A stretch of DNA of 46,208 nucleotides from Bacillota bacterium (GTDB lineage Bacteria; Bacillota; Sulfobacillia; Sulfobacillales; Sulfobacillaceae): NCBI GenBank assembly GCA_021797675.1, contig JAJZZH010000093.1:1-46208 (forward strand), given 5' to 3'. The position numbers and the translations under genes were made by a program. Below the pieces are notes generated by a model that was not told the origin of the DNA, did no database searches, and was given only the letters and a program-made list of their open reading frames with translations. This document shows, one piece after another, positions 1-46,208 of this stretch (the stretch's first letter is position 1; each line of letters begins with the position of its first letter).

Positions 1-123
1 GAATCCCCGCCGATAGGTCGCCGTGATGTATTCCCGGTCAAGGTGGGCGAGATCTACGTCAAACCCTTCGAGTACCGTTGGGGATGGTTCGACCGCCGGG
101 GGTTCCGCCGAGGATGTCGCCAT
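1..123 (-). CDS. 5' end of an unknown protein (cut by window edge)
   Basis: On the minus strand an ATG at 123-121 is preceded by a good ribosome binding site (AAGGAAGGGA, about 6 bases upstream) and opens 41 codons that run off the left edge without a stop. The visible N-terminus is acidic and proline-rich (VEPSPTVLEGFDVD) and then reads LAHLDREY. I do not recognise the family. The good RBS and clean frame make it more than a chance ORF, but only a tenth or so of a normal gene is visible, so no function can be given. Confidence 0.45.
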   Translation of the reverse strand, partial: MATSSAEPPAVEPSPTVLEGFDVDLAHLDREYITATYRRGF

Positions 124-832
124 TTCCGATCCCTTCCTTAATTCCGTCTTATCTGACTATATACCACACAATTTGTTCAGGGTCCAGAAAAAAAACGAAG
201 GGCTGACGACATATTTTGGTCTATTTTCTTGGGGGAAGACGTTGAGGTTGAGGGGTATACCTAAATAGTTACCCGCAAAGTATTCAAGCCAGGCAATCGG
301 GGGTCTGAACCGTGACGCTACACATCCTATGAGGTTCGACTGGCACGCCGACTTTGGATCGGCTTCGGCGTTTGACATGGACGAGGACATCCCGGCTTTC
401 ACCCCGACTGCTTGGCATTGATCCAGTGCTTTTCCACCGAGGCAATCGCAATGCGCCCTCGGCCGGTCTCTCGTTGGAGGGTGGTTCCTTCTTCTGGTTC
501 AAAGCCGGCGAACGGTAGACAAACCCCCGACGGGGCCCAACCAAGGTAACCGCAAGGCTTGCGCCTGATAGGTGGCCACCGGGAAACCGCCACCTCCGCC
601 AAGGGGCCCCCTCCCCCTCTTTCAGGTCGTGACTAAGCTTGAACCGGAAGCAGACGCGTCCGCCCGGTATACGCGGCGGCGCGAATCCGTTCAGTAGCCG
701 GACTCGAGACGATCGTCGCATCGGCGATGGAGCATTTGTCCTTCCAGAACTCGGCGGGAATATCCGATGCTCTCCGGGCAACCTCTCCGACCAAGCATTC
801 TGTCCAGAAGTACGACAACGCAAGCTGAGGGG
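124..832. other. Long stretch without a recognisable gene
   Basis: About 700 bases between the leftmost gene and the metallothionein promoter. Several overlapping frames are open on both strands, including a 220-codon minus-strand frame (284-946). None has a convincing ribosome binding site or recognisable protein, and the long one runs antisense through the Cys-rich gene. The first 150 bases are AT-rich, the rest GC-rich. It is probably decayed accessory DNA; I see no RNA gene. Confidence 0.4.
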
Positions 833-860
833 TTGATTGGTGGATGTGATGGCGCATAAA
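833..860 (+). promoter_or_regulatory. Candidate promoter of the Cys-rich gene
   Basis: TTGATT (833-838) and CATAAA (855-860) are separated by 16 bases and lie about 50 bases before the GTG start at 913. The hexamers resemble vegetative sigma-A boxes imperfectly. I see no obvious metal-regulator dyad between them. Confidence 0.35.
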
Positions 861-912
861 AACCTTTCGAACACGAATCCTACATGACAACGCAACGAAA
901 GGAGGAAGCCCT

Positions 913-1050
913 GTGCGACCGGATCAGACAGCCAGCGCCGACACATGCTGTTGCTCGCATTGTCATTCCGACCAGTGTGAAAACAACTGCACGTGTTCCG
1001 GACAGTGTAACTGCCGCACTTGTGGATGCGACAAACACCACCGTCGGTGA
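913..1050 (+). CDS. Small Cys-rich metallothionein-like protein
   Basis: A 45-residue protein starting at GTG 913, with a strong ribosome binding site AAAGGAGG (898-905) seven bases upstream. It has 11 cysteines, at residues 12, 13, 14, 17, 22, 26, 28, 32, 34, 37 and 39, mostly as CxC and CxxC pairs, plus four histidines (16, 18, 42, 43). There are no aromatic residues and the C-terminus is basic (KHHRR). That composition is the hallmark of metallothioneins, which wrap Zn, Cd, Cu or Ag in thiolate clusters in the cytosol. The Cys spacing does not obviously match the cyanobacterial SmtA pattern, so I call it metallothionein-like only. A role in metal storage or detoxification fits an acidophile but is inferred. 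The stop lies only a few bases from an IS200/IS605 scar. It is below the usual length cut-off and easily missed by gene callers. Confidence 0.72.
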   Translation: MRPDQTASADTCCCSHCHSDQCENNCTCSGQCNCRTCGCDKHHRR

Positions 1051-1055
1051 CGATT

Positions 1056-1145
1056 CCGCACGGCTAAAGCCGGGCGCTTCTCGGTTCATCGTGGTGGCGT
1101 GTTCTCCGTCCGCACCTCGAAGGCTCCGTCCGAGCCCTATTGCAT
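1056..1145 (-). mobile_element. Scar of an IS200/IS605 (tnpB) 3' end
   Basis: Read on the minus strand, this piece encodes a short run ending in MNREAPGFSRAE. It closely resembles the tail read from the tnpB end at the right edge of this window (ANRTPGFSRGE). It also carries the same hairpin core, CGGC-TAAA-GCCG (1061-1072). Only the last 30 or so codons are left, so it is an inactive remnant. It abuts the 3' end of the Cys-rich gene. Confidence 0.45.
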
Positions 1146-1152
1146 CGTGCCA

Positions 1153-1185
1153 GCAAGAGATTGATTGTGCAAAGCAATCTCTTGC
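1153..1185 (+). terminator. Perfect 11-bp hairpin downstream of the Cys-rich gene
   Basis: Arms GCAAGAGATTG (1153-1163) and CAATCTCTTGC (1175-1185) pair perfectly around an 11-base loop. No T-run follows, so it is not a classical Rho-independent terminator. It may act as a terminator or 3' stabiliser for the upstream transcript. Confidence 0.35.
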
Positions 1186-1214
1186 ATGATGGCATGATCG
1201 GTGGAGAACTGATT

Positions 1215-1244
1215 GGGGTCTGTCCGCGTTGGCGGGCAGACCCC
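1215..1244. terminator. Strong GC hairpin between convergent genes
   Basis: GGGGTCTGTCCGC (1215-1227) pairs with GCGGGCAGACCCC (1232-1244) over 13 positions with one G-T wobble and a 4-base loop. It lies about 40 bases past the stop of the minus-strand crp-like gene, and plus-strand transcription would reach it from the other side. This suggests a bidirectional terminator or transcription barrier, although neither strand has a clear U-tract. Confidence 0.4.
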
Positions 1245-1286
1245 AGCGGCTTTCATCACCTCAACGGGAACCCATTGTGAGCTTGC

Positions 1287-1940
1287 TTATCGATCGACGA
1301 CACTCCACGCTTGTAGCTTATCCTTGTCCATAATCTCAATCGCTCCATGATGGGAGCGCACCGCACCTTCTTGGATCAACTCTCGCAGGGCACGGCTTAC
1401 TGTTTCCCGATGAGTTCCGATAATATGTGCGATATCTTCATGGGTCAAATCGATAGACGACCCCATCCGCGTGGAAAGAGCCAGCAGCACCGCGGCAACC
1501 TGGTTGACCATAGGCCGGCCCTGTCGGCTAGACATCGTCTCCTGAACGTACCGCAATCGCTCTGACAGCAACCGGCTAATTTCGAGTCCGAAAGCCGGCA
1601 CTTCCTGATGTAATCGCATCACCTTATCCCGTGCGATCCATCCCATCACCGTGGGATTCGACAACGCGCGCGCGGACGCCGGATAACCGCTGGAATCCCA
1701 AATACCAGCAATACCCACGATGTCGCCTTTGACCCAGACTCCGGTGGTAGTCAGATTGCCGTCAGCCTCAACCCGCTCCACAGCAACCCGACCCTCGGTC
1801 ACAAACCAGAGCCCTGTCGTCGGGTCGCCCTGTTCGAAAATGCGTTGGCCGGCATGATATTGCCGAACGATGAGGATAGCCGGAATGACCTCCGCAGGCA
1901 GCAATCTCAGTAATGGCACCTCATAAACTTGGGACCGCAT
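1287..1940 (-). CDS. Crp/Fnr-family transcriptional regulator
   Basis: A 217-residue protein of usual length for the family. Residues about 15-125 form the cyclic-nucleotide-binding-type beta-roll (AGQRIFEQGDPTTGLWFVTEGRV). A long dimerisation helix follows, then a C-terminal winged helix-turn-helix (about 145-205) with the family's recognition segment, THRETVSRALREL. No cysteine cluster is visible near the N-terminus, so it is not an FNR-type [4Fe-4S] oxygen sensor; the effector is unknown. The ATG start at 1940 has GGGAGGA six bases upstream, and a TATAAT box sits about 20 bases before it. It appears to be a single-gene unit, convergent with the Cys-rich gene. Targets cannot be read from the sequence. 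Confidence 0.9.
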   Translation of the reverse strand: MRSQVYEVPLLRLLPAEVIPAILIVRQYHAGQRIFEQGDPTTGLWFVTEGRVAVERVEADGNLTTTGVWVKGDIVGIAGIWDSSGYPASARALSNPTVMGWIARDKVMRLHQEVPAFGLEISRLLSERLRYVQETMSSRQGRPMVNQVAAVLLALSTRMGSSIDLTHEDIAHIIGTHRETVSRALRELIQEGAVRSHHGAIEIMDKDKLQAWSVVDR

Positions 1941-1958
1941 TGATCGTCCTCCCGCTCC

Positions 1959-1984
1959 ATTATACCTCTGCCACCTGTTCCCAA
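1959..1984 (-). promoter_or_regulatory. Candidate promoter of the Crp/Fnr-type gene
   Basis: A perfect -10 box TATAAT on the minus strand (plus-strand ATTATA, 1959-1964) lies about 20 bases before the ATG. The only TTG-type -35 (TTGGGA, 1979-1984) is 14 bases away, which is short. The gene may use an activator, and the leader would be very short. Confidence 0.35.
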
Positions 1985-2429
1985 TCGCGCCAGCGGAGAC
2001 GTCGCCGTTGCCTTATCCTCGTAAATATTGGCTAAAGAATCCCGTATCAACGATGCTGCCCCCCGTGCCAGGTCACGTCCGTGCCCTGGCCTCTTGTCAT
2101 GCAAACTGAAACATGGTGAACTGCGTCATGATTTCGCCTGGGTGCTCCACGAAGCCATTGCTGATGCCGAATGGTGGGATGGTGCCCCCCCGCTATCGCG
2201 ACCTATGCCGATACGCGTTGCGGCTCTTGCCTACGCCGAGCCTGTCAATACTATTCCGGTGGGTTCGCCAGTTCCCTGTAACCTGACTTATCGATAACAG
2301 AAAGTGCGTAAGAGCCAAGAATGGCGACGTTGTCCATCACTGAAACGAGGATACTTGGAAAGCTAACCCGTCCACGGTACAACCGTTCACACAAGCATAC
2401 ATCCGTTCCCATTCTGGTCACACAGCAGT
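1985..2429. other. Intergenic stretch with no recognised feature
   Basis: About 450 bases between the crp-like promoter and the transposase remnant. An 89-codon plus-strand frame (2028-2297) exists, but it has no ribosome binding site, no recognisable motif and an odd composition. I treat the region as non-coding or decayed. Confidence 0.35.
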
Positions 2430-3095
2430 CTTTGTGCAAGAGCCGAGTTTTGTGAGAATGCGGCGGACACCTCGGAGGAAAGCAAGCAAGATTCCGAGCT
2501 CAAAGCCTTCTACCGCTTGGCGCGGCAATTGAAAGCGGCCTTCCCGCGGCTGCCGCTCACCATCTTGCTGGACGGCCTGTATCCGAAGGATATCGGACCC
2601 AGCACGTTTGGTGGGTGAACGATCTGGAGTACACGTGGCGGGATCCGGAGACCGGCCCGTCGGACGGTCGTGCATTATGTCAGCTGTACCCAAACCTGGA
2701 CGGATGCGAACGGGGACCATCACGTCAGCCAGTGGGCGTGGGTGTCGGCCCGTCCCTTCTCGAAGCAGACGGTGGTAACGCGCTGCAATCGCATGGCCCG
2801 CCACCGCTGGGACATCGAAGAACATATTCTGCAGGAAAAGCACTACGGGTACCATTACACCCACCTCTACTCGCGCCAATGGAATGCGATGAAAGGCTTT
2901 CACACCCTGATGCGTCTCGCCCATCTGTTGAACACGTTGGCGTTACATCAGGTCGGCCTGTGGCCGACCCTGCAGGCCAAGGGGATCGGCCCGACGATCC
3001 GCTGGATTTATCAAACCTTTGCTGGGAACCGGCTGGATACGGATCGTATCGTCGTGCGCCGGGGTCGGCCCCACTCCCTACGCCTCATCTGGTAG
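2430..3095 (+). pseudogene. Frameshifted DDE transposase (IS4-like) remnant
   Basis: Three consecutive frames each encode part of one transposase. First comes FCENAADTSEESKQDSELKAF ending in LTILLDGLYP with a probable catalytic Asp (frame of 2454). Next is VNDLEYTWRDPETGPSD (frame of 2615), then the C-terminal part from about 2670 to the stop at 3095. The last part contains RWDIEEHILQEK, which fits the R-3-E-6-K signature of IS4-type enzymes. The region between DGLYP and VNDLEY is shorter than expected, so there is an internal deletion as well as frameshifts. No intact ends were found. The element is dead. Confidence 0.7.
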
Positions 3096-3415
3096 GTCGG
3101 CCTAGGCCCTCCCCACAACGGCATCGTTGGGTCGAAAATCGCGGTCAGTTCACCGCCTTGCCGTTGCTTGGCCCGGGCCACTCCATTCCGCTGCTCCCTT
3201 GCCGGCCGGTCATCTGGCTGGCATCATGGTAAATCGGTCAAAGATCTCCCCGCGAACCGGTCTAACAGACCCCGGTGTATCAAGGCATACCTCGTTGGGG
3301 CTTCAGAGCTGTAGCGAGTCACGTCAGCCATACGCTGTCTCTCTAGAATTTCGGCGCGTTCGGGGCGTAATGTCGAACCGGAGGGAATTCTATCGATAAT
3401 TAACTACAATTTAAC
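3096..3415. other. Transposase-to-island junction, no gene seen
   Basis: The first hundred bases probably still belong to the insertion element. Base composition becomes visibly AT-richer from about 3380. I see no terminal inverted repeat or tRNA that would mark an island boundary. Confidence 0.3.
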
Positions 3416-3445
3416 TTGGCCATTATGTCGTATATGTCGTATAAT
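3416..3445 (+). promoter_or_regulatory. Promoter of the glycan cluster
   Basis: TTGGCC (3416-3421) and a perfect TATAAT (3440-3445) are 18 bases apart, in an AT-rich stretch with a short direct repeat (TATGTCGTATATGTCGTAT). It is the only good promoter before the nucleotide-sugar dehydrogenase and probably drives the downstream plus-strand genes. Confidence 0.5.
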
Positions 3446-3545
3446 TCGTTCGTCGTGTGATTTTATCCCTTTAACCGACGAGTCGAATGATATTAGCAAT
3501 TGGGAGGCGGTTGAGACGAAAGTCGGAGTCATAGGGTTAGGAAAG

Positions 3546-4757
3546 GTGGGGTTACCGATAGCTCTAGCCATAGAATCTCGAGGGCACGAAGTAAAGGCGT
3601 TCGATGTCGACGCAGTAGTCATTCGAAACCTCACCGAACGTCACCATCCGTTCATTGAACACGACCTCAAGGACTATCTTGATGCCTCGCGTATTACCAT
3701 TATCCCCATCGACGAACTTGTGATATGGTCAGATGTTATCCTCATCATCGTTCAGACACCAAACGGACCTGAGTATGAAGGAGTAACACCTTTTCCGGAC
3801 GAACGCCAGCCGTTCGATGTTTCCTATTTGCGAGAGGCCACTCGGAACATATCTGAAGTCTTGGATCGAACCAGAGTGAGGCACCTAGTTGTAGTCGTCT
3901 CCACGGTTTTGCCGGGCACGGTCGATTCGGTTGTCAAGCCAGAACTGTCCCCGTACGCGGTACTCGCCTATTCTCCATTGTTTATCGCCATGGGCACCGC
4001 GATAAGAGACTTTCTTAAACCGGAATTTGTATTGATTGGCACTGACGATCCTGAGGCTCGAGCTCTAAGTCACGAGTTTTATGAGACGCTCACGACCTCA
4101 CCAATCGTTCATACGTCAATTAAGTCTGCAGAACTCGCGAAGGTTGCGTACAACACCTTCATAGGTCTCAAAATTGTTTATGCAAACACGCTAATGGAGA
4201 TTTGCTACAAAACCGGCGCCGACCTCGCTGAAGTAACAAATGTCCTTATGCATGGTCACGAGCGAATCTTGTCCGCTAAGTACTTATCTGGAGGGATGGG
4301 CGATGGTGGATCTTGCCACCCTCGGGATTCCATTGCCTTATCTTGGCTCGCCGAGCAACTCACTCTAAGTCACGACATATTCGCCGACGTTATGGTGGCG
4401 CGGCAACACCAGACCGCGTGGCTTGCATCTCTGGCTATTGAAGAAGCTCAACGCGAAAGTTGCTCGATTGTTTTGTTGGGGTTAGCCTTTAAGGCCAACA
4501 CGAATATCGTAACCGGTAGCTCAGCGCGGCTTTTGCAGTATTACTTGGATGAACGAGGGTACGCGCCGAAACTTTACGATCCCCTAGTCAATGGGGACGA
4601 CGCATTCCACTTTAGCCGTTCTGTGTTCGTGGTTTCTACGAACCACGACACCTTCAAGGAACTCACTTTCCCCAGGGGTTCTGTGGTCATCGACCCGTGG
4701 GATATCATTCTGGAACAATCTAACGTTCGTATCATTCGAATTGGGAGGCAGCATTAA
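3546..4757 (+). CDS. UDP-glucose/GDP-mannose dehydrogenase family enzyme
   Basis: NAD-dependent nucleotide-sugar dehydrogenase, which would oxidise a UDP- or GDP-sugar twice to the uronic acid for a glycan. The N-terminal Rossmann domain has VSTVLPGT. The central domain has KSAELAKVAYNTF. The catalytic cysteine lies in GGSCHPRD (classically GGxCxPKD), and the C-terminal domain has GLAFKANTN. Substrate cannot be told. The start is a problem. GTG 3546 is the first standard start in frame, but the dinucleotide-binding motif GVIGLGKVG is encoded in frame just upstream (from about 3522), so the real protein must begin earlier. GGGAGG (3502-3507) followed by TTG 3511 looks like the natural start but is one base out of frame. 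A one-base deletion, sequencing error or non-standard start is likely. Length is otherwise normal. Confidence 0.88.
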   Translation: MGLPIALAIESRGHEVKAFDVDAVVIRNLTERHHPFIEHDLKDYLDASRITIIPIDELVIWSDVILIIVQTPNGPEYEGVTPFPDERQPFDVSYLREATRNISEVLDRTRVRHLVVVVSTVLPGTVDSVVKPELSPYAVLAYSPLFIAMGTAIRDFLKPEFVLIGTDDPEARALSHEFYETLTTSPIVHTSIKSAELAKVAYNTFIGLKIVYANTLMEICYKTGADLAEVTNVLMHGHERILSAKYLSGGMGDGGSCHPRDSIALSWLAEQLTLSHDIFADVMVARQHQTAWLASLAIEEAQRESCSIVLLGLAFKANTNIVTGSSARLLQYYLDERGYAPKLYDPLVNGDDAFHFSRSVFVVSTNHDTFKELTFPRGSVVIDPWDIILEQSNVRIIRIGRQH

Positions 4758-4813
4758 TCCTAACAAGGATCATACGAAGGTATCGTAAATTATTATGATA
4801 GGAAGGGATCTCC

Positions 4814-5845
4814 TTGAACAGACTACGAATTTGCCAAATCGCCAAGCCGTTCGAACGGGTGCCGCCCGTCACCTATGGAGGAACTGAACGCGTGATCGAC
4901 GGACTCACGCGTAAACTCGTAGAACGCGGACATGACGTAACCCTGTACGCCACGGGCGACTCTATTACCTCCGCCAGATTACGGTCGGTGTACGACCATC
5001 CTAGCTACCCCTACTCTTGGGTGGCCGATGAGGTACACACCACGAAAGCATTCCAAGCGGCGGATGAGTTTGACATCATCCATAACCATACTTATCCCGG
5101 GGTTCGGTATGGAACACTGGTTGCTACCCCCACAGTTACGACCTTGCACAATCCATTACGAAAAGCCATTCTTCCCATGTTCGAAGCCTTCGCGGAAGTC
5201 CCTTACGTCTCGATCAGCAAAGCTCAGCAAACACCTGCTCCGATGCTCAATTACATAGGCATTGTCTACAACGGGGTGGACACCGATGAATTAGAGTATT
5301 CATCAGATTCAAAAGGGTATCTGTTGCACATCGGATTAATTTGTCGACGGAAAGGATCCCATCACGCTGTCGCGGTGGCCCGCCGTTTAGGGTTGCCGTT
5401 GACGCTAGCTGGCCGCGTCCCCACAGAGGAGACAGAGTTCTTTCATAGCGAAATCGAGCCTTATGTGGATGGAACGCGAATCCAGTACATTGGAGAGGTG
5501 GGTGGGATTGAACGGGTCGAACTCTTTCAGGGGGCAATGGCGTTATTGGTCCCCATCGAATGGGATGAACCGTTTGGATTAGTGATGGCCGAGGCGATGG
5601 CGTGCGGCACTCCTGTGGTAGCGTTCCGAAGAGGGTCCGTCCCGGAGATCATTATCGATGGCCTGGTGGGATTTGTGGTTGCCGATGAAACGGGAATGAT
5701 CGATGCCGTTCGACGTATTGATCGGATTCAACGGAAAACGTGTCGCAATCACGTAGTCTCTAAATTTAGTCTGGATGTAATGACTGACGCATACGAAGGT
5801 GTCTATGCCAAAGTTCTCGAAACTTCCGCGCCTCGCCGAACGTAA
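4814..5845 (+). CDS. GT4-family glycosyltransferase
   Basis: A 343-residue retaining glycosyltransferase with two Rossmann-like domains (GT-B fold). The N-terminal acceptor side begins with a typical PPVTYGGTERVI loop. The donor side has an RRKGSHHAV segment at about residue 180 and the E-x7-E signature in EPFGLVMAEAMACGTPVVA, and glycines near GGIERVELF complete the fold. It would act on the cytosolic face of the membrane, adding a sugar from a nucleotide donor to a growing glycan. TTG 4814 is chosen because AGGAAGGGA lies just upstream. It follows the sugar dehydrogenase by 56 bases, so both are probably co-transcribed. Linkage and sugar cannot be predicted. Confidence 0.9.
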   Translation: MNRLRICQIAKPFERVPPVTYGGTERVIDGLTRKLVERGHDVTLYATGDSITSARLRSVYDHPSYPYSWVADEVHTTKAFQAADEFDIIHNHTYPGVRYGTLVATPTVTTLHNPLRKAILPMFEAFAEVPYVSISKAQQTPAPMLNYIGIVYNGVDTDELEYSSDSKGYLLHIGLICRRKGSHHAVAVARRLGLPLTLAGRVPTEETEFFHSEIEPYVDGTRIQYIGEVGGIERVELFQGAMALLVPIEWDEPFGLVMAEAMACGTPVVAFRRGSVPEIIIDGLVGFVVADETGMIDAVRRIDRIQRKTCRNHVVSKFSLDVMTDAYEGVYAKVLETSAPRRT

Positions 5846-6160
5846 CTCCCGACAACTGGGTTAGCGCCACCGTGCTACCTTTTCTGCCGTCTGGGCCTCA
5901 GGTGACCGCGCTTGCGAACCGCCAGAGCTTTAGTTGAGAGACGGAAGTGCGTTACAGAACAATGGGCTATCGTGCGACTTTCAGGACCTCGGCGCACTTG
6001 GCAGGGCACTATTAGGGCTGTTTCACTGGACATCGGGTGCATCCGAAGCCTCGGTTGGGGTGCCGCGTCATAACGGGGGACGTTGACAACCGATCAATTA
6101 CCGTCGGTTGTCTGCTGGTGGAAGCACTTGTTTGCGCGGGTGGCAAGGAGGCAATTGGGA
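5846..6160. other. Gap in the glycan cluster containing an inverted repeat
   Basis: No gene is seen. A 9-bp inverted repeat GACAACCGA (6085-6093) / TCGGTTGTC (6104-6112) with a 10-base loop sits about 50 bases before the next gene and overlaps a TTGACA. No -10 box lies at the right distance. It could be an operator or a leader hairpin for the second glycosyltransferase. Confidence 0.35.
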
Positions 6161-7426
6161 ATGAAACGGCGCAAAACGGAGATTCCTACAATATGTTACG
6201 TGCTACCGGATTTGAAAGCGGCTGGGACGCAGTGGTTCGTAATCCGCTTAGCGACATTGTTGAAAGCAACAGCAGGGGCTCGTCCGATTATTGTTTCCCT
6301 AGCGCGCGGTGGGGCGTTGGAGGAAGTCGTGCGGAAACAAGGCATCCGATACTACCACCTGGGAGCAGCGAAAGGCGCCAATGGTATTCGTACACTAGGA
6401 TGGGCTCGGCCAAGCTGGATCGCTCGGTTGAGCAACTTGTATCGGTCTGAACAGGTTCATATCGTACATACGAATTTGCTTCCGGCGAGCATTCCCGGGC
6501 GCATTGCTGCATGGATTGCTCGAGTACCGATAGTAGTGGATGCCATGCATAACGTGTACCCGTGGAAGGACCGAGATGCTGTTGCACTCTACATCGACCG
6601 ACTGTTAGCAAGCCGCACTACACGACTTGTAGCGTGTTCTGACACGGTAAGAATCGCGAGTGCCCGACAACTGCGCGTACCGCTCGAACAGGTCATAACG
6701 ATTTACCATGGAATAGATACGGAGACATATTGTCCGGGCTCCGCAAATTGGAGACTACGGGCTCAGTTCGGGCTTTCGTCCAACCACTTTGTGCTCGGAT
6801 GCGTCGCAAGACTTAAACCCGCCAAGCGAGTTCGCGATCTAATCGAGGTCATGCCGCGCATTCTGACCATCCAGCCTAAAGCGAAAGCTCTCATTATCGG
6901 TGACGGCGACGGTCGCCCAGAGCTCGAATTGTTGGTCCGAAACATGGGGTTGGGCCGAGCCGTCGTGTTTGCGGGAGAACAACAAAGTGTGAGTGCAGAC
7001 TTGTATCGTATCATGGATGTGTTTGTCCAGTTGGCGGAGCGGGAAGGTTTTGGACTAGCATGGGCCGAAGCCGCTGCCACAGGAATTCCCGTGATCGCAG
7101 CAGCAAACCCGACTCTGTTAGAACTTCTCGATACGCAACGTGCGATGCTGATGGATGTCGGCGATAAGTCCCGCTTGATTGCCCATATCTCTACGATTCT
7201 AAAACATCGACAGAACTTGCGATCTATGATCCAACGCGGACGGAATAGTGTGGTAAACCAATTTTCGTATGCACGAATGCTTGTGACGTATGAACGGTTC
7301 TATCGCGACCTTCTTTCGGAGGTAGGACCGGATACGAGCTACCCGCATGCGGAGAGCAAGAACGGGGGGGTGACTGAATTCGCCGTAGGCTTCGATTGCC
7401 GTGGATACCGTTTTGGCGATGAATAG
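6161..7426 (+). CDS. GT4-family glycosyltransferase
   Basis: A 421-residue protein with the GT-B layout. The N-terminus has CYVLPDLKAAGTQWFV, a loop typical of GT4 enzymes that binds the acceptor. HTNLLPASIPGRIAAW lies near residue 120. The donor domain starts at VLGCVARLKPAKRVRDLIE, carries LIIGDGDGRPELE, and ends with EREGFGLAWAEAAATGIPVIA, which holds the E-x7-E pair. ATG 6161 is preferred because AAGGAGG (6145-6151) lies nine bases upstream; the frame stays open 26 codons further back without a matching site. It probably extends the same glycan as the other enzymes of this cluster. Donor and acceptor are unknown. Confidence 0.9.
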   Translation: MKRRKTEIPTICYVLPDLKAAGTQWFVIRLATLLKATAGARPIIVSLARGGALEEVVRKQGIRYYHLGAAKGANGIRTLGWARPSWIARLSNLYRSEQVHIVHTNLLPASIPGRIAAWIARVPIVVDAMHNVYPWKDRDAVALYIDRLLASRTTRLVACSDTVRIASARQLRVPLEQVITIYHGIDTETYCPGSANWRLRAQFGLSSNHFVLGCVARLKPAKRVRDLIEVMPRILTIQPKAKALIIGDGDGRPELELLVRNMGLGRAVVFAGEQQSVSADLYRIMDVFVQLAEREGFGLAWAEAAATGIPVIAAANPTLLELLDTQRAMLMDVGDKSRLIAHISTILKHRQNLRSMIQRGRNSVVNQFSYARMLVTYERFYRDLLSEVGPDTSYPHAESKNGGVTEFAVGFDCRGYRFGDE

Positions 7427-7509
7427 TCCAAGTGATTGGTGAGGGGAGCAATTACCAGTGAAGCGATGGCCCGTCGTCTGAAATCTAGTGAGACCCCCAT
7501 TTCTTCGTA

Positions 7510-7537
7510 TTGCTGTCAAATCGAAAGTCATTACGAT
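7510..7537 (+). promoter_or_regulatory. Weak candidate promoter before the MFS gene
   Basis: TTGCTG (7510-7515) and TACGAT (7532-7537), spacer 16, lie 40 bases before the ATG in the 150-base gap after the glycosyltransferase gene. It may give the transporter separate expression. Confidence 0.28.
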
Positions 7538-7577
7538 CTTGATAGAGTAGTCGCCTGTAATAGGAGCGTGGTTCATC

Positions 7578-8816
7578 ATGATCCAAACAATCATAGGACG
7601 GAAGTTTCGATGTATTTTTTCATCGTCCGTTCTGTCCGCCATGGGAGATTCGGCATTCAACACTGCATTGCTATATGTCGTGGCGGGGTTTGCTCATGAG
7701 GGAGTCGCGATCGGAACGATAGGACTGGTCGGCTCTCTGCCGGCTATGTTGTTTGGATCTAAAGCGGGCATTCTTTCAGATCGTTGGCCACTCAAGCGCA
7801 TTCTGATGGCTTGCGACGTTCTGCGAGCATTGCTTCTAGTGCCATTGCTGTTCCTTTCGCTGCGGCAACAAATCGTGGTATTGGCTCTTGTGGTTTTTGC
7901 CGGATCGTCGGTCACTCAAATTTTTAATGTTGCGGTGGCCAGGGGAATTCCAGAGTGGGTACCAAAGAACCAGTTGATGGCATCGAACGCATCGTTATCG
8001 GTGAGCCGTGACGGTGCACGAATTCTAGGCCCGCTGCTTGGAGGGTTTCTTATTCAACAGGCAGGGTTCGGTGTAGTGGTCTGGGTCGATCTCTTGACGT
8101 TTATTGGATCTGCCATTCTAACTATCGGGGTTCCCATTGGGGGCTTAATAGGTAAATCGAAAGCATCCGATAGACCCAAAGAGTCGTCCGAACCGGGCGG
8201 TAGACGGTGGGCCGAATCCTGGCACTATATGCGCACGGTACCTTTCTATCGTCTGCTACTCGCGGTCGCCGCAATGGAAGGGTTTGCGATGGGAGTCCAG
8301 AGTGTTCTGATCGTCATCTTTCTTCGAGATATTCGACATTATGGGGCGCTGTTGTACGGCACCATTAATTCAGTCCGAGCCGCAGGATCATTCATATCCG
8401 GCTTAGTGTGGGGTACCTGGGGTCAACGGACGGCCTCACGCTATCTTATTACATCGGGTGGATGCCTCGCGGGCGTTAGCTTAGGAGTTGCCGCGACTGC
8501 AACTACAACTCCGATTGCCGTCATCAGTTGGTTGACGTTCGGTTTTTCCGTCACGACGTCGTTTCTCGGGCAACGAGTGCTCTTACAAGAACGCGTTCCA
8601 TCCACGATGCGGGGACAGCTTATTGGTTTTTCGCGGAATGCAAACGGCGTGTTTTTGGTGGTTGGCCGGCTCGTCGGCGTTGCCGCGTCGACCGGTGTCG
8701 CCAGTCTAGCGGCACTCGGAACGTGTACGATATTGTGGACGCTTACTGGCTTGGCAGGAAGCAGAATTTCTCGCGATGAATATCCGGTCGCCAACGAACA
8801 GAACATCGGGTGGTGA
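7578..8816 (+). CDS. MFS transporter
   Basis: A 412-residue polytopic membrane protein of the major facilitator superfamily with about 12 hydrophobic segments. SDRWPLKRILMACD between the second and third segments is the family's loop 2-3 signature (D-R-x-x-x-R/K type). LGPLLGGFLIQQAGFG is the motif-C-like stretch typical of proton-driven exporters. A charged central loop at about residues 195-215 separates the halves. Overall it resembles the EntS-type efflux group. It lies 150 bases after the glycosyltransferase gene in the same direction. Export of a small glycosylated product, or simple neighbourhood, are both possible. The ATG at 7578 has TAGGAG about 11 bases upstream, a slightly long spacing. 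Confidence 0.87.
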   Translation: MIQTIIGRKFRCIFSSSVLSAMGDSAFNTALLYVVAGFAHEGVAIGTIGLVGSLPAMLFGSKAGILSDRWPLKRILMACDVLRALLLVPLLFLSLRQQIVVLALVVFAGSSVTQIFNVAVARGIPEWVPKNQLMASNASLSVSRDGARILGPLLGGFLIQQAGFGVVVWVDLLTFIGSAILTIGVPIGGLIGKSKASDRPKESSEPGGRRWAESWHYMRTVPFYRLLLAVAAMEGFAMGVQSVLIVIFLRDIRHYGALLYGTINSVRAAGSFISGLVWGTWGQRTASRYLITSGGCLAGVSLGVAATATTTPIAVISWLTFGFSVTTSFLGQRVLLQERVPSTMRGQLIGFSRNANGVFLVVGRLVGVAASTGVASLAALGTCTILWTLTGLAGSRISRDEYPVANEQNIGW

Positions 8817-8957
8817 ATGCGTCGGCAATACATGCAACGAAACCTCGATAACTGCTGTGCCCCACGGTCCCCAGTGAAAGTATATTCGGTGAACCCGGTA
8901 AATTGGTATCGAAATATCTCGCAAAATGAAGGAGATTAGTAGCCTTTTCGCGGGGTG

Positions 8958-8994
8958 TCCGAGAACCGTAAATGCGCGCTAGAGCGTTCTCGGA
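8958..8994. repeat. 9-bp inverted repeat
   Basis: TCCGAGAAC (8958-8966) and GTTCTCGGA (8986-8994) pair perfectly around 19 bases. It sits at the end of the AT-rich island, before GC returns to the genomic level. It could be an operator or the end of a mobile element; nothing else supports either. Confidence 0.4.
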
Positions 8995-9106
8995 TGCATT
9001 AGCCGCCGATAGACCACGACAATGCGCCCTCAAGTGCGATCCGGCTCCACCATGGCTCGTACTCGACCTGGACTCTGGGGCCGAACGGGGTTACGCCGCT
9101 ACCACT

Positions 9107-9472
9107 ATGACACGCGATATTCGCAACCTCGACGGCCCTTTCGTCTCCGATGGCGAGCGGTCCGCTTCGCAGGCCGAGATCGCCGGGACGCCACCGATAC
9201 AGGCCAGCCGGGGCCAGGATGGCGGCCGTTCGCAAGTGGAAGCCCTGCGCACCACGGTCCAGGATTACGCACTGGCCCACGATACGCTCTTGACCGAAAT
9301 TCGCCGTTTCCGCCAAGAGAATCGGTCGTTGCGCGGGCAGTTGGACGCCGCCCGGACCAAGATCGTGCAATTATATATGTATATGCCATCGGTGATGCGC
9401 AATTCCCAGCAAGTCCCGGTAGGTCAGGCTGAAGGTCCAGGCCTTAGGTGTCCAAGAACACCCGGGGTGTAG
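9107..9472 (+). CDS. Uncertain ORF with a coiled-coil segment
   Basis: A 121-codon frame from ATG 9107, open further upstream to 8972. Its middle part (about residues 45-90) is a heptad-like helix, with LTEIRRFRQENRSLRGQLDA at its core, and the last 25 residues look non-protein-like. The helix resembles the C-terminal coiled coil of small accessory proteins of Tn554-type transposons (DUF6262-like), but I cannot confirm that. There is no good ribosome binding site. Probably a remnant. Confidence 0.28.
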   Translation: MTRDIRNLDGPFVSDGERSASQAEIAGTPPIQASRGQDGGRSQVEALRTTVQDYALAHDTLLTEIRRFRQENRSLRGQLDAARTKIVQLYMYMPSVMRNSQQVPVGQAEGPGLRCPRTPGV

Positions 9473-9625
9473 CGGGCTCAGCACCTCTCGCCAGAGTAAC
9501 CGCCCTTCGGCCGGAACCAAGGTCGGGCCACTACGGGGGCACCAAACACAACACCCGACTCGGAGCAGGAGCCGACAGCACAGGGCCCAGAGGTGTCTCC
9601 ATCACCTCGGGAATAGGTGTACATC
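9473..9625. other. Spacer before folA 3' end
   Basis: No gene and no clear terminator are seen between the uncertain ORF and the convergent dihydrofolate reductase gene. Confidence 0.3.
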
Positions 9626-10114
9626 TTAATCGAGTTGGGGAACCATCTTTCGTGCGTACACGTCGTACCGATGAGGCAGCACAACGCGCGGTCCCTCGGT
9701 AGAAGATACCAGGGTCCACTCCTTGGCGTCATATTCAGGAAAAAAGGCATCCCCGCTGAGGCTGACATCAATTAGGGTAAGGTACAATCTCTCGGCCCAC
9801 GGCAGGAAGGTTTCAAATACCTGGGCGCCGCCGATGATAAAGATCTCTGAATCTTCGGCGAGTGTGCGCAGTGGCTGGATGCCGTCAATCACGACACAGC
9901 CCTGAGCCCGAAAGTCAGCGGAACGGCTCAGGACATAATTCGTTCGACCTGGCAAGGGGTGACCGATAGACTCATAAGTTTTTCGGCCCATAACCACTCC
10001 ATGGCCCCAGGTCACGCGTTTAAAGTACGCCTGCTCTCCCGGGATCTTCCATGGGATCTGCCCGTTCCGGCCGATCACCCGTTCATGCGTCATGGCCGCA
10101 ATAAGGCTAATCAC
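9626..10114 (-). CDS. folA: Dihydrofolate reductase
   Basis: Reduces dihydrofolate to tetrahydrofolate with NADPH, regenerating the folate consumed by thymidylate synthase. The 162-residue length is normal. Visible landmarks are [22 protein letters not shown] (the N-terminal strand and Met20-type loop), [12 protein letters not shown] with the NADPH-binding residues, [11 protein letters not shown], and [23 protein letters not shown]. The catalytic acidic residue is the Glu in [10 protein letters not shown]. The GTG start overlaps the thyA stop as GTGA, so the two genes are translationally coupled, a common thyA-folA arrangement. Confidence 0.96.
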
Positions 10115-10992
10115 ACGGAAACCTCACCGGGTATCGCCGGATGCGCGTGATAGCCCAACAGTCGAATATCCTTCAGCGTAAAGGCATCTAACGCACCCAC
10201 CGAGGGATTCAGGGCCAATTGCGGCAATGCGAGCGGCTTGCGGGTGAGCTGCAGATTGCACTGCTCAATATGGTTTCGATAGATATGCACGTCACCGAAC
10301 GTGTGAATGAATTCTCCCGGTTCCAGGTGGGTGACGTGAGCTATCAAGGACGTTAATAACGCATAGCTGGCAATGTTGAACGGCACCCCTAAAAACACGT
10401 CGGCGGACCGCTGGTAGACCTGACAGGATAGGCGCCCGCGGTTGACGTAAAACTGAAACAGCGCATGACAAGGCGGCAGCGCCATATTGGCCACTTCGCC
10501 CGGATTATACGCTACGACCAACATTCTACGCGAGTGCGGATTGGTGCGGATGGTCTCCACGACCGCAGTCACTTGATCGATCGAGGTTCCGTCGGGCCCC
10601 GGCCAGCGGCGCCACTGCCTACCGTAGACAGGCCCCAGGTCTCCCCAACGAACTGCGAACTCGGCATCGTCGCGGACCCTGTCGGCAAACTCCGCCATCG
10701 TCTCGCCAGCATAGGCTTCGCTCTGGCGATAGCGCTCAAACGGCCAATCATCCCAGATGTGATTATTATTTTGCACCAGGTAGCGAATATTGGTCTCTCC
10801 GCGGAGAAACCAGAGCAACTCGGACACGACGAGACGAAAGGCCATTTTTTTGGTGGTGAGCAACGGAAATCCCTGCTGAAGGTCAAGACGCAGCTGATAG
10901 CCAAAAACTGATAGAGTTCCCGTCCCTGTGCGGTCCTCGGTAGGAACCCCGTGACGGAGAACATGCTCCACCAAATTCAAATACTCGCGCAC
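10111..10992 (-). CDS. thyA: Thymidylate synthase (ThyA type)
   Basis: Converts dUMP to dTMP with methylene-tetrahydrofolate, leaving dihydrofolate for the following folA gene. Landmarks are [16 protein letters not shown] near the N-terminus, [20 protein letters not shown], the active-site cysteine in [13 protein letters not shown], and [18 protein letters not shown]. The conserved [17 protein letters not shown] stretch binds dUMP. GTG 10992 is chosen because GGGGGAGGG sits directly upstream (10997-11005); an upstream in-frame extension to 11043 lacks such a site. At 293 residues it is slightly longer than the E. coli enzyme. The gene lies about 70 bases after sdhB. Confidence 0.96.
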
Positions 10993-11012
10993 CGTGTCCC
11001 TCCCCCGTCGGA

Positions 11013-11051
11013 GGCAGGCATTGCCGGCAGTGGTTGCCTGCAATGCCTGCC
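11013..11051 (-). terminator. Hairpin between sdhB and thyA
   Basis: GGCAGGCATTG (11013-11023) and CAATGCCTGCC (11041-11051) form a perfect 11-bp stem with a 17-base loop. It lies just after the sdhB stop and ends 20 bases before the thyA start. No U-run follows, so partial termination, mRNA processing or separation of the two operons are all possible. Confidence 0.4.
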
Positions 11052-11065
11052 TTGATCAAGGATCG

Positions 11066-11839
11066 CTAGCCGTCGACCGGCGATTTCGTTGGCTCAAGCG
11101 ATCCTGCCGGCCGCCGGAATTTGCGGAATAATGCCTGGATGGGATCCCAGTAGATGTCGGCGACCCGCTCTTTCAGCGGAATAATGGCGTTGTCCGTGAT
11201 CACGATATTTTCGGGGCAGACCTCCACACAACACCGCGTAACGTCGCACATAGGAATCCCGGCCACGTCCTTGAGAAATGCGCTCCGGTTGGCCGTGTCC
11301 ATCGGGTGCATCTCCCACTCGGCAATCTTGGTCATCATGCGCGGGCCAAAATACTGATCGTGGCCTCCGTGCTCGCGCAACACGTGACACGTGTCCTGAC
11401 AGAGGAAACACTCGATGCAACGGTGAAACTCTTGGATTCGGTCCACGTCGCGCTGGTACATGACAAACGGGGCTGGCGTGGCTGGCTGAAAAGGGGGAAT
11501 CTCCTTGGCCACCCGGTAGTTCCAAGAAACATCCGTGACCAGATCCCTAATCAACGGAAACGCGTGCATGGGCCGCACGTGCACCACCTGACCCACGTAT
11601 TCGTCAAGCCGAGTCTTGCAAAGCAGTTTGGGCATCCCGTTAATTTCAGCACCGCACGACCCGCAGTGCGCCGCCTTGCAATTCCACCGGACGGCCAAAT
11701 CCGGAGCATATTCCGCCTGAATGTAGTGCAAGGCGTCCAGCACCACCATGCCGGTTTCTAGCGGTACCCGATACGCTTGCTCTTGGCCGCCGCTTTGATC
11801 GCCACGAAACACGCTCAAGATGATGATTTCCTCACTCAC
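11066..11839 (-). CDS. sdhB: Succinate dehydrogenase/fumarate reductase iron-sulfur subunit
   Basis: Carries electrons between the flavoprotein and the membrane quinone site through three clusters. The plant-ferredoxin-type [2Fe-2S] cysteines are in CKAAHCGSCG and LLCKTR (about residues 54-75). Two C-terminal motifs, CIECFLCQDTC and CDVTRCCVEVCPENI, hold the other clusters. Length 257 is normal for the family. The GTG start overlaps the sdhA stop as GTGA, behind GGAGAGAAGG. Sequence alone does not decide between succinate oxidation and fumarate reduction; succinate oxidation is the more likely direction in an aerobe. Confidence 0.94.
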   Translation of the reverse strand: MSEEIIILSVFRGDQSGGQEQAYRVPLETGMVVLDALHYIQAEYAPDLAVRWNCKAAHCGSCGAEINGMPKLLCKTRLDEYVGQVVHVRPMHAFPLIRDLVTDVSWNYRVAKEIPPFQPATPAPFVMYQRDVDRIQEFHRCIECFLCQDTCHVLREHGGHDQYFGPRMMTKIAEWEMHPMDTANRSAFLKDVAGIPMCDVTRCCVEVCPENIVITDNAIIPLKERVADIYWDPIQALFRKFRRPAGSLEPTKSPVDG

Positions 11840-13650
11840 CGGCCTTCTCTCCCCTCTCCACTTCGCTCCGCTCGCCGGCGCACACCGGGAGCCCGATCAT
11901 CTTCAAATAATCGGGCCAACTCTGCGGGCATCTTAGGGACAGGGGTCGGCTCGACCACGACTTGCTCGCCACGTAAACGCTGAACATAGTTGAGAGATCC
12001 CATCTCAGGCAGTTCCTCCGGAAAATCGATCCGCCAGTGGGCACCGCGACTTTCCTTGCGGGCCAAGGCCCCCAGCATAATGCTCTTGCCTAAGAGCAAC
12101 ATCGACTCAACATCAAAGACCGTGTGCCACCCTGGATTATAGGCCCGCGTCCCCTTGACCGCCATCCTGCCCGCCCTGTCTTCGAGCTCCTGGAGCCGGG
12201 CGAGGCCCGTTTCGAGACCCTCCTGGGATCGCACCATGCCACCGTAGGTAGTCATTACCTCTTGCAAGTCGGCCATCAAATGATATGGCTGTTCGCCGTC
12301 CTCCCGGGCCAGAGGCGCCAGCACACGCTCCGCTTCGCGCTCAACGGCGGACGGGTCGATCTCCTTCCACGCCGTCTCGGCGGCATAGGCCCGGGCCCCC
12401 GCACCTGCCCGACGTCCAAAGACCAGAATATCCCCTAGCGAGTTTCCGCCCAGGCGATTGGCTCCGTGCAGGCCGCAGGCAACTTCACCCGCCGCGAACA
12501 GGCCTTCGACGTTGGTGGCACACGTCTCCGGATCCACACGCACTCCACCCATTGTGTAATGCACGGTGGGCGCGACTTCAAAAGGTTCGCGCGTAATATC
12601 GACGTCAGCCAAGCTCCGAAATTGCTCGTACATGCCGGGAAGCTTGGCCTTGACGTATGCTGCCGGCTTGTATGAGATATCCAGCCAGGCGCCGCCGTGA
12701 GGTGTGCCACGGCCAGCCTGATTCTCCTTATAAATAGACCGCGCCACCACGTCTCGGGAAGACAGCTCCTGCAGAACCGGGTCATAACGCAACATGAAGC
12801 GCTCATGCTTGGAGTTGTACAACAGCCCGCCTTCGCCCCGAACGCCCTCGGTTACCAGCAACCCACGGACCCCTGGCGGCCAGACCATGCCGGTCGGATG
12901 AAACTGGACCATTTCCATGTCCATCAGTTCGGCCCCGATCCGAAAACCCATGGCGGCCCCGTCCCCTGTGCTCTCCCACGAGTTCGAGGTAACCTTGTAT
13001 GCCTTGCCCCAGCCGCCCGTGGCCAGGACCACCGCTTTCGCCCGAAACAGGACGAAACGGCCGTCTTCTCGGTAATACCCGAATATTCCCGCGATTCGGC
13101 CTTGAGCATCTACCAGCAGCGCGGTCGATGTCACTTCTTGGTAGACGTCAACGGCCTGGTGAATCACCTTATATTGCAGAGTTCGAATCAGTTCCTTGCC
13201 GGTGCGGTCCCCAATATGGGCCAAGCGACGGAAGGAATGGGCTCCGAACGGGCGCTGCATAATTTTCCCGGCTGGGGTGCGATCAAATACGGCACCCCAC
13301 GTTTCCAGTTCGAGCACCCGATCGGGCACTTCTTTGGCGAACACTTCGGCCACGCGATAATTATTGATGAAGTGTCCGCTCTTCATCGTATCGTAAAAAT
13401 GCGTATCCCAACTGTCGTCGGCGTCGACATTGCCCAGCGAGGCGGCTACGCCCCCCTCGGCCATGACCGTGTGGGCTTTGCCCAGCAGAGATTTGGTTAC
13501 CACCGCCACCTTCTGCTGTCCTGCCTCAGAGGCCGCGATGGCAGCCCTGAGGCCGGCTCCCCCGGCGCCCACAATAATGACGTCGTACTGGTGCTGTTCA
13601 ATCGTTTCAGCATTCACTTGGCTGGCAATCGATGCTTGATGACTAGGCAT
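11836..13650 (-). CDS. sdhA: Succinate dehydrogenase/fumarate reductase flavoprotein subunit
   Basis: The catalytic subunit, interconverting succinate and fumarate with covalently bound FAD. The N-terminal dinucleotide fold is VIIVGAGGAGLRAAIAASE. The probable FAD-linked histidine lies in KAHTVMAEGG. Further landmarks are the FAD-contact motif FHPTGMVWP, the active-site TEGVRGEGG, and HGANRLGGNSLGD. Length 604 is in the normal range. It starts one base after the stop of the membrane-anchor gene and overlaps sdhB by four bases. The three genes therefore form a tight operon in the order anchor-flavoprotein-iron-sulfur. Confidence 0.95.
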   Translation of the reverse strand: MPSHQASIASQVNAETIEQHQYDVIIVGAGGAGLRAAIAASEAGQQKVAVVTKSLLGKAHTVMAEGGVAASLGNVDADDSWDTHFYDTMKSGHFINNYRVAEVFAKEVPDRVLELETWGAVFDRTPAGKIMQRPFGAHSFRRLAHIGDRTGKELIRTLQYKVIHQAVDVYQEVTSTALLVDAQGRIAGIFGYYREDGRFVLFRAKAVVLATGGWGKAYKVTSNSWESTGDGAAMGFRIGAELMDMEMVQFHPTGMVWPPGVRGLLVTEGVRGEGGLLYNSKHERFMLRYDPVLQELSSRDVVARSIYKENQAGRGTPHGGAWLDISYKPAAYVKAKLPGMYEQFRSLADVDITREPFEVAPTVHYTMGGVRVDPETCATNVEGLFAAGEVACGLHGANRLGGNSLGDILVFGRRAGAGARAYAAETAWKEIDPSAVEREAERVLAPLAREDGEQPYHLMADLQEVMTTYGGMVRSQEGLETGLARLQELEDRAGRMAVKGTRAYNPGWHTVFDVESMLLLGKSIMLGALARKESRGAHWRIDFPEELPEMGSLNYVQRLRGEQVVVEPTPVPKMPAELARLFEDDRAPGVRRRAERSGEGREGR

Positions 13651-13651
13651 T

Positions 13652-14422
13652 TTAGAATAACCTCACATCTTGAATGACGTGTAAGATTAGTAGCCGGACA
13701 TACACGTCAACGGCCCATACCGAAAACAGGGAAGCCCAAGCCCAACTTCCGTGGCGTTGGTTCCATCGCGACACCAAGGTCCACAGCCGGTAACTCCCAG
13801 TGGGTTTGCCCGCATTGGGGCCTAACGTGCACGAATAGCAGTTCTTACGTCCACCTACGATATGCCGGAATGCGTGGCACGAAAACGTATAAAAGGTCAA
13901 TAGGACGGCATTCAAAAGGAACAGCAGGGATCCCACGTTGACCGCAAATCCGTTGGGGAAGATAAAGGCCTGAATCGTGTCCTTCCAGAGAAACAGCAAA
14001 ACAATGACGGCCACATACCAAAAATACCGGTGTAAATTCGACCAAGAAAACGGAAATCGCGACTCCCCGGTATATTTCCGCGGCTTCGGCTCGGAGACCG
14101 CACAGCCGGCGGGATGCCAAAACCATGCGCGATTATATTCCTTCCGGTAATAATAACAGGTAGCGCGGAACAAAAACGGCGCCCATACGACAGGAATGGC
14201 AATAAAGTCTTTCATACCCAACCAGCGGCCCAGCTGAGGGGAAAAAAACGGAGAAATATAGTTTCCGTACACCCCATTATGATGAAACAAAGTTTCCCAC
14301 AGTGAGTACAGCACAAAGAGGCCAAACACGACGGCGGTGAGCGTCGGTTCTACCCAATAAGGACGTGCTCGTCTTGAAGCTCTTGGCCGGACGGGATCGG
14401 CTTGTTGCGCAGGCTGCGCCAT
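13652..14422 (-). CDS. sdhC: Succinate dehydrogenase membrane anchor subunit
   Basis: A 256-residue protein with about five membrane-spanning segments: TAVVFGLFVLYSLWETLF, FIAIPVVWAPFLF, WYVAVIVLLFLWK, LLFLLNAVLLTFYTF and a final one before the C-terminus. Histidines in or near helices (LHRYFW, SCHAFRHI, ILHVIQD) are plausible haem ligands. It resembles the long single-anchor subunits of some Actinobacteria and Firmicutes rather than the short SdhC/SdhD pair of E. coli. ATG 14422 is chosen because AAGGGGGAG lies about nine bases upstream. Position immediately before sdhA supports the assignment; the family call depends partly on that context. Confidence 0.82.
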   Translation of the reverse strand: MAQPAQQADPVRPRASRRARPYWVEPTLTAVVFGLFVLYSLWETLFHHNGVYGNYISPFFSPQLGRWLGMKDFIAIPVVWAPFLFRATCYYYRKEYNRAWFWHPAGCAVSEPKPRKYTGESRFPFSWSNLHRYFWYVAVIVLLFLWKDTIQAFIFPNGFAVNVGSLLFLLNAVLLTFYTFSCHAFRHIVGGRKNCYSCTLGPNAGKPTGSYRLWTLVSRWNQRHGSWAWASLFSVWAVDVYVRLLILHVIQDVRLF

Positions 14423-14487
14423 AGATGGCAGCTCCCCCTTTTGCAAATCCAACTTGTTCAGTCGGAAGATAGAAAACTCTACGCCCC

Positions 14488-14517
14488 AGTATAGCGCAGG
14501 AGCGACCTCAGCAGGAA
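14488..14517 (-). promoter_or_regulatory. Candidate promoter of the sdh operon
   Basis: On the minus strand TATACT (plus 14488-14493) lies about 65 bases before the anchor-gene ATG. A weak TTCCTG is 18 bases upstream (14512-14517). The rest of the 347-base gap up to the end of rarA (14518-14769) holds no gene and no clear terminator. Confidence 0.4.
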
Positions 14518-14769
14518 AAAGTCGGACGAGAGAGACTCTTCGTGCAACTATTAACCGATTTATCCGGATTGCCCAAGCGTCAGGCTACCCAGACACAATC
14601 ACCGGGAGCCCAAAACATTGCGGGTAACCATCGCCCGAGCACAGGGTCCTGGAATGCCGGGGCACCATCGGTTCAAGCTTCTCCACAAGGTAGGGAGTCG
14701 CCCAGACGATATCGGCAGTCGTTCCTGCTGCGCCCCCCTACCCTGAACGGTGTCCTGGGGATCGCCACA

Positions 14770-16071
14770 CTAATGAGGTTCGCGGGATTGGCGCTTTTGC
14801 CGCCAGCCGGCGAGGCGTTTTTGCAATTCGGCCTCGCGACCGCTGGTACTGGGTTGATAGAGCAAAAGCGGCTCCAAGGCCTCTGGTACGTGTAGATCGG
14901 GCAAAAAATGCCCCGGCTCGTCATGGGGATAGCGATAGGGTTTGGTAATCCGAGGATTGTAGTGTCGGTCCCGCAGCTCTTCCGGTACTGGAGCGTCAGG
15001 CCATCGTTTCAGCGCTTGATCCAGGCGTTCGAGAGCCGCCACCACAGCATTCGACTTGGGTGCCATGGCGACATAAATTACCGCCTCAGCCATAGGGATA
15101 CGCGCCTCAGGCAATCCAACGTGGCGGAGCGCCGCATAAGCCGCCTCAGCGACCATGATGGCTACCGGATCGGCAAGGCCCACGTCCTCGGCCGCGTGAA
15201 TAACAACGCGACGCATGACGAATTCAGGGTCTTCGCCGGCTACCAACAAACGGCCAAACCAGTATAGTGCAGCATCCGGGTCGGAGCCGCGGATACTCTT
15301 GATGAAGGCTGAGGTCAAATCATAATGCCGGTCGCCGCGATCATGGTAGTGGGGCGCGTCTTTCCAGAAGCGTTCCAAGGTTGATCGATCCAGGCGGCCA
15401 CTGGCATGGCTCATGGTGGCTAAGCGCTCAAGGACATTCAACGCCAGCCGCGCATCGCCCCCCGCACGGCGGGCAATTTCCGCAAAAATCTCCTCGTCAC
15501 AGTCGTTGACCTCCGGTATCCATTCGCTCCGTCGCCGCCAAGCGCGCTGGAGCACTGCCACCAAGGCCTGCTCCGACAAAGGCGGAAATTCTACCAGCAG
15601 GCAGCGCGACAACAGCGCTGCATTCAAGCTCACCCAAGGGTTTTCCGTCGTCGCCCCAATTAACACCAGGGTTCCGTTTTCTACTGCGGGCAACAACACG
15701 TCCTGCTGGCTTTTATTAAACCGGTGGATTTCATCCAAAAACACCACCGTGCCCTGACGATACCCCATCCAGCGCTCTCTGGCTGCTTGAATACAACGCT
15801 TCACCTCCGGCACGCCGGTCTCTACCGCCGAAAGCTGCACAAAGGCAGACTGGGCAACATTTGCCAGCAACCGGGCAACCGTCGTTTTGCCCGTACCCGG
15901 CGGACCGTAGAATATGCTCGACAAGACTCGCTTGTGTTCCACCATGCCGGTTAGGCTGCCGCCGCGGCCGGTCAGTTGCTCGAGCCCTTCCACCTCGTCC
16001 CAGGCAATCGGGCGCATCCGCCAGGCCAAAGGGGCCGGATGGTGGTCGCCAGGGATCGCTCCCTCGTTCAT
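14770..16071 (-). CDS. rarA: Replication-associated recombination protein A (MgsA/RarA AAA+ ATPase)
   Basis: A clamp-loader-like AAA+ ATPase that acts at stalled replication forks. Residues 55-65 hold Walker A (GPPGTGKTT). Walker B is [12 protein letters not shown]. Sensor 1 is [14 protein letters not shown] and the arginine finger is in [10 protein letters not shown]. The C-terminal part carries the MgsA tetramerisation domain ([23 protein letters not shown]). Length 433 is normal. Its ATG overlaps the ltaE stop as ATGA, so it is translated from the trxA-ltaE transcript. Confidence 0.94.
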
Positions 16072-17087
16072 CGTGCGGCTGCCTTAAACGCCGCGATCGC
16101 CCGCTCGACGGCGTCGTCGTCGACATCGCGGTGAGTCACCAGCCGCAACCGGTTAGGAGCTACCGCAGAGGCCAAAATCCCCATGGTGCGCAGATTGGCG
16201 CTCCAGCGAGCGGCCGGCGCGTCCACCGCCACCAACACCATGTTCGTCGGCACGTGGGGTTGGCTGGCGTGAAATCCGAGTTCCCTCAGCGCTGATGCCA
16301 GCCGGGCGGCGCGTCGGTGGTCGTGGACGAGCAGCGGAGGCGTCTCTTCCAGGGCCACCAGGCCGGCGGCCGCGAGGATCCCTGCCTGGCGCATACCTCC
16401 GCCCAGCGCCTTGCGGTAGCGGCGGGCGGTGGCGATAAAGTTCCGTGGCCCGACCAGCACTGAACCCACCGGAGCCCCGAGTCCCTTCGACAGACACAAG
16501 GAAACCGTATCCGCATAACTCGCCAAGCTCGCGATGGGCACCCCGAGCGCTATCGCCGCGTTAAAGAGGCGCGCCCCATCGAGATGTATCTTCAATCCCT
16601 GCTCACGACTAAAGGCAAACAGAGCAGCCATTTGGTCTGCCCGATGGGCCGCTCCTCCCGAGCGGTTATGGGTATTTTCCACAATCACCAAACGGGAACG
16701 GGGATGATGAAAGTTTGCTGGTCGGAGCGCATTTCGCAAGGTTTCCGGGGCAATGCAGCCTTCCTCACCCTCCAGCAGATGAAACGTCGCCCCGGCCCAC
16801 ATCGCCGCCGCCCCGGCCTCGTAATAGTAGGCATGGCTGTCGCGATGAATAAATATTTCATCCCCCCGCTCGGTATGGGCCAAAATCGCGGCCTGATTGC
16901 TCATGGTACCGCTGGGCAGAAACAGTCCCGCCTCTTTATCCAGGACCTCGGCCACCCGCGCTTCCAAGCGGTTGACGGTCGGGTCCTCTCCGTAAACGTC
17001 GTCGCCGACTTCAGCCTCCGCCATCGCCTTGCGCATAGCTGGCGACGGTCTGGTGACCGTATCCGACCGGAGGTCAACCCATTGCAT
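16068..17087 (-). CDS. ltaE: Low-specificity L-threonine aldolase
   Basis: PLP-dependent enzyme cleaving L-threonine or L-allo-threonine to glycine and acetaldehyde. The N-terminal signature is [15 protein letters not shown]. The PLP lysine lies in [15 protein letters not shown], and [11 protein letters not shown] carries the aspartate that binds the pyridine nitrogen. [14 protein letters not shown] is also conserved. Length 339 is normal. It begins two bases after the thioredoxin stop and overlaps rarA, so trxA-ltaE-rarA form one operon. Stereospecificity cannot be told from sequence. Confidence 0.93.
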
Positions 17088-17088
17088 C

Positions 17089-17409
17089 TTAGAGCCCCAG
17101 TCTTTGTGTCAGCTGAGTTTTGGGCAACGCCCCCACCACACGGTGCGTCTCTTGTCCCTGATCGAAACGGACCAAGGTGGGAATGCTGCGCACGCCAAAC
17201 CGTTCCGCCAATCCGGCATTCTCGTCTACGTTAACTTTGGCCACTAATAAGCTGCCGTTGCGATCTTGGGCAATCTCTTCCAAAACCGGTGACACCATCC
17301 GGCAAGGCCCACACCATGCAGCCCAAAAATCCACCACCACCGGTATGGAAGACTGACCAACCACGCTTTGAAAGTTGTCGGCGTTCAACTCGACGACGTT
17401 TTCGTTCAC
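17089..17409 (-). CDS. trxA: Thioredoxin
   Basis: A 106-residue cytosolic thiol-disulfide reductant with the classical active site [18 protein letters not shown]. The cis-proline loop is in [17 protein letters not shown] follows the usual beta strand VVVDFW. GTG 17409 is preceded by GGAGGG. It is the first gene of the trxA-ltaE-rarA operon, directly behind a good promoter. Confidence 0.96.
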
Positions 17410-17443
17410 CCACTATCCCTCCATTTCCCCATCCTGACTTCTA

Positions 17444-17472
17444 ATCATATCAGGCCGAAAGAAGGTCGACAA
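17444..17472 (-). promoter_or_regulatory. Promoter of the trxA-ltaE-rarA operon
   Basis: Minus-strand TTGTCG (plus 17467-17472) and TATGAT (plus 17444-17449) are exactly 17 bases apart, 35 bases before the trxA start. Confidence 0.6.
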
Positions 17473-17558
17473 CGACGACCCGTCTTCATCATCCGATCTC
17501 ACCGCGTTTCCCTCTCCTTCGGTTGACTTCTCAAGGATTGCCTTACCCAACTGATCCT

Positions 17559-18975
17559 GTGAAGACCATCTGACCGCCAAACTCAAACTGAATACGACCT
17601 CAGGAGAGCGATCAAAGCCTCCCGGATACCGCCATGGCCTATCAAAACGCCTTCAACGATGCGAGCCGGGTGCCTTTGAAAACCGCGAGACGTCCAATCA
17701 AGTCAAGCTCCACCGACGGGTCTATCCAGCACTGCGGGAGCGTTTTGTCGTACCCTCCCAACTGGCTTGTTCGGTGTCGAGACAAGCGGGAGCGACTTTC
17801 GAAGGGTCGTGGACCAAGGTCAAGCAGAATGCCTCTCACCGAACGCGGGGCGATACCAAGAAGCGGTACCAGGGTTGGACAAGGCCCCGATCTTCACATC
17901 CCGTACCGCCCCCTTTCTTGCCATCGGGATTACCGATTCAAGTCGATCAACGCGTAGCTATGACCACCCGGGAGGGGCCTTGGGTTCTCGGTTACGAAGG
18001 ATACCATCAACACCTGAACCTGATCCAAAAAGGTTCTTTGGGTGGTGTCACCTCGGATGCCGCCAAACTCTGGCGTGATCCCCGAACCAAGCCCTTTTTA
18101 TCTAGAGCCTCACACCCTCAGGCATATCAAGGGAGCGGATTTAGGCGAACGGTACCTGGCAGTGACCCCCACCCCAAGGAAGAGGACGCAATGCTTCCAT
18201 GTAGGAAGGAGACGCCCATGCCCCGGGTTCGGGGCACCCACAGGAATGAAAAATGGGGTGGCAGTCCCGGAAGGTTCCGTGGTCGCGATCGGGATATTGT
18301 GGTGATCAGGATCGAGCTGTCTAGATGTGGTGGTCGGCAAGGATTTTTCAGAGGAGGAAGGAGGAAGGAGCGATGCGCCATCAGGTCGAGCTATTGCAGC
18401 GTGCGTTCGCGTCTTCGATCAAAAGGCCCGCGGGGTGTCAAGCGGCGGTTACGCCAATGACAACTGCAAAAGAGACGGTTTAAACCCGATGTGAACCGTC
18501 GAATAGCCAAAGCCATCGAGGCGGGTTTCCTGACCGGCCTGGAAGACCTGACGCATCTCCGTAAACGAACCAGAATCCCTGGCAAGCACCATCGCCGTAA
18601 ACAAACCGCGTGGGTCCTTGCAGAACTCGGTGCTTTCCTAGCTTGCCAGTCCCAGATCGCAAGAGGATTAACCATCCATCCATCCATCCATCCATCCATC
18701 CATCCATCCATCCGTGTGGATGGGGCTTACACCTCCCACCAGGGGTGTCCAATTCGATGATCCAAACCGCCCCAAGCAAGGCTGGTACCCTCTGGGGTTT
18801 TACCCCTTGCGCCGATCTGGTGGGTGTCCGGACTGTCACTCTGAGCACGCTCCTTATCCGGCAGAACGGGATAGGGACGGGTAGACGATGAAGCCAAAGC
18901 CACGCGCCGGCAACGGTTCTTGGAATTTGCGGTGGCGTTCGGATCCAAGCTCCGCCCTTGAGGGCGGGGTCGTTG
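17559..18975 (+). pseudogene. Decayed tnpB (IS200/IS605 OrfB) gene
   Basis: Successive frames spell one TnpB protein broken by several frameshifts. LTAKLKLN follows a GTG at 17559. ETSNQVKLHRRVYPALRERF comes at about 17685, then YRFKSINA and the strand segment GPWVLGYEGY. KGADLGERYLAV, from about 18136, holds the first RuvC aspartate. RSRLRSKGPRGVKRRLR is followed by DVNRRIAKAIEAG and LEDLTHLRKRTR. The zinc-finger region (VDGAYTSHQGCP) has lost most cysteines. The tail reads DDEAKAT and ends in a GC-rich hairpin, CCGCCC-TTGA-GGGCGG (about 18952-18967). A CCAT microsatellite interrupts it near 18690. TnpB proteins are RNA-guided nucleases; this copy cannot make one. No tnpA is visible. Confidence 0.72.
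18672..18713 (+). repeat. CCAT tetranucleotide microsatellite, 10.5 copies
   Basis: Ten and a half perfect CCAT units lie inside the tnpB pseudogene, between the part encoding the bridge-like helix (LACQSQIARG) and the zinc-finger start (VDGAYTS). In an intact frame it would encode repeating His-Pro-Ser-Ile. Tetranucleotide arrays this long mutate readily by slippage. Confidence 0.95.
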
Positions 18976-19436
18976 ACCGATATTCTATCCCCCCTGCACC
19001 CTCCTGCGCGCACCAGCGCCGTTGTCGAGCGGTCTCGCGGCAGGCGATTTTGGGCCAGCAGTGTGGCGCGACAAACCGCCGGCCATGGTTCGGCGGACCC
19101 GACTATGGACGGTCAATCGGCGATCGCGGTGCCGAGCAGTCTCAAAATATTTTCCTCCATAAGGGCAGGAATCCTTTCGGCGCTCGTCGAATGACCCAAA
19201 ACCGTAGTGCGGTCGATATATCGCCTACATGCCGCGCGGCTTTTCCGGAACCGGACCGACGCGGATTTCCCGTTTGGAGTTCGCCAAGCCGGCGTGAAAT
19301 GAACGGACCGGCGATCGCGGAAAGGATTCGGAACATGGCCGCAAAACACCAAGATTGTGCGCGTGGCGAACCAGCCTTTCGTGGTTCGACGGAGTCGACC
19401 GGATCCCGCGAATTTAGCTAGAGGGAGGACCATGCT
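18976..19436. other. Gap between tnpB pseudogene and SLOG gene
   Basis: About 460 bases with only overlapping weak frames on both strands. A minus-strand run reading AERIPALMEENILRLLGTAI (about 19135-19195) looks somewhat protein-like and could be the tail of a lost gene. I do not recognise it, and the frame upstream is poor. No promoter for the next gene stands out. Confidence 0.3.
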
Positions 19437-19814
19437 ATGCCACGCCGTGTTTTGTTGTGCGGGAGTCGCGATTGGACCGATCTTCACGCCCTCAATCGGG
19501 TACTCGACCATCTGGGTCCCGATGTGACGATTGTCCACGGAACCGGCGCCACGGAATTTGAGGCACTATTAGCCGAGGAGGCCGCCAAGCGTGCGTTGCC
19601 CACGGTGGCGATTCCCGTAGAATGGTCGAAGTATGAGGCCAACGCCCGCAATATTCGCAACCGCCGGATGTTGCGGATGGGCATTGACCAGGTGATTGCA
19701 TTCCGCTTGGATGGACCGAGCCCAGGCACCGACCACTTGATTCAGTTGGCGACGGAAGTTGGTATTCCCGTGCACGTCGTCCACGCCGACCAACCGCGGC
19801 AGGAAAGTTCCTAG
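19437..19814 (+). CDS. DUF2493/YspA-type SLOG-domain protein
   Basis: A 125-residue single-domain protein with a Rossmann-like SLOG fold. It begins VLLCGSRDWTD (the conserved GSRxWTD of the family). VTIVHGTGATEFEALLAEEA corresponds to the usual HGxAxGAD loop but has T-E-F where family members normally have G-A-D. The remaining landmarks are VEWSKYEANARNIRNRRML (conserved W..Y...A..RN..M), QVIAFRLDG, and a final GIPVHVV strand. SLOG proteins bind nucleotide-type ligands; related domains appear in plasmid, phage and defence settings, but this small form has no known reaction. The RBS GGGAGG is eight bases before ATG 19437. It stands alone, between mobile-element debris and the ada genes. Confidence 0.8.
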   Translation: MPRRVLLCGSRDWTDLHALNRVLDHLGPDVTIVHGTGATEFEALLAEEAAKRALPTVAIPVEWSKYEANARNIRNRRMLRMGIDQVIAFRLDGPSPGTDHLIQLATEVGIPVHVVHADQPRQESS

Positions 19815-19856
19815 CGTCACGGTACGCCTGGCCTGATGCGTTCATCCCCTATCCGC

Positions 19857-19943
19857 CGTCCGGTTCCGGACAAAGGGCGTCCGTCCGTCGGAACCGGACG
19901 AAGGCTGGGAGCAGTGCCCCGGGCCAGGCAACGTCCGGTTCCG
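19857..19943. repeat. Three copies of a 12-mer, one inverted
   Basis: CGTCCGGTTCCG occurs at 19857-19868 and 19932-19943, with a perfect inverted copy CGGAACCGGACG at 19889-19900. The first and second form a potential hairpin with a 20-base loop. The cluster lies between the SLOG stop and the convergent ogt-like stop. It could be a terminator-like structure, a protein-binding array or a small dispersed repeat. Confidence 0.75.
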
Positions 19944-20075
19944 AACGCGGCCTCGCGTCAGTCGAGGTGCGCTCGTCGCCTTTCTGATTTCCCTGGATCG
20001 CCCGATAGGTGCCTCGGCCCCAGCCCGTACCAATCCGAGGCCACGATACCTGTTCCGGCCGCCTTGCTGGGCGAC

Positions 20076-20726
20076 TTAGTTGGCCGCATCTCCTGACGGT
20101 AGCTGGCCATGTTTTTCATGTTCGATGAGCCAACGTTTGCGAGCCAACCCGCCACCGTAGCCGCCCAGTTCTCCGCTGGCGTTGATGACCCGGTGACACG
20201 GAATGATCAGAGCAAGGCGATTGGCCCCATTGGCCCGCGCCACGGCCCGCGCGGCGGCAGGCTGCCCTATCGCCCGAGCTACGTCGCCATAGGACCGCGT
20301 CTCGCCTGACGGGATTTTCATCAAGGCCGTCCATACCCGCTCTTCGAACGTCGTGCCGAGCAGGTGAATAGGGGTGTGAAACACCTTTCGGGTACCCTCG
20401 AAATATTCTCGCAGCTCGCGCTCGACGCACGCGATCGGGGGATTGACCCCCGGAACGATCACGCTACCCGTTTTCTCGCGCAGACGTTCGACCTGCCGCT
20501 CCAGGGCCCTTCGGTTGAAAAACTCCAAGAGATAGAGGGCGTCCTCATCGCCAATCGCTACCATGGGCCCGAGCGGGGTATCGACCCACCCACCCTTCAG
20601 TACGCACGCGCTCGTCGGCGCGCTCCCCATGATGCGGGCCAATACCTCGCGCAATTCGCTGGGGGACTCGGAACCCGTCGCCACTTGGGCGTCAATGACC
20701 CTTGCACCGGCGCGAATTGTCCTCAT
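20076..20726 (-). CDS. O6-methylguanine-DNA methyltransferase part of a split Ada
   Basis: The C-terminal half carries the suicide alkyl-transfer domain. FEERVWTALMKIPSGETRSYGDVARAIGQP leads to the acceptor cysteine in IIPCHRVINASG and the conserved GGYGGGLARKRWLIEHE, all intact. The first 35 residues from ATG 20726 (MRTIRAGARVIDAQVATG) are the second half of an AraC-type helix-turn-helix. In full-length Ada proteins this continues directly from the domain encoded by the upstream frame. The start overlaps the upstream stop as ATGA. Either a frameshift has split ada, or two coupled polypeptides are made. In Bacillus AdaA and AdaB are separate proteins, but there the break falls between domains, not inside the HTH. 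The methyltransferase alone could still be active. Confidence 0.82.
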   Translation of the reverse strand: MRTIRAGARVIDAQVATGSESPSELREVLARIMGSAPTSACVLKGGWVDTPLGPMVAIGDEDALYLLEFFNRRALERQVERLREKTGSVIVPGVNPPIACVERELREYFEGTRKVFHTPIHLLGTTFEERVWTALMKIPSGETRSYGDVARAIGQPAAARAVARANGANRLALIIPCHRVINASGELGGYGGGLARKRWLIEHEKHGQLPSGDAAN

Positions 20727-21124
20727 GGCGACATCCGTCGGGCGCGGGCATCCTCCACCAATCGCTCTTGGAATGGGCGACGGGCTGTGGAGGCATGGGC
20801 GCAGATCTGTTCGAATCCCGCATCCGTCCATGGCTTTTCAGGATAGGCCTCCATCACCTCTACCAGGCGTTGAACGACGGGTGAAACGTGGTCGGGGGGA
20901 GGCGACAGCGGAAAACAACGCTGGCCCGGTCGACATGATGCCAGCAGTGGCTGCTCCGCAGTCACAAAGAATTCGCCGCGCGCAAACTTCGGTTTACAGG
21001 AAGGACACCTTGGCCGGCAAAATACCCCAGTCGTCATCACGCCGATATCCCCTACCCCATCATATTCGCGCGGCCTCGTGATCCGTGCCCGAAAATATTC
21101 CCGCTGCGTTTCGATCGGAAACAT
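20723..21124 (-). pseudogene. Ada N-terminal zinc/methyl-phosphotriester domain, truncated
   Basis: A 133-residue frame encoding the Ada zinc-binding domain and the first half of the AraC-type DNA-binding domain. FCRPRC gives two zinc cysteines, the first being the methyl acceptor in Ada. The second pair should be CxxC in a PCKRC-like motif, but here it reads PGQRC. One ligand is therefore glycine, a change explained by TGC to GGC. The HTH then runs to RARRMSP and stops, its missing half being in the next frame. Loss of a zinc ligand plus the break inside the HTH argue for decay, so the adaptive (auto-inducing) function is probably gone. ATG 21124 has AAGGAGGG about 11 bases upstream. Confidence 0.65.
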
Positions 21125-21348
21125 GGGCCCTTGCACCCTCCTTGGATTGAGATTGCGGTTGTAAAGTGGTGTCAGCAGCTGCCCAAAAACGTCAACCCAG
21201 ATAACCACGGGGTTCCTCTGATCTTAGGGAAACAGGCGTTTGGAGGTATCCGCTTCTCGGCGGGTGGTTGATCCCCTGATTGGACCAGCAGCACCCGTAA
21301 GATGAACCTCAGCACCGTCCCCACGCCTGCTGCACGACATTGCTTTGA

Positions 21349-24300
21349 TCAGAAGAACTCCAGTTGACTCGACTCACCGAGACCCTGAAGGCTTCCATGC
21401 CGGCGCAAGAGTTCAATCACCGATTTACTGACGTGCGCGCGTTCCCTCAGATCGGCGATGGAAAGAAACGGCTGTTCGTTCCGAGCGCGCACGATATTTT
21501 CGGCAATGGCCTGGCCGAGCCCTGATAAGGCCGCAAAGGGAATGCGCAGTCCTTCGCCCTCGACCAGGAAGCGGACGGCGTCCGATTCCATCAAGTCGAC
21601 CGGAAGAAATCGGAAGCCGCGGGCCATCATTTCGCGAACGACCTCGAGAACGGTAATCATCCCCTTCTCTTTCGCCGACGCGTCGTTGCCCTTGCTCTCG
21701 ATACTGGCGATGGTACGGGTCACCGTTTTCACGTCGGTCATAGCCACCTCATCGGGAAAGTCGGAGGCGCGGACCGTAAAGTAGCTGGCATAGTAGGCAA
21801 GCGGATGATGCACCTTAAACCAGGCTATGCGCCAGCCCATCATCACGTAGGCGGCGGCGTGCGCTTTAGGAAACAAATACGTAATCTTATGACAGGACTG
21901 AATGTACCACTCCGGCACCCCGTGCTCACGCATGAGGCGTTCATACTCCCCACTGAGCCCGCGTCCCTTGCGCACCGACTCCGAGATCGAAAATGCGGTC
22001 CGCGGTTCAATGCCCCGCTGGATCAGATATAGCATGATATCGTCGCGGGTGGCAATCACCTCCGAGAGCGTCGCCTGCCCCTTGCGGATGATGTCCTGGG
22101 CGTTGTTGGTCCACACCTCGGTGCCGTGCGAAATCCCCGAAATTCGAACCAGTTCCGCAAACGACGACGGATGCGTCTCTGTCAGCATCGCGCGGACAAA
22201 GCTGGTGCCAAACTCCGGAACCCCCACGCTGCCCACCGGACTGCCGAGCACTTCCGCTTGAACGCCCAACGCATCTACGCCGCTGAAGAGGCTCAGCGTC
22301 GCCGAATCCTTAAATGGCACGGCCTTGGCATCAATCCCGGTCAACTCTTCCAGCAGCCGGATCACGGTCGGATCATCATGACCGAGCAGATCGAGTTTGA
22401 CCAGCCGCCCTTCGATGGCGTGGTATTCAAAATGCGTGGTTACCACGTCGGAATTGCGGTTGTCGGCCGGATGCTGCACCGGACAGAAGCGATAGATGTC
22501 CTGGTCGCGCGGGACCACCATCACCCCGCCCGGGTGCTGGCCCGTGGTCCGCCGGACCCCGGTCAGGCCCGCCGCCAACCAGTCAATTTCGACCGGCCGA
22601 AGCTTCCGGCCGGTCGTCTCCGCCCAGGCTTTGACCAATCCGAAGGCTGTCTTGGTGGCCACCGTGGCGATGGTGCCGGCCCGAAATACATGGCCTTCAC
22701 CGAACAATTCCTCCGTATAGCGGTGAATTTCCGCCTGATACTCCCCTGAAAAATTGAGGTCAATATCCGGAACCTTATCCCCCTCAAAGCCCAGAAAAGT
22801 TTCAAAGGCAATGTCCTGTCCGTCTCCTACCAGGGTCTCTCCGCAATTGGGGCACTGGCGATCGGGAAGGTCAAATCCCGAACCCACGCTGCCGTCGGTC
22901 ACAAATTCCGTGAAACGGCACTGCGGGCAACGGTAATGCGGCGGCAGCGGGTTGACCTCGGTAATGTTCAACAGCGTGGCCACCAAGGAAGACCCCACCG
23001 AACCCCGGGATCCCACCAGATAGCCGTCCTGCAGCGATTTCTTGACCAAAAGGTGCGCAATGTAATAACTGACCGCAAATCCGTTGCGGACGATGGTGCC
23101 AATTTCCTTGTCCAGCCGTTCGGCTACGATCGTGGGGAGCGGATCACCGTACCATTCGCGAGCACGCTCTATCGGCATGGTGGAGACGACTTTCTCCGCA
23201 TCCGGCATGCTGGGCGAAAACAACCCCTTGGGAATCGGTTCCACATCACCGATGGCGTCAAGAAGACGACGCGGATTATCAATCACCACCGCGCGGGCAT
23301 CGCCCGCGTCAAGCCAGGAAAATGCCGCCAGCATTTCCGCCGTGGTCCGATAATGCAAATCGGCCTCGGCCTGATGCAGTTCGCCTTTGGCGGTCTCGGC
23401 CAAAATACTTCGCAAAATTTTATGATCGGGGCGCAAATAGTGCGCGTCCGACACCGCCACCACCGGCTTCGCGTGACGCTGTCCGAGGTCGATGAGGGCC
23501 CGCTGCCACTGCCGACCGGTCTGCAGATCACTCAGGTGTTCCTCCCTGAGCAAGTCATGACCAACCTCCAGGGGCTGAATCTCCCAGTAATCATACCATT
23601 CGGCCAACCGTCGCAGTTCCTCGGCCGATGCGCCGCGATATAACGCCTCTTGAATCTCTCCGCCATGGGCGGGTGAACCCAGCCACCATTCGCCTCGGTG
23701 CTCTTCCAGAAGCCTTCGCGGAACTCGCGGCACGCGATGAAAGAACTCCAAGTGAGAACGGCTGATCAAACGATATAGGGCGGCAATCCCCGACGTCTCC
23801 CTCACCAGCACCACGACTGGTGTCGGCCGTCCCACACTGAAATCCACGGGCTGCGGCTGACGAAGCCACCCCTCATCGCTGCCCACGGGTCCCAAGCTTT
23901 CCATGACCTTCAAAATCACCTGTCCAGTTGCCTCAGCGTCCGCCAAGGCCCGGTGGTGTTGCGAGAGGGGAACTCCCAAGCTCCGAGTTAGCGCATCGAG
24001 GGCGTAGCTTTTTTGGTCCGGCAGGGCAATGCGGGCCAGGGTCAGGGAATCTAAGACCGCAAACGGCCAATTGCCTTGGCCATAGCGCGCGAACGCCCGC
24101 GCCAGAAACCCGACGTCAAACCGCGCGTTATGGGCAGCCAGTGCTGCTCCTCGACAGAACCCAAAAAACTCGGGCCAGACGTCGTCCGGCGCGGCGGCCG
24201 CTTCCAGCTCCGCCGCCCGGATCCCGGTAATCTCGAACGAAGTTCGGCTCACCCGACGGGAAGGGCGCACCAGGCGCTGGAACTGGCCGACAACAACGCC

Positions 24301-25497
24301 TCGCTCGATGCGCACGGCGCCAATTTCGATGACTTCGTGGGCCCAGGGGCTGAGCCCCGTGGTCTCCACATCCACGACCACCAACGGCGTATCCGGCCAG
24401 GGAGCGGAAAGCTCTGGGCCGTTTAGCGCCGCCTGCGCATCGTCCACCATGTAGACTTCAATCCCATAGATGGCGCGCACTCCCGTCTTCCGGGCCCACT
24501 GCTCGGCCTCCGGATAGGCCTGAACCACCCCGTGATCGACAATCGCCAAGGCGGGATGGCCCAACGTCTTCGCCAGTTGGAATGCCTCCCCTACGTCGAC
24601 CAAGCCATCCATCGCGCTCATCTTGGTATGCAGGTGCAGCTCTACCCGACCCAGGTCGCTACCGTCCTCCAGCCGGGTCGCGTCGGGAGGGTCGATCGGC
24701 CCGGCCTCCTTGACCCGCACCACCGTCTCCTCGGTGTACCGGTCGACCTCCGCAGTTCCCCGCGCGCGGATCCATTGGCCCGACTCGAAGCGATGGGCAG
24801 AAAACTCCTCCTGTCCCCGTCTTTGGTCGACGCGCAGCCGATAGGCGGTGCTGCCGTCCGCGAGCGACAGCGTGACATGGTAGAGCTTGTCCCGGCCCAG
24901 TCGGGACTGTACGTCAAACAGCCTGCCTTCCAGCGTAACCTCTGCCCCCGGCTCTAGATCCTCCTCGCCTGGCTTGGCGCCGCTCGAAGGAGCTCCGCGG
25001 CCTACCCGAGGCAGGCGCGAATCAATCTCTAGGCGGGGCACCGGCACGGGTGCGTCCGGGACGGACGCCACGGGCGGGGCCAGGGTCAGGCAGAGTGGAG
25101 GCATCTCCGGCCATTTTTGCCGCAAACGCGCTTCTCCACCCCATCGTTCAAAGAGACTTTGAACGACCGCACTGGGAAAGGTGATGACTATCCTCCCTGC
25201 TTGAAAGCGGATCGCGTCCTCATCTAACAGGGAATCCACAGCGGCCTTCTCTTCACGCCAAATTCCCCGAAGGCGCTGCAACGGGTCTTCCTCCCGAGCA
25301 GGCGCCGCAAGCACCCGACAGGCTTGTCCCATGATTCCGGCAAGCACGTCGGCCAACGACCGCGCCGTATCCTCACCGCCCAAATCCGCCGCAAAGCAAA
25401 ACACCAATTCTGTGAGCTCAATGCGGACCAGCGTGGGAACCAACCGAGCCTCCGGTATCCCCCGCTGGCGAGCCCAGTCCAAAAGCCGCCGATCCAC
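21349..25497 (-). CDS. polC: DNA polymerase III subunit alpha, PolC type
   Basis: The replicative polymerase with built-in proofreading that is typical of Firmicutes. Domains in order are: an N-terminal region; an OB-fold (AEVTLEGRLFDVQSR at about 185); a PHP domain beginning VELHLHTKMSAMDG; an inserted DEDDh exonuclease starting VVVDVETTGLSPWAHEVIEIG and ending in HHRALADAEATG; and the second PHP half (SDAHYLRP). A zinc-finger follows with two CxxC pairs (CPQC and CPNCGE). The polymerase active site is PDIDLNFSGEYQ, and the C-terminus carries a helix-hairpin-helix. Length 1382 is normal. GTG 25497 follows AGGAGG. It ends the long minus-strand core run, 10 bases after a GT2 gene. Confidence 0.97.
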   Translation of the reverse strand: MDRRLLDWARQRGIPEARLVPTLVRIELTELVFCFAADLGGEDTARSLADVLAGIMGQACRVLAAPAREEDPLQRLRGIWREEKAAVDSLLDEDAIRFQAGRIVITFPSAVVQSLFERWGGEARLRQKWPEMPPLCLTLAPPVASVPDAPVPVPRLEIDSRLPRVGRGAPSSGAKPGEEDLEPGAEVTLEGRLFDVQSRLGRDKLYHVTLSLADGSTAYRLRVDQRRGQEEFSAHRFESGQWIRARGTAEVDRYTEETVVRVKEAGPIDPPDATRLEDGSDLGRVELHLHTKMSAMDGLVDVGEAFQLAKTLGHPALAIVDHGVVQAYPEAEQWARKTGVRAIYGIEVYMVDDAQAALNGPELSAPWPDTPLVVVDVETTGLSPWAHEVIEIGAVRIERGVVVGQFQRLVRPSRRVSRTSFEITGIRAAELEAAAAPDDVWPEFFGFCRGAALAAHNARFDVGFLARAFARYGQGNWPFAVLDSLTLARIALPDQKSYALDALTRSLGVPLSQHHRALADAEATGQVILKVMESLGPVGSDEGWLRQPQPVDFSVGRPTPVVVLVRETSGIAALYRLISRSHLEFFHRVPRVPRRLLEEHRGEWWLGSPAHGGEIQEALYRGASAEELRRLAEWYDYWEIQPLEVGHDLLREEHLSDLQTGRQWQRALIDLGQRHAKPVVAVSDAHYLRPDHKILRSILAETAKGELHQAEADLHYRTTAEMLAAFSWLDAGDARAVVIDNPRRLLDAIGDVEPIPKGLFSPSMPDAEKVVSTMPIERAREWYGDPLPTIVAERLDKEIGTIVRNGFAVSYYIAHLLVKKSLQDGYLVGSRGSVGSSLVATLLNITEVNPLPPHYRCPQCRFTEFVTDGSVGSGFDLPDRQCPNCGETLVGDGQDIAFETFLGFEGDKVPDIDLNFSGEYQAEIHRYTEELFGEGHVFRAGTIATVATKTAFGLVKAWAETTGRKLRPVEIDWLAAGLTGVRRTTGQHPGGVMVVPRDQDIYRFCPVQHPADNRNSDVVTTHFEYHAIEGRLVKLDLLGHDDPTVIRLLEELTGIDAKAVPFKDSATLSLFSGVDALGVQAEVLGSPVGSVGVPEFGTSFVRAMLTETHPSSFAELVRISGISHGTEVWTNNAQDIIRKGQATLSEVIATRDDIMLYLIQRGIEPRTAFSISESVRKGRGLSGEYERLMREHGVPEWYIQSCHKITYLFPKAHAAAYVMMGWRIAWFKVHHPLAYYASYFTVRASDFPDEVAMTDVKTVTRTIASIESKGNDASAKEKGMITVLEVVREMMARGFRFLPVDLMESDAVRFLVEGEGLRIPFAALSGLGQAIAENIVRARNEQPFLSIADLRERAHVSKSVIELLRRHGSLQGLGESSQLEFF

Positions 25498-25507
25498 ACG
25501 TGTCCTC

Positions 25508-26143
25508 CTAAATCCTCGGAATCTCCCGGATAATCTCCCAGTACATCTTCATCCGCGCCGCAAGTCCTTTAACCAGACCGAGTTTCTCTTCTTTCATCAC
25601 TTGCGACACATCGTTCAATACCACCTCCTTGGGCACGATGCCGAGTCGCTTTAACTGCCGGTGAATCTGCAGCTCTACGCCAAACCCGGCATCGTCCAGG
25701 GTCGCCACATCAACCACCAGGTCGCGCCGGAGAGCGCGCTGGCCGGAGAGAAAAGGTGCTAAAGCCTGGGCCCAATCGGTACTGGCTCGCCCGCCTTCAA
25801 AGATGCCCACCGTGGCATCATAGCTTTCATCCCAGATAGGACAGAGTAACGACCGAACATGAGCGACGGTCAACCCGATTAAATCCGCATCCAGAAACAG
25901 CACAATATCGGCGTCGGCCCGTTCGATGCCCGCCTTCAATGCCGCTCCCTTACCCATGTTCATCGGGAGTTCGACCACGTCGACTCCCAAGCCGCGGCTG
26001 ATTTCCGAGGTCTTGTCACCCGAGCCGTCGTTGACCACGATGATCTGGTCAATTTCGCTCATGGCGCGCAGCACCCGAAGCACGTTGGCAATATTTCCTT
26101 CTTCATTGTAAGCCGGTATGATCGCGGCCACTCGTTCTCGCAT
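25508..26143 (-). CDS. GT2-family glycosyltransferase (DPM1-like)
   Basis: A 211-residue GT-A enzyme: AAIIPAYNEEGNI at the N-terminus, IIVVNDGSGDKTSEI with the nucleotide-binding Asp, and VLFLDADLIGL with the DxD metal site. It resembles polyprenyl-phosphate mannosyl/glucosyltransferases but has no C-terminal membrane helices, so it is presumably cytosolic or peripheral. It lies between proS and polC, 10 bases before polC and 39 after proS, so it is co-transcribed with housekeeping genes. That location is unusual and gives no direct clue to substrate. Confidence 0.9.
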   Translation of the reverse strand: MRERVAAIIPAYNEEGNIANVLRVLRAMSEIDQIIVVNDGSGDKTSEISRGLGVDVVELPMNMGKGAALKAGIERADADIVLFLDADLIGLTVAHVRSLLCPIWDESYDATVGIFEGGRASTDWAQALAPFLSGQRALRRDLVVDVATLDDAGFGVELQIHRQLKRLGIVPKEVVLNDVSQVMKEEKLGLVKGLAARMKMYWEIIREIPRI

Positions 26144-26182
26144 GTGAGGTTCGCCCCACTTTTTTTCCGTGCGCTACCACGG

Positions 26183-27631
26183 TTAATATGCCCGCGCAAA
26201 CACGGCACGGTGTTCCGCCGGCCCATGGCACACTGCGCAATCGTTACCGGACCGCTGAGGCTGCAAATCATGCTCGGTCAACAAGGGCAGACAACGGATC
26301 GTCATGCTGGTTTCTTCTTGCAAACGATCCGCGCACGCTTGGCGACCGCACCAGTTCCCCCAAAAAAATCCCCGGCGATCCCGGGCCACCGCCTCATGAT
26401 AATCTTGAATAGCAAACGAGAGCGCCTGCATCCGCGCCTGCGCCTGAGCATAGAGCGCCTTTTGAATCTCATTCAGCGTAGCATCGACCGCTTCCGGCAA
26501 GTCATCCGCGATCACTGGAGTTTTCTCTCCATTGTCGCGACGCGCAAACACCACCTGACCCCGGGCGATATCCCGTGGACCCACTTCCAGCCTGAGCGGC
26601 ACTCCCCGCATCTCCCAGTCGTTAAACTTGTAGCCTGGGGTAAACTCATCGCGCTCGTCAAGATGCACCCGCACGTGAGCCCCCAGACGCAGCTGCAAGG
26701 CTCGGCAATAGGCCAGCACCGCCTCCCGATCGCTGCCTTTGGCGATGGGTACCACGACCACCTGGATGGGTGCCACCCGCGGCGGCAGCCGCAACCCCCG
26801 GTCATCGCCATGCACCATAATCAGGCCGCCCAACAGGCGCGTCGACGCGCCCCAGGATGTCGTCCATCCATATTTTAATTCCCCATCTTCATCCAAGAAC
26901 TGAATATTGAAGGCACGGGAGAAATTTTGTCCCAGGAAATGCGACGTCGCCGTCTGCAGAGCGCGCCCGTCCCCCATCATCGCCTCCAGGGTATAGGTCT
27001 CGACCGCACCCGCAAATCGCTCACCCGCGCTCTTAACTCCAGCCACCACAGGAATCGCCAGGGTCTCTTCCAACAGGCCGCGGTACGCCTCCAACTGCTG
27101 TTCCGTCTCCGCCCGGGCCTCGGCCTCCGTGCGGTGGACGGTATGGCCCTCCTGCCATAAAAATTCCGTGGTGCGCAAAAAGGGCCGGGTCGCCTTTTCC
27201 CAGCGTACAACATTGCTCCATTGATTGATCAGTACCGGCAAATCCCGATACGATTGAATCCAGCGCGCATACATCTCGCCCACGATGGTCTCCGAGGTGG
27301 GTCGCACAGCCAGCGGCTCGGCTAATTCCTCGCCGCCGCCACGGGTTACCCAAGCCACCTCGGGAGAAAATCCCTGAACATGTTCCGCCTCGCGCGTCAA
27401 CAGACTCTGCGGGATGAGCAGAGGGAAATAGGCGTTTTGGTGGCCCGTCGCTCGGAACCGGGCATCCAAGTCCGACTGGATGAACTCCCAAATCCGGTAG
27501 GCATAAGGTCGGATCACGATAAACCCCTTGACTGGAGCATAATCCATCAGATCGGCCTTCCTGACCACATCCGTATACCACTTCGAAAAATCCTCGGATT
27601 TAGGCGTGACTTCTTTGAGCGCCTTTTCCAC
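26183..27631 (-). CDS. proS: Prolyl-tRNA synthetase (type 3, archaeal/eukaryote-like)
   Basis: Charges tRNA-Pro. This is the short form without the editing insertion found in E. coli. Class II motif 2 is in RWEKATRPFLRTTEFLWQEGHT and motif 3 is near HGDDRGLRLPPRVAP. PTSETIV precedes motif 2. An anticodon-binding domain and a C-terminal zinc domain follow, with cysteines in WCGRQAC and CAVC; the chain ends with the typical ARAY. Length 482 is normal for this type. GTG 27631 has GGAGG nine bases upstream and overlaps the end of ispG by 32 bases. Confidence 0.96.
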   Translation of the reverse strand: MEKALKEVTPKSEDFSKWYTDVVRKADLMDYAPVKGFIVIRPYAYRIWEFIQSDLDARFRATGHQNAYFPLLIPQSLLTREAEHVQGFSPEVAWVTRGGGEELAEPLAVRPTSETIVGEMYARWIQSYRDLPVLINQWSNVVRWEKATRPFLRTTEFLWQEGHTVHRTEAEARAETEQQLEAYRGLLEETLAIPVVAGVKSAGERFAGAVETYTLEAMMGDGRALQTATSHFLGQNFSRAFNIQFLDEDGELKYGWTTSWGASTRLLGGLIMVHGDDRGLRLPPRVAPIQVVVVPIAKGSDREAVLAYCRALQLRLGAHVRVHLDERDEFTPGYKFNDWEMRGVPLRLEVGPRDIARGQVVFARRDNGEKTPVIADDLPEAVDATLNEIQKALYAQAQARMQALSFAIQDYHEAVARDRRGFFWGNWCGRQACADRLQEETSMTIRCLPLLTEHDLQPQRSGNDCAVCHGPAEHRAVFARAY

Positions 27632-28694
27632 TAAGCCGGACCTCCTCCGCCGCGTCTAAAATCTCTTTCCACAACTCTTCGACCATGTCCGCCTGCTCAA
27701 CGCGACGCAAAATCTGCCCATGGCGGTAGATCAACCCCATGTCCTTGCCGCCCGCCAGCCCCACATCGGCTTCGCGCGCCTCACCGGGTCCGTTCACCGC
27801 ACAGCCCATAAGGGCCACCGTAATCGGCTCGGCGATCTTGGCCAGCCGACGTTCCAGTTCTTCCGCCACCGGCGCCATCTCAAACTGAAGGCGTCCGCAG
27901 GTCGGACAGGAGACCAAGTTTGCCCCTCGATTACGCAATTGCAACGCCTTCAAAATTTCCCAGGCGACTCGGATTTCCTCCTCGCCGGGTCCCGTGAGGG
28001 AAATTCGAATGGTATCGCCAATACCCTCCGCTAGCAGACTGCCAATCCCAACCGCGGACTTGATCGTGCCTTGCAAGGGCGTACCGGCTTCGGTCACCCC
28101 GAGGTGCAGTGGATAGTCGTAGCGTTCCGCCATCAAGCGATACGCAGCCATCATGGTCGGCACGTCCGACGCTTTCAGCGAAACCACGATCTGGTCGTAA
28201 TCGAGATCGTTCAAAATTTTGATATGGCGCTCGGCGGAGGCAACCAAGGTTTCCGCCGTTCGGCCCATATCCTGCAGCAACGATTTCTCAATCGAACCCG
28301 AATTGACTCCAATGCGAATAGGAATCTGGCGAGCCTTGGCGGCCTTGACCACGGCTTCAACGCGGTCGCGGGCACCGATGTTGCCCGGATTTAACCGCAA
28401 TTTATCCACACCGTGTTCAATCACCGCCAGGGCTAGACGATAGTCAAAGTGGATGTCGGCCACCACGGGGATCGGTGAGTGACGAACAATTTCCTTGACC
28501 GCATCGGCCGCTTCCTGATCCGGCACGGCCACCCGCACCATCTCACAGCCCACTTCGGCGTACCGCGTGATTGCTTCCAAGGTTCCCTTAACGTCCCGGG
28601 TGTCGGTCTTGGTCATACCCTGCACGAGCACGGGGGCTCCGCCCCCAATCCACGCATCGCGCACCCGGACCGCCTTCGTCTTCTTTCGGCTCAT
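27600..28694 (-). CDS. ispG: 4-hydroxy-3-methylbut-2-en-1-yl diphosphate synthase
   Basis: Penultimate enzyme of the MEP isoprenoid pathway, converting MEcPP to HMBPP with a [4Fe-4S] cluster. Landmarks are VLVQGMTKTDTRDV, VVADIHFDYRLALA, KLRLNPGNIG and RIGVNSGS. The cluster cysteines are in SCPTCGRLQ and MGCAVNGPGEA. Length 364 fits the bacterial single-domain form. The ATG is preceded by AAGGAGG. The last 32 bases overlap proS. With dxr nearby, two steps of the pathway are encoded here. Confidence 0.97.
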   Translation of the reverse strand: MSRKKTKAVRVRDAWIGGGAPVLVQGMTKTDTRDVKGTLEAITRYAEVGCEMVRVAVPDQEAADAVKEIVRHSPIPVVADIHFDYRLALAVIEHGVDKLRLNPGNIGARDRVEAVVKAAKARQIPIRIGVNSGSIEKSLLQDMGRTAETLVASAERHIKILNDLDYDQIVVSLKASDVPTMMAAYRLMAERYDYPLHLGVTEAGTPLQGTIKSAVGIGSLLAEGIGDTIRISLTGPGEEEIRVAWEILKALQLRNRGANLVSCPTCGRLQFEMAPVAEELERRLAKIAEPITVALMGCAVNGPGEAREADVGLAGGKDMGLIYRHGQILRRVEQADMVEELWKEILDAAEEVRLSGKGAQRSHA

Positions 28695-28758
28695 CGCGAT
28701 TCCTCCTTGGTCGTCCCGTACGCCCCATCGTTTCTATCTTAGCAGAATCATCCGATCT

Positions 28759-28802
28759 ACGGCGATTCCACGGCGATTCCACGGCGATTCCACGGCGATT
28801 CT
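28759..28802. repeat. 11-bp tandem repeat, four copies
   Basis: Four contiguous copies of ACGGCGATTCC (the last with T at position 11) fill the short gap between rseP and ispG, ending six bases before the rseP stop. On the transcribed strand it reads GGAATCGCCGT repeated. It shows no obvious hairpin and is probably a slippage-generated array with variable copy number. Confidence 0.92.
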
Positions 28803-28808
28803 ACGACT

Positions 28809-29840
28809 CTACGACGATCCCCGAGCCCCAACCAGGCTGGCCACATCATGAAAGGTGACCAGTACCACCAGCAACAGTAAAATCACCATCCCGGCCAAAT
28901 GAATCAAACCTTCGTGTTGCGGGTCCATCGCCTTTTTCCGAACTCCCTCCAGCCCGATTAAAAAGAGGCGACTGCCGTCCAGCACGGGAAACGGCAAAAT
29001 ATTGAACAGCCCCAAATTCAAGGAGAGCGCCGCCGAAAGCAAAACCAGATAGTAAAATCCCAGATTGGCCGCAATGCCGACCTGCACCGCAATGCCAACC
29101 GGTCCCTCGACATTGGGGCCATGGCCCTCCACCAAGCGGACCATGGCTCCAAACCATGCGCCAGCCAGCTGCGCGGTGTCGCTGACCCCACGCCGGATCG
29201 CAGGCAGAACGCCAAGATGAACGGCGCGCGTCGCCGGCTGGATTCCAATCAGCCAGGCCTTGACTTGCCGGTCATATCGCGTGGTCAGCGAAATCCGCCG
29301 CACGTGCCGACCACGTGCTACGGCCACCGCAATGGGCTGGCGTGCGTGGCGTTGAATGGTCTTTTGCAATTCGGTCCAGTTGCGGATGGGATGGCCGTCC
29401 ACCGATACGATTCGGTCGCCCGGGCGGATTCCCGCTGCGGCCGCCGGATACCCCGCCAAGGTGTTGGCCACCGTGGTCGTTGGCACGGGCTGACCAATCG
29501 GGCCAAAAGCCATGGCGTAAAGCAACACCGCCAGCAGCAAGTTCATAACCGGGCCCGCCAGAATCACCAAGAATCGCTGCCCTAGCGGGCGGTTGGGGAA
29601 GTCTCGCGGGTCGTCGCGCCGTGCGCCGTCCATTCCTCCTAGGCGCACATATCCGCCCAATGGGATCATGCGCACGGCATACAAGGTCTCGCCCCAACGC
29701 CGTTTCCAGAGGGAGGGTCCAAAGCCTAGCGAATATTCGTCCACTCGCATGGAAAACGCCTTGGCCACCAAAAAATGACCCAGCTCGTGGACGGCAACCA
29801 GCACGCCCAAAACCACGATCCAGGCAACAATGGTTAGCAT
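28809..29840 (-). CDS. rseP: Site-2 protease RseP/RasP
   Basis: Intramembrane zinc metalloprotease that clears signal-peptide remnants and cleaves anti-sigma factors. The first membrane segment carries HELGHFLVAK with the HExxH zinc motif. GGYVRLGG follows, then AGPVMNLLLAVLLYAMA, a PDZ domain (about residues 120-200, GIRPGDRIVSVDG), and the second catalytic segment NILPFPVLDGSRL, whose Asp is the third zinc ligand. Length 343 is normal. ATG 29840 has AGGAGGG four bases upstream. It sits between dxr and ispG, as in many Firmicutes. Confidence 0.95.
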   Translation of the reverse strand: MLTIVAWIVVLGVLVAVHELGHFLVAKAFSMRVDEYSLGFGPSLWKRRWGETLYAVRMIPLGGYVRLGGMDGARRDDPRDFPNRPLGQRFLVILAGPVMNLLLAVLLYAMAFGPIGQPVPTTTVANTLAGYPAAAAGIRPGDRIVSVDGHPIRNWTELQKTIQRHARQPIAVAVARGRHVRRISLTTRYDRQVKAWLIGIQPATRAVHLGVLPAIRRGVSDTAQLAGAWFGAMVRLVEGHGPNVEGPVGIAVQVGIAANLGFYYLVLLSAALSLNLGLFNILPFPVLDGSRLFLIGLEGVRKKAMDPQHEGLIHLAGMVILLLLVVLVTFHDVASLVGARGSS

Positions 29841-29875
29841 AGTTCCCTCCTTGCTCGGCACCCGCCTTCCGTCTA

Positions 29876-31027
29876 CTAGACGGTGCTGAGGCTAGCGGCC
29901 GCGGCCCGCGCCCGCGCATCGCACTCCAAAATCGCATCAAGACTGTCCGCCCGGCCTCCCCAGTCGCCGGTGTTCAGGACCGATTGCACCAGCGTCGCGA
30001 TGTTCAGAAAAGCAAGGCGTCCGCTCAAGAATTGCTCCACCGCGACTTCATTGGCTGCATTCAACGCACACGGGTAGAGTCCGCCGGTCTCCCCGGCGGA
30101 CCGCGCCAACGCCAAGGCTGGAAACGTCTTCTCGTCGGGCGCCTCAAAGGTGAGGCTGCGCCCGACCAAGGAGAGATGAGGCACGGGAACCGCCCAGCGC
30201 TCCGGCCAGGCCATCGCCACCTCAATCGGCACCCGCATATCTGGCTCGCCCAATTGAGCCATGATCGCCCCGTCCTCAAATTCTACCATGGAGTGAACGA
30301 TGCTTTCAGGATGCACGATTACCCCAATCCGCTCATAGTCGAGGCCGAATAACCAGTGCGCCTCAATGATTTCCAGCCCCTTGTTCATTAAGGTGGCCGT
30401 GTCAATCGTAATCTTCCGACCCATGTTCCAGGTTGGATGGTTGAGCGCGTCGGCCGGCCTCACGTGCTCGAGGTCGCTTTGCCGTCGCCCGCGAAACGGG
30501 CCGCCCGAACAGGTGAGAATCACTCGCAGAGGAGGCTGGGCGGCTGCCAGGCACTGAAAAATGGCTGAATGCTCACTGTCCACGGGAATAATCCGGCTCC
30601 CAGTTTGGCGCGCGCGGCTGGTCACCAATTCCCCCGCGGCCACCAGGGTTTCCTTGTTCGCCAACAAGATGTCCATGCCCCGCTCAATCGCGGCAAGCGT
30701 CGGCACGAGTCCGGAAAATCCGCTCATGGCCGCCATCACCCGATCGGCCGGGGATGATCGAATCGCCTCCACGATGGCATCCATGCCCCCCACCACCCGT
30801 GGCCGCACGCCGAGGTGGGCGGCGGCCACGGCTGCGGCGGCTGATGCATCGGTAAGACCGACCCAGCTGGCTTCCAGCCGGCGGCCAAGATCCCACAGCC
30901 GCTCCCCACTCCGGTGCGCCACCAAACCGTCGATCCCAACCCGGTCCCGGACTGATTCCACGACCTGGGCGGTACTTTCCCCTACCGACCCGGTGGCTCC
31001 CAAGATAATCAGACGCTGTTGCCGCAA
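29876..31027 (-). CDS. dxr: 1-deoxy-D-xylulose 5-phosphate reductoisomerase
   Basis: Committed step of the MEP pathway, converting DXP to MEP with NADPH. The N-terminal dinucleotide fold is IILGATGSVGEST. LLANKETLVAAGELV is the next conserved block. The metal-binding acidic residues are in IIPVDSEHSAIFQ and EIIEAHWLFGL. TCSGGPFRGR and NHPTWNMGRKITIDTATLMNKG are family signatures. The frame is open to 31090, but the homologous part begins at about residue 25 of that frame. TTG 31027, behind AAGGGG, is the likely start (383 residues); this is an inference from the RBS and domain start. Confidence 0.95.
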   Translation of the reverse strand: MRQQRLIILGATGSVGESTAQVVESVRDRVGIDGLVAHRSGERLWDLGRRLEASWVGLTDASAAAAVAAAHLGVRPRVVGGMDAIVEAIRSSPADRVMAAMSGFSGLVPTLAAIERGMDILLANKETLVAAGELVTSRARQTGSRIIPVDSEHSAIFQCLAAAQPPLRVILTCSGGPFRGRRQSDLEHVRPADALNHPTWNMGRKITIDTATLMNKGLEIIEAHWLFGLDYERIGVIVHPESIVHSMVEFEDGAIMAQLGEPDMRVPIEVAMAWPERWAVPVPHLSLVGRSLTFEAPDEKTFPALALARSAGETGGLYPCALNAANEVAVEQFLSGRLAFLNIATLVQSVLNTGDWGGRADSLDAILECDARARAAAASLSTV

Positions 31028-31093
31028 GCCAACCCCTTCTTTCTCTGGCCGATTGCCCACCCCCGGGCTCCCCGGGCAGTCCGGCGACAATGC

Positions 31094-32143
31094 CTAGGCC
31101 CGCCACAACGGCGGCAGGTCAAACAGCACGCTGCTTTCCGCCTTCAGCATTACCGCCGATATCGGTCCCACCACGAATCCGATGGGGCCGAACAACCGAA
31201 TTCCGACATAGACCGAAAGCAAGACGAATAATGGATGCAAGCCCGTCTGACCGCCCACCAATCTCGGCTCAACCGTTTGCCGGGTCAGTGCCACGGCCAG
31301 CATGACGAGCAATAACTTGGCCGCTCCCAGCATATCACCCATGACCACCAAAAGCAGCGACCAGGGCACGATTAAAGCGGTCGGGCCCAGAAACGGAATT
31401 AAATCAAGCAGGCCGGCGACCAGACCCAACACCACGGCATATCGCGAACCGATTAGGCTAAGCCCGATCGCCGTGCCGGTGGCGGTGATCGTCACCAAGA
31501 AAAGTTGCGCCTTCAACAATCCGATCGTCCCGGTAACGACTTCGGCCTGCAGCCGGAGCAGACGGTTGCCCACGCCCTCGGGCAGAGCAGACAATCCCTG
31601 GCGGCGCAGTGCCTTGCCGTCCCGCAGGATAAAAAACACCGCCACCGCAGCCACCATCATCACCATGAACGTCGATGGCAATTGACCGGCCACGACGCTC
31701 AGGTGGCGAAGCAAGCCCTCCACGAACCGCGCTCCGGAATGCAATTCGGCATTGAGCAACGGGGAACTGAGGCCAAACCTGCTGCGCCAGGCTGCGAGGT
31801 GCCCCAACGTCCGATCCAGCGCCGTTTGCCACTGGCCCACGTAGACCGGCAGCCTGCCGGCCAAATGGGCCAATTCCGCCGCAACGATCGTAATCAAGAG
31901 GCCCAATACCACGAATACCGACAAGAGGCCGCCCAACAGGGCGAGCCAAATCGCGGCAACGTGAGAAACCCCCCACCCCGTCAACCGCTCGACCACGGGC
32001 TCCAAGGCCAGTGCGATGAGACCCGCAATCCCGAAGGGAAACACATACACGGCCAGCCACTTCCAAAATACATAGGTCAGCGCAATCAGGAATGCCCATG
32101 CCGTGAGCCGCCGGAAAACGGGGACCATCCCTGGAGTAGCCAT
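31094..32143 (-). CDS. AI-2E family membrane protein (YtvI-like)
   Basis: A 349-residue membrane protein of the PF01594 permease-like family, with about eight hydrophobic segments. After two N-terminal helices comes an amphipathic loop (about residues 85-135). The conserved second half contains LGLVAGLLDLIPFLGPTALIVPW and VEPRLVGGQTGLHPLFVLLSVYVG, the typical family signatures. Some members transport ions or autoinducer; the Bacillus YtvI subgroup is linked to sporulation. Substrate cannot be told here. It lies between cdsA and dxr, 14 bases from the cdsA stop and transcribed before dxr. The ATG has GAGGTGATCT just upstream. Confidence 0.88.
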   Translation of the reverse strand: MATPGMVPVFRRLTAWAFLIALTYVFWKWLAVYVFPFGIAGLIALALEPVVERLTGWGVSHVAAIWLALLGGLLSVFVVLGLLITIVAAELAHLAGRLPVYVGQWQTALDRTLGHLAAWRSRFGLSSPLLNAELHSGARFVEGLLRHLSVVAGQLPSTFMVMMVAAVAVFFILRDGKALRRQGLSALPEGVGNRLLRLQAEVVTGTIGLLKAQLFLVTITATGTAIGLSLIGSRYAVVLGLVAGLLDLIPFLGPTALIVPWSLLLVVMGDMLGAAKLLLVMLAVALTRQTVEPRLVGGQTGLHPLFVLLSVYVGIRLFGPIGFVVGPISAVMLKAESSVLFDLPPLWRA

Positions 32144-32157
32144 AGATCACCTCTAGG

Positions 32158-32940
32158 CTACTTTATGCCCAAGCCTCCCAACAAATAATAGGCCAACGGC
32201 AAGGCAAATAACGCCGAATCAAATCGATCCAACATTCCTCCGTGGCCGGGCAGCAAGCTTCCCGAATCTTTGACACCGAAATACCGCTTGAGGTTGCTCT
32301 CGACCAAATCTCCGAACTGACCGGCTACCGAAATCGAAAACCCCAGCAGCATCCCTTGCCAGTCGGGGAAAGGACCCGCCTGGGCCAGTCCCAACCCGCT
32401 CAGGACGCCCGCCAAAGTTCCCGCTATCGATCCCTCCCAGGTTTTTCCGGGACTAACTCGGAAGGTAAGTTTATGCCGACCCCAAGTCCGCCCGACTGCG
32501 TAGGCGACGGTATCGGTCGCCCAAATCACGACGATCACGCCGAAGGCAAGAAACCGGCCGTGGGCAAGGTCCCGAATTTGCAAAAAAAAGGCGAAAAACC
32601 ATCCCAAATAGAGCGCCGACCAAAGGGTCAGGACGGCTCCTTCCAATCCCTGCTGGTCAGCCTCCCACAGGGTGATGACCGCACTGATCATTAACAGCGA
32701 GGCGACCAACAATCCCAGCGGCCAGCCGATTTTTATCGCCAGAAAAAAAGACCAGGTAAACATCATCGCCGGAACGGGGAAAAACGTGCGACGGGCCTGG
32801 CGCATCATTTCAGACATTTCCCGCACCATAATGGTGGACAGGATGCCGAGACCAATTAACATCACCCAGCCGCCAGCATAAATCAGAGCGATTAAGATCG
32901 GCATGCCGACCATCGCCGTCACCACGCGCTGCCAGAGCAT
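32158..32940 (-). CDS. cdsA: Phosphatidate cytidylyltransferase
   Basis: Integral membrane enzyme making CDP-diacylglycerol from phosphatidate and CTP for phospholipid synthesis. It has several hydrophobic segments and the C-terminal family signature around DSGSLLPGHGGMLDRFDS, with GDLVESNLKR before it. WATDTVAYAVGRTWG and SPGKTWEGS are also conserved. Length 260 is normal. ATG 32940 lies one base after the uppS stop, so the genes are translationally linked. Confidence 0.95.
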   Translation of the reverse strand: MLWQRVVTAMVGMPILIALIYAGGWVMLIGLGILSTIMVREMSEMMRQARRTFFPVPAMMFTWSFFLAIKIGWPLGLLVASLLMISAVITLWEADQQGLEGAVLTLWSALYLGWFFAFFLQIRDLAHGRFLAFGVIVVIWATDTVAYAVGRTWGRHKLTFRVSPGKTWEGSIAGTLAGVLSGLGLAQAGPFPDWQGMLLGFSISVAGQFGDLVESNLKRYFGVKDSGSLLPGHGGMLDRFDSALFALPLAYYLLGGLGIK

Positions 32941-32941
32941 G

Positions 32942-33679
32942 CTACTCCACCGCTCCAAACCTTCGCGTCCTGGATTGAAAAGCTCGGATGGCTTTGATCA
33001 ATTCTTCCGGATCAAAATCTGGCCACATGGTCTTGGTCACATAAATCTCCGCGTAGGCGATTTGCCACAGCATAAAGTTGGAGATCCGTTCCTCCCCGCT
33101 CGAACGAATCAACAGGTCGGGATCGGGAAGTCCCGCCGTATCCAAATAGCTAGCCAGCGTTTCCTCGGTCAACGCTTCGTTATCCCGCCGTTGGATCCAG
33201 CGATTCACCGCGCGGACGAGTTCGTCCCGGCCTCCGTAATTGAGTGCCAAATTCAGGATCATCCGTTGCTCGTTGGCCGTGCGCCGCATTGATTCCTGCA
33301 ATGCCGACCGCGCTCGTGGCGGCAGTTTAGCGATATCTCCGATGGTGCGGATCGAGACCCCTTCCATCTTCAGTTCGGCGGTCTCGGCTCGCAGAAACTC
33401 CATCAACAAGTCCATTAAGGCGTCAACTTCCGCCTTCGGTCGAATCCAGTTTTCCGTGGAAAACGCATACACCGTCAGCACGGACACCCCGAGGCGAGCA
33501 CACGTCTTGACGATGGGCTTGAGAGCTAGCACCCCTTGGCGGTGTCCAAACACCCGCGGCAAATTCCTGGCCTGTGCCCACCGCCCGTTGCCGTCCATGA
33601 TGATCGCAATATGGCGCGGCATCCGCGACCAATCCAAGTCTACCCGCTGGTGTTCCGATTCGGATGTCGGCACATGCAC
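32942..33679 (-). CDS. uppS: Undecaprenyl diphosphate synthase
   Basis: Cis-prenyltransferase condensing isopentenyl diphosphate onto farnesyl diphosphate to give the C55 carrier lipid for cell-wall and glycan assembly. Landmarks are HIAIIMDGNGRWAQARNLPRVFGH with the catalytic Asp, VLTVYAFSTENWIRP, LALNYGGRDELVRA, and PDLLIRSSGEERISNFMLWQIAYAE with the IPP-binding arginines. Length 245 is normal. The GTG start at 33679 has only a distant GGGGGG box, so a later start is possible, but the conserved part begins at residue 20. Confidence 0.96.
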   Translation of the reverse strand: MHVPTSESEHQRVDLDWSRMPRHIAIIMDGNGRWAQARNLPRVFGHRQGVLALKPIVKTCARLGVSVLTVYAFSTENWIRPKAEVDALMDLLMEFLRAETAELKMEGVSIRTIGDIAKLPPRARSALQESMRRTANEQRMILNLALNYGGRDELVRAVNRWIQRRDNEALTEETLASYLDTAGLPDPDLLIRSSGEERISNFMLWQIAYAEIYVTKTMWPDFDPEELIKAIRAFQSRTRRFGAVE

Positions 33680-33710
33680 GTCCGTGGCATTCGCCCCCCG
33701 TCATCCCGAC

Positions 33711-34268
33711 TTATGGAGTCATCACGTCTTTCTCGCGCGACTCCCCAATCTCGTCAATCATTTTAACAAATCGGTCGGTCATCTTTTGAATGTCGGTCTC
33801 CGCCCGGCGCGCCTCATCCTCGGGTAACTCGCGATTCTTCAAGGCGGTCTTGATCGCATCCACCGCCTCTCGACGAACATTGCGCACGGTGACTTTTTCC
33901 TCTTCTACCCGGCGCCTCAGCTGGCGGACGAGGTCCTTGCGCCGTTCTTCCGTCAAGGGGGGCACACTCACCCTTAACAGCGTCCCTTCAATACGCACCG
34001 ATACGCCCAGATCGGCCTTTTGTACCGCCTTCTCAATGGCGCCGGTGGCCCCTTTGTCATAAGGCTGCACCACCAACATGCGAGGCTCGGGAACGCTGAT
34101 GGCGGCAAGTTGCTGCAACGGCGTTGATACGCCGTAGTACTCTACCAACACGCGGTCCAGAAGCGCCGGATGGGCTCGGCCGGCCCGCATACCAGATAGA
34201 TCGCGCTCAAAAATTTCCAGGCTCTTGGCCATTTTTTCTTCCGTATCAGCCAACGTCTGCTTAATCAT
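33711..34268 (-). CDS. frr: Ribosome recycling factor
   Basis: A 185-residue L-shaped protein that, with EF-G, splits post-termination ribosomes. The first helix contains [28 protein letters not shown]. The beta-rich hinge domain has [28 protein letters not shown]. The last helix contains [26 protein letters not shown] 34268 follows CGGAGG and overlaps the pyrH stop by eight bases. Confidence 0.97.
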
Positions 34269-34992
34269 GGTGACTGCCTCCGACTAGCGTGCCTATGGGT
34301 TCGCCCAAAATTACCTTACGAATGTTACCATAAACATTCATATCAAAAACCACAATTGGAATCGCGTTATCCATGCACAAAGAGGTTGCCGTGGCGTCCA
34401 TCACTTTGAGATTTTCCTTCAACACATCAAGATATTCAATATTGTCGAGTTTGTGTGCCTGCGGGTTGAGCCGCGGATCCGCGTCATAGACGCCAGACTC
34501 CTTGGTCGCCTTGAGCATCACGTCGGCTTCCATTTCCGCCGCTCGTAGGGCGGCGGTGGTATCGGTGGAAAAGTAGGGATTGCCCGTGCCCGCCGCAAAG
34601 ATGACCACCCGCGACTTACTCAGATGGGTGATGGCACGTCGGCGAATGTAAGGTTCGGCAATTTCCTTCATCTCAATCGCCGTCTGCACACGTACGCTGA
34701 CGCCATGCTTTTCCAGCGCATCCATCAAGGCGAGCGCGTTGATCACAGTCGCCAGCATTCCCATATAATCCGCCGTGGCGCGGTCCATTCCCTTGGCCGA
34801 GCCGGACATACCCCGCCAAATATTTCCGCCGCCGACCACTACCGCGATCTCAACGCCGAGTTGAATAACCTCCTGGATTTGGCGGGCCAGGCTGTCCACC
34901 ACCAAGGGATCGATACCGTACGTTGCCTCACCGGCCAGTGCTTCCCCGGACAATTTCAGCACTACCCGACGGTACTTGGGCTGTTCCGCCAT
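34261..34992 (-). CDS. pyrH: UMP kinase
   Basis: Phosphorylates UMP to UDP; bacterial hexameric amino-acid-kinase fold. Landmarks are [75 protein letters not shown] and [19 protein letters not shown]. Length 243 is normal. ATG 34992 follows AAAGGGG. It starts the second part of the run after the tsf terminator, so it may have its own promoter, although I could not find a strong one. Confidence 0.97.
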
Positions 34993-35080
34993 AACGCAGA
35001 CCCCTTTCCGCTTGTTGTTTAGGTTGCTGTCGATTGTAGCCGCCGCGTATTGGTAAACCGGCCGGCGATAGCCCCACGAA

Positions 35081-35113
35081 CAAAAGATAAGGGCACTTGC
35101 CGTGCCCCTATCT
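35081..35113 (-). terminator. Rho-independent terminator after tsf
   Basis: On the minus strand AGATAGGGGCAC pairs with GTGCCCTTATCT (plus arms 35102-35113 and 35085-35096; one G-T wobble, 5-base loop), followed by TTTTG. The first arm overlaps the tsf stop codon. It separates rpsB-tsf from pyrH-frr. Confidence 0.75.
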
Positions 35114-35724
35114 TATTGCGTTCCTTCGTCCAACGCTTCCCCGCGTTCAAAGCGCGAAAACCTCCGGACCACAATCCGCTCACCCAGGCGCGCCGTATAG
35201 GCTTTCACCACCTGATCGACCGTCTGATCGGGATTTTTGATAAAGGGCTGTTCTAGCAGGACGACTTGCTGGTAAAACTTTTCTAGGCGGCCTTGTACCA
35301 TCTTGTCGAGAATTTGGGCGGGCTTGCCTTCATGCTGGGCCTGCCGCATCAGGATCTCCCGTTCATGGTCGACCACCGCCTGCGGCACCTCGGTGCGATC
35401 GACGTAGCGCGGCGCCGTTGCCGCAACATGCATTGCAATATCGTGCGCCAGAGTACGAAACTCCGCCGTGTTGGCCACAAAGTCGGTTTCGCAGTTCAGT
35501 TCCACCAGCACCCCGATCCGACCCTGCAAGTGTATGTAACTCTCAATCAAGCCTTCGGACGCTTCGCGCCCGGCTTTCTTGGCCGCCTGGGCCAAGCCGC
35601 GCTCTCTGAGCACCTCCACTGCCTTGTCTATGTCGCCCTGAGCAGCTTCCAGCGATCGCTTGCACTCCATCAGGCCTGCTCCGGTACGCTCGCGCAACGC
35701 CTTGACCTGTTCCGCCGTCACCAT
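35113..35724 (-). CDS. tsf: Elongation factor Ts
   Basis: Nucleotide exchange factor for EF-Tu. The N-terminal UBA-like domain has VKALRERTGAGLMECKRSLEAAQGD with the conserved TGAG and a DIDKAVEVLRERG helix. The core has GRIGVLVELNCETDFVANT and FRTLAHDIAMHVAA, where the TDFVA block contacts EF-Tu. At 203 residues it is a short form compared with the 280-residue E. coli protein. The ATG has AGGAGG seven bases upstream. It follows rpsB after a structured 85-base spacer. Confidence 0.96.
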   Translation of the reverse strand: MVTAEQVKALRERTGAGLMECKRSLEAAQGDIDKAVEVLRERGLAQAAKKAGREASEGLIESYIHLQGRIGVLVELNCETDFVANTAEFRTLAHDIAMHVAATAPRYVDRTEVPQAVVDHEREILMRQAQHEGKPAQILDKMVQGRLEKFYQQVVLLEQPFIKNPDQTVDQVVKAYTARLGERIVVRRFSRFERGEALDEGTQ

Positions 35725-35755
35725 CTTTGGACCTCCTCCATCGCTCTAATCCTAA

Positions 35756-35783
35756 AGCTAGGCGACCCAAGGGTCGCCTAGCT
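35756..35783 (-). promoter_or_regulatory. Perfect hairpin between rpsB and tsf
   Basis: AGCTAGGCGACCC (35756-35768) and GGGTCGCCTAGCT (35771-35783) pair perfectly over 13 bases. The loop is nominally two bases; in practice the closing pairs open. No U-tract follows on the minus strand (TTTAGGA). It probably tunes read-through from rpsB to tsf or protects the mRNA end. Confidence 0.5.
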
Positions 35784-35809
35784 AGGCTCGTTGCATACAT
35801 TGGGCTATG

Positions 35810-36577
35810 CTAGGCTTCGGCGATAGCTGATTTTTCCTCCGGGCCTAGCGTTTCGGCGACGGCATGATTTTCGCGGTGCTCGGCGTTCAGCACCTCGCCT
35901 TGACGTCCCTCGGCCAGCGCCTCAGCCATCTTGGCCGTCAACAGTCGCACAGCCCGAATAGCATCGTCGTTGCCCGGAATCACGTAATCAATTTCATCGG
36001 GGTCACAGTTCGTATCTACGATGGCCACCACCGGAATCTGCAATTTTCTCGCTTCCATCACCGCGATGTGTTCCTTGCGCGGATCGACCACAAAGACGGC
36101 GGCCGGTAGGCTGCGCATCCCTTCGATGCCCCCCAGATACTTTTCCAGCTTTTCCTTTTGTCGACTAAGCTGGCTGACCTCTTTTTTGGGTAATCGCTCC
36201 CACTGTCCCGACGCTTCCTGTTCTTTGAGCTCAGCCATGCGCCGAACCCGTTTCTTAATGGTCTCAAAATTGGTCAGCATCCCACCCAGCCAACGTTGAT
36301 TTACATAGTAGTCTCCCGAACGCTGAGATTCCTCCGCCACGGCCTCTTGAGCTTGTTTTTTGGTTCCGATAAACAACACCCGTCCTCCGTCGCGTCCTAC
36401 CTGGCGCATGAAGTTGTACGCTTCTTCCACCTTCCGCACCGTCTTTTGCAGGTCAATAATATAGATCCCGTTCCGCTCGGTAAAAATATAGGCCTTCATT
36501 TTGGGATTCCAGCGCCGCGTCTGGTGGCCAAAATGCACCCCAGATTCCAGCAACTGTTTCATCGAAATAACTGCCAC
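35810..36577 (-). CDS. rpsB: 30S ribosomal protein S2
   Basis: A 255-residue small-subunit protein. Signatures are [88 protein letters not shown] and [26 protein letters not shown]. Members of the family often carry a variable acidic tail, as here after about residue 230. GTG 36577 follows GGGAGGTG. The gene starts a transcription unit with a good promoter and a structured leader, followed by tsf. Confidence 0.98.
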
Positions 36578-36601
36578 AAAGCACCTCCCTGGTTTAATCC
36601 T

Positions 36602-36642
36602 CCGCGGCGGACCTCAGGTTGCAACCAGGTGTTGCCGCCGCG
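36602..36642 (-). promoter_or_regulatory. Structured rpsB leader (possible S2 autoregulatory element)
   Basis: Arms CGCGGCGG (36603-36610) and CCGCCGCG (36635-36642) enclose a second potential stem around the palindrome GGTTGCAACC. The structure lies in the 5' leader, between the rpsB promoter and the ribosome binding site. Ribosomal protein S2 is known to control its own operon in many bacteria through a leader element; that this one does so is inferred. Confidence 0.4.
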
Positions 36643-36663
36643 TGCGAATTTTGACGCCTCGTT

Positions 36664-36692
36664 AGTATACCATGCTCGACAAAAGCCCTCAA
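36664..36692 (-). promoter_or_regulatory. Promoter of rpsB-tsf
   Basis: Minus-strand TTGAGG (plus 36687-36692) and TATACT (plus 36664-36669) are exactly 17 bases apart, with a TG two bases before the -10. The bases from 36693 to the end of miaB at 36966 hold no recognisable gene. Confidence 0.65.
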
Positions 36693-36965
36693 GCAACAAG
36701 CCGTAAGCGCGAGCGATCTAACTACCGAACGCCGCTGGGGACCTCGCGTTACTTTCCCAGTTATTGGGCACCGTTTTTGAGACGCGAAGTTCCCTGCGGC
36801 GTTCGCCGGGCCTGTGGCATCATCGGCCACGGTCTGCACCCGAACATCAAAGCGCTGCACCGTTGCGGCCGCGACGGCCGCCTCGCCGTCTCGATGGCGT
36901 CGCCAGAACGCGGCATCGTTAAAGGCCCACGCCGGGAGTCCCCACGCGCCCGGCATCGCTGCGAT

Positions 36966-38354
36966 TCACCACATCGGGATAGATTTGGCTCGTCGGGGCG
37001 GTGCATTTAAAGGTTCCCCGGCAATTCGGCCCGCCACGTAAAACGTCTTGGCGACGGTGATTCTTACCGGCACAAATCGGTCGGTTAAATCCGTCTCCGT
37101 TTCCCGCTCAACCAGCACCACCTTACCCTGCTGGGTGCGCGCTGCCCAGACGTGGGGATCCTTTTTTGATCTGCCTTCAACGAGCACGACCGGGGTGGTG
37201 CCCAAGAGGTGTTGATTAGCTTCCCAACTGATTTGGTATTGCAGAGCCATCAGTCGGTTCAACCGGTCCTTTTTTACCGGATTGGGCACCGGATCCCGAT
37301 CTTCCCAGCGTGCAGCCGGGGTCCCCTCACGCGCTGAATACAAAAAGGTAAACGCCGAATCAAAACGCACCTGTTGCACCAGATCCAGGGTCAGGGCAAA
37401 GTCCTCCTCGGTTTCCCCCGGAAACCCTACGATAATGTCGGTGGTAAACGTCACATCCTCTATCACCGACCGTGCGCGCGCGATCAGATCAAGGTATTGT
37501 TCGCGTGTATACTTGCGGTTCATCCGCCGCAAAATAGGATTAGAGCCGGCTTGCACTGGCAAATGCAGTTGCCGGGACACCTTGTGGCTCTGTCCAATGA
37601 ACTCCAGCAGTTTTTGCGAAAAATCGCGGGGATGCGGAGTCATAAAGTGCAGCCAGCGGATGCCCTCGATGGGTTCGACACGCGTCAGCAGGTCGGCCAA
37701 GTCCACCGGGGGATCGAAATCGTGTCCGTAGGAATTCACGTTTTGCCCCAGAAACGTGATAGCCTCATATCCCTCTCCGGCGAGGGCCTGAACCTCCGCG
37801 AGCACATCATCGAGTCGACGTGACCGTTCGCGCCCGCGGGTAAAGGGCACGATGCAATATGTGCAAAACTTGTCACATCCATAGATAATATTGACTTGGG
37901 CGCGAACGCCTTGCTTGCGTCGCGATGGCACATGCTCGGCCAACGTGTCACCGGCACTCTTCCATACCTCCACCAACATCTCCTCGTGCTGCTCGGCCTC
38001 GTCTAGCAGTCGCCGCAATTGGTGAAGATTGTGCGTACCAAAAACCAAATCAACGTGTGGCGCGTGCCGCTTCAGCCACGCAATCGTCTTCGGTTCCTGG
38101 GCCATGCAGCCCGCGACCGCCAGCGTCATGTGAGGGTGTTGTGCCTTGAGCTGCTTTAATCGGCCGATGTGGCCCAGCGCATGATCCTCCGCGCTACCGC
38201 GGACCGCGCAGGTGTTGATGATAATCAAGTCTGCTTCGTCCTCCGCCGCGGTCGGAGCATACCCCATGGTCTCCAACTGCCCCGCCATGATTTCGGAGTC
38301 GCGCTCGTTCATCTGGCAGCCCAACGTATGAATCAAATATCGCGGTGATCCCAC
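36966..38354 (-). CDS. miaB: tRNA-2-methylthio-N6-dimethylallyladenosine synthase
   Basis: Radical-SAM methylthiotransferase acting on i6A37 of tRNAs that read UNN codons. The N-terminal UPF0004 domain holds cluster cysteines in HTLGCQMNERDSE, IINTCAVRGSAED and VAGCMAQEP. The radical-SAM triad is CDKFCTYC, and TFLGQNVNSYG and DIIVGFPGETEEDF are conserved. A TRAM domain at about 400-440 ends the protein. GTG 38354, with AAGGAGG five bases upstream, gives 462 residues; a longer frame to 38459 overlaps the upstream lipoprotein gene and has no RBS. It is the last gene of a four-gene unit. Confidence 0.95.
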   Translation of the reverse strand: MGSPRYLIHTLGCQMNERDSEIMAGQLETMGYAPTAAEDEADLIIINTCAVRGSAEDHALGHIGRLKQLKAQHPHMTLAVAGCMAQEPKTIAWLKRHAPHVDLVFGTHNLHQLRRLLDEAEQHEEMLVEVWKSAGDTLAEHVPSRRKQGVRAQVNIIYGCDKFCTYCIVPFTRGRERSRRLDDVLAEVQALAGEGYEAITFLGQNVNSYGHDFDPPVDLADLLTRVEPIEGIRWLHFMTPHPRDFSQKLLEFIGQSHKVSRQLHLPVQAGSNPILRRMNRKYTREQYLDLIARARSVIEDVTFTTDIIVGFPGETEEDFALTLDLVQQVRFDSAFTFLYSAREGTPAARWEDRDPVPNPVKKDRLNRLMALQYQISWEANQHLLGTTPVVLVEGRSKKDPHVWAARTQQGKVVLVERETETDLTDRFVPVRITVAKTFYVAGRIAGEPLNAPPRRAKSIPMW

Positions 38355-38436
38355 GTTCTCCTCCTTGTCCTCGCGGTGCCAAGCGTCCCGGATATGAGGT
38401 TCAACCGCCGTCAACTCAGAGTCCTCCCGAGATGAT

Positions 38437-39273
38437 CTACGGCGCGGGAGGGTCGGCATGGCGATATCGCGTCACCGGTTGGTGCGCCCATACTGACCGC
38501 CAACCAGGCAACTTCTCCAACAAGAACCAGGCCTGGGAACTGGCCGGGTCGCGGTTCAAGGCTGACCGAAGCTGATTTCCAGCCGCGACCAGCTTGCCTC
38601 TTCGATAGGCCATCACCGCCAAATCGTAATGCGGTTTCCACCAGGACGGGTCGGCTACCATCGCCTGACGGTAAAAGCGGGCCGCAAGCGCCCAATTGCC
38701 TTCAGCTTGCTGTAGCTCTCCCGAAATCTCCCACGTCAGGGCCTGCGGTCCTCCGGCAGTCATCGCCCGCTCCAGGCAGCTTTGAGCCAATGTATATTTA
38801 TGCGTACCCACGTCGAAAGCGGCCAACCCATCGAGCGCCATCCAGTCCGCAGGATTAATCGTCAATGCCCGCCGGTAGGCAGTCAGGGCCATCCTGTCAT
38901 CGCCAACATGGGCTGCCAATTTTCCCAGATTGGTCTGATATTGCGCGTTAAGCGGCGCGATCCGGGCCGCCTGACCAGCCACCTTGAGAGCGGCCGCAGG
39001 CTGCCCCTCGGCCAGAAACAGATTGGCCAGGCGGGCGTACGCTGGCGCCCACCGCGGATCATGCGCAATCGCCATTTCCTCCGATGCAATGGCCCGTCGG
39101 AGGTTGGCCTGCAGGGTGAGATAGCGCTGTTCGACCGCCTGTTGATATTCGCGTGCCGTCGAATTACCGCCGAGCCGCGGGGGGAGCAGGTATTGCCCAC
39201 CGCCACACCCGGTTAACAGCACGATGCACCCCGTCACCAATGCGACGTACTGACGTCTGCGCTTCAAGCCCAT
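38437..39273 (-). CDS. TPR-repeat lipoprotein
   Basis: A 278-residue probable lipoprotein. It has a basic N-terminus (KRRR), a hydrophobic stretch and a lipobox LLTGC with the lipidated cysteine at about residue 23. About four to five tetratricopeptide units follow (for example AYRRALTINPADWMALDGLA and AARFYRQAMVADPSWWKPHY). TPR modules mediate protein-protein contacts. The partner is unknown; an assembly or scaffolding role on the outer face of the membrane is possible. It overlaps the Nudix gene by 10 bases and is followed by miaB. Confidence 0.8.
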   Translation of the reverse strand: MGLKRRRQYVALVTGCIVLLTGCGGGQYLLPPRLGGNSTAREYQQAVEQRYLTLQANLRRAIASEEMAIAHDPRWAPAYARLANLFLAEGQPAAALKVAGQAARIAPLNAQYQTNLGKLAAHVGDDRMALTAYRRALTINPADWMALDGLAAFDVGTHKYTLAQSCLERAMTAGGPQALTWEISGELQQAEGNWALAARFYRQAMVADPSWWKPHYDLAVMAYRRGKLVAAGNQLRSALNRDPASSQAWFLLEKLPGWRSVWAHQPVTRYRHADPPAP

Positions 39274-39680
39274 CGCAACCAGTCACGCACGCGGGAATCC
39301 ACCAGCAACTCCTCCATCCCCGCCGCCAACGGGAGGCTCTGCCAGGTGTCGGGACCCGCCCAACAAAGCGCCAAGGCATCGGAACCCGCGCTAGGAGGGG
39401 GACTGGCAGGGTGAATCCGACACCCAAAATCTAATACGATTAGCCGTTCCTTCGTTCGGTGACCTGCCAATTCGGCAACCAACAACAACGGTCCCGGTTC
39501 CACCAGCAAAGCGGTCTCCTCTTTCATTTCCCGGATGAGGGCGGCGGTAAAGGCCTCCCCGGGATTGACGCGGCCCCCTGGCACCGCCCAGCGTCGGGCC
39601 TGGGGAGCATGCCGCCGCTGAATCAAGAGAATTTGGCCGCTCGCATTGGCGATCACCGCACCGACGCCAAGATTACGCAT
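39264..39680 (-). CDS. Nudix hydrolase
   Basis: A 138-residue protein with a Nudix box GGRVNPGEAFTAALIREMKEET that fits G-x5-E-x7-REUxEExGU closely, so it should hydrolyse a nucleoside diphosphate linked to another moiety with Mg. The preceding strand IQRRHAPQARRWAVPGG is typical of MutT-like sanitising enzymes. Substrate cannot be told. It overlaps its upstream (YpmA-like) and downstream (TPR lipoprotein) neighbours, indicating one operon. Confidence 0.92.
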   Translation of the reverse strand: MRNLGVGAVIANASGQILLIQRRHAPQARRWAVPGGRVNPGEAFTAALIREMKEETALLVEPGPLLLVAELAGHRTKERLIVLDFGCRIHPASPPPSAGSDALALCWAGPDTWQSLPLAAGMEELLVDSRVRDWLRWA

Positions 39681-39870
39681 CGGTACGCTTTCCGTCGTAC
39701 ACGGTCAACTCAAAATCTTCACCAAACTGCCGCAAACCAAAAACGAGCCCCTCATCTTTCAACACTTGGTTGAGAAACGTCACCACCTGGTAGGGAGTAA
39801 ACCCACTGAAGCGCCGCTGCCCCAACGCGACCAGATGACCGTGATCCGCCGCCAGCCGTAAATCTTTCAT
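39673..39870 (-). CDS. Small YpmA-like (DUF4264) protein
   Basis: A 65-residue protein. Its core, YQVVTFLNQVLKDEGLVFGL followed by EDFELTVYD, resembles Bacillus YpmA (DUF4264), whose pattern is a helix with LNxxLKDxxLMFGL and then a short strand. No function is known for that family. ATG 39870 is preferred to an ATG six codons earlier because GGTGGGGAC lies directly upstream. It is the first gene of the Nudix-TPR-miaB unit, behind a TATAAT. Confidence 0.6.
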   Translation of the reverse strand: MKDLRLAADHGHLVALGQRRFSGFTPYQVVTFLNQVLKDEGLVFGLRQFGEDFELTVYDGKRTDA

Positions 39871-39910
39871 GTCCCCACCGTTCCTCAATCATATCGTCGT
39901 CTCTGCCCCG

Positions 39911-39916
39911 ATTATA
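39911..39916 (-). promoter_or_regulatory. -10 box before the YpmA-like gene
   Basis: A perfect minus-strand TATAAT (plus ATTATA) preceded by TG, about 40 bases before the YpmA-like ATG. No clear -35 hexamer is seen, so it may be an extended -10 type promoter. Confidence 0.4.
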
Positions 39917-40043
39917 CACCACGCCCGGTTCCTCACCACTACCTACTCCGTCTGCCAATATGCTGCCGAACTGACAACCAATCCTAACATGGTTCGGCAC
40001 CCCATTCGGCCACAATAGCGAAGAGCGAAAGGAGGTGAACCCA

Positions 40044-40277
40044 TTGAACAAACGACAACGATTGTTGCGACCGTCGCTCCGCGATCAGTTCAAATACGAA
40101 GTTGCCGAGCACCTGGGGCTGGCCGATGACATTGCATTGAAGGGCTGGGCCGATATGCCGAGCCGGCAATTGGGTCGCATTGGCGGCACCATCGGCGGCA
40201 ACATGGTGAAGGTTATGATCCGCCAGGCCGAGGCCAATTTGGATGCCGAGCCAACATCCGAAGGATCGGACGTCTAG
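40044..40277 (+). CDS. Alpha/beta-type small acid-soluble spore protein
   Basis: A 77-residue DNA-protecting spore protein. It has the two conserved family blocks: LRDQFKYEVAEHLGL, which contains a likely GPR germination-protease site at KYEVAEH, and RQLGRIGGTIGGNMVKVMIRQAE. The GG-x5-GG-x-MV arrangement is close to the usual GGxITKRLVxMAE. The spacer between the blocks reads DDIALKGWADMPS and is slightly unusual. TTG 40044 is chosen because GGAGG (40031-40035) is eight bases away; the in-frame GTG at 40035 overlaps that box. It would be made in the forespore, but no clear sigma-G box was found. It is convergent with the LysM gene, overlapping its stop by four bases. Confidence 0.88.
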   Translation: MNKRQRLLRPSLRDQFKYEVAEHLGLADDIALKGWADMPSRQLGRIGGTIGGNMVKVMIRQAEANLDAEPTSEGSDV

Positions 40278-41548
40278 GGTGCGGTCCAAATTTGGGTCAA
40301 AGTCTCCAAAATGATTCGGTGGCGGCGGATATCCCCGAATAGCTTAGGCCAAGTTCCAGATCCGCCCGGGGAAGACACCGCGACCAACTGGTTCGGGTGG
40401 GCCAACAACTGGCGGATGACGATGGCAGACCATCGTCGCCCGCCAGCCGCGGACACCTTGGCGCGCGGGGTTATCCATGGGATCCCTTGATTCTGAACCA
40501 CGCTGACCACGCGGGCGGCGGCGGTCGGCAGGACCACCACGGCGGGCTGCCCCACACCGGTGATGCGCCGCACGACCGCCTCGCTCCATCCTAGTTCCTG
40601 ACTCACGGCCGCCAAAGGGAGCCCGGCCAACGCGGTGGTGCTGTACCCATCCACCGCCAGCGAATGACCGCGAGCCACCCATTCCGCCACCAACTGCTGA
40701 TGAAGCAGTGCCCATTGCGCCTCGACGGCCACCGAAATTGGTTCAGTTGCCGGATCAACGCGAAGTACCGTCCTCAGACAGCGTGCGCTGGGATTCATCA
40801 GGACCAGACCAGCCAGCGGATTGAGGTCCGCAAACACCCCAGTGACCGGCGTGGTGGGAGCCGGAACGGGCGTTCGCCGACCCGACGAAGGCTTGGGGAT
40901 CGGCACCGGTTCGGGGATAACCGGCTTGGGCGGCTGCGGTGCCGAAGGCATCACCGGCAGTGACCAGCGCACCCGCTGACCGACCCATAACATGGACCCG
41001 TGCTGGGGATTGTCCCGCGCCACCGTTGCCGGCGACTGGCCGGTAGCCACGGCGATTTCGGTCACGGTGTCACCTGGCTCAGCCCGATAGGCCCAATGAT
41101 GCACGAACGCTTGCCGTATTCCCCAAAGGTGAATCAGCGATAGAACCACCGTGGCGCTCAGCGTGTCAGCCGGGTGCAGTCCCAACGCCTCTTCCAATCG
41201 TGACTGGCCGCGGGCTGCCGACATGGTCGGGAACAGATTATGCAGCCAGACGTCGGCCAGAGAAACCATCCGAGGCGAGGGGACTCTCCCACGGTCAAAG
41301 GCAACGAGACTGTCGAGCCCGTGCCATACTCGATAGGGACTTTCGGTGAGGCTTGCCCATTCAGCGACCGCCAATCGATAGCCCGCCGGAGAGGAAGGTG
41401 AGCAGAGCCCGCCATCTAGAGCAAGCGCCGAGAATTCCAACCGTTGTTCCGGGTTCATCTCGATAGGCCCGCGAGATAGCCTGGATAGACTACCATGCCG
41501 CAATCCAGCACTCAATATACCCAGTATGAGCAGATTCACCGAACTCAT
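40274..41548 (-). CDS. LysM-domain protein with a possible degenerate deacetylase-like domain
   Basis: About 424 residues. After a hydrophobic N-terminus (NLLILGILSAGL) and an unrecognised domain comes a LysM module (YRAEPGDTVTEIAVATGQSP to VGQRVRW), which binds peptidoglycan or chitin-type sugars. A proline-rich linker (PKPVIPEPVPIPKP) follows, then a C-terminal domain. In layout, that last domain recalls NodB-type polysaccharide deacetylases but lacks their metal-binding Asp/His motifs, so it would be inactive; this is tentative. ATG 41548 follows GGGGGG; an alternative GTG at 41587 overlaps the upstream stop as GTGA. It is paired with a PBP-like gene and is probably a spore- or wall-related structural protein. 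Confidence 0.72.
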   Translation of the reverse strand: MSSVNLLILGILSAGLRHGSLSRLSRGPIEMNPEQRLEFSALALDGGLCSPSSPAGYRLAVAEWASLTESPYRVWHGLDSLVAFDRGRVPSPRMVSLADVWLHNLFPTMSAARGQSRLEEALGLHPADTLSATVVLSLIHLWGIRQAFVHHWAYRAEPGDTVTEIAVATGQSPATVARDNPQHGSMLWVGQRVRWSLPVMPSAPQPPKPVIPEPVPIPKPSSGRRTPVPAPTTPVTGVFADLNPLAGLVLMNPSARCLRTVLRVDPATEPISVAVEAQWALLHQQLVAEWVARGHSLAVDGYSTTALAGLPLAAVSQELGWSEAVVRRITGVGQPAVVVLPTAAARVVSVVQNQGIPWITPRAKVSAAGGRRWSAIVIRQLLAHPNQLVAVSSPGGSGTWPKLFGDIRRHRIILETLTQIWTAP

Positions 41549-41583
41549 CCCGATGCCCCCCAAATCAATTGAATTGCCCTGGG

Positions 41584-42633
41584 TCACCTGGCCCGTTGGC
41601 TCAGCGACCCGAGGTTATCCTGAATCGCAGCATACACCGCGGCCAATCGCGCCACCGGTACGGCAGAGGTTACCGCCAACCAAGATGACGCTCCTGAGTT
41701 CCAGCCCACGGCCTCCGATTGCCCAATCGGGTGCCATACAGCCACCATTCCGCCGCCGAGTGCAAGCCTTGGTAGTTGGCGAGCCACCTCGGAAAATGCC
41801 TCGGCACTCCCTGTTGACGGGGTCGGATTCCTGGCCACTCGGACCCCGCCCATCAGAACTACGGTTGGTGGCACTGCCCGACCGTGGTTAATAAAGGGAA
41901 GGTATGCTTCAGCAACGGACGCCAAGGAGGCGTGAACCGAGTAATCCGATCCGTCGAAGATGGCCAGGGGGGTACCGGTCGGCACGGCCTCGGTCGGTAA
42001 GGCGGCCTGGCCAAGGCCGAGTCTCATCCAAGCCGCTCGCATCCCGTCCCTTCCCCAGGCGTCTGCCAATCTGGGCAATTGAACCGAGGTGAGTCGCGAA
42101 AATCGGCTGGGGTCACGCAACGCCTCGGCCAGCATCGGCGGCAAGAGCAACGCGTTGGCAGGAACTGTTTGGCGCCAGGCCTGGCCTCGACTAACGAGTG
42201 CCATCACCTCCCCTTGCGGGTCCACCACGATGACTTCGCCCCCCGGTGGCAACACGCGCCCCAACCGAAGAGTCAAGGTGCGATGGATGGTGGTGGCCAC
42301 CGTCTTCGGTCGTCCCGACCTCCTGGCGGCACCTCGACCCAGCCGCGCTCCAATTACGTCCAACGCAGGCACCACCAACGCATTTTGGGGAATGATGCGA
42401 AGCACCCGGCGAGTCGATGGCCACTGCCGCACCCCGGATGCCGCTCCGGCCAGGAAAACCACTTCGGACTGCACCTTGGTCAAATGGCGACCCCGGGCAC
42501 CGGTGACGGTCCACCGCCAGGCCGGTGACGCCGGACCGGCCCTCCGGCTGGCTGCTCCCAGCCCATAGACCGCCATGGCTCCAAGCATTGCCAGCAGCAC
42601 TCCGCTCGTCGCGGCTAGCCCTCGCCGTATCAT
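41584..42633 (-). CDS. Penicillin-binding-protein-like protein, apparently lacking the active serine
   Basis: A 349-residue protein with an N-terminal membrane anchor (SGVLLAMLGAMAVYGLGAA). Its fold hints at a transpeptidase domain. TTIHRTLTLRLGRVLPPGGEVIVVDPQGEVMALVS matches the opening of PBP2-type domains. VHASLASVAEAYLPFINHGRAVPP matches the late TPLQLAxAYaxiANgG block. The expected SxxK motif is absent: where PGSTFK should be, the protein reads PANALL. No clear SxN or KTG box is visible either. It is therefore probably catalytically dead and structural. ATG 42633 has GGAGG six bases upstream. It is immediately upstream of, and likely coupled to, the LysM gene. Confidence 0.68.
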   Translation of the reverse strand: MIRRGLAATSGVLLAMLGAMAVYGLGAASRRAGPASPAWRWTVTGARGRHLTKVQSEVVFLAGAASGVRQWPSTRRVLRIIPQNALVVPALDVIGARLGRGAARRSGRPKTVATTIHRTLTLRLGRVLPPGGEVIVVDPQGEVMALVSRGQAWRQTVPANALLLPPMLAEALRDPSRFSRLTSVQLPRLADAWGRDGMRAAWMRLGLGQAALPTEAVPTGTPLAIFDGSDYSVHASLASVAEAYLPFINHGRAVPPTVVLMGGVRVARNPTPSTGSAEAFSEVARQLPRLALGGGMVAVWHPIGQSEAVGWNSGASSWLAVTSAVPVARLAAVYAAIQDNLGSLSQRAR

Positions 42634-42725
42634 GGACAACCTCCGTAGGGTGCATTGGCCACCGGTCGTCTTCCTCCGGTCAATGATATTGGGTCGAATA
42701 TTCTTGGTTACCGAAAGGATTCCCA

Positions 42726-42929
42726 TTATTTAACTGTTTCATACGGAATCAGGCGGACACCGCACAGCTCGGAAAGGGTTTGGCGCGCGCTGGGGAAGTG
42801 GCCGCTGAATGCGACCGCGCGGACGAGTTTACAATCTGCCAGGTACAAGGTCGTGGGCTCGATCTGACAATGGCCCCAGCTTATCCGAATCGGAAACCTG
42901 ACGGGCAGTGAAGCATGCCGGCAAAGCAC
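42726..42929 (-). CDS. Small unrecognised ORF
   Basis: A 67-codon frame whose second half (AVAFSGHFPSARQTLSELCG) looks protein-like, but it has no convincing ribosome binding site and no known relatives that I recall. It may be the tail of a deleted gene. It lies between the PBP-like gene and the mobile-element debris. Confidence 0.22.
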   Translation of the reverse strand: MLCRHASLPVRFPIRISWGHCQIEPTTLYLADCKLVRAVAFSGHFPSARQTLSELCGVRLIPYETVK

Positions 42930-43303
42930 AAGTCAGCCAGCCATCCGCCTGCGACTGCGGGTCCAGAGGACAAGCGGGATACAAGGATGAAGGCGGTGCT
43001 GCCTGAACCAGAGAGTCAACGGGATTTTGTGGTCGGCTGCGGCGGAAGATGGTTATCCACGTCCCGAAACCGGCACGCTAAGCGACGCCCGGCAATGAAT
43101 CGAGATTCTGAAAAGCTGGCACGGCGACGGAGCTCGCGTAGTAGTCCGCGCCGGGGAAAGCTCCTCACATGGCGAAGGAGAGCAGTTTACTCCCGAATAT
43201 CCTCAAAGAAAGATGCATGAGGCATCAGAAGAAGTCCCAAATGGGTATTGGAACCGCTTGCCATCTTGGGTAAATGCATGAGGCGAACTGATGAGTAAAT
43301 GGC
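42930..43303. other. Region upstream of the intron remnant
   Basis: A 101-codon plus-strand frame (42915-43220) is rich in Arg and Ser and has no recognised reverse-transcriptase motif. The last 100 bases resemble the sequence that precedes domain V in bacterial group II introns. The intron-encoded protein is missing or unrecognisable. Confidence 0.3.
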
Positions 43304-43337
43304 GAGTCGTATACATCGAGAGGTGTAGGTACGGTTC
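43304..43337 (+). ncRNA. Group II intron domain V (orphan 3' end)
   Basis: A 34-base element with the layout of group II intron domain V. GAGTCGTA pairs with TACGGTTC, then comes a small bulge, a second helix ACATC/GGTGT, and a GAGA tetraloop of the GNRA class. The usual sequence is GAGCCGTAT...ACGTACGGTTC; here one C is T, giving a wobble in the catalytic helix. No complete intron or reverse transcriptase is visible, so it is a remnant. Confidence 0.65.
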
Positions 43338-43584
43338 GGCGGCGAGCACGCGGAAACGGGCTCCTGCAAGGCCGGATGCTTCGCCCACCCCATGCGGGTA
43401 GAGGCTGGTTCTGCCTGCACGACAGTCCGCAGCGGTTTGTCGTCGACGGCTGTATCGGAACGATGGTTACCAACGTCGCACCGAGGCGCGGCGGCGCTGA
43501 GATGTCCGAGCTGCGACCGCCACGAAATCGCGCGCCCGGGCTCCTTGAATCCGGAGCACGGTATGGGTTGTCCAAAATGGGCGG

Positions 43585-43938
43585 TCATCCGTCGCAGGCG
43601 TCGTGGCTTGCCGGCAAATCCAGTCCCAATGATCCCTGGAATTTTGGGCCTCGAGCAGATTGGGCGACAGCCCCCACCGGTCGGCAACGACGGTCTTTGG
43701 GAGCCAAACGCCACCGCCAACGCTGGTCTGGAGCGCAGAGTGCAGGACCCCCCAGAGTCATATCCGTACCCGGGCTGAGGCCTAGGTGTCGTTTGGGGAC
43801 CCGCTCGTCGACCGCGGCGATGAGCCCCAAAGATTCGATCCCGCGCAATACGGCGGCGACCCAGACAAAGGCCTCAATCCGCACGCGGCGAGGAGCTTTG
43901 CCGACTCGGCAGCGTTCCGTATCTGCTCGGCGTTCCAT
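43585..43938 (-). mobile_element. IS1634-like (DUF4277) transposase remnant
   Basis: On the minus strand the frame contains VAAVLRGIESLGLIAAVDERVP and a following HLGLSPG. This matches the N-terminal DUF4277 pattern (helix with GLxExIDExVP, then KLSPG) of IS1634-type transposases. After about 60 residues the resemblance fades. No catalytic part was found, so it is a fragment. Confidence 0.4.
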
Positions 43939-43984
43939 GACAGATAACTGGGGTCAACTCGCCGGCGCACGTCGGCAGCCAGTT

Positions 43985-44300
43985 TGCGTTCTCGATCGCC
44001 GTCGGGTCCGCCAACGTGTGCCAAGTGCCCGGTTACGGGGATTCGCCGGCCGGACGGGGTAGAGGCTCGGTCGTCAGGATTTCGTACCTGGATCCGGGGA
44101 GCGAAGCCCGAACCGGCTCCGTGCCAAGAAGTGTGGACCGAACTGCGCTCAGCCAACTCGAAGAGCTGGCTGAGCGCGTCAAGCGCTTGGACCGCGCCAT
44201 CAAAGCGCATGCGCGGCTGCTCATCGCCTTGCAAGCCTTGCGCAGGGGTCGACTGGCTCACCGCGACCCCGACGGTCACCGGGGAAACTTGTGCTACGCC
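43985..44300 (+). mobile_element. IS110-like transposase remnant
   Basis: Plus-strand frames joined by shifts give RRRVRQRVPSARLR, then LSQLEELAERVKRLDRAIKAHARL, then ALQALR with GVDWLTAT in the neighbouring frame. This order fits the middle of IS110/IS1111 recombinases: the linker helix, the ELxxRIxxLDxxI coiled region and the GVGxLTA hinge. At least two frameshifts are present. It runs into the end of the glycosidase gene. Confidence 0.45.
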
Positions 44301-46042
44301 CAACGAAAGAAAATATCGTCGGCCAGTCCCAAGTTCTGCGCAATGGCGAGCAAGACATAGAACTGGTCGGCCAACAAGCCCTCGTATCCCGTACTTAATC
44401 CATCCCAAGTGCGCCAATCTACACCCGACTTTATGCCGCCAAATGCCGTCCCTTCTTCAAACGCCCGCAACATTTCCTCACCCATTCGCTCTGCACTAGG
44501 CATATGCGCGATACCCAACGCGCCCAAGTAATAATAGGCTTGACTCATGGTTGCTCCACCATTTTCATAGAACTGGAATGAATCTCGTCCGTCATCCCAC
44601 AGGGGTGACCCCAACACCGATTCCGCATAATCTTCTCTTCGAATGGGAATCAGGTTGCCCGGCAACCCAAGATGAAAGTGTTCATACCCCACCGCTATTC
44701 GCTTAGTCTCCAACGCTTCCAAAATTGGCAGAACGTGAGTGGTCGGAACCAATCCATACACAATTGCCATCCCGTTGACAAAAAGAAACGCATAGTCGTG
44801 TAATTCCCCGTCTTGACTCCTCCATCCTGCCAGCCATCCCGTCTCTGGATTAAAAAAGGTAGAAAAATATGCCATGTTGAGTCGGTCAGCGGCATGATCG
44901 AAGACGTCGCCCGCAGATGCATCGCCGATAAACCTCGCCATAGACGCCGTCTGCCGGAAGGCACGGTAAGCGAGGGCATTGGAGTACGCGTCGAGATGGC
45001 CAAACGAAATGACGTCCCACCAATTGGTAGACCAATTGTGTTCTCCCGAATTTCCGCTTAGCGTGGACGACACCACGAGGCCTTCCGCTGACACCTTGCG
45101 CAATAATCGCCAACCCGTCGCTTGAATGGCCGCCCACTTCTGATCCGCCCACCGCCTATCGTGCGTTTTGGCCAAATAGGTTCCCGCCGCGATAAGCAGA
45201 CTAGCGTCCGAATCGATAAAATATTCGCGGTTATCTCCGTACCCCATCCCTCCAGACAACGCTAACCCGATCGAATAGCCACACAGATCAATCATCGACA
45301 GTGGGCTAGGACTGCTGGCAGTGCAAACGGCCATATCCGCGTAGATGTGCTGCACAAAATGGCAGTTTAGCGAGGCTGCGTTGTTACTCATGCCAAAATA
45401 TTCCGGACGAAAACCGAAAACGCTTCCCCAAATCGTCCTAAAGGCCCGCCGTGATCCCGGTTCGCCAGTCCCAACGTCATGGAATAAGCCTAACCGAGCA
45501 GGGGCAAATTTGATGGTCACCTTCGATGAACCCGGATACAAGGCCACTTCGCCGTCTGAATTGAGGCTCGTTCCACACTCGATCCCCACCGAAGCTACAT
45601 CGTGTTCGCGCCATGAATCGACCTTCAAGAATGTCGTCTCGGGATCGCCAGTCACCAATTCTACCCCGATCTGCCCAAATCCGGGAGCGTGCAAAATCGC
45701 GGGAAACGTACAACGGCCATTCTTGCCTTGTTGAACGGGCTGGGCCAGGGTTGCAGTGATCGCCGTTTTCAAATCCCACACCCATTTCCATGCTTCATTC
45801 TCGATCGCCCGAAGGGGACGATCTACCGTTTGCTCAATGGTCAGCCATATCGCATCGGAGGCCAATCGAAAGCAGTAATTTCGCTTCAGCCCTGAAATCG
45901 GCTCGATCTTCGTGTAACAGACGGAATCGGAGTCATATGCGAATTCTCCGCCCAGCAATAGTCCGGATTGCGTTCCTCCAAGTTGCCAAAGCCATGGGCC
46001 ACTAATCACCTCGCCCGGACGACTGACATCATGATGGAGCAA
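44294..46042 (-). CDS. Six-hairpin glycosidase-like protein, probably 5'-truncated
   Basis: A 582-residue frame. The first third is a beta-rich domain. From about residue 250 comes an (alpha/alpha)6-type catalytic region: GDNREYFIDSDASLLIAAGTYL, NWWDVISFGHLDAYSNALAYRAF, NPETGWLAGWRSQDGELHDY, HFHLGLPGNLIPI, FYENGGATMSQAYYY and TGYEGLLADQFY. The pattern is that of glucosidase/amylo-alpha-1,6-glucosidase-like families. Candidate acids are the Glu in YENGG and the Asp in DSD, not assignable with certainty. No signal peptide is seen. The frame stays open past TTG 46042 to about 46113 (VWDTDGGRGLEKN), without a good start, and meets an IS200/IS605 end. The gene has probably lost its beginning. Confidence 0.75.
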   Translation of the reverse strand: MLHHDVSRPGEVISGPWLWQLGGTQSGLLLGGEFAYDSDSVCYTKIEPISGLKRNYCFRLASDAIWLTIEQTVDRPLRAIENEAWKWVWDLKTAITATLAQPVQQGKNGRCTFPAILHAPGFGQIGVELVTGDPETTFLKVDSWREHDVASVGIECGTSLNSDGEVALYPGSSKVTIKFAPARLGLFHDVGTGEPGSRRAFRTIWGSVFGFRPEYFGMSNNAASLNCHFVQHIYADMAVCTASSPSPLSMIDLCGYSIGLALSGGMGYGDNREYFIDSDASLLIAAGTYLAKTHDRRWADQKWAAIQATGWRLLRKVSAEGLVVSSTLSGNSGEHNWSTNWWDVISFGHLDAYSNALAYRAFRQTASMARFIGDASAGDVFDHAADRLNMAYFSTFFNPETGWLAGWRSQDGELHDYAFLFVNGMAIVYGLVPTTHVLPILEALETKRIAVGYEHFHLGLPGNLIPIRREDYAESVLGSPLWDDGRDSFQFYENGGATMSQAYYYLGALGIAHMPSAERMGEEMLRAFEEGTAFGGIKSGVDWRTWDGLSTGYEGLLADQFYVLLAIAQNLGLADDIFFRWA

Positions 46043-46085
46043 ATTTTTCTCAAGACCCCTTCCCCCATCGGTATCCCATACCCAT

Positions 46086-46208
46086 TGGCTAACGATCGGC
46101 CCTGAACCTCCCCACGGCTAAAGCCGGGGGGTTCTGTTTGCGAATTCCGGCAACCTTTTCCCGGCTCTCACCGCCTCTTGCGAGACGGCTACACCATCCG
46201 AGCTCTCA
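46086..46208 (-). pseudogene. 3' end of a tnpB gene and IS200/IS605 right end
   Basis: Read on the minus strand from the window edge, the frame SDGVAVSQEAVRAGKRLPEF followed by ANRTPGFSRGEVQ resembles the tail of IS200/IS605 TnpB proteins. It covers the imperfect hairpin CCCC-A-CGGC-TAAA-GCCG-GGGG (46110-46130), typical of the right end of these elements and of the omega RNA scaffold. The element end is probably near 46104. The body of the gene lies outside the window. Confidence 0.5.

Follow-up and report, generated by a model that had tools for sequence, protein, structure and literature searches.

A role has been established for only a few bacterial metallothioneins, and none is known to be packed into endospores. 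The SmtA/BmtA proteins of cyanobacteria and Pseudomonas are small, cytosolic, and rich in Cys and His, and the SmtA type combines about 9 Cys with a zinc-finger-like part. MymT, the mycobacterial copper metallothionein, is tiny and Cys rich and was unannotated when it was found (PMC7558416). When the open literature, which we covered incompletely, was searched for bacterial metallothioneins together with forespore, SASP, or sporulation, the only paper recovered concerned Csp3 of B. subtilis, a cytosolic, Cys-rich copper store that is tied to sporulation, folds as a four-helix bundle, and is produced in the mother cell under sigma-K (PMC9484137).

The gene described here lies in a 46,208-nucleotide stretch of Sulfobacillaceae DNA, which we call the window. 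Its features are as follows.

853..859, + strand: -35-like box CGCATAA (upstream alignment, consensus scan, SASP-trained matrix)
875..882, + strand: -10-like box GAATCCTA, with a predicted transcript start at about 889 (upstream alignment, consensus scan, SASP-trained matrix)
898..905, + strand: ribosome-binding site AAAGGAGG, 7 nt before the GTG
913..1050, + strand: gene for a 45-residue, 11-Cys metallothionein-like protein, with a GTG start (913-915) and a TGA stop (1048-1050); 32 homologous loci, all Cys kept; purifying selection
946..1029, + strand: Cys core CCCx2Cx4Cx3CxCx3CxCx2CxC (codon-pattern scan, family alignment)

Translation of positions 913-1050 (+) yields MRPDQTASADTCCCSHCHSDQCENNCTCSGQCNCRTCGCDKHHRR, a protein of 45 residues with 11 Cys (24%, as a CCC plus three CxC), 4 His, and no Phe, Trp, or Tyr. 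This composition was unchanged upon re-counting from that given in the first-pass annotation, whose description of a textbook ribosome-binding site at 7-base spacing likewise held. Like SmtA and BmtA, the protein is small, bacterial, predicted to be cytosolic, and expected to form a metal-thiolate cluster, although it lacks their zinc-finger-like part and has more Cys. It resembles MymT in being tiny, Cys rich, and suspected of binding copper; in contrast, it belongs to another phylum, has no NCBIfam match, and has a different Cys spacing. By analogy, Csp3 would be the nearest functional precedent, although the window protein is a short peptide with no predicted fold and a forespore-type promoter.

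Searches of Pfam, NCBIfam, and PDB with the window sequence and the scanned family members gave no significant match. The SmtA/BmtA-type model (Pfam Metallothio_Pro) failed to match any of 27 members at E values up to 10, PDB likewise gave no SmtA/BmtA-type match within that limit, and no curated metallothionein cutoff was reached (best Pfam E value, 0.03, for Metallothio_11; none in NCBIfam). The proposal that the Cys spacing is unlike that of the SmtA type thus stands, since neither this model nor any other known metallothionein model matched significantly; by the tests used, the candidate metallothionein is of a non-SmtA type. The weak, nonsignificant profile matches were mainly to metallothioneins, namely, wheat Ec-1 (E, 0.02 to 0.08), mammalian MT-2 (E, 0.3 to 4), and Metallothio_11 (E, 0.03). 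The CxCx3CxCx2CxC run, which forms the C-terminal half of the core, is spaced as in the matched MT-2 chain, whereas nothing in the MT-2 and Ec-1 matches corresponds to the CCCx2Cx4C half, and the resemblance to eukaryotic metallothioneins most likely reflects convergence. An AlphaFold model of the empty peptide showed no confident fold (mean pLDDT, 59.5), as would be expected of an empty metallothionein. A metal-thiolate protein is the best explanation for a product of this kind: small, predicted to be cytosolic, and conserved at nothing but its Cys, which are odd in number and grouped as CCC and CxC. The 11-Cys protein is metallothionein-like yet lies outside the known families; together with its relatives, it forms a small family that is new and presumably binds metal. 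We also considered a disulfide-rich toxin or bacteriocin but set it aside, as the Cys number is odd, there is no leader, and the annotated loci contain no adjacent export genes.

A profile built from 17 relatives retrieved 32 loci in 27 of the 154 genomes of the class. All 11 Cys, in the spacing of the core, are invariant in every full-length member, and this pattern was not a requirement of the profile search. Conservation outside the Cys columns is almost nil in the family alignment; in three members (L315, L316, and L317, in genomes G023, G026, and G028), 3 inserted residues separate the first CxC from the second, and a single aromatic residue occurs in a few relatives, either in the core or in the tail at the N terminus. 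Each of the 11 Cys columns contains both TGC and TGT codons, the changes between them being silent, and pN/pS ranged from 0 to 0.29 across 20 close pairs. Selection acts on the protein, not on the DNA. The pattern that the first-pass annotation had named as telling against the protein, homologs that lose the Cys while the surrounding DNA is conserved, was not what we observed: the 11 Cys persist in a protein that otherwise varies and in neighborhoods that change.

These data bear on whether the reading frame arose by chance, an idea prompted by the shortness of the frame and the longer frames that overlap it. The frame is nevertheless kept in 27 genomes under purifying selection and has its own ribosome-binding site, as do most relatives, whose sites are equally strong. 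Moreover, the exact 11-Cys codon pattern matched once in the window and in 0 of 100 dinucleotide shuffles. The runner-up Cys-rich frame in the window has 6 Cys per 28 residues and the maximum over 60 shuffles was 8, so a comparable Cys density was absent from all shuffles. We consider a chance frame to be exceedingly improbable; 913-1050 (+) is a genuine protein-coding gene.

Used as a single query, the window protein picked up relatives in roughly half the genomes in its own family. With the profile, carriers numbered 19 of 34 genomes in that family and 6 of 7 in its sister family, with one genome each in two further families; a second profile returned the identical set, and a clear gap separated the weakest member (E, about 8e-7) from the next match (E, 0.09). 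A phylum sample of 398 genomes contained 2 carriers, both in the window's family. Among the matches listed by a scan of all species and viral contigs for the exact 11-Cys codon pattern, simple repeats predominated and at least five were real, those five all lying in the class; a plasmid and phage search for the 11-Cys protein returned no match. Absence elsewhere is judged from the 398 same-phylum genomes and, beyond the phylum, from the matches listed by this exact-pattern scan. Sulfobacillus acidophilus DSM 10332, a member of the window's family, does not carry the gene, nor do the family's other genomes with three or fewer contigs. Since S. acidophilus is one of several spore-forming relatives without the gene, the 11-Cys protein is dispensable for sporulation. 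These absences from the few-contig genomes may help explain why the family was overlooked, and a family of 27 genomes whose members have fewer than 60 residues and are conserved almost exclusively at Cys can slip past curated protein-family libraries.

Neighboring genes are unlike between most branches of the family. A common operon was rejected, as the contexts varied and included glycosyl hydrolase 31, EPSP synthase, an HxlR regulator, a molybdopterin enzyme, and an amino acid permease. At most loci, the window's included, the annotated neighborhoods place no metal gene adjacent to the family member. In the window, the gene is convergent with one for a Crp/Fnr-type regulator with cNMP-binding and HTH_Crp_2 domains (1287-1940, -), which is not retained beside the 11-Cys gene in relatives. 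Farther along are overlapping frames suggestive of a decayed transposase (2615-3095, +), including a 141-aa frame without a Pfam match, and the start of a polysaccharide cluster (3546-5845, +), in which a UDP-glucose/GDP-mannose dehydrogenase is followed by a GT4 glycosyltransferase.

At three loci (G004, G022, and G491), a family member lies near CopA in a copper-handling gene set. The CopA-type ATPases in G004 and G022 have the motifs GMTCASC, CPC, YN...P, and MxxSS. G004 and G022 hold the relatives closest to the window protein, and both place them near the ATPase and a Sco1/SenC-redoxin protein, which is annotated in G022 and was assigned in G004 via the same sequence cluster. In G491, which belongs to a different family, the copper gene set (L308, 7982-12211) is directly upstream: a rusticyanin-like cupredoxin gene comes just before the family member, adjoined by a two-component system, CopA, and a CsoR/RicR-like repressor. 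Copper would thus be the leading candidate metal, no more; the bound metal would most likely be Cu(I), with Zn or Cd possible.

Alignment of close relatives revealed two boxes, GCATA(A) and CAnnCTA, that stand out upstream together with the ribosome-binding site. They lie ~50 to 65 bases before the start codon and are spaced 17 to 18 bases apart counted from GCATA, giving the element GCATAA-N15/16-nCAnnCTA. This element resembles the forespore sigma-G/sigma-F consensus, and at least 10 of 11 consensus positions were matched in 19 of 32 upstream regions, versus 0.6% of shuffles. A matrix trained only on the upstream regions of 46 SASP genes from 12 genomes, with SASP and control starts picked by ribosome-binding site strength rather than by experiment, recovered G(G/C)NTAA...CATACTA near -60. 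With this matrix, the 11-Cys genes had a median score of 10.45, compared with 2.65 among 122 controls (p = 2e-14). Because the relatives are not independent, they were collapsed to 15 unrelated neighborhoods, and the difference from 85 intergenic controls persisted (p = 4e-8). The window element (853-859 and 875-882) scored 11.7, which places it close to the 99th percentile of the control distribution; 0.4% of shuffles of its own upstream region reached this value. About one-third of the neighborhood groups scored inside the control range; these may use different promoters or a shifted consensus, or their starts may have been chosen wrongly. Scores were mixed in the insert-bearing subgroup (L315 to L317).

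The upstream regions of gpr served as a second positive set and, in most of these genomes, had the same GCATAA/GTATA...CAnnCTA boxes. In B. subtilis, gpr is under dual forespore control (PMC3789829). Since sigma-F and sigma-G promoters are very alike (PMC3789822), our claim is limited to the forespore class: the promoter of the 11-Cys gene resembles the sigma-G/sigma-F type. A sigma-70-type promoter scan found nothing, the alignments showed no common operator-like palindrome, and neither the Rfam nor the tRNA scan gave a match. Each of the 12 genomes tested, including that of the window, carries SASP, gpr, and SpoVA genes, as in an endospore-forming host. Like the 11-Cys genes, SASP (ssp) genes encode small proteins and have this promoter class in the same genomes; in contrast, SASPs bind DNA, lack the 11-Cys pattern, and are unrelated in sequence. 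The window also encodes a divergent SASP at 40083-40241 (+) (PF00269; E, 5e-13).

On these grounds, the 11-Cys protein is probably a thiolate metal buffer that is synthesized in the forespore and incorporated into the spore. An ordinary metallothionein for vegetative metal resistance, induced by copper or another metal, would account for the copper-handling gene sets at three loci and would suit a clade whose cultured members inhabit metal-rich acid (PMC4378227). It would require that the upstream element be a look-alike of a different promoter class, whereas this element matches the SASP and gpr promoters and not the controls; the alignments share no operator-like palindrome, and most loci lack a nearby metal regulator. 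We therefore regard vegetative metal resistance as unlikely.

If the protein does belong to the spore, its Cys might instead serve disulfide cross-linking or redox buffering, given that a forespore promoter would suit spore structure or oxidative protection. The odd Cys count in CCC and CxC groups is a better fit to metal clusters, however, and neither another conserved residue nor a hydrophobic core is present. Spore coat proteins, moreover, are made in the mother cell under sigma-E/K. A disulfide or redox function appears less probable still than vegetative metal resistance.

In the metal-buffer reading, RNA polymerase with sigma-G (or sigma-F) would initiate at the 853-882 promoter in the developing forespore, and the product would be a small cytosolic metal-thiolate peptide that is unfolded while empty. 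Judging from 11-Cys metallothionein domains, its eleven thiolates would enclose a metal cluster of about four divalent ions; with Cu(I), the number would be higher. The packed peptide would then shield the spore core from thiophilic metals or store them for outgrowth.

With the forespore-type promoter, which the first-pass annotation had missed, the likely role of the protein moves away from general metal resistance and toward spore biology, and the metal induction proposed there may prove negative. The suggested link of the family to the metal-rich acidic habitat of the Sulfobacillus-type clade is plausible. On balance, although with slightly less assurance than for the buffer role itself, we favor a dedicated endospore metallothionein in Sulfobacillus-type bacteria, a forespore-expressed thiolate buffer packed into spores. 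If this is true, metal buffering would be tied to how spores survive in acid environments laden with metals.
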